This document shows, in pieces, positions 1-43,984 of a stretch of DNA of 43,984 nucleotides. The stretch lies in IMG/VR virus record IMGVR_UViG_3300003886_000011, positions 1 through 43,984 of that record; one strand, given 5' to 3'. The DNA comes from a virus. The notes beneath the pieces were generated by a model that saw only the letters and a program-made list of their open reading frames with translations, was not told the DNA's origin and made no database searches. How positions within the stretch are numbered: the stretch's first letter is position 1; every line of letters begins with the position of its first letter. The position numbers were made by a program, and so were the translations under genes.

Positions 1-29
1 GGATGCTTCAATCTCTACCCATCCTTTAC

Positions 30-85
30 TATCTAATCTAGTTATAATATCTAACTCTATCTAATTATAACTAACTATCTCTAAC
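30..85. repeat. TATCTAAY short direct repeats
   Basis: TATCTAAT starts at 30, TATCTAAC at 48 and TATCTAAT at 58, with a degenerate copy near 76-85. The flanks are almost pure A+T. Iteron-like spacing in a gene-free AT-rich tract suggests a replication origin, but low-complexity drift could give the same pattern. Confidence 0.4.
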
Positions 86-228
86 TTTTGATAGCGATAA
101 TCATAGATAACAGTAAAAATTGGTAAATACGTCAGAAAGAATAATAATAATCAAATAGTTATAGTTAAGTGTGTGATATTGTTGAACAATAGTTATGTAG
201 GGTAGTTATTTTAATTGTCGAACATGAT

Positions 229-257
229 TGTCAACTTCCAACGGTTGGATATTGTTA
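229..257. promoter_or_regulatory. 29-base dyad element, copy 1
   Basis: Half-sites TGTCAA-ct-TCCAAC and TAACAA-ta-TCCAAC (read on the other strand) are inverted around a central G. The 13-base core TCCAACGGTTGGA (237-249) is identical to the cores of copies 2 to 4. The copy lies in the gene-free left end. Its left arm doubles as a leftward TTGACA, but with only a poor TAAAAT at a 15-base spacing. Binding site for a DNA-binding protein is the likeliest role. Confidence 0.6.
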
Positions 258-437
258 TTGTTGTTAGGTATTCGATTTAAAAGATTGTAATATCTACCCT
301 AGGCCAGACTACCTATTGTCAATTTACGGCCAGTAGGCGGCAACCTCACGACAATTAGACATAGTTCCAGCGATATCAAGCTACTAACCCAATACCGCCA
401 GAACTACTAACTGATAACGAATATCAATATCAAGAGA

Positions 438-698
438 TTAATATCTCCCTTTAATACAATCCAACAACTCCTCGGCTGCTTCATCTCTACTCAAATCCTC
501 ATTTACATAAGCCCTAATTACACTCACAGCAGATACAATTAAACCGTTATCAACCAAACAAGCACAGTTATTCTCAAGCATCCTTAACATCCCCTCAATG
601 TCTTTCATCTTGCTCTCCATAACCCACACCTCCAGTTTTATTATTACCACCATCTCTAACATTCTAATACACGGATTATCGCCTAGATTAACATTCAC
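438..698 (-). CDS. small hypothetical protein
   Basis: An 86-residue protein I do not recognise. The GTG at 698 is preceded by AGAGGAAG, while an internal ATG at 620 has a better GGAGGT seven bases upstream and would give 60 residues, starting MESKMKDIEG. The C-terminal half is helical and acidic. It lies 10 bases after the next upstream gene and is the last leftward gene before the gene-free left end. If the map is circular it precedes the genes ending at 43934. Confidence 0.55.
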   Translation of the reverse strand: MNVNLGDNPCIRMLEMVVIIKLEVWVMESKMKDIEGMLRMLENNCACLVDNGLIVSAVSVIRAYVNEDLSRDEAAEELLDCIKGRY

Positions 699-708
699 TT
701 TCTTCCTC

Positions 709-1152
709 TTACGCCTTTGGTAGAATCAACGCCGTCGCTTCCTCTGTACTCATACCATTGCTGACCAATTTCTGAATTACCTCATTCAGCGTGTCTTCTT
801 TGACCTTCTGCAACTTCTCGCTACTCACGCTGGGTTTGACAAGGCCCAAATCCACCTTTACCTGTTTATGTGTCGGCGCATGTAACCCACCGATTCTATA
901 CCCCTTATCGCAATAGCCCCCACGTTCCTTATCCGTCAACCTTGCTATCTGGTCAACCACGTCGATTCCCCTAACGGTGTATACATTTGCCGCACCATCA
1001 TCAAGAACATGATAGTAAACTCCCGGCATAGGTTTATCCTTCTTAGTTATCGGCAGTTCAACCTCTTCCCCATAAACAGCAAGTTTCTCGGTCGCCTCAA
1101 CTAATTCATCCCTATTCAACCCAGTCTTTGTTATTATCGTCTCAATACCCAT
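709..1152 (-). CDS. hypothetical protein, early leftward region
   Basis: A 147-residue soluble protein of unknown function. I start at the ATG at 1152 (MGIETIITK), with GAGGTG upstream, rather than at a GTG six bases earlier. The middle holds the segment YCDKGYRIGGLHAPTHKQ; the C-terminus is helical. There are no membrane segments and no recognisable catalytic motif. It is the largest gene of the left-hand leftward cluster and is probably served by the two promoters upstream. Confidence 0.7.
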   Translation of the reverse strand: MGIETIITKTGLNRDELVEATEKLAVYGEEVELPITKKDKPMPGVYYHVLDDGAANVYTVRGIDVVDQIARLTDKERGGYCDKGYRIGGLHAPTHKQVKVDLGLVKPSVSSEKLQKVKEDTLNEVIQKLVSNGMSTEEATALILPKA

Positions 1153-1225
1153 AATCACACCTCACGATTAGTTTGCGACAATAATCCGCATATTAGAATG
1201 TCAAAGAACAGTTACAACAAATTCT

Positions 1226-1351
1226 CTACTTATTTTCCAACAACACGACTAACTGATTGGCAATACTAATCGCTGTCATTTCGTCTATATTGTTTAAAAC
1301 CATGCAAAATATAGCCTTCTCTCTGATTATACTTATTTGTGCTTTTGTCAT
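1226..1351 (-). CDS. 41-residue micro-protein
   Basis: ATG at 1351 with AGGAAGG six bases upstream, TAG at 1226. The predicted protein (MTKAQISIIREKAIFCMVLN...) is helical and hydrophobic-rich, with no known motif. It lies directly behind its own promoter (1397-1425). Its leader and ribosome-binding site repeat those of the gene at 1433-1564, which is the main argument that it is real. Confidence 0.6.
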   Translation of the reverse strand: MTKAQISIIREKAIFCMVLNNIDEMTAISIANQLVVLLENK

Positions 1352-1357
1352 GTTCTG

Positions 1358-1381
1358 CCTTCCTGTTTAAATGTTAATAAC
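1358..1381. repeat. 24-base leader repeat, copy A
   Basis: An exact 24-base match to 1570-1593, covering the leader and Shine-Dalgarno (AGGAAGG, leftward) of the gene starting at 1351. Similarity continues into the -10 regions (TATAGACAAG shared), so promoter, leader and binding site are duplicated as a unit in front of unrelated micro-genes. Confidence 0.85.
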
Positions 1382-1396
1382 TTCCAACTTGTCTAT

Positions 1397-1425
1397 ACTC
1401 TACCATACTTGTTGACCTATGTCAA
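1397..1425 (-). promoter_or_regulatory. leftward promoter, TTGACA-17-TAGAGT
   Basis: On the minus strand TTGACA (1425-1420) is followed after 17 bases by TAGAGT (1402-1397). It drives the micro-gene at 1226-1351 and probably 709-1152 and 438-698. A perfect inverted repeat overlaps the -35. Confidence 0.75.
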
Positions 1426-1427
1426 CA
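1410..1427. promoter_or_regulatory. operator-like palindrome over the -35
   Basis: TGTTGAC-CTAT-GTCAACA, a perfect 7-base inverted repeat with a 4-base spacer, contains the whole -35 hexamer of the leftward promoter. A repressor bound here would block RNA polymerase. It differs from the 29-base dyads but shares the GTCAA element. Confidence 0.5.
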
Positions 1428-1432
1428 CAATT

Positions 1433-1564
1433 CTACGCTTTCTTAACATCATTCACACAATTACCGCACAACTCGACAAACAACTCATGCCTCAACCCTA
1501 CCTCAACGATAACAATCTCCTGCTTCGCAACTAACTCGCCACATAGTTTACATTTAATAAACAT
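1433..1564 (-). CDS. 43-residue zinc-ribbon micro-protein
   Basis: ATG at 1564 with AGGAAGGTGAG upstream, TAG at 1433. The protein (MFIKCKLCGELVAKQ...) has CKLCG near the N-terminus and CGNC near the C-terminus, the usual spacing for one structural zinc site. It has its own promoter (1615-1643) and the repeated leader. Function unknown; a nucleic-acid-binding or host-takeover peptide is possible. Confidence 0.7.
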   Translation of the reverse strand: MFIKCKLCGELVAKQEIVIVEVGLRHELFVELCGNCVNDVKKA

Positions 1565-1569
1565 ACTCA

Positions 1570-1593
1570 CCTTCCTGTTTAAATGTTAATAAC
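1570..1593. repeat. 24-base leader repeat, copy B
   Basis: Identical to 1358-1381. It holds the leader and Shine-Dalgarno of the zinc-ribbon micro-gene starting at 1564. Confidence 0.85.
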
Positions 1594-1614
1594 AACTCTC
1601 TTCATCTTGTCTAT

Positions 1615-1643
1615 ATACTAACACACCCCAACAACAATGTCAA
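1615..1643 (-). promoter_or_regulatory. leftward promoter, TTGACA-17-TAGTAT
   Basis: Minus-strand TTGACA (1643-1638), 17-base spacer, TAGTAT (1620-1615). It is the outermost leftward promoter of the left cluster, with a leader nearly identical to that of the promoter at 1397-1425. Confidence 0.8.
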
Positions 1644-1701
1644 GAACTATCTACACTATTACCCTGATGCAAGAAAAATAATAAAAACAATCCACACAAA
1701 G

Positions 1702-1712
1702 CCCCCCCCCCC
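1702..1712. repeat. 11-base C homopolymer in the divergent control region
   Basis: Eleven consecutive C residues, followed by a G+C-rich patch to about 1743 that includes the palindrome CCCATGGG. The patch stands out from the AT-rich flanks and lies about 200 bases before the small terminase gene. A terminator between divergent units or a packaging-related site are both conceivable. The rest of 1644-1842 shows no gene. Confidence 0.4.
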
Positions 1713-1842
1713 TATGACCCCCTTCAGGAGTCCCATGGGGTTGCTTATTTACCGTACTTGTAGATATTTTTTGTGATTGGAATAGTTTGTCATAGTTGTT
1801 GATGGTTGCCATAAATAACATAAATTACATACGAAATATCCC

Positions 1843-1871
1843 TTGACAACCTATCGTTATAATGTTAAATT
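1843..1871 (+). promoter_or_regulatory. rightward late-operon promoter, TTGACA-17-TAAATT
   Basis: TTGACA at 1843-1848, 17-base spacer, TAAATT at 1866-1871, the same geometry as the leftward promoters. The small terminase gene begins about 45 bases downstream, behind AAAGGGAG. It is the only good promoter I see for the structural genes. Confidence 0.65.
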
Positions 1872-1918
1872 GTCTATAAGAGGGAAAGGCGGCGCGGTTA
1901 ATCCAAAGGGAGCTTATC

Positions 1919-2284
1919 ATGGCAGACATTAAGAAGATAACAAGCAGGCATCGGGCCATCATGCTGGATTTATGCACCGGGATGAAGCCTTCCGAGGTTT
2001 GCTCAAAACATGATATGACTGAGAGTTATTTGAGTATAGTTAGAAGGTCGCCGATGTGGATGTCGGAAGAAGCTGCTATGCGGGCAGATTTCATGGAAAT
2101 GCACAAGACGAGGGTGGCCGGAATGATGGACCAAGCTCTTGATGTTGTGGAGAGCTGCATGGGTTCTATGGATGAGAAGATAGCACTCTCGGCCTCAAAA
2201 GATGCACAAAATCGGGCCGGTCTTGTTCATGAGCAGGTTGTTGAGGGAGCAGGTGCTCAGATACGAATAGTCATAAATGATTAG
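1919..2284 (+). CDS. probable terminase small subunit
   Basis: A 121-residue protein with an N-terminal helix-turn-helix (about residues 10-45, LCTGMKPSEVCSKHDMTESY) and a helical remainder. This is the layout of small terminase subunits, which recognise packaging sites and load the large subunit. The position just ahead of the large terminase and after the late promoter supports this. No direct family signature was identified beyond the helix-turn-helix. The start is the ATG behind AAAGGGAG. Confidence 0.65.
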   Translation: MADIKKITSRHRAIMLDLCTGMKPSEVCSKHDMTESYLSIVRRSPMWMSEEAAMRADFMEMHKTRVAGMMDQALDVVESCMGSMDEKIALSASKDAQNRAGLVHEQVVEGAGAQIRIVIND

Positions 2285-2292
2285 AGGTTATT

Positions 2293-2607
2293 ATGCCCTA
2301 CCGAGCAGATAATATTTGCATTAACTGCGGGTTGAGGATGAAGCCGACAAGAATGGCTTTTAATTTCCTCCTAATGTGCCAAGAATGTATCGATAAGGAG
2401 GCTTATCTTGATTGGGCAGTCAAAATTGTGGAGTCTGATAGAGACATTAGTGGGAATTGTGATCGGATTTATTGTAGCCCTGATTGCTCAAACTGTTGTA
2501 TTCCCATTATTCGGGCTCAGTTCAGATTTATCCAAGAATATAAAAATAGCTCTGATATTTACTTTGATAAGTATAGTAAGAAGTTATCTGATACGAAGGG
2601 GATTTAA
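2293..2607 (+). CDS. Cys-rich hypothetical protein, overlapped by the next gene
   Basis: A 104-residue protein starting 8 bases after the small terminase. The N-terminal 40 residues contain CINCG and CQEC, a plausible zinc ribbon. The C-terminal half holds another Cys cluster (YCSPDCSNCC). From 2408 onward a membrane-protein gene reads the same DNA in another frame, so the second half may be real overprinted coding sequence or an accidental extension. No function can be assigned. Confidence 0.55.
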   Translation: MPYRADNICINCGLRMKPTRMAFNFLLMCQECIDKEAYLDWAVKIVESDRDISGNCDRIYCSPDCSNCCIPIIRAQFRFIQEYKNSSDIYFDKYSKKLSDTKGI

Positions 2608-2641
2608 CAGATGGCACTTGTATCAAAACAGAAACCTATAA
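2408..2641 (+). CDS. two-helix phage membrane protein (DUF7220-like)
   Basis: A 77-residue protein starting at TTG, with AAGGAGG at a good distance. Two membrane helices flank a conserved-looking loop (VFPLFGL), and it ends RSYLIRRGFNR. This pattern matches a widespread family of small phage membrane proteins that I believe is catalogued as DUF7220; the family name is from memory. It overlaps the preceding Cys-rich gene out of frame by 200 bases and the terminase start by 31 bases. Function in the family is unknown. Confidence 0.75.
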   Translation: MIGQSKLWSLIETLVGIVIGFIVALIAQTVVFPLFGLSSDLSKNIKIALIFTLISIVRSYLIRRGFNRWHLYQNRNL

Positions 2642-4059
2642 TCTACCCTCTTGCTCATGGTTATGAAGTCAAAGGGAGCGATAAATTAGTCCACACCATG
2701 GAAGCCCTACCAACCGGGCAGAGATTCCATCGTTCCGACGCTCGGAAAAGAATAGTCATGGGGCCGGTTGGGTCAGGTAAGAGTGTAATTTGTTGTCAAG
2801 AAATCTTCCGTAGAGCTTCAAGACAAGCTCCTGATAGCAATGGGGTTAGGAAAACAAGATGGGCAATAATCCGCGCAACTTATCCACAACTTAAAGACAC
2901 AACGATGAAAACCTTCATTGATCTTTTCCCAGATGGTAAATATGGTAAGGTTAAAACGGCACCTCCGCCTGAATTTAAAATGGAATGGGAGGTCGAGGAT
3001 AAATATGGTAAAGTTACTAAGGTCGAATGTGAAATATTATTTCGTGCGCTTGATAGACCGCAGCAGGTTGAGAATCTCCTTTCTCTTGAAATCACTGGTG
3101 CTTGGGTTAACGAAGCTCGTGGTATTCCTAAGGTTATTTTTGATGCGCTTGATACAAGGATAGGTAGATTCCCCGCGCAGAGAGCGGGTGGAGCAACGTG
3201 GTTCGGGATAATCATGGACTCCAATCCGTGCGATGTTGACCACTGGATATATGATTTATTTGAGGTTCAAAGCTTACCCGGACATGAGATATGGCATCAA
3301 GAAGGGAAGGAGAATGAGGCGAATCTTACTCCGGGTTATTATGAAAATCTAGCTATTGGTAAAGATCCAGAATGGGTTAAAATATACGTTAAAGGGCAAT
3401 ATGGATTCATCTGTGACGGCAAACCAGTTTATCCAGAGTTTAACCACAACATTCACGTATCGGAAGAAGAACTTGAATGGAATAAATTCAGACCTTTACT
3501 TATAGGTTTTGATTTTGGATTAACCCCTGCAATGGTAGTGACGCAAATCACACCAAAAGGTCAGTGGATTATATTACACGAAGAATGGTCGGATGGTATG
3601 GGGATTAATCGTTTCGCTGATCATTGTCTTGAGGTTCTCAATCTCCGCTTCCCTAATGCAGTCTGGCATACTTATGCTGACCCTGCCGGAGTACAAAGAG
3701 CGCAGACGGATGAGAAAACCTGTTATCAAGTGTTGAGCGAGAAAGGATTCGACTGTCAACCCGGCGCTATAGATTTCACCTCCAGACGTGAAGCAGTCGC
3801 TACTAGATTAAACACAATGATAGAAGGTATGCCTGCAATTTTAATAGACGGTCTAAATTGTAAGATGATGGTTAAAGGAATGATGGGTGGGTATCAATAT
3901 TCAGAGATAGCCAACAGCGGAAGATATCATGAAAAGCCGCTTAAGAACTCATACAGCCACCCGCATGATGCACTACAATATATAGCGACAGAGGTATTTA
4001 CAAAGAAAGCGAAGCGTAAAAAGAAAGCTAAGAAAAGGGCGACATGGAGAACTGTATAG
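2611..4059 (+). CDS. terminase large subunit
   Basis: The 482-residue ATP-driven packaging motor and headful nuclease. The P-loop GPVGSGKS is at residues 51-58, a Walker B-like segment (GAWVNEAR) is near 163-170, and the coupling motif DSNP is near 203-206. The RNase H-fold nuclease begins with GFDFG near 299-303 and continues with YADPAG near 355-360 and a late HPHDA acid. The Lys/Arg-rich tail is ordinary. It overlaps the portal gene by 16 bases. All catalytic motifs look intact. Confidence 0.95.
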   Translation: MALVSKQKPIIYPLAHGYEVKGSDKLVHTMEALPTGQRFHRSDARKRIVMGPVGSGKSVICCQEIFRRASRQAPDSNGVRKTRWAIIRATYPQLKDTTMKTFIDLFPDGKYGKVKTAPPPEFKMEWEVEDKYGKVTKVECEILFRALDRPQQVENLLSLEITGAWVNEARGIPKVIFDALDTRIGRFPAQRAGGATWFGIIMDSNPCDVDHWIYDLFEVQSLPGHEIWHQEGKENEANLTPGYYENLAIGKDPEWVKIYVKGQYGFICDGKPVYPEFNHNIHVSEEELEWNKFRPLLIGFDFGLTPAMVVTQITPKGQWIILHEEWSDGMGINRFADHCLEVLNLRFPNAVWHTYADPAGVQRAQTDEKTCYQVLSEKGFDCQPGAIDFTSRREAVATRLNTMIEGMPAILIDGLNCKMMVKGMMGGYQYSEIANSGRYHEKPLKNSYSHPHDALQYIATEVFTKKAKRKKKAKKRATWRTV

Positions 4060-5804
4060 AGAAATTTAAATCTTGGTTCGAATTGACCTTAAGGCATCCA
4101 GCTCTTAAGGATTGGAAGCGGGAAGCTGAAGAGGATTTAGCTTTCTACGATGGGGATCAATTCAGTCAAGAAGAGATTGCTGAGCTGGACGAAAGAGGTC
4201 AGCCGATTATAGAAGTTAATAAGGTTCAACCTAAGATGAATAATCTCATGGGTGCTCATGCTTCTATGCCGGCGAGACATGTGGCAAAAGCTAGAAGTGA
4301 AGACAGTACTGAATCCGCCGAGGCTATAACCGACGTGTTTAGGTATATAGATTACCGTTCTGGTTATTACGACGAAGAAGCTGATATGTTTCAAGATGGT
4401 GTATTAGCTGGATTAGGTTGGATGGAAGCAGTTGAGAGTATTGATGAGGATGGGCAGGACGAGGTTCTTTTTAAATACGAAGAAACGCTTAATATGAGAG
4501 CCGATCCGTTTGGCCGCAGCCAGGATCTAGACGCAGATTACCGTTTCTGCTCGAGGGATAAATGGATGTATCTTGAAGACGCCCAAGAGATGTTCCCCGA
4601 TAAAGCGGCAATACTTACACAAGCTGTAGTTCAAAGTGAGGATGTCTTTGAATCTGTAGCTCATCGTGGGCCTAATGATGATTATGATATGAAAGACGAT
4701 AGTGTATCCTACGTTGATATTAAAAAATCAAGAGTTAGAATTGTTGAACTTTGGTATAAGCACACAGAGAAGGTTATGTTCACCGAAGATAATCGTTATT
4801 TAGCAAAAGAAGATTTAAATTTCTATCGAGGGCCAGATGATGAGTTTAAAGACGATGAAATAATCATGGCTGATAATAACATCCGTTCAGCAACCCTCAA
4901 AGTCTGCCGGAAGGTTTTCTTTACGGGCGATCATATACTACAAGAATCAATAACGCCATTTAATCATCCATTATTGATTACGAAATTTCCATTATTTATC
5001 TTCGTCTGCTTTAGAAAAAAGAGCGGTGAGAGAAAAGGCGAACCATATGGGTATGTTAGGAATATGAAACCCATGCAAAGGGAGATTAATAAAAGAAGAT
5101 CAAAGGCCATGCATCTTCTTAATACAACCAAAGTCATTATGGACGAAGGCGCGGTTGAGGATGTTGATGAATTAAGAGACGAGGCAGCTAGGCCGGATGC
5201 TATTATAGCTAAAAAGAAGGGTTTTGACCTAGTTCTCGATGAAGGTGCTCAACTTGCAAACTCCCAGTTTTCAATCATGGAAAAATCATCTCAGGATTTG
5301 CAGGAGATTAGTGGGATATTTGATGAGAGTATAGGAAGCGCAACTAATGCCAGAAGCGGTAAAGCCATTGGTAAGAGAATAAGAGCTTCAAATCAGAATA
5401 ATATAAAGGTATTTTCCAACCTCCGCAGAACTAGGAGAAAGATTGGAGCATTCAAACTCGGCGTTGTTAAGCAATATTTCAACGAAGAGAGGATATTATA
5501 TATAACAAATGAGGATTCATTAAACGAACCTAAGAAGATTGAACTTAATAAACCAGAAGACGGGAGAGTTAAAAACAGCATCAAAGAAGCGCTCGTGAGG
5601 ATGGTGATTGATGATGCCCCGGCTTCTGCTACTACACAGGAGGAACAATTTGATGAGTTAGTAGAATTAGCAAGGGGAGGATTCCCAATACCACCGAAGG
5701 CGATTATAATGGCTTCGAACATCCGTAATAAGGATGAAATTCTTAAACTAATGAGTGTTAACCCACCTAATGGTGACGGCACAGACGGAGCTTCAAATGG
5801 ATAA
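4044..5804 (+). CDS. portal protein, P22 type
   Basis: A 586-residue dodecameric portal through which DNA is packaged and ejected. The N-terminal pattern YDGDQFSQEEIAELDERGQP followed by IEVNKVQP is characteristic of P22-like podovirus portals. The position between terminase and scaffold fits. It is shorter than P22 gp1 (about 725 residues), mostly through a short C-terminal barrel region. Translation probably couples to the terminase through the 16-base overlap. Confidence 0.92.
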   Translation: MENCIEKFKSWFELTLRHPALKDWKREAEEDLAFYDGDQFSQEEIAELDERGQPIIEVNKVQPKMNNLMGAHASMPARHVAKARSEDSTESAEAITDVFRYIDYRSGYYDEEADMFQDGVLAGLGWMEAVESIDEDGQDEVLFKYEETLNMRADPFGRSQDLDADYRFCSRDKWMYLEDAQEMFPDKAAILTQAVVQSEDVFESVAHRGPNDDYDMKDDSVSYVDIKKSRVRIVELWYKHTEKVMFTEDNRYLAKEDLNFYRGPDDEFKDDEIIMADNNIRSATLKVCRKVFFTGDHILQESITPFNHPLLITKFPLFIFVCFRKKSGERKGEPYGYVRNMKPMQREINKRRSKAMHLLNTTKVIMDEGAVEDVDELRDEAARPDAIIAKKKGFDLVLDEGAQLANSQFSIMEKSSQDLQEISGIFDESIGSATNARSGKAIGKRIRASNQNNIKVFSNLRRTRRKIGAFKLGVVKQYFNEERILYITNEDSLNEPKKIELNKPEDGRVKNSIKEALVRMVIDDAPASATTQEEQFDELVELARGGFPIPPKAIIMASNIRNKDEILKLMSVNPPNGDGTDGASNG

Positions 5805-6483
5805 AGAAAACGAAGAGCAGGAAAAAGAAGTAGAATTATTCCCTACAGAACAGCCCTTTGAGGAGAATGTTGATGAGATCAAAGAGGCCTCCGATGAAGA
5901 GGGAGACAAATCATCGGACGAAGATAAAGGCGAGGAAGGAGAGAAGAAGGTTGATTTTGAAAAACGCTTCAATGATAGTCAATTATTCATTGAAGAGCTC
6001 AGGACTAAAAATACTGAGCAGGAAGATTCAATCCTCGATCTAACAGGCAGGCTTAAGCATTTGGAGGAAGTGACCAAGAAGAATCAAGAGGTTATTAATC
6101 CAGATGAGGAATACAAAGAGTATAAAGCTCCGGAGAAACCAGATGTTGCTTCTGATTGGGCAAACAAGGTAGAGACGGAGGAGAAAGCTCTTGTGACGGT
6201 ATTTCCTGATTACTATGAAGTAGTTGGAAAAAGCGGCGATACTGATTCTCCTTTCTTAAAAGCGGTAGCAGAAGATCCTAAACTACACGACAGGATTCTT
6301 AATGCGGATAGACCGGCGGCTGAAGCATATAGGGTTGGATTGGATTATAAACTTGCGCAGGTAAAGAAGAAAGATCCAGTTCCACCTAAGCCAAAGACTC
6401 CTTCACTAAGAGATGCTCCAGGTTCAAACAACGAACCTATGCAGAAACCTGAAGATAGTTTAGGAAGCATATTTAAAAATTAA
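5797..6483 (+). CDS. capsid scaffolding protein
   Basis: A 228-residue, strongly acidic, Glu/Lys-rich protein with a predicted coiled coil near residues 55-100 and a Pro-rich basic tail. This composition and the position between portal and capsid are typical of scaffolding proteins. I use the ATG at 5797 (MDKENEEQ), which overlaps the portal stop by 8 bases and has GGAG upstream, not an upstream in-frame ATG lying deep inside the portal gene. Confidence 0.8.
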   Translation: MDKENEEQEKEVELFPTEQPFEENVDEIKEASDEEGDKSSDEDKGEEGEKKVDFEKRFNDSQLFIEELRTKNTEQEDSILDLTGRLKHLEEVTKKNQEVINPDEEYKEYKAPEKPDVASDWANKVETEEKALVTVFPDYYEVVGKSGDTDSPFLKAVAEDPKLHDRILNADRPAAEAYRVGLDYKLAQVKKKDPVPPKPKTPSLRDAPGSNNEPMQKPEDSLGSIFKN

Positions 6484-6497
6484 AAGGAGTATGGAAA

Positions 6498-7550
6498 ATG
6501 TCTTATACTGAGATATCCACCTCCCATGGTTTAACACAGGAACGGTGGGAGAGTGATTTATACAAGGAATATCTTGGTGAGTTTCCGTTCTTTGATCTAA
6601 TGGGCACGAGTTCCGACTCAGTGATTCAGGTTAAAGAGGATCTTACCAAGAACATAGGAGATGCAATTACCATCGGTATCAGAGCTAAACTCTCTGGTGA
6701 TGGTCAGTCTGGTACTTCTAGATTGAAAGGTAATGAGGAGCAGATGGAGTTCTTCAATCAGAGGATTGAGATCGATGAACTTAGACATGGTGTGCTTCTT
6801 AAAGGCAAGATGAGCCAGAAACGTGTTGCATTTAATCTCAGGAATGAGGCTAAGGATGCGCTTAAGGATTGGCTCAAAGAGAAGACTGAGATAGCGTTGA
6901 TCAGTGCGATTTCCGACGTTACAACTGGCAGGGTTCAGGGTAGATATTTATACGGAGCTGCTAATGGTAACTGGAATAGTACCCACGCTACTGCTCAGGC
7001 AAATGTAGATGCTACTAATGATATCATGACTCTTGCGATGATATCCATCGCTAAGCGTAAGTCGAAGCTTGGTACGGGTATTAAGATGAGGCCATTTAAG
7101 ATCAAAGACAGTGGTCGTGTAATCGCAGAAAAACTTATCATGTTCATTCATGATTACGCTGCTCGTGACCTTAAGGCTGATACTAATTGGTCAACCATTC
7201 AGAACAACATGATAACCGCCGGTAAGTATGATGTTCCGCTTATCTCTGGAAGCAACTTCCTCGGGGAGTATGATGGTGTTCTAATCTACGCCTATGATAG
7301 GGTTGAAATAGACACAGGCGCAGGTGCTGGAGGTATCGACATAGCACATAATCTTCTGCTCGGCGCTCAGGCTGCAGCAATAGTTTGGGGAGAGAGAACT
7401 ACCTGGGCTGAGGATATTGATGACTATAACGATGAGAACGGATTTAAGATTGGCGAGGTTAGAGGCATAGAGAAACTCGTATTCAACAGAGACACAGCAG
7501 AGGATCATGGCGTTGTTCATGTTTACTCAGCTGCAGTCGCAGACGCTTAA
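6498..7550 (+). CDS. major capsid protein, N4-gp56 family
   Basis: The 350-residue main shell protein. The N-terminus (LTQERWESDLYKEYL), the conserved DAITIGIRAKLSG region and the LLLGAQAAAIVWGE segment match the N4-gp56-type capsid family (HK97 fold) known from many podoviruses. A strong AAAAGGAG ribosome-binding site precedes the ATG. It is followed by the probable decoration gene, the usual order. Confidence 0.92.
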   Translation: MSYTEISTSHGLTQERWESDLYKEYLGEFPFFDLMGTSSDSVIQVKEDLTKNIGDAITIGIRAKLSGDGQSGTSRLKGNEEQMEFFNQRIEIDELRHGVLLKGKMSQKRVAFNLRNEAKDALKDWLKEKTEIALISAISDVTTGRVQGRYLYGAANGNWNSTHATAQANVDATNDIMTLAMISIAKRKSKLGTGIKMRPFKIKDSGRVIAEKLIMFIHDYAARDLKADTNWSTIQNNMITAGKYDVPLISGSNFLGEYDGVLIYAYDRVEIDTGAGAGGIDIAHNLLLGAQAAAIVWGERTTWAEDIDDYNDENGFKIGEVRGIEKLVFNRDTAEDHGVVHVYSAAVADA

Positions 7551-7572
7551 TAAATATTGGAGGTAATTCGTA

Positions 7573-8328
7573 ATGGGACGTAATGGGTATAGATATTGGA
7601 GCATACAGCTCTTTGATGAACGTAAAGGTTTGAAGATTAACGATGATTCTGGTGTCGCTAATATTCTGACAGATGGTAGTCCGGTTGAGATTGCCCTCTA
7701 TTCAGATGAGGTAGGTACTAGCGCTTCAAATCCTCTCACCTTTACGGATGGACATGTAAAGTTTTGGACGGCTGATTCGGTAACATCTGTTGATATTTCG
7801 ATTCTCACGGCAGCTGGAGAGGCGATATTCATCAGTGGGCAGTCCGCAGCAGAGTTTAGGATCAACGTCGACACGCAGAAAAGGGAGCAGACGTTGATAA
7901 TTCCCTTTGCTGCTTCTACAGCTGAGACAGATACTGGGTTTAATCTTCCTGCGAATCTCATGCTCAAGGAATGTTATGTAAGGGTTACTGCTTTGGATGT
8001 AAGCGAGACTATTGATGTTGGTCTTCTTTCTACTGAAACGGGTGGCGATGCTAATGGCCTCCTTGCTGCTATTTCTGTAAATGCCTTAGGTACGATCCAG
8101 CCTGTGGTAGTTACTAATGGTAGTAATGAGGCTTACATATCTTCCTTTGTTGGCGGAGCTCTTATGTACGCAGGTAGGGTAGGTACTGATCTTGACCAGG
8201 ACAATGGCATGGCCGGGTCTCTTGGTTATGTTACTGATGGAACAGCGGCCAGTATAACTCATACTGGATCAGCGGGCAGCGATACGGCGGCAGGATATAT
8301 AATCCTGGAGTATATTAAACTTACATAG
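7573..8328 (+). CDS. probable capsid decoration protein
   Basis: A 251-residue, beta-rich, Gly/Ala/Thr-rich protein following the capsid gene, with GGAGGT upstream. There are no catalytic motifs. Its composition and position are those of capsid decoration or head-fibre proteins that stabilise the shell; this is inferred from context. It ends in TAG, and the next reading frame continues in phase without a stop for the 120 bases up to the next gene. Confidence 0.6.
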   Translation: MGRNGYRYWSIQLFDERKGLKINDDSGVANILTDGSPVEIALYSDEVGTSASNPLTFTDGHVKFWTADSVTSVDISILTAAGEAIFISGQSAAEFRINVDTQKREQTLIIPFAASTAETDTGFNLPANLMLKECYVRVTALDVSETIDVGLLSTETGGDANGLLAAISVNALGTIQPVVVTNGSNEAYISSFVGGALMYAGRVGTDLDQDNGMAGSLGYVTDGTAASITHTGSAGSDTAAGYIILEYIKLT

Positions 8329-8329
8329 T

Positions 8330-8358
8330 TGTCAAAATCCAACGGTTGGATTTTGTCA
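8330..8358. promoter_or_regulatory. 29-base dyad element, copy 2
   Basis: The most symmetrical copy: TGTCAA-aa-TCCAAC, central G, then GTTGGA-tt-TTGTCA. It begins 1 base after the TAG of the decoration gene and lies ahead of the adaptor gene. The right flank TTGTCATTTATG nearly matches that of copy 3. Operator or protein-binding site; the one-base centre and lack of a T run argue against an intrinsic terminator. Confidence 0.7.
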
Positions 8359-8372
8359 TTTATGTCAAACTT

Positions 8373-8429
8373 AGATGGGGAGGGCTACTTAATAGCTAGA
8401 AAAAGCTTATTTGGTAGTCTTTCCCATCT
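8373..8429 (+). ncRNA. long structured RNA hairpin in the intergenic leader
   Basis: Bases 8373-8389 pair with 8413-8429 as a continuous 17-pair helix. It consists of AGATGGG with CCCATCT, then GAG with TTT (G-U, A-U, G-U), then GGCTACT with GGTAGTC (two more G-U pairs). After one mismatch the helix continues with ATAGCT against AGC(T)TAT and closes on an AGAAAA loop. Because the G-U pairs become A-C mismatches on the other strand, the structure is expected in the rightward transcript. It ends 19 bases before the adaptor ATG. Likely roles are RNase processing, mRNA stability or translation control. Confidence 0.65.
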
Positions 8430-8448
8430 CCCTCACGGGGAAATTGAT

Positions 8449-9096
8449 ATGAATTTTCAGCAGTTAAAAGATCAAGTTGTTAACATGGTAGGTAAGGATT
8501 TAGAGCATAGTATTGAATATTTTATCCAATCAGGCCAGTTGGCGCTTGAGCGGGAATTGAGACTAAGCGCAATGTTGGATCATCACGCTGTTCTCACTTT
8601 AGCATCTGGTGTTAATAGTATTACATTATCGTCTAATTTTATAGAACTAAAATATATATGTATAGTTGATGGAACTACTAGATATTTTTTAAAAGAGCAA
8701 GAATCTGATCTTTCTATGCTTGAGAGTAATCGTAATCATAGAGAAGATACAACGAATACAGGAAGGCCTACTAGATATAGAATATTAAAATCTGATAATA
8801 TATTAGAGTTTAATCGTTATACAGACAAAGCATATAAACACGAGGCCGCTGAATATCATCACCTATCGGAATTAACAAATCCATCAGATACAAACTGGTG
8901 GACAACCAATGCTTATGATGTTCTACTCTTTGCGGCTTTGGTTGAATCAATTCCATTTCTCGACATGACAGTTAAAGAATCCAGAGGTGTGAGAGCTTGG
9001 GTAAGTATTTTAAGTAAGAAAATAGAGGATCTTAGAGTTGCGGATAGTAGAGAAAAATTAAGCGGCGGTCGTAAACGCACGAGGTATGTAGACTAA
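8449..9096 (+). CDS. head-tail adaptor protein (SU10-adaptor-like)
   Basis: A 215-residue protein with an N-terminal helical segment (MNFQQLKDQVVNMVGKD), a beta-rich middle and a C-terminal helical region, resembling the phage adaptor family that joins portal and tail. I start at the ATG at 8449 behind ACGGGGA. The in-phase region upstream, back to 8329, holds the dyad and hairpin and has no protein-like composition. It ends where the next gene begins (1-base overlap, TAATG). Confidence 0.65.
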   Translation: MNFQQLKDQVVNMVGKDLEHSIEYFIQSGQLALERELRLSAMLDHHAVLTLASGVNSITLSSNFIELKYICIVDGTTRYFLKEQESDLSMLESNRNHREDTTNTGRPTRYRILKSDNILEFNRYTDKAYKHEAAEYHHLSELTNPSDTNWWTTNAYDVLLFAALVESIPFLDMTVKESRGVRAWVSILSKKIEDLRVADSREKLSGGRKRTRYVD

Positions 9097-9959
9097 TGGC
9101 AATTCCAACAGCACCAACGGCGACCACATTGGTTACGGAATCGTATAAAAGAGCTAAGATACCATCTCCCGGCGCAGCTGAGATAACTAGGGCCGAGGAT
9201 TTTCTCCTTATCGAGATTTTAAAAATCATAGCCCAAGCTCAAAATTGGCGTGTATTGGAGGAGACATCTGTTGCTATTACTCAAGCTTATGTTCCTCGAT
9301 ATTCCCTACCTGCTGATTTCAACAAAGCTATTGAAGGGACATTGTTTAAAACAAGTTATAGTGGAACAGCTCAAGCCGGTTCTGCATCAACCATGACCCT
9401 AGCTTCTGGTGAAACCATTACACAAGTGTTAGCTCAGGGAGGTATATTAATCCCAACCAGTGGAGCTGCTAAAGGTGAGTTTAGAAGGATAACCAGCTAT
9501 GACACAGGAACAAAAATTGCAACTATTACGCCCGATTTCACTAATACACCAGGTGCTGATGATTATATGATAGTATCGTCTATGGACGATGAAATAGACC
9601 TTCCTTATAGTAGAACCGCTAAGTTGAGAATGTATTCAACCCCGAGCACGCCTAAAAGAATTGATCTTTATAATGATGAGTTGTATCTAGATCCTACACC
9701 AGACGCAGGCCCTTATGCAATGCAGATTAGACATCAATTAGATATCGCACAGATTGATGTAACTTCTAGCAGGATGACAACTATATATACAGCATGGGAG
9801 CCTTTATTAGTTCAGGGTGTATTGGCTTTAATCTACCAATCAAGAGATGATGATCGTTATGATAAGGCATTTGAGAAATTTAAAGAACTTCTTCAACTAA
9901 CCATGCTTAGTAATGAGCAAACAAGCCCCGTAACGGAGGACGATGGAAGTGGAAAATAA
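9096..9959 (+). CDS. head-completion or tail adaptor protein
   Basis: A 287-residue protein with a helical N-terminus (residues 10-50), a Thr/Ser-rich beta middle and a helical C-terminus. It resembles proteins that complete the head-tail junction (P22 gp4 position), but I see no decisive motif. The ATG overlaps the preceding TAA. It overlaps the XhlA-like gene by 17 bases. Confidence 0.55.
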   Translation: MAIPTAPTATTLVTESYKRAKIPSPGAAEITRAEDFLLIEILKIIAQAQNWRVLEETSVAITQAYVPRYSLPADFNKAIEGTLFKTSYSGTAQAGSASTMTLASGETITQVLAQGGILIPTSGAAKGEFRRITSYDTGTKIATITPDFTNTPGADDYMIVSSMDDEIDLPYSRTAKLRMYSTPSTPKRIDLYNDELYLDPTPDAGPYAMQIRHQLDIAQIDVTSSRMTTIYTAWEPLLVQGVLALIYQSRDDDRYDKAFEKFKELLQLTMLSNEQTSPVTEDDGSGK

Positions 9960-10158
9960 GAAGGTTTATGATAATCGGGATATGCTGTTGGGGCGGATCG
10001 ATGAGAGAACAGCAGAAATCCCTGAGATGCGTAAAGATATTAAGGATCTTCACGGGCGTATGAAAGTAGTGGAGGTAAAGTCAGGGTTATATGGTATGAT
10101 CGGAGCGGGAATTTTTATAATTGGGATGAAAATTAAAACATTTTTCGGGGTGAGTTGA
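9943..10158 (+). CDS. XhlA-like lysis-associated membrane protein
   Basis: A 71-residue protein with an N-terminal coiled coil (DERTAEIPEMRKDIKDLHGR) and one C-terminal membrane helix (LYGMIGAGIFIIGM). This is the plan of XhlA/haemolysin-type proteins that accompany phage holins and endolysins. It lies immediately ahead of the endolysin, with the TGATG overlap of coupled translation. Confidence 0.75.
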   Translation: MEVENKKVYDNRDMLLGRIDERTAEIPEMRKDIKDLHGRMKVVEVKSGLYGMIGAGIFIIGMKIKTFFGVS

Positions 10159-10568
10159 TGCCAAGTTTTGGAAGAAAGTCTAGTGAGAATCTAAATCAAT
10201 GCCATCCGGATTTACGGAGGCTGTTTCAGGAAGTTGTGGTTAAGATGGATTGCTCAATTACCTGTGGGATTAGGAGGAGGGAAGATCAAGAGAAGGCTTT
10301 TGATGCAGGTAAGAGTTCAAAACGTTGGCCTGATTCAAAACATAATGTTGAGATTGAAAGTGAATTGAGTATGGCAGTTGATGCTCCGCCTTATCCAATT
10401 AATTGGAATGACCTACCTAGATTCTACATGTTCGTTGGTTATGTTAAAAGAGTTGCTGATGAGTTGGGGGTAAGAATAAGATGCGGAGCTGATTGGGATA
10501 TGGATGGTTATACGGAGGATCAGAGATTCCACGACCTGCCGCATTTTGAATTGATGGAGGGAGAGTAA
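10158..10568 (+). CDS. endolysin, M15-type peptidase
   Basis: A 136-residue zinc peptidase that should cut the peptide cross-links of peptidoglycan (L-alanyl-D-glutamate or D,D-endopeptidase type). The metal-site pattern is visible: H62 in DSKHN, D75 in MAVDAPP, and a late DLPHFEL with H129. I use the ATG at 10158 rather than a TTG one codon earlier. No signal peptide, so export needs the neighbouring holin. Confidence 0.85.
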   Translation: MPSFGRKSSENLNQCHPDLRRLFQEVVVKMDCSITCGIRRREDQEKAFDAGKSSKRWPDSKHNVEIESELSMAVDAPPYPINWNDLPRFYMFVGYVKRVADELGVRIRCGADWDMDGYTEDQRFHDLPHFELMEGE

Positions 10569-10966
10569 TGTTAATAGGCGGAGCTATTGTAGGTTTATTG
10601 AAATCGGGCATTGATGGTATCAGGGAGAACTTTGAAGGTAAGAGAAAGATTAAACAAGCTATAGTAGAGAATAAGATTAAACTGGCTCAATCAGAACAGT
10701 CCTATAACCAAGATTGGGAAATGAGACAACTCGATAATGCAGGGTGGAAGGATGATGTTTTGTTTTATGCTTTTATCGCTATGTTTATCTGGACTGGATT
10801 TTATCCCGAAGCGGCGAAAGAGTTCTATGCTAATATAGAAATAATGCCGCCATTGTTTGTTAAGGTTTTTCTCTGGTTGATAGCTTCTGTGTTGGGGGTT
10901 AAGAAAATTGGCGAGTACGCTCCGGGGTTAATTAAGGGAATTAAGGGAGCTTTTAAAAAGGGTTAG
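10568..10966 (+). CDS. holin, three-helix type
   Basis: A 132-residue protein with an amphipathic or hydrophobic N-terminus, a charged linker and two strong C-terminal membrane helices (VLFYAFIAMFIWTGF and VKVFLWLIASVLGV), ending in a basic tail. Length and topology match the GTA/3TM class of phage holins. It follows the endolysin with an ATG-TAA overlap. Confidence 0.8.
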   Translation: MLIGGAIVGLLKSGIDGIRENFEGKRKIKQAIVENKIKLAQSEQSYNQDWEMRQLDNAGWKDDVLFYAFIAMFIWTGFYPEAAKEFYANIEIMPPLFVKVFLWLIASVLGVKKIGEYAPGLIKGIKGAFKKG

Positions 10967-10976
10967 GAGGTAGGGA

Positions 10977-11231
10977 ATGGCTATTGTTGTGAATACGGTA
11001 TCAGTTTCAATAAGTGGTAATGTGGCGACCTTGCTTGCCAACATCACGATAGACGCATACCCGGCGCAGGACTTTTCAGTTAGTATCCATGCTGATGCGA
11101 AAGGTAAGAAAGATGAACTTGGTAGAAAGATGAAAAAATTAGTAATAGCAGAACAGGCCAGATTAAATAAAGAGTCTACAGTACAATCGGTTATATCAGC
11201 AACCGATCTACAAACATATCTTAACGCTTGA
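10977..11231 (+). CDS. small virion-region hypothetical protein
   Basis: An 84-residue protein with a beta-rich N-terminal half (VNTVSVSISGNVATLLANI) and a basic helical C-terminal half. It follows the holin after a strong AGGAGG. No known motif. It may be a small structural protein, as the following genes are. Confidence 0.55.
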   Translation: MAIVVNTVSVSISGNVATLLANITIDAYPAQDFSVSIHADAKGKKDELGRKMKKLVIAEQARLNKESTVQSVISATDLQTYLNA

Positions 11232-11239
11232 GGTGATAC

Positions 11240-11638
11240 ATGGCTACAATAAATAGAGTATGGACAGCATTGGCTTGGATTATAGGAAGCGCGTCTACCT
11301 GGACAACTTTAAGTGGTACAACTGAGGTTTATTCTTCCGATATTGACCTTGCCACGAACGGGTACGATATTATTGATATCTGGCCTGAAGTCAATTTTGA
11401 TGCTACGCCTACGGACGATGTGGATGTGAAATTACATTCCTCAAATGACAGCGGCACTACTTGGGATGACACGCCTTTCTATACTATGAGGATTGATAAA
11501 GGGACAGATCCAAACCAGATTTTAATTCATTTAAAAGATCCTCCGAGTTACATAAGAGCGGGTATGGTACAGACAGGTTCAACGGATTCCCATGATGTTA
11601 AAATGTCATGGAGTGCCGCAAGGTGGACTAGCGCGTGA
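11240..11638 (+). CDS. beta-rich virion-associated protein
   Basis: A 132-residue Thr/Asp/Ser-rich protein with alternating strand pattern and a conserved-looking YDIIDIWPEVNFDATPTDDV. Likely a small structural protein or carbohydrate-binding jelly-roll domain of the tail, inferred from composition and position between lysis and fibre genes. It overlaps the next gene by 4 bases (GTGA). Confidence 0.5.
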   Translation: MATINRVWTALAWIIGSASTWTTLSGTTEVYSSDIDLATNGYDIIDIWPEVNFDATPTDDVDVKLHSSNDSGTTWDDTPFYTMRIDKGTDPNQILIHLKDPPSYIRAGMVQTGSTDSHDVKMSWSAARWTSA

Positions 11639-12828
11639 TAAGTAAGCCAACAAGAGGTTCATTAATTAATAAGACGCATCAGTTATCTCCTGATGTTTTG
11701 TGTCTGCCTTTTAATGATTTGTCTGGTGATTCACTTTATGACCTGACTGGCAATCTTCGTCACGGTGCTATTAACGGTTCGCTTACATGGAGAGACGGGC
11801 TTACTTTTAATGGCAATGAGGCCAACTTTGTAGCCGTTCCAAACATGGCGGCGTTCTTTGCTAACGCAACTGAATTTACAATAATCACTGAAACAATATG
11901 GGGTTCTTCTACGGCAGATGAGACTATCTTTGATATGTCGGATATTGTTGGGTTATCATGGTATAAGAACTCTTTAATTCTATTCGGTGATGATGTAGGA
12001 GGCTCAGGAGATGATATAGTGAGTTTATTTGTCGGTGTTGATGCTACTATTTACCGTCTCGAATCAGCGGCAGGAGTAAAGGCAGCGGGGGCTAAAACTC
12101 ACATTGTCATTACATACAAAGCACCTACGATAAGGATGTATATTAACGGCATTGAGGATGCAAATAGCCCAGTAACAGGGCCGAGCACAATAGACAGCGG
12201 TCTTATAGACAATGCGTGGATAGGTAAAAGTCATGCAGCATCTGGTGGTCAAAAACCTCATCAAGGTAGTATTAATTATTTATACGCTAATAGTAGGATG
12301 TATACAGCGGCGGAAGCATTTCAAAGTTATATAGACCCACACAGTTTTTTAGATACAGGTTTTAACCCTGCGATATTTGGCGGATTGGCTAGCGGAGCAA
12401 CTACATATCAAGATTCATTAGCTTTAGCTCAAATACACAAAGAGAATTTTAATTCTAGGATCTATATAAACCATTCATTATCTTTATCAAATCTACACGG
12501 ACAAGGTTTAAACACAGCGGTTACATTACCAACTTCGCTTGTTGTATCATTATCATTAGCAATATCAGAGTTATCAACCCAAACAATGGTTGAGTTATTT
12601 AATCTCAATATAGTTAATACCATAAGCAATACACCGAGATTAAAATTTAATGTTAATTTTCCTCTCAATACAATAATGATCTTTAGTTGGATAACAGAGA
12701 TTGACACACCGTCATTGTGGGTCAACGTATTGGGCGTAACGGCGGTAACTTGGAAAGACATAACGACACAGTCTGGCGATTGGATAGACATAGCAGGACA
12801 AGGAGGATCATGGAAAACGCTACCATAG
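11635..12828 (+). CDS. tail fibre-like protein with LamG/ConA-type domain
   Basis: A 397-residue protein starting at GTG inside the previous stop. Residues about 20-230 resemble a laminin-G/concanavalin A-like glucanase fold (LYDLTGNLRHGAINGSLTW, then LTFNG...VAVPN). This fold is common in phage receptor-binding proteins that bind surface sugars. Residues 250-397 are a different, Leu/Ser/Asn-rich region. The sharp change in composition suggests a mosaic receptor-binding protein. Confidence 0.65.
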   Translation: MISKPTRGSLINKTHQLSPDVLCLPFNDLSGDSLYDLTGNLRHGAINGSLTWRDGLTFNGNEANFVAVPNMAAFFANATEFTIITETIWGSSTADETIFDMSDIVGLSWYKNSLILFGDDVGGSGDDIVSLFVGVDATIYRLESAAGVKAAGAKTHIVITYKAPTIRMYINGIEDANSPVTGPSTIDSGLIDNAWIGKSHAASGGQKPHQGSINYLYANSRMYTAAEAFQSYIDPHSFLDTGFNPAIFGGLASGATTYQDSLALAQIHKENFNSRIYINHSLSLSNLHGQGLNTAVTLPTSLVVSLSLAISELSTQTMVELFNLNIVNTISNTPRLKFNVNFPLNTIMIFSWITEIDTPSLWVNVLGVTAVTWKDITTQSGDWIDIAGQGGSWKTLP

Positions 12829-13073
12829 AGATTGCAAAAGGTTTGGTTGGTCAGTTGATAGATCAATATAAAGAAGGTATAATGAAAACACGAGAACTTA
12901 CGCCACCGGATGAAACCGTTGATGTTGCTGTTATGATTATATTTAAAAAGAATGAAGCTGTGGATGTTAAGTTACAATACAGGAAGAAGATGAAGAATAT
13001 TCATCATGATATGGCTAAAGATATGTTTACCGGTGTAACAAATAGACTTTTGGAGGCTTGTAATGAAAAGTAA
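12810..13073 (+). CDS. 87-residue hypothetical protein
   Basis: I start at the ATG at 12810 (MENATIEIAKG), directly behind AGGAGG, rather than at an out-of-context ATG 93 bases upstream that lies inside the previous gene. Helical N-terminus, short beta middle, helical basic C-terminus. No motif. It overlaps the flanking genes by 19 and 11 bases. Confidence 0.6.
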   Translation: MENATIEIAKGLVGQLIDQYKEGIMKTRELTPPDETVDVAVMIIFKKNEAVDVKLQYRKKMKNIHHDMAKDMFTGVTNRLLEACNEK

Positions 13074-13608
13074 TACTGGGCATGGATTGAAGATACAGAG
13101 TAATATTAAAGCTATTGTTAATCAGCACGGAAAGGATAATATAAAGATAGGTCATGTGTTTAATTTCCGTTGTTTTAGGGACGGGAAGGAGATTTGGAGG
13201 GAGAAGTTTGAGAATCTTGTCGTTAACGTAGGGCTTAATTATGCTCTTGAGGCGGCTTATACGGCATCTAGTATGACCTTATACTGTGGATTGAAAGGTG
13301 CAGGCACGGTAGTTGCTGGAGATGTTCTTAGCTCCCATCCTAATTGGAGCGAGATAACCAATTTTTCAGAATCTGGCCGTCCTCAATTAACTTTTGGATC
13401 TGTCGCTAGTCAATCGGTAACAGCCGGAGGTGTGACATTTAGTATAACAGCAACAACCGCAGTTGCTGGAGCATTAGTCGCAGGGAATATAACAAAAGGT
13501 GGAGTTACAGGAACACTTGTGGGAGCTGGAGATTTCTCTGCAACTAGGAATGTACTTGATGGAGATACAATAGTAGTTACGGTTTCAGCTACAGCATCAG
13601 CATCATAG
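13063..13608 (+). CDS. virion structural protein
   Basis: A 181-residue protein. The N-terminal pattern FNFRCFRDGKEIWREKFENL followed by VVNVGLNYALEAAY recurs in many phage structural proteins of unknown role. The C-terminal third is a low-complexity Gly/Val/Ala/Thr beta region typical of fibre or decoration modules. It lies between the fibre-like and nozzle-like genes. Confidence 0.6.
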   Translation: MKSNTGHGLKIQSNIKAIVNQHGKDNIKIGHVFNFRCFRDGKEIWREKFENLVVNVGLNYALEAAYTASSMTLYCGLKGAGTVVAGDVLSSHPNWSEITNFSESGRPQLTFGSVASQSVTAGGVTFSITATTAVAGALVAGNITKGGVTGTLVGAGDFSATRNVLDGDTIVVTVSATASAS

Positions 13609-13616
13609 GGGCTAAT

Positions 13617-15446
13617 ATGATACGGAATATAGAAAGATTGGATGTACCGTCACCAATAATAGGGTTTAATGATACGGATGATGAACTTAATCTTCCTCCT
13701 AATGTGTTAGTGTCGGTGTTTAATATGGAATTTGATCGTGGCGGCGTTGTAACTAGACCGGGTTATAGTGATTATGTGGTCAGCGGTATGCCAGCTTCTG
13801 AGAATGTAACAGGCCTTGTGTCGTACAAGAAAGCAGACGCTAATTTAAAACTAGTAGCAGCGACTGATACAACATGGCAAGTTGAGGGAGTAACTGGAGT
13901 TTTCTCATCTATTATAACAGGATTAACTAGTGGAGCATTATGGGATTTTACAACCATTGTTGACTTTCTTATAGGTACGGATGCGGTTAATGGGATATAT
14001 AAATATACTGGTAGCGGGAATGCGAAATTGCTTAAAGTTGTTCAACCAACCACAGTGCCGAGCGTAGTTATTGGAGCATCGGGAAGTCTGTCCGGGGCTT
14101 ATAAATATCAATATACATATATATCAAGCAAAGGAGCGGAGACAAATGGTAGCGGAGCTAGTGCTGGCATTACTCCTTCAAGCCAGAAAGTTGATTTATC
14201 TAATATTACGGTGGGTGATACTGATGTAGCTAAGAGAAGGATATATAGAACTGAGGCTGGCGGTAGTGTTTATTATTTACTAGATACGATTAATGATAAC
14301 TCAACGACTACGTATACGGATGATATAACTGATGTGAACCTAGGTACGGATGTTATACCTTTTATAAATATGATTCCTCCTGCGTTGAGCAAGTTTCCAA
14401 TGGTTTATAAGGAATTTTTATTTCTTGTCGATCCAGTCTACCCTGATAGATTATATCATTCTCATCAATCATTTCCTGAGATATTCTATACAACGGAAGG
14501 AATTGGTTATTATCTCAAGATTGGATTGAATGATGGTCAGTATATTATAGGATTATATGCTTTAAGAGATACATTTTATGTATTTAAAGAGAGATCAACA
14601 TGGCCGATTCTTGGTAGTAATCCAGATGATTTTAGAACAACAACAGAACCGGTTAATAAATCTATTGGATTATACCACAGGTCAATAGCGTTTCTCGATG
14701 CTGGTGCAGGTGATGTTATGGTAGGATTAGGTAAGGATGGATTCTATTCTTTCGATGGTTATGTTTATAAAAATCTAGGGATACAGAAAAAGGTTGGGAT
14801 TGATATATCAGCATTTATCGCCGGACTGGATAAGGATCAATTACACAGAGCTACTGGTTGGCACGATGTGGCTAAACATCAATATCGTTGCTTCGTCAGA
14901 CAGGCTGGTGTAGCTTATAATAATCGTGAACTTGTTTGGGATTATAAACAAAACGCTATAACTGTATTTGACCGAGCGGGCAATGCTATAACCTCATGGA
15001 ATGGTGTTACATTGTTTGGTTCAGCCTTGGGAGATAGTAAGATTCATAGCATTGGTGGTAATAATGATGATGGAACTGCTATTACTTATAACGCCGAATG
15101 GCCTTGGTGGAATGTGGGAGGGAATTTTGATGTAAACTTCGAACATCTTGTAGTAACCGCTACACAGAATGGAGATTATAGCCCAACGGTTACTGTCTAC
15201 GTTGACGGATCAACCACTGCTAAAACATTAACCTTGGATGGCGGAGTTACATGGGCGAGCGTTGCATGGGGAACAAGCGGGAGTACTTATTTTACAAAAG
15301 TTCCTTTAAGAACTACCGATACTAACGGTCTTAACCTAAGAGGCAGGGTTTTTAAAATGGCTTATTCTCATAATGTGCTTAACGAAATATCAAAAATAGT
15401 TAGTGTTGATCTTTACTTTCAACCTACGAAGGATTTTAAAGTATGA
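13617..15446 (+). CDS. tail nozzle/stabilisation protein (P22 gp10-like)
   Basis: A 609-residue beta-rich protein. Several segments (VTGLVSYKKADANLKLVAAT, YIIGLYALRDTFYVFKE) look like blades of the beta-propeller found in podovirus nozzle proteins, which extend the portal channel. Residues about 155-235 resemble an Ig/FN3-like insert. The size and place before the fibre and ejection genes agree. No enzymatic motif. Confidence 0.65.
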   Translation: MIRNIERLDVPSPIIGFNDTDDELNLPPNVLVSVFNMEFDRGGVVTRPGYSDYVVSGMPASENVTGLVSYKKADANLKLVAATDTTWQVEGVTGVFSSIITGLTSGALWDFTTIVDFLIGTDAVNGIYKYTGSGNAKLLKVVQPTTVPSVVIGASGSLSGAYKYQYTYISSKGAETNGSGASAGITPSSQKVDLSNITVGDTDVAKRRIYRTEAGGSVYYLLDTINDNSTTTYTDDITDVNLGTDVIPFINMIPPALSKFPMVYKEFLFLVDPVYPDRLYHSHQSFPEIFYTTEGIGYYLKIGLNDGQYIIGLYALRDTFYVFKERSTWPILGSNPDDFRTTTEPVNKSIGLYHRSIAFLDAGAGDVMVGLGKDGFYSFDGYVYKNLGIQKKVGIDISAFIAGLDKDQLHRATGWHDVAKHQYRCFVRQAGVAYNNRELVWDYKQNAITVFDRAGNAITSWNGVTLFGSALGDSKIHSIGGNNDDGTAITYNAEWPWWNVGGNFDVNFEHLVVTATQNGDYSPTVTVYVDGSTTAKTLTLDGGVTWASVAWGTSGSTYFTKVPLRTTDTNGLNLRGRVFKMAYSHNVLNEISKIVSVDLYFQPTKDFKV

Positions 15447-15775
15447 GTCATATGATTGATCCAAGGCTGCTAACGGCCTTTGATGAAGCAAATTTAGTTA
15501 AACTTATTGACATCCTTCGGGAGCATAGGGAAGGGTTGGAGGATAAGAATGCTTTTGAATATTGGGAGAGGATTGAGGTAACTACGGATGCTGTAGCTAA
15601 CACTGAATTTCTGGTTACATTATCTAATCTCAACAGAACACCTGCTTATTATATTGTAATTAAGAAAGATAAAGCTGTGGATGTATATACTGGAAGTACA
15701 GCGTGGTCTAAGAATAAATTATATCTTAAAGCTACGGTGGCTTCTGCAAATATAACCCTACTGGTGGTGAGTTAA
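15443..15775 (+). CDS. small virion protein
   Basis: A 110-residue protein with a helical N-terminus (residues 5-45) and a beta-rich C-terminus (YYIVIKKDKAVDVYTG). It overlaps both neighbours (ATGA and TAATG), so it is translated in register with the nozzle and fibre genes. Probably a small tail component; no family recognised. Confidence 0.6.
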   Translation: MSHMIDPRLLTAFDEANLVKLIDILREHREGLEDKNAFEYWERIEVTTDAVANTEFLVTLSNLNRTPAYYIVIKKDKAVDVYTGSTAWSKNKLYLKATVASANITLLVVS

Positions 15776-17121
15776 TGAGTACATATTCGAGACCTAATGG
15801 AAATTCTGATTTCACAGACGATCCGAAAGTAGACCCAGCGACTGGGGCGAAGTTTGATGCCGAATTAAATGGTATGATAGCTATCCTTAATTCTTTGGAT
15901 AATGGTAATATATCAGGAAGTCCGAAGATTGCCGCCTCTAAGATTGATCTAGCTAGTGGTGGTTATGTTAACGATACAGGCGACGAAATGACAGGTGCGC
16001 TTGAGCATATCTTCGATGGTAATTGGCGCAAGATGCGGGCAAGTGGCAATGCTAGGATTTATGAAGGTGTTGCTGATGGGCTTTGGTGTTTAAGTTATAA
16101 CTCTGAGTATAGTAGCGGATCGTGGCAAGGAAGGGATACGACTGGAGTATGTATTAATATTAAACTAGAAAGTGATGGTTTTCATGTTTACACAGCTGTA
16201 AGTGCAAGCAGTGGTACTGTACCTACTTGGGTTAGTGCTTGTCAAATTGATATGAGCGGGAATTTAAATCTGTCCGGTGTTGTTGGTACGACTAGAGTAG
16301 TTCAAGATTCTATCGCAAATGATGCTGTTGGGCAAGCAGAGCTTAAGAGTTCGGCTGGGTCGGTTAGTACTATTGCTGCCGCTAATCTTACACTGCCCGG
16401 AGGGACTTACGGTTTCTACCCGCAAATAAAAATGAGCGGCGCAGTTACCCTAGCTTGGGAAGCACATATAATCACTGGAACGGATACTGGATGGACAGGG
16501 TATGTTACTAATATTAATTTAGAGGTTCCGGGAGGAGGCTCCACAATATACGCACAGCAACGATATATCAACGCCTCTCCTCCATACAATCTAGGCAACG
16601 GCGATATACCACTTTTTATCTTTGCGATGATAAATAATTCAACAGGTAAGATAGACGCTACTTATATCGCTGAAGATCCACCGTGGGCATATAACGGGCC
16701 AAAGCGTGTCAACCCCAATAAGGTTATTATTCGTAAGGGGAAGAAATATCTCAAGCGAACAAAGCGTCCATGGTCTCACACTGAAGCAAAAAAGAATAGG
16801 TCTAGATTTATCGAGAATATAGCGGCGGCAAAGGCCCCGATTATCGAGGAAGTTGAATTAACACATGCAATTAAAAACGCCGGGATGCCAGATATTCCAC
16901 ACCCATTTGCAAGTCTTAACCCGACCACGCATACGGTCGTTTTGCTTGACCCTGTTAGTAGCCTTTGTTTGGACCTGTATGAGTTATCAAAGGATTCAGA
17001 TGAAGGAACTACTGAGATATCGGAAATATTATATGAAGGACGTATAAAGTTTGGCAATACTGCCATCATCGGCCTGATCACACCTCCGGGGGTGTTGGGC
17101 GTAAAGATGAGATTAGGTTAA
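15775..17121 (+). CDS. tail fibre protein
   Basis: A 448-residue protein with the usual fibre start (PNGNSDFTDDPKVDPATG, then a helical ELNGMIAILNSL segment). Repeats of aperiodic beta structure follow, including a GDEMTGAL-type motif frequent in phage fibres. The C-terminal 130 residues change to a basic, helical region (KKYLKRTKRPWSHTEAKK) of unknown role. Likely receptor recognition; the host receptor is unknown. Confidence 0.7.
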   Translation: MSTYSRPNGNSDFTDDPKVDPATGAKFDAELNGMIAILNSLDNGNISGSPKIAASKIDLASGGYVNDTGDEMTGALEHIFDGNWRKMRASGNARIYEGVADGLWCLSYNSEYSSGSWQGRDTTGVCINIKLESDGFHVYTAVSASSGTVPTWVSACQIDMSGNLNLSGVVGTTRVVQDSIANDAVGQAELKSSAGSVSTIAAANLTLPGGTYGFYPQIKMSGAVTLAWEAHIITGTDTGWTGYVTNINLEVPGGGSTIYAQQRYINASPPYNLGNGDIPLFIFAMINNSTGKIDATYIAEDPPWAYNGPKRVNPNKVIIRKGKKYLKRTKRPWSHTEAKKNRSRFIENIAAAKAPIIEEVELTHAIKNAGMPDIPHPFASLNPTTHTVVLLDPVSSLCLDLYELSKDSDEGTTEISEILYEGRIKFGNTAIIGLITPPGVLGVKMRLG

Positions 17122-17135
17122 GGAGGTAAATAAAT

Positions 17136-17783
17136 ATGGATCCAATAACAGTAGCAATGTTTGCATCATCTGTAATCGGAGCTTTAGGTAGTAAGAAGAA
17201 GAGATTTAAATACAAACCTTACGGCTCTTGGCTTGCGATGAAGGATGATGTGATGAAGGGGATTAGGAAGGGGATTGAGGATGGTGGATATACATGGAGT
17301 GAAGAGATAGGGGAGAAATTACAAAGAGAAGCTTTACTTGATATCTCTAAAACTTACGAGGGAACGCAGAGAAGAGCGGTTGAGAATTTAATTCCTTATG
17401 GTAATATAGGTGCAGCAGGTAGGGCATCTGAAGGTGTGGCGATCGCTAGAGGCCAGGAAGAGAGTTCGGCTCTTAGACAGTTTGATATAGCAAGAGAGAC
17501 ACAGAAGCTTAGTTCATTACAATCATTATTGCAGATGGGTTCTGGTATGTCCGATCCAATGTTACCGGGAGCTGCTGGGCAGTTTAATCAGCAACCATCA
17601 AATATACCCGGACAGATAGCAACTGGATTTGAGCAGGGATTATCTGGTTATATGTTTAGAAAAGATGCAGGTGAAGAAAGGGATTTCTGGCGGAATTTTC
17701 TAAATAAATCTAGTGGTTCTGGCGGAGGTAGTAGTATAGGTTTCACGGGTATTCCATCAGTAACATCATCATTTACAGGATAG
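17136..17783 (+). CDS. internal/ejection protein A
   Basis: A 215-residue protein. The N-terminal small-residue hydrophobic stretch (ITVAMFASSVIGALGS) and the helical, Gln-rich middle are those of small internal virion proteins that form the ejection apparatus of podoviruses (P22 gp7 position). The tail is Ser/Gly-rich. It is first of three consecutive genes of this kind. Confidence 0.6.
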   Translation: MDPITVAMFASSVIGALGSKKKRFKYKPYGSWLAMKDDVMKGIRKGIEDGGYTWSEEIGEKLQREALLDISKTYEGTQRRAVENLIPYGNIGAAGRASEGVAIARGQEESSALRQFDIARETQKLSSLQSLLQMGSGMSDPMLPGAAGQFNQQPSNIPGQIATGFEQGLSGYMFRKDAGEERDFWRNFLNKSSGSGGGSSIGFTGIPSVTSSFTG

Positions 17784-17793
17784 GGAGATAATT

Positions 17794-19008
17794 ATGCCAG
17801 AAAGTCCATTACTTACATATTCAAAAGCACAGTATGAGAAACAAAGTGCACTTGCTGATAAGTTAAGAGCATATCAGTTTGGTCAGGAAATTGGCCGAGA
17901 AGATGTTGAGAGGAAGAGAGCTGAGCGGAAATTAGCTCAAGATATTGAAATATCACTTAGTCTTTTAAATTCAACAAAACCTGGATCTAAAGGTAGGATT
18001 GAGGGATTGAGGGATTTCTCTAGGCTAACAGGCCGAGATGTTTCAGGGATGATTGATGACCAAACAGAACAGGCGCAGGATACAGAATCGTTAGCTAAGA
18101 TTCTTACGAATAAAAACGTAAATAGACAAACAGTTGAGGCGGCTTTTACTAAATATAAATTAAAATATCCTGGGGTTCCTGCGCCGGATTTACCCGAGGA
18201 GAAAATTGATGTGACAGTAGGTGGTCAGACGTTTAATGTTAGCCAGAAAGCGGGATTAGCTAGTGCGACCCAACTTGAAGGAACTAGGATTAATAAAAGC
18301 GGAACTGGCGTTGTTGGGGTATCTAAAGACCAATACAATGCGGCCGTAAAGTTCATGAAGTTTAATATTGATGCTTATCTTCCTGGTGTAAATGTGGAAG
18401 ATTTATCCAAGATGGATCAAAGTTCTTTTGATTTGGCGATAGCGAATATGCCTCAGAACGTTAATGATGATATGAGAAAGGCTTATTATGTTGCTCAGAG
18501 TTATACTGATCAAAGTTATAAAGCAGCCGGAGGTGGTGAGGTCACTAAATCTGGAGATGAGGGAATAGTTGCTAGGGTAAAGGCCATCCAAACTAAAGCA
18601 GATAAAACTAAGAAGATTCCAGAAGTTCAGAAGAAAGTTAAAGCTGTCACTGATAAGCAAGAGATAGAAAGGCTTGCTAGAGTTAAACGATCAGCTACTG
18701 ATGAGTTAAAAATGCAAGCTCTTAAAGCCTCAACTCAGCTTAATAAAAATACGGTTAACGAACTCGCAGAAACCAATCCTAGAGGGTTGCTGCAGTTGAT
18801 TAAACCTAAACTATCACAGGAAGCTTATCGTAAATTGGTTAGAGAACTTGCATTACCACCAGAAGAAAAGAAGGTTTCAGTTATAAGTAAACGACCATTA
18901 ACAGCAAGACAACAGAGAGCATTACAGAGGGTTAAAAACAGACCCTCTTCTTTGAGTGACAGAAGGTCCAAATCGCTCGGCATAAAACCAACCGGAGCTA
19001 AATTATGA
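17794..19008 (+). CDS. internal/ejection protein B
   Basis: A 404-residue, mostly helical, Lys/Gln-rich protein with no membrane segment and a very basic Arg-rich tail (RQQRALQRVKNRPSSLSDRR). Position and composition suggest an internal head protein released with DNA. It overlaps the giant ejection gene by 4 bases. Confidence 0.6.
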   Translation: MPESPLLTYSKAQYEKQSALADKLRAYQFGQEIGREDVERKRAERKLAQDIEISLSLLNSTKPGSKGRIEGLRDFSRLTGRDVSGMIDDQTEQAQDTESLAKILTNKNVNRQTVEAAFTKYKLKYPGVPAPDLPEEKIDVTVGGQTFNVSQKAGLASATQLEGTRINKSGTGVVGVSKDQYNAAVKFMKFNIDAYLPGVNVEDLSKMDQSSFDLAIANMPQNVNDDMRKAYYVAQSYTDQSYKAAGGGEVTKSGDEGIVARVKAIQTKADKTKKIPEVQKKVKAVTDKQEIERLARVKRSATDELKMQALKASTQLNKNTVNELAETNPRGLLQLIKPKLSQEAYRKLVRELALPPEEKKVSVISKRPLTARQQRALQRVKNRPSSLSDRRSKSLGIKPTGAKL

Positions 19009-22000
19009 GCCTAAAAGATTTTCAAGAAGTTATGGTAGGGATTGAAAACGACCCTGCTACTCATCGTGCGTTTGTTGATGAGTATTACGACACACAGATA
19101 ACAAGATCGTTAGATTATCAATTCAGCACGCCTGAGATGAGAGATGAGTTTAAGAAGAATTATTACACATCTTTTGGTTATGGTCAAGAAGCAGACGAAG
19201 CTGCAGTGGAAGGTGATGGAGCTTTTCAATATGTTAAGGATGTTGCATCAGGTGCGCTCGGTACTATTGAAGGAATGGCAGGTGTAGCTGAGTGGTTAAG
19301 CGGCGGAACTTTCGGGGGAGATTTTGCAGATGCGGTTAAGTCTTGGCGGGAGGATCTAGCCCCAAGTGAAATGACGTTTAGTCATCAAGTAGCTCAAGGT
19401 GTTGGTTCGATGCTGACTTTTTTCATTCCAGGCTTAGGCGCAGCTAGAGGTGCTAGTGCGATGGCTAAAATAGCTCCTAGAATGGCTATGTGGCTTGGTG
19501 CTGGTACGATGACAACTATTGAAGCTTCAACGGAAGCAGGTATGGTTTATAGGGATCAGATTGCGAAGGGGATAGATGAGGAGAAAGCAAGCAGTGCGGC
19601 ATCGTGGACTTTCCTGCTTAATCTACCCACGCTTATTGTTACTAATAAACTTGGTTTGTTTGCTGGTAAGGGTGGACTAGCCCGGAGAGCCTTAATCTCT
19701 GGCCAGATGGAGGGTCTGCAGGAAGCTGCTCAGGAAGGAATCTCTGGTTACGCTAAGGGAGAATTGGCCGATGTTAAGTTTAAGGATTATTTAAACGCTT
19801 ATGGTGTTGGAGCTATCATAGGCACAGGAGCTGGGGTGTTGTCTCCCTCAGATACAGCCGAGAGTACAGATATTGAACCAGATCCTCGTCTACCAGAAAA
19901 AATAGATATGCTTAATGTTCGCGATGCTACGGAGGAGATTACTAAACCTCAACCACTCGAACTTGATATTCCTACAGATGAGAACGCAGTGTTAGATCCA
20001 GAGAGTGATCAGCCACTTAGTTTCGCCTATAAAGATCCACTTAAGTCTGACTCATCTGCTGTTGATATTCCAATTATTGGTTCGGGCGAAGACCAAATTG
20101 CCGAAACTCCGGTTGAACTTCAGGCGGATATTGATGCCGCTGAGATTTCATCTATATTAACAACCAGTCCTTTTCTTCGTTCGGCAGAAGACCTCATAAC
20201 GCTCAGGACTTATGATAAAAGCAAGGGTGAGATTATACTTCCAGATTACATGCGGCAGGAGGAACATGCTGTTGATATAGTTATTCCTTCAACTTATAAA
20301 TCCGCCCTTGTTGGGATTAAATATGTACGAGCAGCTAAGGCTCAGATAACTAAGAATAGAGCGTTGGAGGATTTATCCTACATCCCCAATCCAAAGGAAA
20401 ACATTACACCAGAAGATGTAGCTAATGATGCTGGGGTTAATTTTGATGGTCAGTATGAAATCTCTCCTGGGGTTCAGGCTTTTAATTTTACAGACCCGGT
20501 CAATAAAGGAACTAAAACTTATTTTAACGAAGCACCTACGGCAGAGAAACTTCAGGCAGATTTTGCTGAACAGGCTAAGAGGTTCGAAGAGGCTGATAAT
20601 CTAAATCTTGACAAAGATGTTAAGCTTCCAACCGTTGGAAAGCCAACAACTGTGACAAGAACTCCCACACAAGAGTTCATGCGTGAAGTTATACCTTCCG
20701 TTCCTGCAGAGCGTAGAGCATTGGCGGAGAGAATAGCTGCTAAGAGGACTAGGATTGACGTTAATAAAATAACCGAAAAAATGGCTAAGGGCGAAAGTAT
20801 AACAGCGAAAGAAATGCAGGCATTGAGGGATTCTGGAATTGTCAGTAAGGTACCTGAGGGTAAGCCAGACGTTGAAGACATGGGTGATGTTATGTCATTA
20901 CAGAATCAACGCAGACCAAAGAAGGGTGTGACGGTCGATTTCATGGGTACGCAGTTTGCTTATGATACTTTTGTTAATATTCTTAAGCCTTATTTAGGTA
21001 ATCTAAGTAAGACCTCCGGAGAGGAGGTTAATATAGATATGAAGGATTGGGTTGTTAATACTTTATTAGCCACACCAAGGCACATAGCTACGCATTTTAA
21101 ACTCATTGAGAGTAAGCTCAATAAGAAATTAATTAATGTTAAAAGTTTTCTTCCTGAGGAGTATCAAAAACTAAACTCTGATGAACTTTATCCAGCATTG
21201 ATTGATAATATAAAATTGGGTGATGAGATACTTAATAACATACCAGAAGAATCTAAAGGTATTTGGAGAGATTTCTGGCAAGGTGTGAATCAATATAAAG
21301 GATTTAAAAGTTTCGGTAAGATGTATACTGTGGTGAGGGATTATTACAGAAACATCAGCCTAGCAAGAGAGAATACTTATCATAAAACAGAAGTATTTTG
21401 GGATCTTAAAAGAGTTGACAGACAAAAAGCTGGCGCTTTATTAATCCAAGAAGATATAATGAATAGAGAGTTAACGGAAGCGGAGTTAGCTGAGATGAAA
21501 ATTTCCAACAAAGCTAAGTCTGGTTATAAAGCCGTAAGAGCTGAGTTGAATCATATCAGGGATAATGTTATAATCCCAGAAATGCGTAAGTCGAAAGTTT
21601 CAGATCAGGAGATAGCTGACTTTCGTAAACGCATGGAAGGTTACTTTCCCCATAGAAGATTCGGCAATCATGGGATTATAGCAACAGAAAATGGTGAAAC
21701 TGTTCATCTTGAATTTGTAGATGGCTTAGGGGCAAAACAAAAAGCTAGAGGTATGATTGCTGATATACAGAAGCAGTTTCCAAATGCTGAAGTTAGAAAA
21801 ATAAACCGTAATGATATTCCACCAGAAGCATTACAGGAGATACCAACCGGCGATTTCTTTGAAGCTATATTAAATAGGGTTGGGGATTTAGATGCTGATA
21901 TTGCACAAAATGTTAGGGAGTATTTTAAACAGCAGAAATTGATTAGGGGTTTTGGTAGGCACTTTATAAAGCGGAAGAATATCCCTGGATGGAGTACTAA

Positions 22001-23579
22001 TGCTGATATGGTATTGTCCGACTACTTTAATTCCGCCGCAGGTTATAATATAAAGTTTGATGCAGCGCAGGATAGTCTAGAGGCTTTGGCGGGGATTAAT
22101 CCTAGTACGCAATCTAATTTACATAAATATGCATCTAAATACTACAAGTATGTTTTTAAAGATAAGTCTAACGAATTTCATCGGACTAAAGCTGCTTTAT
22201 TTTACTGGTATCTTGGTGGTAATTTTAAATCCGCTCTGGTTAACGGCACACAGAATTGGATAACAGCTGCTCCGGTATTATCAACCTATAGTAAAAGAAG
22301 CGGTTACTGGCAAATCGTACAGTCAAGTAAGGATTTAGCAAGTGGTAAGATTAATACTAATGAGAAAAAGGCGTTACAACTAGGGCATGATGAAGGTTTC
22401 TTGCGCGATATTCAAACGTCTGAAATGTTTGGTACAACGGATAATTTTTTAACCAGTGAACTTGGACCAAAGTTAGGATCAGCTATGCGCTTTATGTTTG
22501 GTAGTGTTGAGAAGTATAATCGAAGTTCAACGTTTCTGGCTTTCTTTCGTGCGGCTAAACGAAAGGGATTGACTGATGGTAAGTCTTTTGATGTAGCCAT
22601 GGAAGCTGTAGATAAGACGCATTTTATGTATGGTAAGGCAGATAGACCAATAGCAGGACGAGGAATATTATCTCCGCTGCTTACTTTTAGAATGTTCACT
22701 ATTCAGTATGTTCAATTTCTTAAAAGAAATCTTGATCAAAAAAACTACGCAACAGTAGCTAAGAGCACGGGTATGATAGCAGCATTGGCTGGGTTAACTG
22801 GACTGCCTGGGTATGAATTGTTTAATGCTGTATATGGCTGGACAACAGGAGATGATGCTGAGAAAGATTTAAGAAAATATACCAATGGGATGGCAAAGGC
22901 ATTGTTGGGTGAGGGGCACAATAAAGCGGCTCAGAAGATCGAAAGATTGGTTAGCCGGGGATTACCTGCGGCGATGTTTGGTGTTGACTTATCAGGGTCG
23001 CTGGGTTTTGGTGATATAATACCCGGATCAACACCGGCAGAATTAATCGGTGTTCTTGGCGATGTTCCGAAAAGATATCAAAAGATTGCCAGAGATATTA
23101 GATCGGGAGATAATATGAGGGCGGTTGAGGATCTAGCCCCTGAATTTATCCGTAATCCAATGGCGGCGTTTAGGTTGACAACGCAGGGGATGTATACCAG
23201 AAGCGGTTCTCCGATTAAAGATCTAGATGGTAATGTAATTAGGATGGACTCTAAGCAAGCAATATTAAAGGCTTTTGGTTTTCAACCGATCGAGATGAGT
23301 GAGAAGTGGAGAGCTGCTGATGTGGTTCAAAAGAAGATTCTTAAAACTACGGAGATAAAAGGTAGATTTCTAGATGCTCTTATGGTTGCGATTAATAAAA
23401 AGGATAATGTTTTATACCGACAGATTATAGAAGAGATGCAAGCTCATAACGCTTCCTCTGATTATGAAGATAGGGTTATCATAACCAAAGAAAGCATTAT
23501 AGGCAGGATGAGAGGGCGGAGAACAACCAGACAGTTTAGAGGTTTTGAGCGAAAGGTTAGAAGCGTTTTTGAGGAATAA
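19005..23579 (+). CDS. giant internal/ejection protein with LPD38-like C-terminus
   Basis: A 1524-residue protein. The N-terminal 280 residues have several small-residue membrane-active stretches (VGSMLTFFIPGLGAARG, AYGVGAIIGTGAGVL) as in DNA-ejection proteins. The middle is helical and charged. Residues about 1060-1330 (YLGGNFKSALVNGTQNW, LLTFRMFTIQYVQFLKRN) resemble the large polyvalent-protein domain LPD38 found in giant phage internal proteins. It should be injected with DNA and span the cell envelope. No transglycosylase motif seen. Last gene of the late operon. Confidence 0.75.
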   Translation: MSLKDFQEVMVGIENDPATHRAFVDEYYDTQITRSLDYQFSTPEMRDEFKKNYYTSFGYGQEADEAAVEGDGAFQYVKDVASGALGTIEGMAGVAEWLSGGTFGGDFADAVKSWREDLAPSEMTFSHQVAQGVGSMLTFFIPGLGAARGASAMAKIAPRMAMWLGAGTMTTIEASTEAGMVYRDQIAKGIDEEKASSAASWTFLLNLPTLIVTNKLGLFAGKGGLARRALISGQMEGLQEAAQEGISGYAKGELADVKFKDYLNAYGVGAIIGTGAGVLSPSDTAESTDIEPDPRLPEKIDMLNVRDATEEITKPQPLELDIPTDENAVLDPESDQPLSFAYKDPLKSDSSAVDIPIIGSGEDQIAETPVELQADIDAAEISSILTTSPFLRSAEDLITLRTYDKSKGEIILPDYMRQEEHAVDIVIPSTYKSALVGIKYVRAAKAQITKNRALEDLSYIPNPKENITPEDVANDAGVNFDGQYEISPGVQAFNFTDPVNKGTKTYFNEAPTAEKLQADFAEQAKRFEEADNLNLDKDVKLPTVGKPTTVTRTPTQEFMREVIPSVPAERRALAERIAAKRTRIDVNKITEKMAKGESITAKEMQALRDSGIVSKVPEGKPDVEDMGDVMSLQNQRRPKKGVTVDFMGTQFAYDTFVNILKPYLGNLSKTSGEEVNIDMKDWVVNTLLATPRHIATHFKLIESKLNKKLINVKSFLPEEYQKLNSDELYPALIDNIKLGDEILNNIPEESKGIWRDFWQGVNQYKGFKSFGKMYTVVRDYYRNISLARENTYHKTEVFWDLKRVDRQKAGALLIQEDIMNRELTEAELAEMKISNKAKSGYKAVRAELNHIRDNVIIPEMRKSKVSDQEIADFRKRMEGYFPHRRFGNHGIIATENGETVHLEFVDGLGAKQKARGMIADIQKQFPNAEVRKINRNDIPPEALQEIPTGDFFEAILNRVGDLDADIAQNVREYFKQQKLIRGFGRHFIKRKNIPGWSTNADMVLSDYFNSAAGYNIKFDAAQDSLEALAGINPSTQSNLHKYASKYYKYVFKDKSNEFHRTKAALFYWYLGGNFKSALVNGTQNWITAAPVLSTYSKRSGYWQIVQSSKDLASGKINTNEKKALQLGHDEGFLRDIQTSEMFGTTDNFLTSELGPKLGSAMRFMFGSVEKYNRSSTFLAFFRAAKRKGLTDGKSFDVAMEAVDKTHFMYGKADRPIAGRGILSPLLTFRMFTIQYVQFLKRNLDQKNYATVAKSTGMIAALAGLTGLPGYELFNAVYGWTTGDDAEKDLRKYTNGMAKALLGEGHNKAAQKIERLVSRGLPAAMFGVDLSGSLGFGDIIPGSTPAELIGVLGDVPKRYQKIARDIRSGDNMRAVEDLAPEFIRNPMAAFRLTTQGMYTRSGSPIKDLDGNVIRMDSKQAILKAFGFQPIEMSEKWRAADVVQKKILKTTEIKGRFLDALMVAINKKDNVLYRQIIEEMQAHNASSDYEDRVIITKESIIGRMRGRRTTRQFRGFERKVRSVFEE
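20626..20640. repeat. bare dyad core inside the giant ejection gene
   Basis: TTCCAACCGTTGGAA contains the 13-base core of the dyad element but lacks the TGWCAA arms. It is within coding sequence. It may be chance or an intragenic binding site. Confidence 0.4.
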
Positions 23580-23865
23580 AGATAAGAGATTTATCTTTGG
23601 GCGGATGAGACCATGTGATTTCAAGGTTCATCTCTTTAGCTACAACCTCTGCTGTGGGGATGATTAATTCGGTTGAGTAGTACTTACTGGTGGTAACGCA
23701 TACGTCTTTGTTCTTTAGGATGAAGATATATGCGTTCTCTACTTTTGGGTGGACGATGATTAATCCAGTTACAGGTATTGGGCGTTGATCCTTCAGACAA
23801 TGAATGCAACGATTACATTTGAAACATAGATAAGTTGTGTCTGATTCGTGATTACAGTCGGTCAT
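23557..23865 (-). CDS. Cys/His-rich hypothetical protein, end of leftward operon
   Basis: A 102-residue protein. The N-terminus is a dense metal-binding-like segment (CNHE, CFKCNRCIHC). The remainder is beta-rich with a predicted strand-helix-strand. It converges tail to tail with the giant ejection gene, overlapping it by 23 bases. Function unknown. Confidence 0.7.
   Translation of the reverse strand: MTDCNHESDTTYLCFKCNRCIHCLKDQRPIPVTGLIIVHPKVENAYIFILKNKDVCVTTSKYYSTELIIPTAEVVAKEMNLEITWSHPPKDKSLIFIPQKRF
23578..23598. terminator. candidate weak bidirectional terminator
   Basis: AAAGATAA pairs with TTATCTTT around a 5-base loop at the junction of the two convergent operons. The stem is A-T only and the T run is short, so termination would be inefficient. 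Position is the best argument for it. Confidence 0.35.
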
Positions 23866-24146
23866 TTTTCTTCCTCCTTTATTTTAAAGCAAATTCCTCT
23901 AGCTATTTGCTTATAATTTAATGCCAATTCTTTGTAGTTGTTTTCCCAGTCTTGGGTTTCTTGCTTGGCTTTAGATAAGTTGCGTTCGTTTAATTCCATC
24001 GCACGTGAGCAATCAGCGCGTGTAGTGTAGGAGGTGGTGGGTGTGCGCCACGGTATGCTAATTGCCCATACTATAGGTGGACTCCATAGTATTACTTGAA
24101 CGATAACTAACCACTTCCATGCTTTAATCCACTTCCATATCTTCAT
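23862..24146 (-). CDS. single-pass membrane protein with coiled coil
   Basis: A 94-residue protein from the ATG at 24146 (MKIWKWIKAWKW), behind GGGAGGACA. An N-terminal membrane helix (LVIVQVILWSPPIVWAI) is followed by a helical charged tail, with Cys at two positions. The plan is spanin-like (inner-membrane anchor plus periplasmic coiled coil), but it lies in the early operon far from the holin, so I leave it unassigned. Confidence 0.65.
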   Translation of the reverse strand: MKIWKWIKAWKWLVIVQVILWSPPIVWAISIPWRTPTTSYTTRADCSRAMELNERNLSKAKQETQDWENNYKELALNYKQIARGICFKIKEEEK

Positions 24147-24361
24147 GGTTTGTCCTCCCTCCATTCGATCTCATCCCCCCATTCGATCTCAAAGTTATGC
24201 TCTTCTGCAAAATTCTCAGCTGCCCGCCTTGCTCTAAGTCTAGCTGTATAAGAATAGCCAGACATTATCGAAACGCAAAGCGGACACTCTCCTATCGTAT
24301 ATAAGCACACGGCGTATAAACGCTTATACTGTTTTTTTATAATACGTCCTTGTAGCTTCAT
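24143..24361 (-). CDS. 72-residue hypothetical protein
   Basis: A basic N-terminal half with a CPLC-type pair and an acidic helical C-terminal half (RAAENFAEEHNFEIEWGDEI). ATGA overlap with the next gene, GGAGG upstream. No family recognised. Confidence 0.6.
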   Translation of the reverse strand: MKLQGRIIKKQYKRLYAVCLYTIGECPLCVSIMSGYSYTARLRARRAAENFAEEHNFEIEWGDEIEWREDKP

Positions 24362-24615
24362 TACTTCGCCTCCATCTTTAATTTATCTGCTGTTATTCTT
24401 ATCATCTCTAATAAGCTCGCATCCGTCATGTCTGAATATTTGCTCTCTAAAGTAAAGGATGAGAAATTCTTTCCCAAACACAATACTATATTTGTATGGG
24501 GTACTTCCCTGTTATTCTTGTTATGCAATGTACCTCTACACCATGAGGCAGAACTACATTAATTAATTTCTCAAAGCGGTTAAACACCCCCATCTATTTG
24601 TTTTGCAATCTTCAT
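24361..24615 (-). pseudogene. three-fragment gene broken at homopolymers
   Basis: Behind a perfect AAGGAGG at the ATG at 24615, the frame runs for 11 codons (24580-24615). It continues in a second frame (24486-24593, 35 codons) and then in a third (24361-24528, 55 codons from a TTG, ending MIRITADKLKMEAK). Removing one G from the GGGGG run and adding one C to the CCCC run would join them into one protein of about 84 residues filling the gap exactly. Causes could be decay, programmed frameshifting or base-calling errors. The 55-codon piece may be expressed alone, as it has GAGGT upstream. Confidence 0.55.
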
Positions 24616-24632
24616 CACTCCTCCTTAATGTT

Positions 24633-25151
24633 TTATTGTTTTTCTCCTTTTGCGTGTTCTTCAGCGGCATTTAAAGTCCTTTGCGAGCACTCAATATCTT
24701 TTTCTGCATCCCGGATTTTCTTCCTGTAATAATGTACATGCCACGACCATGTTCTGTTGTTCTTTTCTTTCCGGTGAACTTTCTCTAGTTCAGCTTTATT
24801 CCACTCTTCTGCTAATAACTTGGCCTTCACCCGCGCCTCTTCTTTTGTATCGAATACGATATCGTCTCCAGCTATATAGTCATCGAAGTAATACTTAACT
24901 CTGCCTGGGGTAATTTCCACCCTGACGATTGCAACAAAAAACACATCATGTACTAACTTATGATATAAGATATAACCCTTTGAAGGATCGTACCCAACGG
25001 AGCATCCTGCACAATCTATAGTTACCTTGCTATCGTCACCCAAGATTACAGTCAGATATTTTTTACCGAAGCACTCTGGACATTCTATACTTTCTTGCGT
25101 ACTCTTCCTGCTCGCTACCCATACCTTATCTCCTATATTACGAATATCCAT
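24633..25151 (-). CDS. zinc-ribbon hypothetical protein
   Basis: A 172-residue protein. It begins with a GDKVW beta element, then CPECFGKK and a later CAGC, forming a probable zinc ribbon near residues 24-52. A beta middle (VRVEITPGRVKYYFDDYIAG) and a long charged C-terminal helix follow. The N-terminal GDKVW recurs in the protein at 40471-40815. Overlaps its upstream neighbour by 14 bases. Confidence 0.65.
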   Translation of the reverse strand: MDIRNIGDKVWVASRKSTQESIECPECFGKKYLTVILGDDSKVTIDCAGCSVGYDPSKGYILYHKLVHDVFFVAIVRVEITPGRVKYYFDDYIAGDDIVFDTKEEARVKAKLLAEEWNKAELEKVHRKEKNNRTWSWHVHYYRKKIRDAEKDIECSQRTLNAAEEHAKGEKQ

Positions 25152-25479
25152 CTTTCTCCTCCAAGTGTTCAGTTATTTTAGTAGCTAGAGCGGTTGGGTC
25201 GGTGAAGAGATCCACTAGACTGTACTTAGTCTCCCATTCAAGCCATTCTATAAAATCATTCCACCAAGGTTCTTTCGTAGCCCACTCTAACAATTCACCC
25301 CAAGCCTCGCCATAGATGAGGTAGTTGGGGTTAATTTTATAACTAATAGATGTTAGGTTTTTCTTTTTACACCTTACACAATTATATTCATTATTCTGTA
25401 GCCCTACATTGCATAAGTAATGCCAACACTTACCCCTCTTTTCATGCACATATCTATTTATATCTTCTGGTGTTTTCAT
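25138..25479 (-). CDS. hypothetical protein with C-H-C-C module
   Basis: A 113-residue protein. Near the N-terminus KRGKCWHYLC and CVRCKKK form a possible zinc site, followed by a Trp-rich helical region. The same K-G-x-C-x-H ... C-x-x-C-K layout opens the protein at 26531-26977. Phage accessory role unknown. Confidence 0.6.
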   Translation of the reverse strand: MKTPEDINRYVHEKRGKCWHYLCNVGLQNNEYNCVRCKKKNLTSISYKINPNYLIYGEAWGELLEWATKEPWWNDFIEWLEWETKYSLVDLFTDPTALATKITEHLEEKDGYS

Positions 25480-25703
25480 TTGGTTAGTTCCTTTACTTCA
25501 TCTATATGCGCAGACCCATCAAAGTAACACAGATTATCTTCAGCTTCTTTAAACGTGTCAAAATAATCTTTGCAACTAGCTCCACAGGAACTATTTAACC
25601 AAGCGTCAACCCAGCCCCAATAGAAAAGAAAATGTTTTTGCTGGATAATGTATTGAATCCTACCATCTACTCCTGTTCGCTTTACTATCCTAACTTTTTT
25701 CAT
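25476..25703 (-). CDS. small phage protein, Trp/Cys-rich
   Basis: A 75-residue protein (MKKVRIVKRTGVDGRIQYII, then WGWVDAW and CGASCKDYF). I recognise this pattern from small uncharacterised phage proteins. It overlaps both neighbours by 4 bases. Function unknown. Confidence 0.65.
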   Translation of the reverse strand: MKKVRIVKRTGVDGRIQYIIQQKHFLFYWGWVDAWLNSSCGASCKDYFDTFKEAEDNLCYFDGSAHIDEVKELTK

Positions 25704-25831
25704 TTGGTGTCCTCTTTAACCAGTCTAACTTTATTACAACGATTGCAGTAACTTTCTATGTCACAGCATCGAGGACGTGATAAGTACCAATCATGCCCTA
25801 GGATAAAACATAGTAATTTAGATACATTCAT
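25700..25831 (-). CDS. 43-residue DUF1660-like zinc protein
   Basis: ATG at 25831, TGA overlapping the next gene. The protein has LCFILGHDWYLSRPRCC and then CNRCNKVR. The GHxW followed by a CxRC pair matches the small prophage/phage DUF1660 pattern as I recall it. Probably one zinc site. Confidence 0.65.
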   Translation of the reverse strand: MNVSKLLCFILGHDWYLSRPRCCDIESYCNRCNKVRLVKEDTK

Positions 25832-26114
25832 CACTCCACCCCTCGTAAGTAGCCTTAAAGATATCTAGCTTGCAAGGATATATTTCACCTTTTACGTCCA
25901 TGATAAGCATATCGTCAGGTGTAAATTTCATCGTTCCCTCCAGCGTTGGTATTAAATAACATTCATTATTTTCATGTGTTATCCTAAAACCTTTGTAATC
26001 AAAAGACCAAGGGTATCCATTTACAATATTTGCACCGTGTGACTTCCCGTATTCTATAAGTTCATCAAATGTTATCGCTTCTATTACTACTGGCTTCTTT
26101 CTAAATTTACCCAT
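25818..26114 (-). CDS. conserved small phage protein
   Basis: A 98-residue protein beginning MGKFRKKPVVIEAI and ending with the pattern GEIYPCKLDIFKATYE, which I recognise from a very common family of uncharacterised phage proteins. Soluble, mixed alpha/beta. Function unknown. Confidence 0.75.
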   Translation of the reverse strand: MGKFRKKPVVIEAITFDELIEYGKSHGANIVNGYPWSFDYKGFRITHENNECYLIPTLEGTMKFTPDDMLIMDVKGEIYPCKLDIFKATYEGWSDECI

Positions 26115-26158
26115 CCATCTACCTCCATAAGCTCATTAAACACCTGTTCTTGTGTCAT
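26087..26158 (-). CDS. 23-codon remnant or leader peptide
   Basis: ATG at 26158, behind GGAGGCGGAAT, opens a short frame MTQEQVFNELMEVDGW... that stops inside the next gene. Its first ten residues and its DNA nearly repeat the start of the gene at 26531-26977 (MTQERVFNEL). It looks like a truncated duplicate that may survive as a leader for translational coupling. Confidence 0.4.
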   Translation of the reverse strand: MTQEQVFNELMEVDGWVNLERSQ

Positions 26159-26550
26159 ATTCCGCCTCCAGTAATTCTAAGTAAATGACTATCCTGATAA
26201 ATATTACCGATGACTTTGTTATATCTGTCAAGCATGTTATATAAAAGTGGCGTGCAGGAACCGCGAGAGTTAAACCATCTAAGGATAAACGCAGCTTCAT
26301 TTTGCTTCCATTCTGCAATACCTAGTTTTCTCTGCCTGTCGCGGCTTTCATGTCCAGTGATAGGGCTAGTATCCTCAAGTATATCCCCTTCGTATATCTC
26401 CTTACCATTTTTATCTTTAAGGCCTGTGTATTGCATAATAGGATCAAGAATTTCTGATAGTTTTCCAGTCGGTTTTTCAAATACTAAAGTACCAACCTGA
26501 TATATTTCATTATTAGCTGTATCCCACGCTCTAAACTTTATCTCTTTCAT
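26155..26550 (-). CDS. YopX family protein
   Basis: A 131-residue protein from the ATG at 26550 (MKEIKFRAWDT), behind GGAGG. The start MKEIKFRAWD, the motif IMQYTGLKDKNGKEIYEGD and the C-terminal VIGNIYQDS are the hallmarks of the YopX family (PF09643), widespread in phages and prophages and of unknown function. Confidence 0.9.
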   Translation of the reverse strand: MKEIKFRAWDTANNEIYQVGTLVFEKPTGKLSEILDPIMQYTGLKDKNGKEIYEGDILEDTSPITGHESRDRQRKLGIAEWKQNEAAFILRWFNSRGSCTPLLYNMLDRYNKVIGNIYQDSHLLRITGGGI

Positions 26551-26977
26551 CTTTAACCTCCAGAAATTCATCAATAGCGTTGTATAGGTTTGCTGAGTCT
26601 TCGCCGAGCCAAGTAAAAACAGTACTAATTATTTTTAAGATTTCTTCTTCTTCTATTACATCGGAATTATATACTTCCGACATTCCTTTGTTATATAAAC
26701 TATCACCCTCTTTCCAAATAATATACTCAATAAACTGCTCAAGCCGACTCCAATCAGACAATCGCTTTAAAAGCCAGTAAGCACCCTTTTCTGTGGTAAG
26801 GTCGAGGTTGGTCGCAGGTTCAGCGTCCCCGTATTCGGCGAAGCCACCTATTAATTTACATTTATCACAAACCCAGTTAGCATCCATCGATGCAGGATTT
26901 CTAATTAAAACACTATACCATTCGTGTCTACACTCACCTTTCAACTTAAGCTCGTTAAATACCCGTTCTTGTGTCAT
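26531..26977 (-). CDS. hypothetical protein with C-H-C-C module
   Basis: A 148-residue acidic protein. Residues 13-45 hold GECRHEW and CDKCK, a probable zinc site. The rest is helical. The start overlaps the upstream gene by ATGA. Its first codons are duplicated at 26158. Confidence 0.65.
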   Translation of the reverse strand: MTQERVFNELKLKGECRHEWYSVLIRNPASMDANWVCDKCKLIGGFAEYGDAEPATNLDLTTEKGAYWLLKRLSDWSRLEQFIEYIIWKEGDSLYNKGMSEVYNSDVIEEEEILKIISTVFTWLGEDSANLYNAIDEFLEVKDERDKV

Positions 26978-27147
26978 GATCCGTTCTCCTTAATGCAGCG
27001 TTTAGGCCTCACCTTAGTGTTCTCGTTGTAATCATAACATAAGCTACATTCCCACCCTTCCCATTCTCCATCGTGATTATTGCTTTCATGCTCCATCGGA
27101 CACCCCTCACAACTCTTCGGGTCTTTAAGCTTTATCTCTATCTTCAT
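26974..27147 (-). CDS. 57-residue zinc-ribbon micro-protein
   Basis: ATG at 27147 with GGAGG upstream, TGA at 26974. The protein reads MKIEIKLKDPKSCEGCPMEH..., with CEGC, a later CSLC and a final C. It overlaps both neighbours by 4 bases, so it fills the gap exactly. Function unknown. Confidence 0.7.
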   Translation of the reverse strand: MKIEIKLKDPKSCEGCPMEHESNNHDGEWEGWECSLCYDYNENTKVRPKRCIKENGS

Positions 27148-27338
27148 CTCCACCTCTCCGGTCGATCACAGCCGACATAGTGTTTATCGTTCACAGTTTT
27201 ACAGTAAAGACAGACTACATCCTCTTTAATATTTTTCCATTTTTTATCCTCGTTGTCATAATAGCAACAAAAACAATTCATAGAATCATGCTCTTTAATT
27301 GCACCTTCAAGTGATATTTTTGTCTCCTCTATTCTCAT
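27144..27338 (-). CDS. 64-residue Cys-rich protein
   Basis: Helical N-terminus, then CFCCYY and CLYCK pairs and a final C-D-R-P-E-R-W-R. A likely zinc-binding micro-protein at the head of the accessory block. Its ATG overlaps the ligase stop by one base. Confidence 0.6.
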   Translation of the reverse strand: MRIEETKISLEGAIKEHDSMNCFCCYYDNEDKKWKNIKEDVVCLYCKTVNDKHYVGCDRPERWR

Positions 27339-28225
27339 TATAAATCCTCCCGAATCCCTTTAAAGTTAGCGATACGGGGCAAATCTTTCATCCCATGTTT
27401 CTGATAATAAAACGTAAGCTTCTTGCCAAGTAAACTATCTCTAGTTTCCCAATAATGTTTACGCAACTCCTGCGTTAATCCCTCTCCTCCTCCAACCTTA
27501 AGTTCCTTACCATTCCATGATAATACAAACTTACCAAGCCTTTCCATTGGAATCATGTTCTCTTTACAGGTTGAGCGTTTTGTCAGCCCTAATTCATTAA
27601 CCTTCTTTGGATTATTGTTGTGCATTAATGGTTCAATGCCTATAATAATCCCCTCATCCTCGGTAAACCTTTTAAGTTTAAGCAACAACCCCTCATTAAC
27701 AGTAGACCTTCCGCATTTATAGCGACCTTTTGTTTTACGAACCATAAGTCCCTCATAGCCTTTATTTAATACCAAACTTTCCAATGTCTCTAGTTGCTCC
27801 GGGCTGTGTACTGCATAATGAGGGACAGCTGATAGATATTTTGAGTTAATAACACCAACCGCTTTAATACACTCGCGGATTCTATCTTCAAATGGTTCAA
27901 GTATACTTTCTTGGATGTAATCAAAAGCGTGGAAGATAAATTCAGGTTCACCTTCATGTCGCATAACTTCGCTTTGAATTTCGTTGAATGTTTTTCCTGG
28001 AAGCATTATTTCACCATCAAACCCCTCGGGTAATATTTGGGTGAGTATTTTCATTATGAATCTATTAGGAATAGGCTTAAAGCTTCTTGTCATTGGATCT
28101 TTACCATGTGGTCGAAGGCAGCGTATGCCGTCAAGTTTAGGGCTTGCTAATAGTGGGTAATCTAATGTTGTAAAATCGTTATCTTTCACTGCTCTAGCCA
28201 ACATAGGTCTTGTTATTTCATTCAT
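27338..28225 (-). CDS. ATP-dependent DNA ligase
   Basis: A 295-residue ligase sealing nicks at replication forks. The adenylation motif KLDGIR is near residue 30 (active Lys 30), with later EGLMVRK and KLKRF. The C-terminal OB region is short, as in small phage ligases such as T7. It follows the DUF3987-like ATPase with an 8-base overlap, and lies in the replication core with the polymerase. Confidence 0.92.
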   Translation of the reverse strand: MNEITRPMLARAVKDNDFTTLDYPLLASPKLDGIRCLRPHGKDPMTRSFKPIPNRFIMKILTQILPEGFDGEIMLPGKTFNEIQSEVMRHEGEPEFIFHAFDYIQESILEPFEDRIRECIKAVGVINSKYLSAVPHYAVHSPEQLETLESLVLNKGYEGLMVRKTKGRYKCGRSTVNEGLLLKLKRFTEDEGIIIGIEPLMHNNNPKKVNELGLTKRSTCKENMIPMERLGKFVLSWNGKELKVGGGEGLTQELRKHYWETRDSLLGKKLTFYYQKHGMKDLPRIANFKGIREDL

Positions 28226-29378
28226 TCTTTTTCTCCTCTTTAATTGTGTAGAGTGTTTGTCTACCTAGTTTAAATACCTCAATCGCATCTCTTTCAGTTA
28301 GTGTTTTTATAATCTCCGCCATTTCTGTCGCATTTAAATAGCAACTATTTTTGGTTAACAATTTTGAATGTGCCATAGAACCGCCGTTTTTCTTTATCAT
28401 ATTTAAAACCCTATCAATATCCTTCGCACTACGACTGAAGGCTACACCGCTGAATGCAACTGGCATAAGTTTTGTTATTTTAGTTAACTCATTGATAGCT
28501 TTTTTAATGTGTCTTTCTTTGATTATTAAATCATTCCCTTCTGATATACTTAAAATAAGCGCAACTTTTTTAACATGGTCTCCGAATCTACCGTAAAATC
28601 CTTTTAGTCTAGGGTCTTCTGGTTCTTCTACTGTGCAATACCAGTTTGAGAAATAATCTCTCCCGCCCTGATCAACCTCAACTGAACCCTTTAACATTGA
28701 CATATTTTCTAAGTCTGCGATAAGATCCTCTTTCTGTTGCATCTCTTTCTCTGTTGATGAAGGCCAAGGAATCTTCTTTTTCCTACCTATACCTACTACA
28801 AATATTACCCGCGATGTAAAACCACCCTCGACTGATTCTCCAGGCAGAGAGTTAGACATCCAATCAAGCGTAGTAGCTCCTAGTAGATTAACGCAAGGGT
28901 TACGGATGATATCATTTCCCGATCCCTTAGTTCTATATTGAACTTCGTCTCCATCATATACGGAGGTTAAGGTTGAAATTAACCCAGAAGCCAATGCATC
29001 TTTACCTAGTAGAGTTGCTAGTTCAGAAGCTAGGATTGAAATAGCCGCTAGGTTATTCTTTTGTGCGTCGTGAAGAAAACGATATAGAAAAGCAAGAGTT
29101 AGTTTCTCTTTGACCATCGCAATTTCTACTTCACTTTCTTCCATCAACTTTGTAGCCTTTCTTACCGCCGAGGATTTTCTACTCCACGCACTTTCAGCCA
29201 CCAGTATTATATAAAGATTAGGGAAAATACTAGACGACCCTTGCGGGATGTAACAATTCATCTTAAGCGTGGAGGCTAAAGTTGATATAGCCGACCAGAA
29301 ATTAAAACATTCTGGTGATTCAGTATCTTCTGTGTAATTTAAATATGTCTCAATCCAGTCGTCACATTTACGCTCCAT
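28218..29378 (-). CDS. DUF3987-like primase/helicase-type ATPase
   Basis: A 386-residue protein from the ATG at 29378 (MERKCDDWIE), behind GGAAAGGA, in place of an in-frame start inside the polymerase gene. The fold order (FWSAISTLAS, FPNLYIILVAES, ILASELATLL) is that of DUF3987 proteins, used as replicative helicases or primase-helicases by many phages. The P-loop is unusual: AESAWSRKSS, with no glycines. A C-terminal winged helix follows. No separate helicase is visible elsewhere in the window. Confidence 0.7.
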   Translation of the reverse strand: MERKCDDWIETYLNYTEDTESPECFNFWSAISTLASTLKMNCYIPQGSSSIFPNLYIILVAESAWSRKSSAVRKATKLMEESEVEIAMVKEKLTLAFLYRFLHDAQKNNLAAISILASELATLLGKDALASGLISTLTSVYDGDEVQYRTKGSGNDIIRNPCVNLLGATTLDWMSNSLPGESVEGGFTSRVIFVVGIGRKKKIPWPSSTEKEMQQKEDLIADLENMSMLKGSVEVDQGGRDYFSNWYCTVEEPEDPRLKGFYGRFGDHVKKVALILSISEGNDLIIKERHIKKAINELTKITKLMPVAFSGVAFSRSAKDIDRVLNMIKKNGGSMAHSKLLTKNSCYLNATEMAEIIKTLTERDAIEVFKLGRQTLYTIKEEKKNE

Positions 29379-29380
29379 TG

Positions 29381-31552
29381 TTATCCTTTCCAAGAGGTTA
29401 AATCTTTCTCGTGCCAAGTTTTACCGTACATTAAATCCACTGGTATAATAACAGGTCGAGACTTAACCATTATAGGTTTCTCTGCTTCTTCTTTGAAGAT
29501 CTGTGCGACTAGATCTATATCTTTATCATCACATTCTATACCGAGCTCGTCATGAACTTGCCACATAATGTGGGCGGATGCTGGGAGACGGAAATGTATT
29601 CTCACAGCCGCCATATCTATTGTATCTGCGGTACATCCCTGAGGGATTTGAGCGTAGGCAGAACGGATTTGATCCTGATTGTACCAACCCATGAATATTC
29701 TTCTGCGTCCGAATGGGGAGGTTAACATTTGTTCATTTTTTAACTGCTCTTTTACTTCGTGTTGAAATACTGCACGGACATTGGGGAACATTTGATGGTA
29801 TTGAGACATAAGCCATTGTGCTTCATTTTCGGGTATACCATATTGAATAGCTACGGCTTTCTTGGTCATACCATAAGGCGCACCATGAGCAGAGGCCTTG
29901 GCTGATTTACGTTGAGTTTTATTGACCGCCTCGGGAGATATTTTAAATATCCATCCAGCTACTTGTTTATGGATATCTTTACCAGATTCGAACATCTTCA
30001 TATAGGCCGGGTCTTCGGCAAGATAGGCTACAAAACGAGCATCAGCTTGAGATAAATCCCCAACTACGAATGAACGATCAGGGGTTGATGGTATGAATAT
30101 ATCTCGCACATTTTTAGGTATGTTTTGTAAGTTGCAGCCGGTGCCTCTTATGTTTTTGGTTGATGACAATCGACCTGTTTTTGTGCCTGTTATTTTCCAA
30201 TGTGTGTGGATACGACCATCTGGGTCTATGCGATCTGTGTTTAGATAGTTTGATATAGCTGTGCGTTTATTTGAAATTTGAATCATAAGATTGAGAGATG
30301 GATGGCTAGACTCAACTTGTAAGTTTAATAATGCTTTTTCATTGGTGGTTATCTTGCCCTTAAATCGTTTAGTTTTAAGTCCAAGTTCACTGTATAGATA
30401 CTTCTGCATTTGTTTTGGTGACTTTACATTTAATGGATAGCCTACGATTATATCTAAAGCTTCTTGAAGATTGTCTCTTTCATTTTCAGCTTGTTTTTTA
30501 TACTCTTCCATTTTAGCTCTATCAACATTAAGCCCTATGTGTGATGCTTGCCAAAAGATTGTAAGTAACGGCATAACGAAGCCGTAACAAAAATCATACA
30601 GTCCAGCAGCAGGTAACTCATCATTATCATAAGTATCAGCAAGGTCGAACAACACCCCCACATCTTTTGCATTATAATCATCCTCCTCTCTCATGAGTTT
30701 ATAATGAGGTTCGTTGGTGTAGATTGATGTCATGTATGATAATGTTAATGGCCTCTCGCAGTAACAGAGATGTGATGGTATCATAGTGTCAATACGCATT
30801 GGATGTATCTCACCAACCCATTTGAATAATTGCCCTAGTTCAAATGGACAGTGTTGGATTAATTTACCAATTCTTGGGTCGGTTAATAATCCCTGTAGTC
30901 TCTCCCAGATTTCTATTTCTTGATCAACTGACCAAACAGGCTTGCCTTTGAAGATAGGGATGGTCATTACTTCATTACAGTTCGGCCCGATACCTATTTC
31001 GGTTATGATTGATGATTTTCTAATTCCTTCTATATCGAGAGATAATTCTATTGCTGTTTTATATTCTTCTAATTTATCTATCACCTGTTTGAATGAAGGT
31101 TTGAGAATAAAATTTCGTACGGGTATGCTATCGAAGCCAGGGAAATCACTTTCATATTTTGCCTTGGCTAAGTCCGCTTGTATGTCAAAGAGAAGCTCTA
31201 TTTCCCCACGCAAAACTCTTGCTGTGTTTAGTGTTGGAATTATTTTTTGATTTATTAACAGGGTTGATTTAAGGATCGACCCACGGTAGGAATTAATTTT
31301 TGTATGTCCTGTTAGGGCTTTTAAAGCTACAGCTCCCACCGCTATGATTACATTTGGATGACAATCTATAAGTTCTGATTGCAGCTGAGCCGTTGTCTCC
31401 TCTGTTACACTGGTGATGTAACAATGAGACTCAGCTATACCCGCAGATGCAAGTAGGCTTTTAAACTGGCTTCCGGCTTTGTCTGATAGTAATGGTTGAT
31501 TATCCTTCCGGCTCTCCATAACTATTATTATCTTCGCTAGTTCCTTCTCCAT
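29381..31552 (-). CDS. UDG-like / family A DNA polymerase fusion
   Basis: A 723-residue replicative polymerase, starting at the better-spaced second ATG. Residues 1-130 match the uracil-DNA glycosylase superfamily (HPNVIIAVGAVALKALTG) but lack its Cys ligands, and the usual THHP motif reads PTLNTA. The 3'-5' exonuclease follows with D173/E175 and YNAKD. Polymerase motifs are TGRLSS/NLQNIP, motif A DLSQADAR (D499), motif B RKSAKASAHGAPYG (K552) and motif C VHDEL (D668). His556 replaces the usual Phe/Tyr/Leu (E. coli 762), and Asp504 the usual Glu (710). Confidence 0.93.
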   Translation of the reverse strand: MEKELAKIIIVMESRKDNQPLLSDKAGSQFKSLLASAGIAESHCYITSVTEETTAQLQSELIDCHPNVIIAVGAVALKALTGHTKINSYRGSILKSTLLINQKIIPTLNTARVLRGEIELLFDIQADLAKAKYESDFPGFDSIPVRNFILKPSFKQVIDKLEEYKTAIELSLDIEGIRKSSIITEIGIGPNCNEVMTIPIFKGKPVWSVDQEIEIWERLQGLLTDPRIGKLIQHCPFELGQLFKWVGEIHPMRIDTMIPSHLCYCERPLTLSYMTSIYTNEPHYKLMREEDDYNAKDVGVLFDLADTYDNDELPAAGLYDFCYGFVMPLLTIFWQASHIGLNVDRAKMEEYKKQAENERDNLQEALDIIVGYPLNVKSPKQMQKYLYSELGLKTKRFKGKITTNEKALLNLQVESSHPSLNLMIQISNKRTAISNYLNTDRIDPDGRIHTHWKITGTKTGRLSSTKNIRGTGCNLQNIPKNVRDIFIPSTPDRSFVVGDLSQADARFVAYLAEDPAYMKMFESGKDIHKQVAGWIFKISPEAVNKTQRKSAKASAHGAPYGMTKKAVAIQYGIPENEAQWLMSQYHQMFPNVRAVFQHEVKEQLKNEQMLTSPFGRRRIFMGWYNQDQIRSAYAQIPQGCTADTIDMAAVRIHFRLPASAHIMWQVHDELGIECDDKDIDLVAQIFKEEAEKPIMVKSRPVIIPVDLMYGKTWHEKDLTSWKG

Positions 31553-31853
31553 TTTCATTCTCCGTTGGTTTTATACTTAATCCTACGTTTAATAACTGTC
31601 TTACGATCCAAGATTTATCTCCCCTTCTGGTACAGAGGTCTTGGATTTTTTTATCCAACTCATTGGAGATGGTTATATGGAGATGAACTAGCTCGGAGTC
31701 ATTGGGTTCTTCGGTTTTGATTGTCTCTCTGTATTCTAATCCAGCTTCAAGCATAATGCGAACGAACCACGATATATCTCCGGAGCGTTTACACATTTTG
31801 CGGATTTTTTCGTCCGTTTCTTTTTCAATCATTACGTGTAGATGCTTACTCAT
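31500..31853 (-). CDS. tandem ribbon-helix-helix DNA-binding protein
   Basis: A 117-residue protein with two copies of one module: HLHVMIEKETDEKIRKMC... at 4-40 and HLHITISNELDKKIQDLC... at 57-92, each ending in a (F/I)VR-x-(M/L)L motif. This is the CopG/Arc ribbon-helix-helix pattern, so one chain can form the two-fold DNA-binding unit normally made by a dimer, as in F plasmid TraY. Likely an autorepressor or operon regulator. It overlaps the polymerase gene by 53 bases. Confidence 0.8.
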   Translation of the reverse strand: MSKHLHVMIEKETDEKIRKMCKRSGDISWFVRIMLEAGLEYRETIKTEEPNDSELVHLHITISNELDKKIQDLCTRRGDKSWIVRQLLNVGLSIKPTENENGEGTSEDNNSYGEPEG

Positions 31854-32109
31854 CATTCCTCCTTCTTCTGGTTTGTTCTTGCTTGATCTTAGCTATAACT
31901 TTGTCTGCTGATTTAATTATTGATTTAAATTCTTTATCAACTTCATTTACAGGAAAACCTCCCTCTCCGTCTAATATGATATTTTGAGCTTGGCATTTTA
32001 TACGTTGACAGGTGTTGATGATTTTGCCTTTTTTGGTTATTCTGTCTTGATGTTTACTTAGGCTCACAACTTTTCTCCCATTCACCATAGCTTGTTTCGT
32101 CGCTCTCAT
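31846..32109 (-). CDS. hypothetical protein
   Basis: An 87-residue basic protein with a K-rich N-terminal half and a helical C-terminal half. The start is uncertain (ATG at 32109, or the later MVNGRK). It overlaps the upstream gene by 56 bases and the ribbon-helix-helix gene by 8. No family recognised. Confidence 0.5.
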   Translation of the reverse strand: MRATKQAMVNGRKVVSLSKHQDRITKKGKIINTCQRIKCQAQNIILDGEGGFPVNEVDKEFKSIIKSADKVIAKIKQEQTRRRRNDE

Positions 32110-32308
32110 CTCTAGTAGGCCTCATCTTTCCCATCTTATCATATTCATCCCAAGGAATTAAAACAATATTAACTATTTGTCCTGTACCAAAGATTAATTT
32201 CTGTATTCGCATTCCGTTTTTCTCTATCGAAAAGAAACATTCTCTACCTTCCTTATCAACCATTCTACGATGTCGGTCTTTTAATAATCTCTCTTCCTTA
32301 TGCGTCAT
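32054..32308 (-). CDS. hypothetical protein
   Basis: An 84-residue protein, with the second ATG favoured by its spacing from GGAGGA. Basic N-terminus, beta middle (QKLIFGTGQIVNIVLIPW), acidic tail. It overlaps the methyltransferase gene by 11 bases. Unknown function. Confidence 0.55.
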   Translation of the reverse strand: MTHKEERLLKDRHRRMVDKEGRECFFSIEKNGMRIQKLIFGTGQIVNIVLIPWDEYDKMGKMRPTRDESDETSYGEWEKSCEPK

Positions 32309-33521
32309 CATCTCCTCCTACATTAACACAGGCTAGATTGTACCAATCTTCATTCATCTCAATGCCGATTATATTACGGTCAAGATCCTTGGCGGCTTTT
32401 AATGCCATACCGCTTCCCATTGTTGGATCAAGCACAACATCCCTTTCGATTGTTGCCATCTCGATTAAGTATTTATAAAGATCGATTGGTTTTTCCGTAG
32501 GATGCCCTCTTTTCTCCCCTTGGACTGTGTTGAATTGAAACACAGCGAATGAGGATTTATTAAATTCCCTGCAGGTTGTACCCTTCCAGCAGAAGAGGAC
32601 TGGTTCGTAGTTGTAGGTATAACGGTGGAATGGGTCAGGATTTCCGCCTATTGATCCTTTCTGCCAGATTAGTGGCGCAGGATTGTAATTAAGATGTTTA
32701 GCTATTGCATTGATTACCTGTGGGTACATAGTCATGCTGAAGAAGATATAGCAATGACCACCGTCTTTAAGCACCCTGGCCATTTCTTCAGCTAATGCCT
32801 CATAGAGGTTTATATTTTCCTCTTCATCATTATCTTCAAAATTAATATCCCCCCAAGATTCAACCGCCCAGCGTTGATTGCCCACGTTCATTGAATAAGG
32901 CGGGTCAAGGAGGGCTAGATCAATAGAGTGTTCCTCTAAGGTTGGTAGGATTTTTAAAGCATCGCCAAAATGTAAGGCCTCTATTTTAGATTGCTTAAAC
33001 TCAACCACCTTTTTTCTTCTCTCGGCGTCTCTCAATCTACGAAGCTTTGTCTTAGCATGTTTTTCTAATTTCTCATTCTTAAGTTCTGGATAATCTCTTA
33101 ACCCTTCTGCCATTATTATATCTGTAGCTACCGATGATTTACCTCTTTTAATCTCAACAGCCGTATCTTCTCTTTTCCAATCATCTCCATTGATTTCTCT
33201 TTTAAGCTTATCAATCGCCTCCGTCATTTTACAACGCTCAGCCCATGTTAAATCTTCCCGAGCAATGTTTTCTTCAAGTTCTAATTCTTGTAGTTGGATT
33301 GGAGTTAACGCACCCATACTGGTATAAGGTATTGATGTCCAACCAAGCAACGCTGCGGCAGATAACCTTCTACCTCCTGCGATTAGCTTTAAATCCTTGT
33401 CGAGAACAACTGGGTGCATAAGGCCGTATTTCTTTATTGATGCTGCTAAAGATTCAAGGTCTTTATAATCCTCCCTTCCGCGATCACCAAATTCAATTAA
33501 ATTTATATCTATCCTTAACAT
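32298..33521 (-). CDS. ParB-like / DNA methyltransferase fusion
   Basis: A 407-residue fusion. Residues 10-95 form a ParB/sulfiredoxin-type domain (LAASIKKYGLMHPVVL, then IAGGRRLSAA and ENIARE), and a ParB-type helix-turn-helix lies near 118-150. The methyltransferase follows with DPPY at 206-209, GHPTEKP at 339-345 and DPTMGSG at 365-371, the order of class-beta adenine-N6/cytosine-N4 enzymes. Such fusions are frequent in phages and may protect DNA from restriction or mark sites. The target sequence cannot be read from the gene. Confidence 0.9.
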   Translation of the reverse strand: MLRIDINLIEFGDRGREDYKDLESLAASIKKYGLMHPVVLDKDLKLIAGGRRLSAAALLGWTSIPYTSMGALTPIQLQELELEENIAREDLTWAERCKMTEAIDKLKREINGDDWKREDTAVEIKRGKSSVATDIIMAEGLRDYPELKNEKLEKHAKTKLRRLRDAERRKKVVEFKQSKIEALHFGDALKILPTLEEHSIDLALLDPPYSMNVGNQRWAVESWGDINFEDNDEEENINLYEALAEEMARVLKDGGHCYIFFSMTMYPQVINAIAKHLNYNPAPLIWQKGSIGGNPDPFHRYTYNYEPVLFCWKGTTCREFNKSSFAVFQFNTVQGEKRGHPTEKPIDLYKYLIEMATIERDVVLDPTMGSGMALKAAKDLDRNIIGIEMNEDWYNLACVNVGGDDDA

Positions 33522-33742
33522 TCTTCCTCCACGAACCAGTCAATTACTGATTTTTTTATTATACTCAACATGCCTAATAGTTTAAATCCATTTGTATATG
33601 ATGATTGAAACACTTCCCATTCATTGTTTTTAATAGCTACGATTAAAACTGTTTCGTAGTCGAGCTTACTTAAGCTGGATAAAAGTTCATTTGCCTTTTT
33701 AATTTGTAAATCTTTATTTGTTTTTAATATTTTCATTTTCAT
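33515..33742 (-). CDS. hypothetical protein
   Basis: A 75-residue protein, helical with a short beta segment, and no motif. Two ATGs (33742 and 33736) are possible, and no good Shine-Dalgarno is visible. It directly follows two RNA hairpins, so its translation may depend on them. Confidence 0.5.
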   Translation of the reverse strand: MKMKILKTNKDLQIKKANELLSSLSKLDYETVLIVAIKNNEWEVFQSSYTNGFKLLGMLSIIKKSVIDWFVEEEC

Positions 33743-33756
33743 AATAATGAGCGTTG

Positions 33757-33782
33757 TTAACCCAGACGCTCCCCTGGGTTAA
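33757..33782 (-). promoter_or_regulatory. perfect 9-base-pair hairpin
   Basis: TTAACCCAG pairs perfectly with CTGGGTTAA around an 8-base loop, between the ssDNA-binding gene and the small gene at 33515-33742. No T run follows on the leftward strand, so it is not a standard terminator. Likely an RNA processing or stability element. Confidence 0.55.
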
Positions 33783-33813
33783 TCCATATATCTAGGGTGG
33801 TAGCTATATGGAT
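33782..33813 (-). promoter_or_regulatory. second perfect hairpin, adjacent
   Basis: ATCCATATA pairs perfectly with TATATGGAT around a 14-base loop. It abuts and shares one base with the hairpin at 33757-33782, giving a double-hairpin intergenic element. Confidence 0.5.
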
Positions 33814-33821
33814 CAAGCGGT

Positions 33822-34208
33822 TTATGATACGTAGCTTTTGATATTGTTAAACTCACCTTTGGTTATAACATTGCCTCGGCAAGTTTTACCGACGAAGGAC
33901 TGAGGGTCAAAACCTTTATCGGTCCAAGGGTTATTATAACCCGCAGCTATATCGACCATGTAACCAATACCTGAGCTATCTGCCTGCGTGGCTATGGTTA
34001 TAAAAGTACTTATCTTTTTACCGTTGAAGTCTGGATTGTCGATGACTTCCTGAATGAAGCGACAATTTGGACGTGGATTTTCTCCCTTTGTCTCACCTTC
34101 CTTGGCCTCTATGCATCTGAACTTATAAACCCCATCAGGCATAGGCTTTCTCTGCTCCTCTGCTTCGTTCTTTGCTTCCTTAAAACTAAGTGTTTTGAAA
34201 ACTGCCAT
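33822..34208 (-). CDS. single-stranded DNA-binding protein-like (DUF669-like)
   Basis: A 128-residue protein from the ATG at 34208 (MAVFKTLSFKEA), behind GGAGGG. The layout (a beta-barrel start, PDGVYKFRCIEA, ISTFITIAT, and the ending GNVITKGEFNNIKSYVS) matches DUF669-type phage ssDNA-binding proteins. The place beside Sak4-like and Cas4-like genes is the usual recombination context. No acidic tail is seen, unlike T7 gp2.5. Confidence 0.75.
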   Translation of the reverse strand: MAVFKTLSFKEAKNEAEEQRKPMPDGVYKFRCIEAKEGETKGENPRPNCRFIQEVIDNPDFNGKKISTFITIATQADSSGIGYMVDIAAGYNNPWTDKGFDPQSFVGKTCRGNVITKGEFNNIKSYVS

Positions 34209-34242
34209 GATACTCCCTCCGTTTGATTGTTTTGTCATAAGT

Positions 34243-34271
34243 GTTGGGTATCCAACGGTTGGAACTTGACA
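34243..34271. promoter_or_regulatory. 29-base dyad element, copy 3
   Basis: The core TCCAACGGTTGGA (34251-34263) is followed by ac-TTGACA-TTTATG, matching the right flank of copy 2. The left arm (GTTGGG) is diverged. It lies between the Sak4-like gene stop and the ssDNA-binding gene, with no promoter-like -10 on the leftward strand. A protein-binding site is most likely. Confidence 0.65.
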
Positions 34272-34307
34272 TTTATGACATTTATATATTCAACTATAAG
34301 TCTTAAC

Positions 34308-35186
34308 CTAGCTTTCCTCATACGCAAGTTCTGCCGCAACTCTTTCTCTTATCCTCTCTTCATCACTAAGATTTGCTACTCTTTCCTCCTCTTTTCTTAT
34401 TTTGTTTCGTATTTCTGCTTCTAGTTTAACACCTTCATCAAGCTTAGATTTGATCGAATTATAATTCGCCTCAACAGGGCTTGGTAAATCCATACGTGAG
34501 CCCGCTTCAAAGTAACCTTCTGGTTTGGTAAACCACATACGCTTACCTAGTTCAGTTTGTTGTAGCCATATTTCATCCAACGTTGCCATCATAGCCTTAC
34601 CCTGACGGTAGCTTGGTGCTACAGGCATTTGACCGAGAACTCGCTTATCTTTATCGGTCTCCGTTGCTACGTGAGCATTGAGAATAACAAATTCAACAGG
34701 TAGGGCTTTGAGCGGTGGGATATATGCGCCGAATAGAATCGACTGCATGGTTCCATAATCTTGGATGCGAAGATGGGGGATATTGCTCATAAGCATAACA
34801 GCTTCCTGCCAGAGGATGAACATGGCGGATAAGCTATCTACGATAATGGTTTTATATTTAACACCTTCATATACACCATCATTGCGGCTAAGCTCGCCGA
34901 TTATTTCATCATATTTTCCAAGAACTTCGCCCGATTCTGCTGTGTAACTAGGACAAGAGCCGTTTTTCATAACCGTCTTGAAATTAATACTGTAGACTTC
35001 CTTCTTTGTTAACTTAATTACTCTGATCCGATCCTGGTTTTCTACGACTAGATTATCACTTTCATCCTTCGTATGGTACATTGATTTAATACCATCATCA
35101 AAGTCAAGAACCAAAGTTGGTCGTGGAAAACTTAAAGCACTGATTGTTTTGCCGGTCTTTGGGTTACCGGCGATTAGTATTAGCAT
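34308..35186 (-). CDS. Sak4-like RecA-fold recombination ATPase
   Basis: A 292-residue P-loop ATPase. Walker A GNPKTGKT is at residues 7-14 and Walker B TIIVDSLSA near 113-121, and a RecA-like core follows (VEFVILNAHVATETD). The C-terminus is a long charged helix. This plan matches phage Sak4-type annealing/recombination ATPases (AAA_24). It is grouped with the Cas4-like nuclease upstream and the ssDNA-binding protein downstream. Confidence 0.85.
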   Translation of the reverse strand: MLILIAGNPKTGKTISALSFPRPTLVLDFDDGIKSMYHTKDESDNLVVENQDRIRVIKLTKKEVYSINFKTVMKNGSCPSYTAESGEVLGKYDEIIGELSRNDGVYEGVKYKTIIVDSLSAMFILWQEAVMLMSNIPHLRIQDYGTMQSILFGAYIPPLKALPVEFVILNAHVATETDKDKRVLGQMPVAPSYRQGKAMMATLDEIWLQQTELGKRMWFTKPEGYFEAGSRMDLPSPVEANYNSIKSKLDEGVKLEAEIRNKIRKEEERVANLSDEERIRERVAAELAYEES

Positions 35187-35218
35187 TTATTATTCTCCTC
35201 CTATTAAGATTATCATAC

Positions 35219-36097
35219 TCATCCTTCGTTACCCGTCCTCGCGTCTTTAAATGGCTCCCATTTTTTAATTATAAACAATTTATCCATCATCTTATCTATA
35301 TTCTGTCTCATGGATGGCTTACATAGTTGAATGTACGGACATTTTTTAAAGAAAGCTGAACATGAGCTAGGATTCCTTCTCCAGTGGCCGGATTCAATGC
35401 TGCGATTAATTGCTTCTATCCAATCTATTGTATCTTTTTTCCACAATTCAATAGCAACGTCATCACTACGTTCGGTAAACTCGCGTTCAAAATCGTTATA
35501 ATAACCATCTTTTTTTGTTTTCCTGGTGTGGTAGATTTGATTAAGCAATGCACCAACCACAGGCTCACCGAGAAGCTGTCTTGCTGCCCAAATATAGGTG
35601 TCGAGTTGGTGATTGGGTTCGGTGATTAAGTAACCTCTAGAACCAGAAAACTTGTGTTCAAGGACAACTAAACCTGAGAAACCAAATCCCCATTCAACCA
35701 CCGCGTCCATCTTGCCGCAGATGAGATATTTATCCAACTCAACAGCAAAGCCCATTTCTACGTAATCTTTATACACTTTAAACGGTTCTTTGTCTAGAGG
35801 ATAACGGCGATCGTATTCCTCCATCATAATAATCCCACGTTCAAGAGTGCGGTTCTTTTTAACAATATCTTGACCTTCAAATGGCATCCAATAATTAACA
35901 AAAGCATTTATTTGTTCTTCGTATGAACCACCACGATAACGGACGTCTAAGGATTCATGTCCAGCTGAACCAAAAGCAGGAATATACTTGGCTTCGTTGA
36001 TTGGTTCTAAATGTTCTATGTAGCGGAAGTTGAATCTGGCGGGGCATAATCTATAGCCAGCAATCATACTGTGGTCGAAAATTTCAAGTTTTTTCAT
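35219..36097 (-). CDS. Cas4/RecB-like PD-(D/E)XK nuclease with 4-Cys cluster
   Basis: A 292-residue nuclease. H47, then D131 (GKMDAVV) and E147-x-K149 (LEHKFS), form the PD-(D/E)XK site. C18 with C246, C253 and C259 matches the iron-sulfur-binding Cys pattern of Cas4/AddB enzymes. It probably resects DNA ends for the neighbouring annealing system. Confidence 0.87.
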   Translation of the reverse strand: MKKLEIFDHSMIAGYRLCPARFNFRYIEHLEPINEAKYIPAFGSAGHESLDVRYRGGSYEEQINAFVNYWMPFEGQDIVKKNRTLERGIIMMEEYDRRYPLDKEPFKVYKDYVEMGFAVELDKYLICGKMDAVVEWGFGFSGLVVLEHKFSGSRGYLITEPNHQLDTYIWAARQLLGEPVVGALLNQIYHTRKTKKDGYYNDFEREFTERSDDVAIELWKKDTIDWIEAINRSIESGHWRRNPSSCSAFFKKCPYIQLCKPSMRQNIDKMMDKLFIIKKWEPFKDARTGNEG

Positions 36098-36360
36098 TTA
36101 GATTCCTTTAATTTAATTAACACGTTGATTATTCTTTCTGCTGCTTTTATTATTTCATAATTATAGATACTATTCAACTCTTGTTCATATACAAATAAAG
36201 CATGGCGATATTCATCGTACGAAAAAAAGACACCTAGACCGGATTCTGATGTAAAAGGTGTGTTCCTATAGGTTACTTTTACAACGAAACCATTAGGTAA
36301 AAGAGGTTTGATTAAATTTGTATATCTATTAATATATTTATCCGACTTAAGCTTCTTCAT
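36094..36360 (-). CDS. hypothetical protein
   Basis: An 88-residue mixed alpha/beta protein (FVVKVTYRNTPFTSESGLGV). ATGA overlap with the nuclease gene. No family recognised. Confidence 0.6.
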   Translation of the reverse strand: MKKLKSDKYINRYTNLIKPLLPNGFVVKVTYRNTPFTSESGLGVFFSYDEYRHALFVYEQELNSIYNYEIIKAAERIINVLIKLKESK

Positions 36361-36408
36361 TAATCATCTCCATTAATAATTGTCCTCAATCCCCACCAAT
36401 CTCAGACT

Positions 36409-36440
36409 ATCGGTGTCCGTTAATCGCCCCACACACCGAT
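36409..36440 (-). promoter_or_regulatory. 8-base-pair hairpin in a gene gap
   Basis: ATCGGTGT pairs perfectly with ACACCGAT around a 16-base loop in the 95-base gap 36361-36455. No T run and no promoter are visible. Possible mRNA processing or stability element. Confidence 0.35.
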
Positions 36441-36455
36441 TCCCTATTGCTTAAT

Positions 36456-36782
36456 CTATCCCTGAGCCTTAAGTCTCTCATTATAAGTTACTTCCGTAAA
36501 GCCCGTACCAATCTCAACAATCTTCCAAGACTGCTTCGCCGCAACCAATCTCTTTGCTGACTCGAACTTGATCTTATCGGCAGCAGAACCACCGGCAGGC
36601 CTAGCTAGTGAATTACGGGCGTTGGTCTTAAACTGCTGATTAAACAGCGCAACCACTTTGCCTTCATCCCCAACAATAGCAACGCATTCTTTGAGGTTTT
36701 CGGCGACCTTAATCATCGTCGAGCCGACCTCCTTCCTGTCATCACCTTTGCCAGTATAAGCTATTACTTTAAGGTCTTTCAT
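36456..36782 (-). CDS. hypothetical protein, recombination block
   Basis: A 108-residue protein, beta-rich at the N-terminus and Lys/Ala-rich helical later (SARPAGGS-type linker near the middle). Unknown. Its upstream overlap with the next gene (4 bases) ties it to the operon. Confidence 0.6.
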   Translation of the reverse strand: MKDLKVIAYTGKGDDRKEVGSTMIKVAENLKECVAIVGDEGKVVALFNQQFKTNARNSLARPAGGSAADKIKFESAKRLVAAKQSWKIVEIGTGFTEVTYNERLKAQG

Positions 36783-37153
36783 TCTACATCCTCCATGGTT
36801 ATAGGTTCTTTCAATCCTCTCGATATGAGCAAATCTTCCAGATCTTCTTTTGGGGTTAGTAAGATAAGTCTACATAGTTCAAGTTGTGGGTCGCTTGATT
36901 TTTTAACCTTCTTTTTGTTAACATTGAAAATTTCCTGATTACGTTCTTTGATTAACTCAAAGAGATTAATTGATTTAGGTTTAAGGGGTTTATAACTATC
37001 TCCGAGGTATTTTAGATTACTCACGGCGACAATGAAAGTTCTAGTCTGACCAAGAAATACACAAGTAGCGATTGCTCCGGTTATGTTAACCAGCTGAGCA
37101 ACCACACCAGTGCTTATTATTTCATAAAACGCATTTAGTTTAAGATTATTCAT
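36779..37153 (-). CDS. hypothetical protein directly behind a promoter
   Basis: I start at the ATG at 37153 (MNNLKLNAFYEI) because the region upstream is a promoter with TSS expected near 37154. The longer reading would start inside the -35. The protein has a hydrophobic N-terminal half (VVAQLVNITGAIATCVFLG) and a basic helical C-terminal half. No Shine-Dalgarno is visible, so translation may be leaderless. Confidence 0.6.
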   Translation of the reverse strand: MNNLKLNAFYEIISTGVVAQLVNITGAIATCVFLGQTRTFIVAVSNLKYLGDSYKPLKPKSINLFELIKERNQEIFNVNKKKVKKSSDPQLELCRLILLTPKEDLEDLLISRGLKEPITMEDVE

Positions 37154-37160
37154 TAAGTAT

Positions 37161-37189
37161 AGTTTACCATAAGTGTTAGTTGTTGTCAA
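37161..37189 (-). promoter_or_regulatory. leftward promoter, TTGACA-17-TAAACT
   Basis: Minus-strand TTGACA (37189-37184), 17-base spacer, TAAACT (37166-37161). Internal promoter feeding the recombination and replication genes. Confidence 0.7.
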
Positions 37190-37232
37190 TAACTATGTTT
37201 ACAAAACTGAAAAACGTAGTAAAAACGGGAAC

Positions 37233-37655
37233 TTAGGGCAATATCTCGTTCTCATCCCTAGAACAAACATTAACCGTTGCTGATTCACAGACACAAACTA
37301 TATTATAACATTTAGGACAATTAACTTTACTGAATTGGAAATCGTTTCTATCATTCTTCCCTAGCGTTTGTCCTATCGCATCACCACAAGACACCGCTTC
37401 TTTTGTTGGAGAATTACAACCAATGCCTTTAAGTTTATCAGCTAGGTCTTGTAATTCAACGCCAGAACGAAGAGCTACTGAGATTACACGACCAATAGCT
37501 TCGGTGTAACTGGCTGAGCAACCGCCGGCCTTTCCTAGTTTGACAAACACCTCGAATGGTTTTTGGTTGTTATAATTAATGGTCACGTATAGATAACCAC
37601 ATCCTGTTTTAACCCTCCTCGTTGCGCCGAATATTACATCAGGTCTTTGCTTCAT
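37233..37655 (-). CDS. stand-alone TSCPD-domain protein
   Basis: A 140-residue protein matching the C-terminal TSCPD domain (PF12637) of B12-dependent ribonucleotide reductases: TGCGYLYVTINY, LGKAGGCSASYTEAIGR, LQDLADKLKGIGC. The C-terminus adds CPKC and CVC pairs. No reductase catalytic domain is in the window. Stand-alone versions occur in phages; role unknown, possibly linked to nucleotide supply. Confidence 0.8.
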   Translation of the reverse strand: MKQRPDVIFGATRRVKTGCGYLYVTINYNNQKPFEVFVKLGKAGGCSASYTEAIGRVISVALRSGVELQDLADKLKGIGCNSPTKEAVSCGDAIGQTLGKNDRNDFQFSKVNCPKCYNIVCVCESATVNVCSRDENEILP

Positions 37656-37978
37656 TTTTCCTCCCTGTATACATGGTCAATATAGATGGCTTCTCCCAGT
37701 CTACCATAAATAGCTTTAGCGTCTGCTGATTCTTTTGTCGTATGTACCATCGTAGGATAAATATTAACATAACCGATTATTTCTTTCGTATAGTAAACGC
37801 AAGGAAACCAATGATCCAGCATTATCATATTAAGCGGAACTGGACGTATGGTTTCATCGTTATCATTCAACCAGCAAAGTATACCCTGTTTATCAATCTT
37901 AGCCATGCTGATTGATATATTATCTTTATATTTAACAGTCCCATCCTGGCTTTTATTCATTGCTTTGTCGATTCTCAT
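37652..37978 (-). CDS. hypothetical protein with shared C-terminal module
   Basis: A 108-residue protein. Its last 40 residues (GYVNIYPTMVHTTKESADAK, ending EAIYIDHVYREEK) resemble those of the protein at 40471-40815. Strand-rich N-terminus. Function unknown. Confidence 0.6.
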   Translation of the reverse strand: MRIDKAMNKSQDGTVKYKDNISISMAKIDKQGILCWLNDNDETIRPVPLNMIMLDHWFPCVYYTKEIIGYVNIYPTMVHTTKESADAKAIYGRLGEAIYIDHVYREEK

Positions 37979-38417
37979 ACTCCTCCTTTAATTCTCTTTT
38001 TATTATCCTCATCGCGGCTTTTATAAACCGCATTTTAAACTCCTGCTTCATCAACCCTGCCCGCATTTCACTAACCGTCATGTCCATCATAGTCCCAATC
38101 TTAGCTATCATCCTCAGCTTTCGTCTGGTGGGATTTCTACCGGTAGTTAGCGACCGAATTATCTTATCAATCTCTGCGCAGGTTAGTAGATTAGTGTTAT
38201 TGACCACATTTCGGTAGAAATGATATTCAGGCGGTTTTATTGTATTAATCACACCATTATCATATCGGATAATATCCATGTCGATTAATTTATCAATAGA
38301 CCACCGCACAGATTGCGCAGTACCCCAAGGTGTGCAAGTGATTATTATATCTGTTATTGACGTATCTTTATTCCCTATTACGGTTCGGTAGATTATTTCA
38401 TGTTCGAGTTTGGTCAA
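37953..38417 (-). CDS. probable winged-helix protein
   Basis: A 154-residue protein. Residues about 20-65 resemble a winged helix (SITDIIITCTPWGTAQSVRW, then IIRYDNGVINTI), followed by a basic helical C-terminus. Possible transcriptional regulator. It overlaps the next gene by 26 bases. Confidence 0.55.
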   Translation of the reverse strand: MTKLEHEIIYRTVIGNKDTSITDIIITCTPWGTAQSVRWSIDKLIDMDIIRYDNGVINTIKPPEYHFYRNVVNNTNLLTCAEIDKIIRSLTTGRNPTRRKLRMIAKIGTMMDMTVSEMRAGLMKQEFKMRFIKAAMRIIKRELKEEYENRQSNE

Positions 38418-38751
38418 TGTTATTTAGCTCCCTATTGATTATATTATCGCAGTCAACTATCCAACCTTTTAGGCGGTTGATGTTTTGTTTGTTGGTACGA
38501 TTTCTAAAATCTCGTTCTTTTTCTACAATAAAATCTTTATAATTTATACCGGTACAAGAAAAGCCTGTAAATATAACCCAAGGACAAGGAATTGTGACCG
38601 GTCTAATATAATCATAAACAGTCGAATATTTATTTTTAATCGGACAAAAAGGACATGCTAAGTATTTATTTTCCTTGTACCTTACCTTTAGTAGTTTAAT
38701 ACAACCCTCCTTAACCTCCTCCGCCCATTCCTTGCTTGGTTTGAAGTACAT
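38398..38751 (-). CDS. Cys-rich protein, paralogue of 41722-42042
   Basis: A 117-residue protein. M-Y-FKPSKEWA opens it, then CPFC, CPWVIFTGFSCTG and a late RLKGW. The same layout recurs at 41722-42042, so the two are paralogues. The Cys set suggests one zinc site. Confidence 0.7.
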   Translation of the reverse strand: MYFKPSKEWAEEVKEGCIKLLKVRYKENKYLACPFCPIKNKYSTVYDYIRPVTIPCPWVIFTGFSCTGINYKDFIVEKERDFRNRTNKQNINRLKGWIVDCDNIINRELNNIDQTRT

Positions 38752-38954
38752 CAAACACCTGCCTTAGCTAGGCTCAATCCTAACCGTTTAATCACCTTAC
38801 TTAATTTGGCGAACTTATCCCGGTCGCTTATGAGCTGATGGAGTGTTTTACACGATGTGAATGGAAGTTCCATCATGGTGCTATAACCCTTGTCTGATAC
38901 TTTCTTGCCGTCTTTAAGATAGTATGGATTTATTAGCTTATTTATCTTCTGCAT
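38751..38954 (-). CDS. hypothetical protein
   Basis: A 67-residue protein from the ATG at 38954 (MQKINKLINPYYL), which has GGAGG at a proper distance; the earlier in-frame ATG at 38969 does not. Basic, helical C-terminus. Unknown. Confidence 0.6.
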   Translation of the reverse strand: MQKINKLINPYYLKDGKKVSDKGYSTMMELPFTSCKTLHQLISDRDKFAKLSKVIKRLGLSLAKAGV

Positions 38955-39192
38955 TTTCTTTTCCTCCATGTTTTATTTTAAGTTCCTTCAAACAACCACT
39001 ACAATAGCCCATCTCAAAAAGAAGCAGTCCTTCATTACACCTTTTACAGCTATATTCCTGCCGACGTTTGTCGTACTTCCGCTCAATCATTTTCAGTTGC
39101 TGATTGAGCTTACTTTTAGTTATATTTCCATTATTGAAGCTTTTAACCGCCATTATTATCGAGTCGATTTTTAATTCTTTCAGGGAGTTCAT
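38938..39192 (-). CDS. zinc-ribbon protein
   Basis: An 84-residue protein with helices, then CKRC and CSGCL, a zinc ribbon, and a basic tail. The start at ATG 39192 lies inside the end of the upstream micro-gene. Possible regulator or adaptor. Confidence 0.6.
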   Translation of the reverse strand: MNSLKELKIDSIIMAVKSFNNGNITKSKLNQQLKMIERKYDKRRQEYSCKRCNEGLLLFEMGYCSGCLKELKIKHGGKENAEDK

Positions 39193-39298
39193 CAATTATA
39201 CCTCCATCAATATAGTTTTCTTTAGACGTGTGTATCTTAACGTGCCATCCGTTATCTACCTTTTCGTATTCTGTAACGATTAGAAATCCGCCGGACAT
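39143..39298 (-). CDS. 51-residue micro-protein
   Basis: ATG at 39298 behind GGAGGTGTAAA, TAA at 39143. The protein begins MSGGFLIVTEYEKVDNGWHV and is mixed beta/alpha, without Cys. It fills the gap between its neighbours and overlaps the downstream gene by 50 bases. Confidence 0.6.
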   Translation of the reverse strand: MSGGFLIVTEYEKVDNGWHVKIHTSKENYIDGGIIDELPERIKNRLDNNGG

Positions 39299-39299
39299 T

Positions 39300-39533
39300 T
39301 TACACCTCCATAGTTATAACCGCGTATTGGTTAATCATACAACTGTAAGGTCGTTTTTTTAATCTGATTAAACGCTTATGATGGCTAGCTCCTTCAATCG
39401 TCCTTGGACACAGTTCTTTAATGCTGATATTACAGGTACTATTGGTGCGAAGATTTTCATCCAGCTTCCCGCCTGAATAGAAACATTCATAGCATTTGGT
39501 TGGATAGGTTATTTTATTTACCTTAACCGCCAT
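39300..39533 (-). CDS. Cys-rich small protein
   Basis: A 77-residue protein with CYECFYSGGK and later C residues (STCNISIKELCP), ending in a beta segment. Probable zinc site. Unknown function. Confidence 0.6.
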   Translation of the reverse strand: MAVKVNKITYPTKCYECFYSGGKLDENLRTNSTCNISIKELCPRTIEGASHHKRLIRLKKRPYSCMINQYAVITMEV

Positions 39534-39774
39534 GTTTTTCCTCCCATGCTTTAATATCAGCTTGTATGTCTGAGAGCTGATTTTTTATTTGTTCAACGTC
39601 TGAGCTACAATCGTTCTCACAATATAGGTTTACATTATATCCTATGCCTTCAAGTTTCTGTGCTAAATCGGCGCAGAATGTATCTTCCTTCATAACCGTC
39701 ATGCCAATGGTTACTTCGCCGTTGATGGCCGGTAATCCCATTTCTAGTAATGCTTTACGGATGTCTTTGTGCAT
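39523..39774 (-). CDS. hypothetical protein
   Basis: An 83-residue acidic protein with a predicted C-terminal coiled coil (VEQIKNQLSDIQADIKAWEE). No family recognised. Confidence 0.6.
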   Translation of the reverse strand: MHKDIRKALLEMGLPAINGEVTIGMTVMKEDTFCADLAQKLEGIGYNVNLYCENDCSSDVEQIKNQLSDIQADIKAWEEKHGG

Positions 39775-39784
39775 ATTTTCCTCC

Positions 39785-40045
39785 TTATTCTGGTTTGCCT
39801 GCTAATCCGCAATAGCCTTTCCATTCAACTTGCGGCACATCCTCCCACTTACATTTTCCTTCCGTATCATTAAATCGCCTTTTACTTTCCTTGTTCCATC
39901 GCCAAGCCATACAAGATGAAGTTGCACATTTGCATTTAGTAATTATCGTTTCGTAAGAAACCTCCTTAAATTCATAATTTCTAATTCTTTCTTGCACCCA
40001 TTGGTAGCAAGCTTTCTTCATTGCTTCTTCTTCTGTTAATAGCAT
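39785..40045 (-). CDS. conserved small Cys/Trp-rich phage protein
   Basis: An 86-residue protein. The segments SSCMAWRWNKES and GYCGLAGKP, with CKCAT upstream, match a small Cys-rich protein family I have seen in many phages, name not recalled. Possible metal binding. Confidence 0.65.
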   Translation of the reverse strand: MLLTEEEAMKKACYQWVQERIRNYEFKEVSYETIITKCKCATSSCMAWRWNKESKRRFNDTEGKCKWEDVPQVEWKGYCGLAGKPE

Positions 40046-40047
40046 TA

Positions 40048-40230
40048 TTACTCCTCCTCCTTCATTTCATCATAAATCCTATCGGCGTTGTTTGAATAGG
40101 CATCGACGTATTTTTGATGTAGATATTGCTGATAAGGGAAAAAATCCTCAACCAATGTCCGAAATTTGCCGTTATTGAGTATAAGCTCTGTGATGGTTTC
40201 GGTATTTGCTTCTATATATTCTGTTAACAC
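40048..40230 (-). CDS. 60-residue helical acidic protein
   Basis: A predicted all-helical acidic protein (MLTEYIEANTETITELIL). Overlap-free but only 2 bases from the next gene. Unknown. Confidence 0.55.
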   Translation of the reverse strand: MLTEYIEANTETITELILNNGKFRTLVEDFFPYQQYLHQKYVDAYSNNADRIYDEMKEEE

Positions 40231-40270
40231 ATCGGCATTATTACTTTCCTTCCACTCCTCCTCGCTGTTA

Positions 40271-40468
40271 TTATAACTGCCTATATGGTATCTCTTTTAA
40301 GCCATGACATTTATCACAATCATCTTCACTATAATAATCGCCATTAGCCCAACCTGTACCGTCGCATTTCGGGCAATCAACCATATCACTGCAATCATCA
40401 CACTCACTTTGCCCGGAGCAAGGCCCACCGCAAATGGTACATCTGCCAATAAAAGCTGGGTCAGTCAT
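40271..40468 (-). CDS. DnaJ-type zinc-finger micro-protein
   Basis: A 65-residue protein with four Cys pairs (CTICGGPC, CDDC, CPKCDGTGW, CDKCHGL), the CxxCxGxG pattern of DnaJ zinc fingers. Likely binds two zincs. No J domain. Possible protein-protein adaptor. Confidence 0.7.
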   Translation of the reverse strand: MTDPAFIGRCTICGGPCSGQSECDDCSDMVDCPKCDGTGWANGDYYSEDDCDKCHGLKEIPYRQL

Positions 40469-40470
40469 TA

Positions 40471-40815
40471 TTAATCCTCCTCGTAATACTCTTGTTCGAC
40501 ATAAATAGGTTCGCCAACGGCGTGTCTATGAGCATTTTTATTTGCTTTTTCTTTTGAGTCATGAAAAGCACATGAATATACATTCACCCATCCTTTAACT
40601 ACTTTCTTCGGTCGCGGAATAACCTGCATTTCTTCCTTAAAAAGAGAGGGGTATAAATCATTTACAAGGTTTTTACCTTCTTTTGTATACTGTTCGCTAG
40701 CAGAGAGGACATTAAACTTAACCATCACAGGGTAAGCTACGGAACCACCCCATATCTCGGTTACTTTTCCTTCCCCTTTAGCTACACTCCAAACCTTATC
40801 ACCTACTTTAAACAT
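40471..40815 (-). CDS. hypothetical protein with shared C-terminal module
   Basis: A 114-residue protein. An SH3-like beta start (MFKVGDKVWSVAKGEGKVTE) and a C-terminal module (GWVNVYSCAFHDSKEKANKN, ending EPIYVEQEYYEED) shared with the protein at 37652-37978. Unknown. Confidence 0.65.
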   Translation of the reverse strand: MFKVGDKVWSVAKGEGKVTEIWGGSVAYPVMVKFNVLSASEQYTKEGKNLVNDLYPSLFKEEMQVIPRPKKVVKGWVNVYSCAFHDSKEKANKNAHRHAVGEPIYVEQEYYEED

Positions 40816-40831
40816 CTTTCACCTCCAGTAT

Positions 40832-41383
40832 CTATAGTGTTATTAACGTAATTCCATAATTTATAATACTCTGTTCTATTTTAGCGGCAGCGTCGGTAGC
40901 GCCGAAAGTATAGAAGGCGGCATGTGAAGCAGCATGGGCAGCAGCAGCATGAGCACCATAGTAACGAGCAGCAGCATAGGCGGCATAGGCAGAGGCATAT
41001 GCAGCGGCGCCAGTTGCACCATATAAGGCGGCGTAGGCGGCATCGTTAGCAGCATCAGCAGCGACACCTGCAGCGTATGCAGCGTCTCTGTTCTCCGATT
41101 TTACGTATTCTACTGCGGCCTCTATTGCTTTACGCGGGCGGGCATCGTCTGGATACTTTTTTTCATAGATGTCTAATACGCATCGCGCCGCATATATTGC
41201 GTATTGTACTTGCTGCTTTTTTTCTAAGCAACGTACTATCAGCCAGTTCGTCCAGTCGAATCTGTGCTCTGCCAAAATGCGTATTAACGCAGTTGCTTCT
41301 GTACTTGGGTGATTGTTTGCGACCCACTCTCGTCCATCTATACAGGCGTCCTGATCTTTTAACCATTTTTCTGTTATTATCAT
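40832..41383 (-). CDS. Ala-rich repeat protein, Imm-5-like
   Basis: A 183-residue protein. The N-terminal third (ITEKWLKDQDACIDGREWV) resembles the Imm-5-like domain found in phage proteins, which I recall from memory. The second half is Ala/Tyr/Gly-rich in AAYAA-type repeats, giving a long helical stretch. Function unknown. Confidence 0.65.
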   Translation of the reverse strand: MIITEKWLKDQDACIDGREWVANNHPSTEATALIRILAEHRFDWTNWLIVRCLEKKQQVQYAIYAARCVLDIYEKKYPDDARPRKAIEAAVEYVKSENRDAAYAAGVAADAANDAAYAALYGATGAAAYASAYAAYAAARYYGAHAAAAHAASHAAFYTFGATDAAAKIEQSIINYGITLITL

Positions 41384-41556
41384 TTTTTCACCTCCAGTCT
41401 ATGTTTTAGGCAGTTTTCGCATGTGATTTCACGCCATTTATCATCCTCCTCAACTTGCAAATCATATACATCCGTTTCCCCGCACATCGTTTCAACGAGA
41501 CCTAATATTCTTAAGGTTAAGTATTTTTTCACTCCTTTTATTTTATGCACCTTCAT
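41380..41556 (-). CDS. 58-residue zinc protein, related to 43559-43747
   Basis: ATG at 41556 (MKVHKIKG), in TGATG coupling with the upstream gene. The HKI, TMCGE and W-R-E-I-T-C-E-N-C-L elements recur at 43559-43747, giving a small paralogue pair with a probable C-x-x-C zinc site. Confidence 0.65.
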   Translation of the reverse strand: MKVHKIKGVKKYLTLRILGLVETMCGETDVYDLQVEEDDKWREITCENCLKHRLEVKK

Positions 41557-41720
41557 ACTAACACCCTCCATATTATAAACGCCACGATCCCCACCAGAAT
41601 CGCATATATTTGAAACGCTTTAGAACTTACGCGCTTCTTCGTTTCAATAAATCTCGTACCTCTAGGACAGTGGTGTAGGTTTATATTCGTTATATCTTGT
41701 CCGCAGAATGAGCAGTTCAT
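41553..41720 (-). CDS. 55-residue zinc-ribbon membrane micro-protein
   Basis: ATG at 41720, TGA at 41553 overlapping the next ATG. The protein begins MNCSFCGQDI and carries HHC, a C-x-x-C/H-x-x-C zinc ribbon, then a C-terminal membrane helix (YAILVGIVAFIIWRVLV). The ribbon would face the cytoplasm if the N-terminus stays inside. Confidence 0.7.
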   Translation of the reverse strand: MNCSFCGQDITNINLHHCPRGTRFIETKKRVSSKAFQIYAILVGIVAFIIWRVLV

Positions 41721-41721
41721 A

Positions 41722-42042
41722 TCATACAGCCTCCTCGAATTTTCTTATCATATTCTCCAACCTCTTACGCCATCCATATAAACGGCGAAGGCGTTGGGAA
41801 ATGGATTTTGAACCGTAAAAACCTAATACTTCCCCATCATCAAAATAAGGGTTGCCAGTACAATAATGACTGGTAAAAGCTACCCATGGGCAATACCGGC
41901 ACGTGCCTATAAATGATATACATAATGGACAAGGTGCAGCTTTAAGTCTACCTTCCTTATACTCCTTTTTATAACTTTCGATCGTCTCGTTAACCGCTTT
42001 TAACGCTTTTCTCGCCCATGGCAATGTCGGTTTAAACTTCAT
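41722..42042 (-). CDS. Cys-rich protein, paralogue of 38398-38751
   Basis: A 106-residue protein from the ATG at 42042 (MKFKPTLPWARK), which has GAGGT upstream and is coupled to the micro-gene at 42039-42131. It has CPLC, CRYCPWVAFTSHYCTG and a late RLYGW, as its paralogue does. Probable zinc-binding accessory protein. Confidence 0.7.
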   Translation of the reverse strand: MKFKPTLPWARKALKAVNETIESYKKEYKEGRLKAAPCPLCISFIGTCRYCPWVAFTSHYCTGNPYFDDGEVLGFYGSKSISQRLRRLYGWRKRLENMIRKFEEAV

Positions 42043-42131
42043 CTTAGCACCTCTTTTATTACCAATATCAACCCAATCCATGACAAGGCGATGATTGATA
42101 TTATTATACCCATAGTTATAAGCTTTTCCAT
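42039..42131 (-). CDS. 30-residue single-helix membrane micro-protein
   Basis: ATG at 42131 behind GGGAG, TGA overlapping the next ATG. MEKLITMGIIISIIALSWIG... is a single membrane helix with a short basic end. It lies in a different frame from the extended upstream reading of the next gene. Confidence 0.6.
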   Translation of the reverse strand: MEKLITMGIIISIIALSWIGLILVIKEVLR

Positions 42132-42132
42132 T

Positions 42133-42396
42133 TCACAACTCCCACAATCTAGGTTTTTGATGTTTAAGCATAATCTTCGCGACGATTAGGTCATCTTTGG
42201 TTATGCCCGCTTTAATCAACTCATTTCTAATCTTTATATTCCCATCATCTCCCCGTATAAAATCTTTAACTTCACTGGTTCGAACCTTGGCCCGTCTTGC
42301 AATGATAGATGGACTAGTTCCGGGTAGAATGGTTCTATTCCCTTTACCGGCTCTACTGTGTTTAGCCACTAGGCGTAGGTCATCAATTGGTATCAT
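42133..42396 (-). CDS. helix-turn-helix protein
   Basis: An 87-residue protein from the ATG at 42396 (MIPIDDLRLVAK), behind GGAGGAC. The segment TSPSIIARRAKVRTSEVKDF is a helix-turn-helix. Basic, no other domain. Candidate early regulator. Confidence 0.65.
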   Translation of the reverse strand: MIPIDDLRLVAKHSRAGKGNRTILPGTSPSIIARRAKVRTSEVKDFIRGDDGNIKIRNELIKAGITKDDLIVAKIMLKHQKPRLWEL

Positions 42397-42397
42397 C

Positions 42398-42556
42398 CTA
42401 GTCCTCCAAATCCTTAATCCTATGCCAGTCATTCAATGCATCCTTCTCTTTTTGATTATTCTTTCCAATTATAAACAAAACCATCGCTGAGATGAATCCT
42501 AGGATGAAAGTTATGATTAAGAGTATTGATAATATGGGAATAGTAAGTCCGGTCAT
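42398..42556 (-). CDS. 52-residue membrane micro-protein
   Basis: ATG at 42556 behind AGGAGGGG, TAG at 42398. An N-terminal membrane helix (TIPILSILLIITFILGFISA) is followed by a charged tail. The 122 bases between this gene and 42679 hold no gene I can support, and only a short AAAGCAG hairpin. Confidence 0.65.
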   Translation of the reverse strand: MTGLTIPILSILLIITFILGFISAMVLFIIGKNNQKEKDALNDWHRIKDLED

Positions 42557-42678
42557 TATATTTCCCCTCCTCCTTCTTTTTTTACCCGCTGCTTTAAAAG
42601 CAGTGTATGATACCCTTCTTTAATTGTTAATCCTTCCTTTGATTATCCATATCTGGTTATAAAAAAATCCCGCAATCT

Positions 42679-42966
42679 CTATATTAAATGTAATACCTCA
42701 ACCACTTTATGTATCATCTCATTCACTTTATTTAAATCTAACATAATCTCATCATAATCAACAAAAAGCTCTGGAGTTGTATCTTCCTCAAAACCGTGTT
42801 CGGTTAAATACTTAGCATTATTACGCCGATAAATCCTATAATAAAGCTCTAATCTAGGTTTATCTGTTAAAAATAAACAAGCACTAAAATACTTCTTATC
42901 CCCTTCTTTTATCTTTAGATGTTCTAATAAACCCTTTACTTCATTTTCAACTATTGTTATATTCAT
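42679..42966 (-). CDS. first gene behind the main leftward promoter
   Basis: A 95-residue, Leu/Glu-rich helical protein with a beta segment (FSACLFLTDKPRLELYYR). GGAGGAGC upstream. As first gene after the promoter at 43001-43029 it should be expressed early. No family recognised. Confidence 0.65.
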   Translation of the reverse strand: MNITIVENEVKGLLEHLKIKEGDKKYFSACLFLTDKPRLELYYRIYRRNNAKYLTEHGFEEDTTPELFVDYDEIMLDLNKVNEMIHKVVEVLHLI

Positions 42967-43000
42967 AGCTCCTCCGATTAGTCGTTAATCTCTATATGTT

Positions 43001-43029
43001 ATATTACCATAGTTGGGTATGTATGTCAA
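43001..43029 (-). promoter_or_regulatory. main leftward promoter, TTGACA-17-TAATAT
   Basis: Minus-strand TTGACA (43029-43024), 17-base spacer, TAATAT (43006-43001), the best promoter match in the window. It drives 42679-42966 and, through readthrough, much of the early operon. Dyad copy 4 lies 84 bases upstream. Confidence 0.85.
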
Positions 43030-43112
43030 GTATTATATTGTCTAGTGTTTACGGGCACTTAGGCCACTTATACACATTACACATATAGTTACCTATAGTT
43101 ACCCAACAACCG

Positions 43113-43141
43113 TGACAGCATCCAACCGTTGGATATTGTCA
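43113..43141. promoter_or_regulatory. 29-base dyad element, copy 4
   Basis: Half-sites TGACAG-ca-TCCAAC and, on the other strand, TGACAA-ta-TCCAAC are inverted around a C. It is between the micro-gene stop at 43148 and the main leftward promoter, suiting an upstream regulatory site. Confidence 0.65.
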
Positions 43142-43147
43142 CCATTG

Positions 43148-43282
43148 TTAAACCTCCCCGACCAATAAATTATATTCAACCATAACCATAATCGCCCAGA
43201 TATAACAACCTCGGCATAACATCTCACGCGCTTCATTATAACCATCAACCTTCTCCTTCCCACATATTTTACATTCACCCAT
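43148..43282 (-). CDS. 44-residue zinc-ribbon micro-protein
   Basis: ATG at 43282 behind AAAGGAGG, TAA at 43148. MGECKICGKEKVDGYNEA... and a later CRGCY form a zinc ribbon, then a hydrophobic helix (YIWAIMVMVEYNLLVG). It overlaps the end of the upstream gene by 8 bases. Confidence 0.65.
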   Translation of the reverse strand: MGECKICGKEKVDGYNEAREMLCRGCYIWAIMVMVEYNLLVGEV

Positions 43283-43562
43283 CAACTTTTCCTCCTTTTA
43301 ACCATTCATCCCCATTGATTAAATCTAAAACCCTACTATCACCGTTTAAACTATTAATCATAATCTCCTCACTTGATAATTGAAGATTGTAATAAAACTC
43401 ATCCCCTACCAAAACCTCATGCCCGGTTTTTAAATTATGCTCGCAAGCCAGTTTTAAGCATAGGATATAACCATCATCTTTTTCGCTTAATACCTCCCCA
43501 TCAATATTTTCCTTACTTATTGGATTACATTCGATACAATACGCTAACCATTTACTGATCAT
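43275..43562 (-). CDS. hypothetical protein
   Basis: A 95-residue acidic protein with a CIEC pair near the N-terminus, a later LACEHN element and a helical C-terminus. Overlaps both neighbours slightly. No family recognised. Confidence 0.6.
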   Translation of the reverse strand: MISKWLAYCIECNPISKENIDGEVLSEKDDGYILCLKLACEHNLKTGHEVLVGDEFYYNLQLSSEEIMINSLNGDSRVLDLINGDEWLKGGKVDG

Positions 43563-43747
43563 CGGCGCCGCCTCTTTTTATTATTTTTAAAATTCAAACA
43601 CTCCTCACAATCAACCGTCCTCCACCACCTACTAACCCTAACCCATTTATCAACCACCACCCCACATTCCGTAACCGCTTTATATCTATAACCATCAACC
43701 CTCAACCCTCTCCAAATCCTATGAATCTTCCCATTAATAACCACCAT
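43559..43747 (-). CDS. 62-residue zinc protein, related to 41380-41556
   Basis: ATG at 43747 (MVVINGKIHRIW), behind GGAGGAAT. The TECG, W-W-R-T-V-D-C-E-E-C-L and KIHRI elements recur in the protein at 41380-41556. Basic C-terminus (KKRRRR). Confidence 0.6.
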   Translation of the reverse strand: MVVINGKIHRIWRGLRVDGYRYKAVTECGVVVDKWVRVSRWWRTVDCEECLNFKNNKKRRRR

Positions 43748-43934
43748 TACAATTATTCCTCCAATTATTATAATCTCTACCAACTATGTTAACGATATCA
43801 AATAAACCCCCTACACAACTATTACCTAACAAAAACAACAACTTACGCCCATAAACTTGATTATTATTAAACCTCTTGACTCTCTTACTTTCTAGCTCTC
43901 TTTCTTGCTTATCTATAACCACATCTATAATCAT
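43734..43934 (-). CDS. 67-residue-class hypothetical protein at the right end
   Basis: A 66-residue protein starting at the ATG at 43934 (MIIDVVIDKQE), with no convincing Shine-Dalgarno. Mixed helix and Gly/Asn-rich tail. If the map is circular, its upstream neighbour is across the ends, in the gene-free left end. Confidence 0.4.
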   Translation of the reverse strand: MIIDVVIDKQERELESKRVKRFNNNQVYGRKLLFLLGNSCVGGLFDIVNIVGRDYNNWRNNCNGGY

Positions 43935-43984
43935 CAACTTTGCTAACCACTAGGAGGAGAACCAGCTACACTTCTTGTTAAAAA

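Follow-up and report, generated by a model that had tools for sequence, protein, structure and literature searches.

The window, by which we mean the whole stretch of DNA that was analysed, is an IMG/VR virus record of 43,984 bases from an uncultured bacterial virus; in its left half the genes point rightward in the order terminase, portal, a gene in the scaffold position, major capsid, a head gene of 251 aa, adaptor and tail genes. The 251-aa gene (7573..8328, + strand) follows the major capsid gene, lacks a family match and likely encodes a decoration protein; a gene of 252 aa occupies its place in the distant relative L026. The next gene (8449..9096, + strand; 215 aa) had been taken for the adaptor in an earlier note on this DNA, and its product indeed matches the Pfam family SU10_adaptor (PF24175, E = 1.9e-12) and PHROG 2941, i.e., a head-tail connector. 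The gap from the stop codon of the 251-aa gene at 8328 to the adaptor ATG at 8449 contains, in this order, a palindromic dyad (8323..8365, + strand), a long hairpin (8373..8429, + strand) and the Shine-Dalgarno (SD) sequence of the adaptor gene (GGGG, 8437-8440), which lies 8 nt ahead of the ATG. The hairpin starts 7 nt past the dyad and ends 7 nt ahead of the SD, and thus sits right after the dyad and close to the ribosome-binding site, as had been described. The dyad is one of four intergenic copies and possibly a protein-binding site; formation of an RNA hairpin is also feasible. Right next to the long hairpin, a mini-hairpin of four pairs that takes in the adaptor SD is predicted (CCCU-CAC-GGGG, 8430..8440, + strand).

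RNA folding of the + strand at 8373-8429 yields a lower helix of 17 pairs without interruption, formed by the 5' arm (AGATGGGGAGGGCTACT, 8373..8389) and the 3' arm (8413..8429), and a bulged upper stem of seven pairs (8390..8412) that is closed by an AGAAAA hexaloop. The 17 pairs and the loop agree with the earlier note, while the upper stem of six pairs given there has to be corrected to seven pairs with a bulged U. Four pairs of the lower helix are G-U (8380/8422, 8382/8420, 8384/8418 and 8389/8413) and keep the helix unbroken, as had been pointed out. The hairpin has a minimum free energy of -31.3 kcal/mol (z = -7.15), none of 200 shuffled sequences was equally stable, and it ranks first in stability among 17,566 windows of 70 nt covering both strands of the 44-kb record. 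In dinucleotide-shuffled sequence, helices that have 17 bp or more, counting G-U pairs, and span up to 90 nt are expected 0.2 times per strand, so that the length of the helix alone is not decisive; the case for the hairpin is carried by its stability and conservation, and less by helix length. Because of its G-U pairs the fold is strand-specific, the complement reaching only -17.6 kcal/mol, and this gap in stability between the strands points to selection on the rightward RNA.

Conservation could be followed in one near relative, the 7.6-kb record IMGVR_UViG_3300003876_000036 (L007), whose portal, capsid, adaptor and next tail proteins are 81%, about 84%, 71% and 82% identical to those of the window, respectively. 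Both genomes share the order of dyad, hairpin, SD and ATG, and the outer stem of the dyad is kept. The L007 hairpin differs by 15 substitutions and one deletion, yet folds slightly more strongly (-32.4 kcal/mol, compared with -25.4 kcal/mol for its complement). In the structure common to both genomes, comprising the hairpin and the SD stem, all 26 pairs are standard in either sequence; 21 of them are unchanged, three are altered on one side and two on both sides. These two double compensatory changes, read from the window to L007, convert C-G to U-A at 8385/8417 and A-U to G-C at 8391/8411. When the partner positions were slid as a control, pairing fell to 42-61%. The lower helix retains 15 of its 17 pairs (8373-8387 with 8415-8429), the innermost two pairs at 8388-8389 being replaced by a 3x3 internal loop, and the upper stem retains seven of seven pairs at 64% sequence identity. 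The layout is thus 17+7 pairs in the window and 15+8 pairs in L007, with one internal loop reported for each.

Random placement of the 15 substitutions and the deletion matched the stability of L007 in 0.04% of trials, and permuting the bases of L007 over the changed positions did so in 0.12%; with the changed positions fixed and bases drawn at random, equal stability was obtained in 5.7%. A within-pair shuffle reached the observed counts of pair changes in 111 of 500 trials, which is not significant for two sequences. Moreover, the two genomes agree at every position of a 22-nt run (8421..8442, + strand) that covers the last part of the 3' arm and continues through spacer and SD, whereas the adjacent genes are 46-58% identical at third codon positions. 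Part of this constraint may come from ribosome binding, since the run includes the SD. Selection on the rightward RNA had been suspected in the earlier note, which also named covariation in advance as the test. Conserved pairs and compensatory changes in L007, the one close relative, now speak for such selection together with the 22-nt run and the strand asymmetry. We conclude that the folded RNA element at 8373-8429 is real.

Scans with the adaptor, capsid, portal, terminase and next tail genes, and a search of IMG/VR for an exact 19-nt part of the element, revealed no near relative beyond L007. The covariation therefore rests on two sequences. In a family-wide portal search, L025 and L026 were 44% identical and the remainder at most 32%; the hairpin sequence is absent from these relatives at 44% portal identity or less. 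A covariance-model search of 92 sources matched only the window and L007 on the + strand. Its matches on the minus strand were weak self-matches to the hairpin's own complement, and one match in L014 had an E-value of 0.17. No Rfam family reached the gathering threshold in the window, the best match under permissive settings being mir-787 with 19.5 bits compared with a gathering score of 57.

What might the hairpin do? A cis-acting function of some kind at the RNA level is very probable. More specifically, the hairpin could plausibly be a processing or stability element of the late mRNA of the type represented by the RNase III sites of T7, a reading that builds on analogy and that we prefer to the alternatives below, if tentatively. 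The RNase III sites of this phage are rods that extend over about two helical turns and contain an internal loop. The element described here is a non-coding rod of about 24 pairs with one small internal loop, 7 nt from the adaptor SD. Measured against the shape of such sites (about 20 pairs or more, usually an internal loop, intergenic position in an mRNA), the rods of both genomes, with 17+7 pairs in the window and 15+8 pairs in L007, agree with phage RNase III sites in their length and in having an internal loop. Common to the R sites of T7-like phages and the hairpin are the intergenic position, a rod of about two turns, the internal loop, the lack of a U-tract and a polycistronic podovirus mRNA. 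The hairpin differs from them in that it has no known sequence relation to them, lies directly ahead of the adaptor SD and is a site at which cleavage is only predicted.

According to this proposal, the element would act as an untranslated folded RNA within the rightward late mRNA, at the boundary of the capsid and tail cassettes. Host RNase III, a double-strand-specific endonuclease, would cut or bind the rod; a cut would part the abundant message of the capsid genes from that of the tail genes, and the folded ends left behind would slow exonuclease decay. As an outcome, head and tail proteins would be made in unequal amounts. Phages with one late operon need hundreds of capsid subunits and few adaptor proteins. 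The hairpin sits exactly at the boundary of the two, the place at which T7-like phages change over between capsid and tail expression, and probably helps to set the amounts of capsid versus tail proteins. T7-like phages provide a precedent for such a scheme, and this would be a fairly ordinary job for a phage RNA. In contrast to T7-like phages, no unassigned open reading frame (ORF) sized for a T7-type RNA polymerase is present in the ORF list of the record. A search with PF00940 for a phage-encoded single-subunit RNA polymerase, the enzyme that a capsid terminator of the T-phi type works with, gave no match in the record, but its control matched no genome either. The hairpin is a testable device for head and tail output in a phage without an evident polymerase of its own. 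In this little-studied group of podoviruses, it also offers a target of defined sequence at which RNA ends could be mapped.

Alternatively, the hairpin, alone or with the dyad, might serve as a transcription attenuator that halts some polymerases after the capsid cassette, which we consider unlikely. Such an arrangement has precedent in T7-like phages, where a strong terminator stands right after the capsid gene; in LUZ100, it lies directly 3' of this gene (PMC10134795). The hairpin shares with T-phi of T7 and with the LUZ100 terminator (PMC10134795) a site past the capsid genes and ahead of the first tail-connector gene, but it lacks a U-tract, follows a second head gene instead of the capsid gene and abuts an SD. 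Moreover, terminator-like hairpins with U-tails occur near the junction in some distant relatives (L012, L018 and L091), and the dyad at 8323-8365 scores as terminator-like in a terminator scan. The number of terminator-like elements in the region is, however, at chance level (three found, 2.8 expected), and the long hairpin is not among the predictions of the scan. The RNA after 8429 reads CCCUCACGGGGAAAUUG, and a T-run, which an intrinsic terminator needs behind its GC-rich hairpin, is absent after the long hairpin on either strand. The lack of a U-tract thus argues against an intrinsic terminator, and so does the adaptor SD within 7 nt of the hairpin end in both genomes.

Translational control of the adaptor gene, in which the long hairpin and the mini-hairpin would hide the SD or bind a phage protein so that the low-copy adaptor stays scarce, appears similarly improbable. 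The adaptor SD is indeed paired in the predicted ensembles of the window and L007 (unpaired probability 0-0.16), its accessibility of 0.16 is the third lowest among 21 genes, and the mini-hairpin does not differ between the two genomes. However, the SD of the major capsid gene, a gene expected to be highly expressed, is predicted to be fully paired in both (accessibility 0.0 in the window, 0.01 in L007). Predicted occlusion thus does not follow the output expected of a gene, and we rejected occlusion of the adaptor SD as proof of translational control because the capsid SD is even more occluded. Furthermore, whether or not the long hairpin is included, the mini-hairpin is largely formed, so that the rod is not needed for it. 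Of the proposals in the earlier note, selection on the rightward RNA is supported, whereas the version that invokes control of adaptor translation is weakened. As an observation in its own right, a fully paired prediction for the capsid SD (GGAG, within about 6480-6560) is odd for a gene expected to be highly translated.

We also considered a leader regulated by CsrA/Rsm through a phage-encoded CsrA, an arrangement for which the phages Parlo and BcepMigl, with a CsrA gene next to the capsid gene, provide a model. Annotated CsrA-like genes occur in L019 and L022; PF02599 has no match in the record, and we dropped this candidate. Regulation by a CsrA of the host is conceivable.

It is highly improbable that the stretch acts as a palindrome at the DNA level, that is, as a site for protein binding or recombination whose RNA fold is incidental. 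A true repeated palindrome, the dyad, with further intergenic copies, does lie 7 nt away, but the long hairpin occurs only once in the window, its four G-U pairs are mismatches in DNA and weaken the complement (-17.6 versus -31.3 kcal/mol), and the compensatory changes alter the sequence yet keep the pairing. That the stretch encodes the N-terminal part of a longer adaptor, for which the adaptor frame of the window is open upstream to a TTG at 8329, is largely refuted, because the L007 ORF begins at its own ATG at 5207 with an in-frame stop upstream before any start, the L007 hairpin carries a deletion of 1 nt, an SD precedes the adaptor ATG by 8 nt in both genomes and the Pfam match takes in the very first residue of the protein that starts at 8449; the coding sequence through the stretch that the earlier note had named as a refutation is thus absent from L007.

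Folded RNAs in the gap shortly past the capsid cassette were also found in the distant relatives L016, L034, L026 and L006, where they resemble the hairpin in position but have unrelated sequences and no covariance-model match. L026, which has the same gene order, carries only a short hairpin of 12 pairs directly ahead of the adaptor SD; a near-copy of it lies elsewhere in that genome (39389-39419), and owing to this second copy it corresponds to the dyad of the window, not to the long hairpin. In L006, a GC-rich hairpin occupies the capsid/adaptor gap. The L016 rod follows the capsid cassette in a gap ahead of an HNH gene and consists of a 14-pair lower stem, an internal loop and a 9-pair upper stem without a U-tail. 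We surveyed the gaps at 57 loci in which a capsid gene was recognised, an exploratory analysis of redundant loci, and found z below -3 in ~28% of gaps one gene past the capsid gene (n = 40) and in 33% of those two genes past it (n = 9). Such folds are scarcer in most other gaps, but reach 29% just ahead of the capsid gene (n = 45), so a hairpin is not a firm family-wide mark of the capsid/tail junction.

The three strongest 70-nt folds of the record, at 8373-8429 (+), 361-407 (-) and 23445-23501 (-), each lie downstream of the stop codon that ends a gene block of the same strand. It is conceivable, if doubtful, that long G-U hairpins without U-tails form a common system by which this phage ends or processes its transcripts; equally speculative is the corollary that the repeated dyads mark some of the same boundaries.

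The fold at 361-407 (-) is a helix of 22 pairs, eight of them G-U, that starts ~30 nt past the stop of a leftward gene and lies within a compact fold at 338-440 (-) of -37.9 kcal/mol (z = -5.5); helices of at least 20 pairs were absent from 30 shuffles. The fold at 23445-23501 (-) has 23 pairs, including five G-U, and no U-tail (z = -6.4). It is located ~55 nt past the stop of the last leftward gene, inside the coding end of an opposing rightward gene of 1524 aa.

The palindrome around TCCAACGGTTGGA has four intergenic copies (222-259, 8323-8365, 34233-34280 and 43113-43141), each downstream of a stop codon, and a fifth copy of the core only lies in coding sequence at 20626. The 23-nt core is expected zero times by chance, and the repeated palindrome is likely an operator-type protein-binding site. 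A repeated dyad is also present in L026, where one copy occupies the capsid/adaptor junction; it is unrelated to that of the window. By eye, a strong-looking sigma-70 promoter (TTGACA, then TAATAT) is found at 43000-43031 (-), with a copy of the dyad ~80 nt upstream of it. Further runs identical between the window and L007 comprise 58 nt within the 251-aa gene (8144-8201), where third codon positions are 58% identical overall, and 47 nt spanning the junction of the capsid and 251-aa genes (7540-7586), raising the question of an overlapping signal or recombination.
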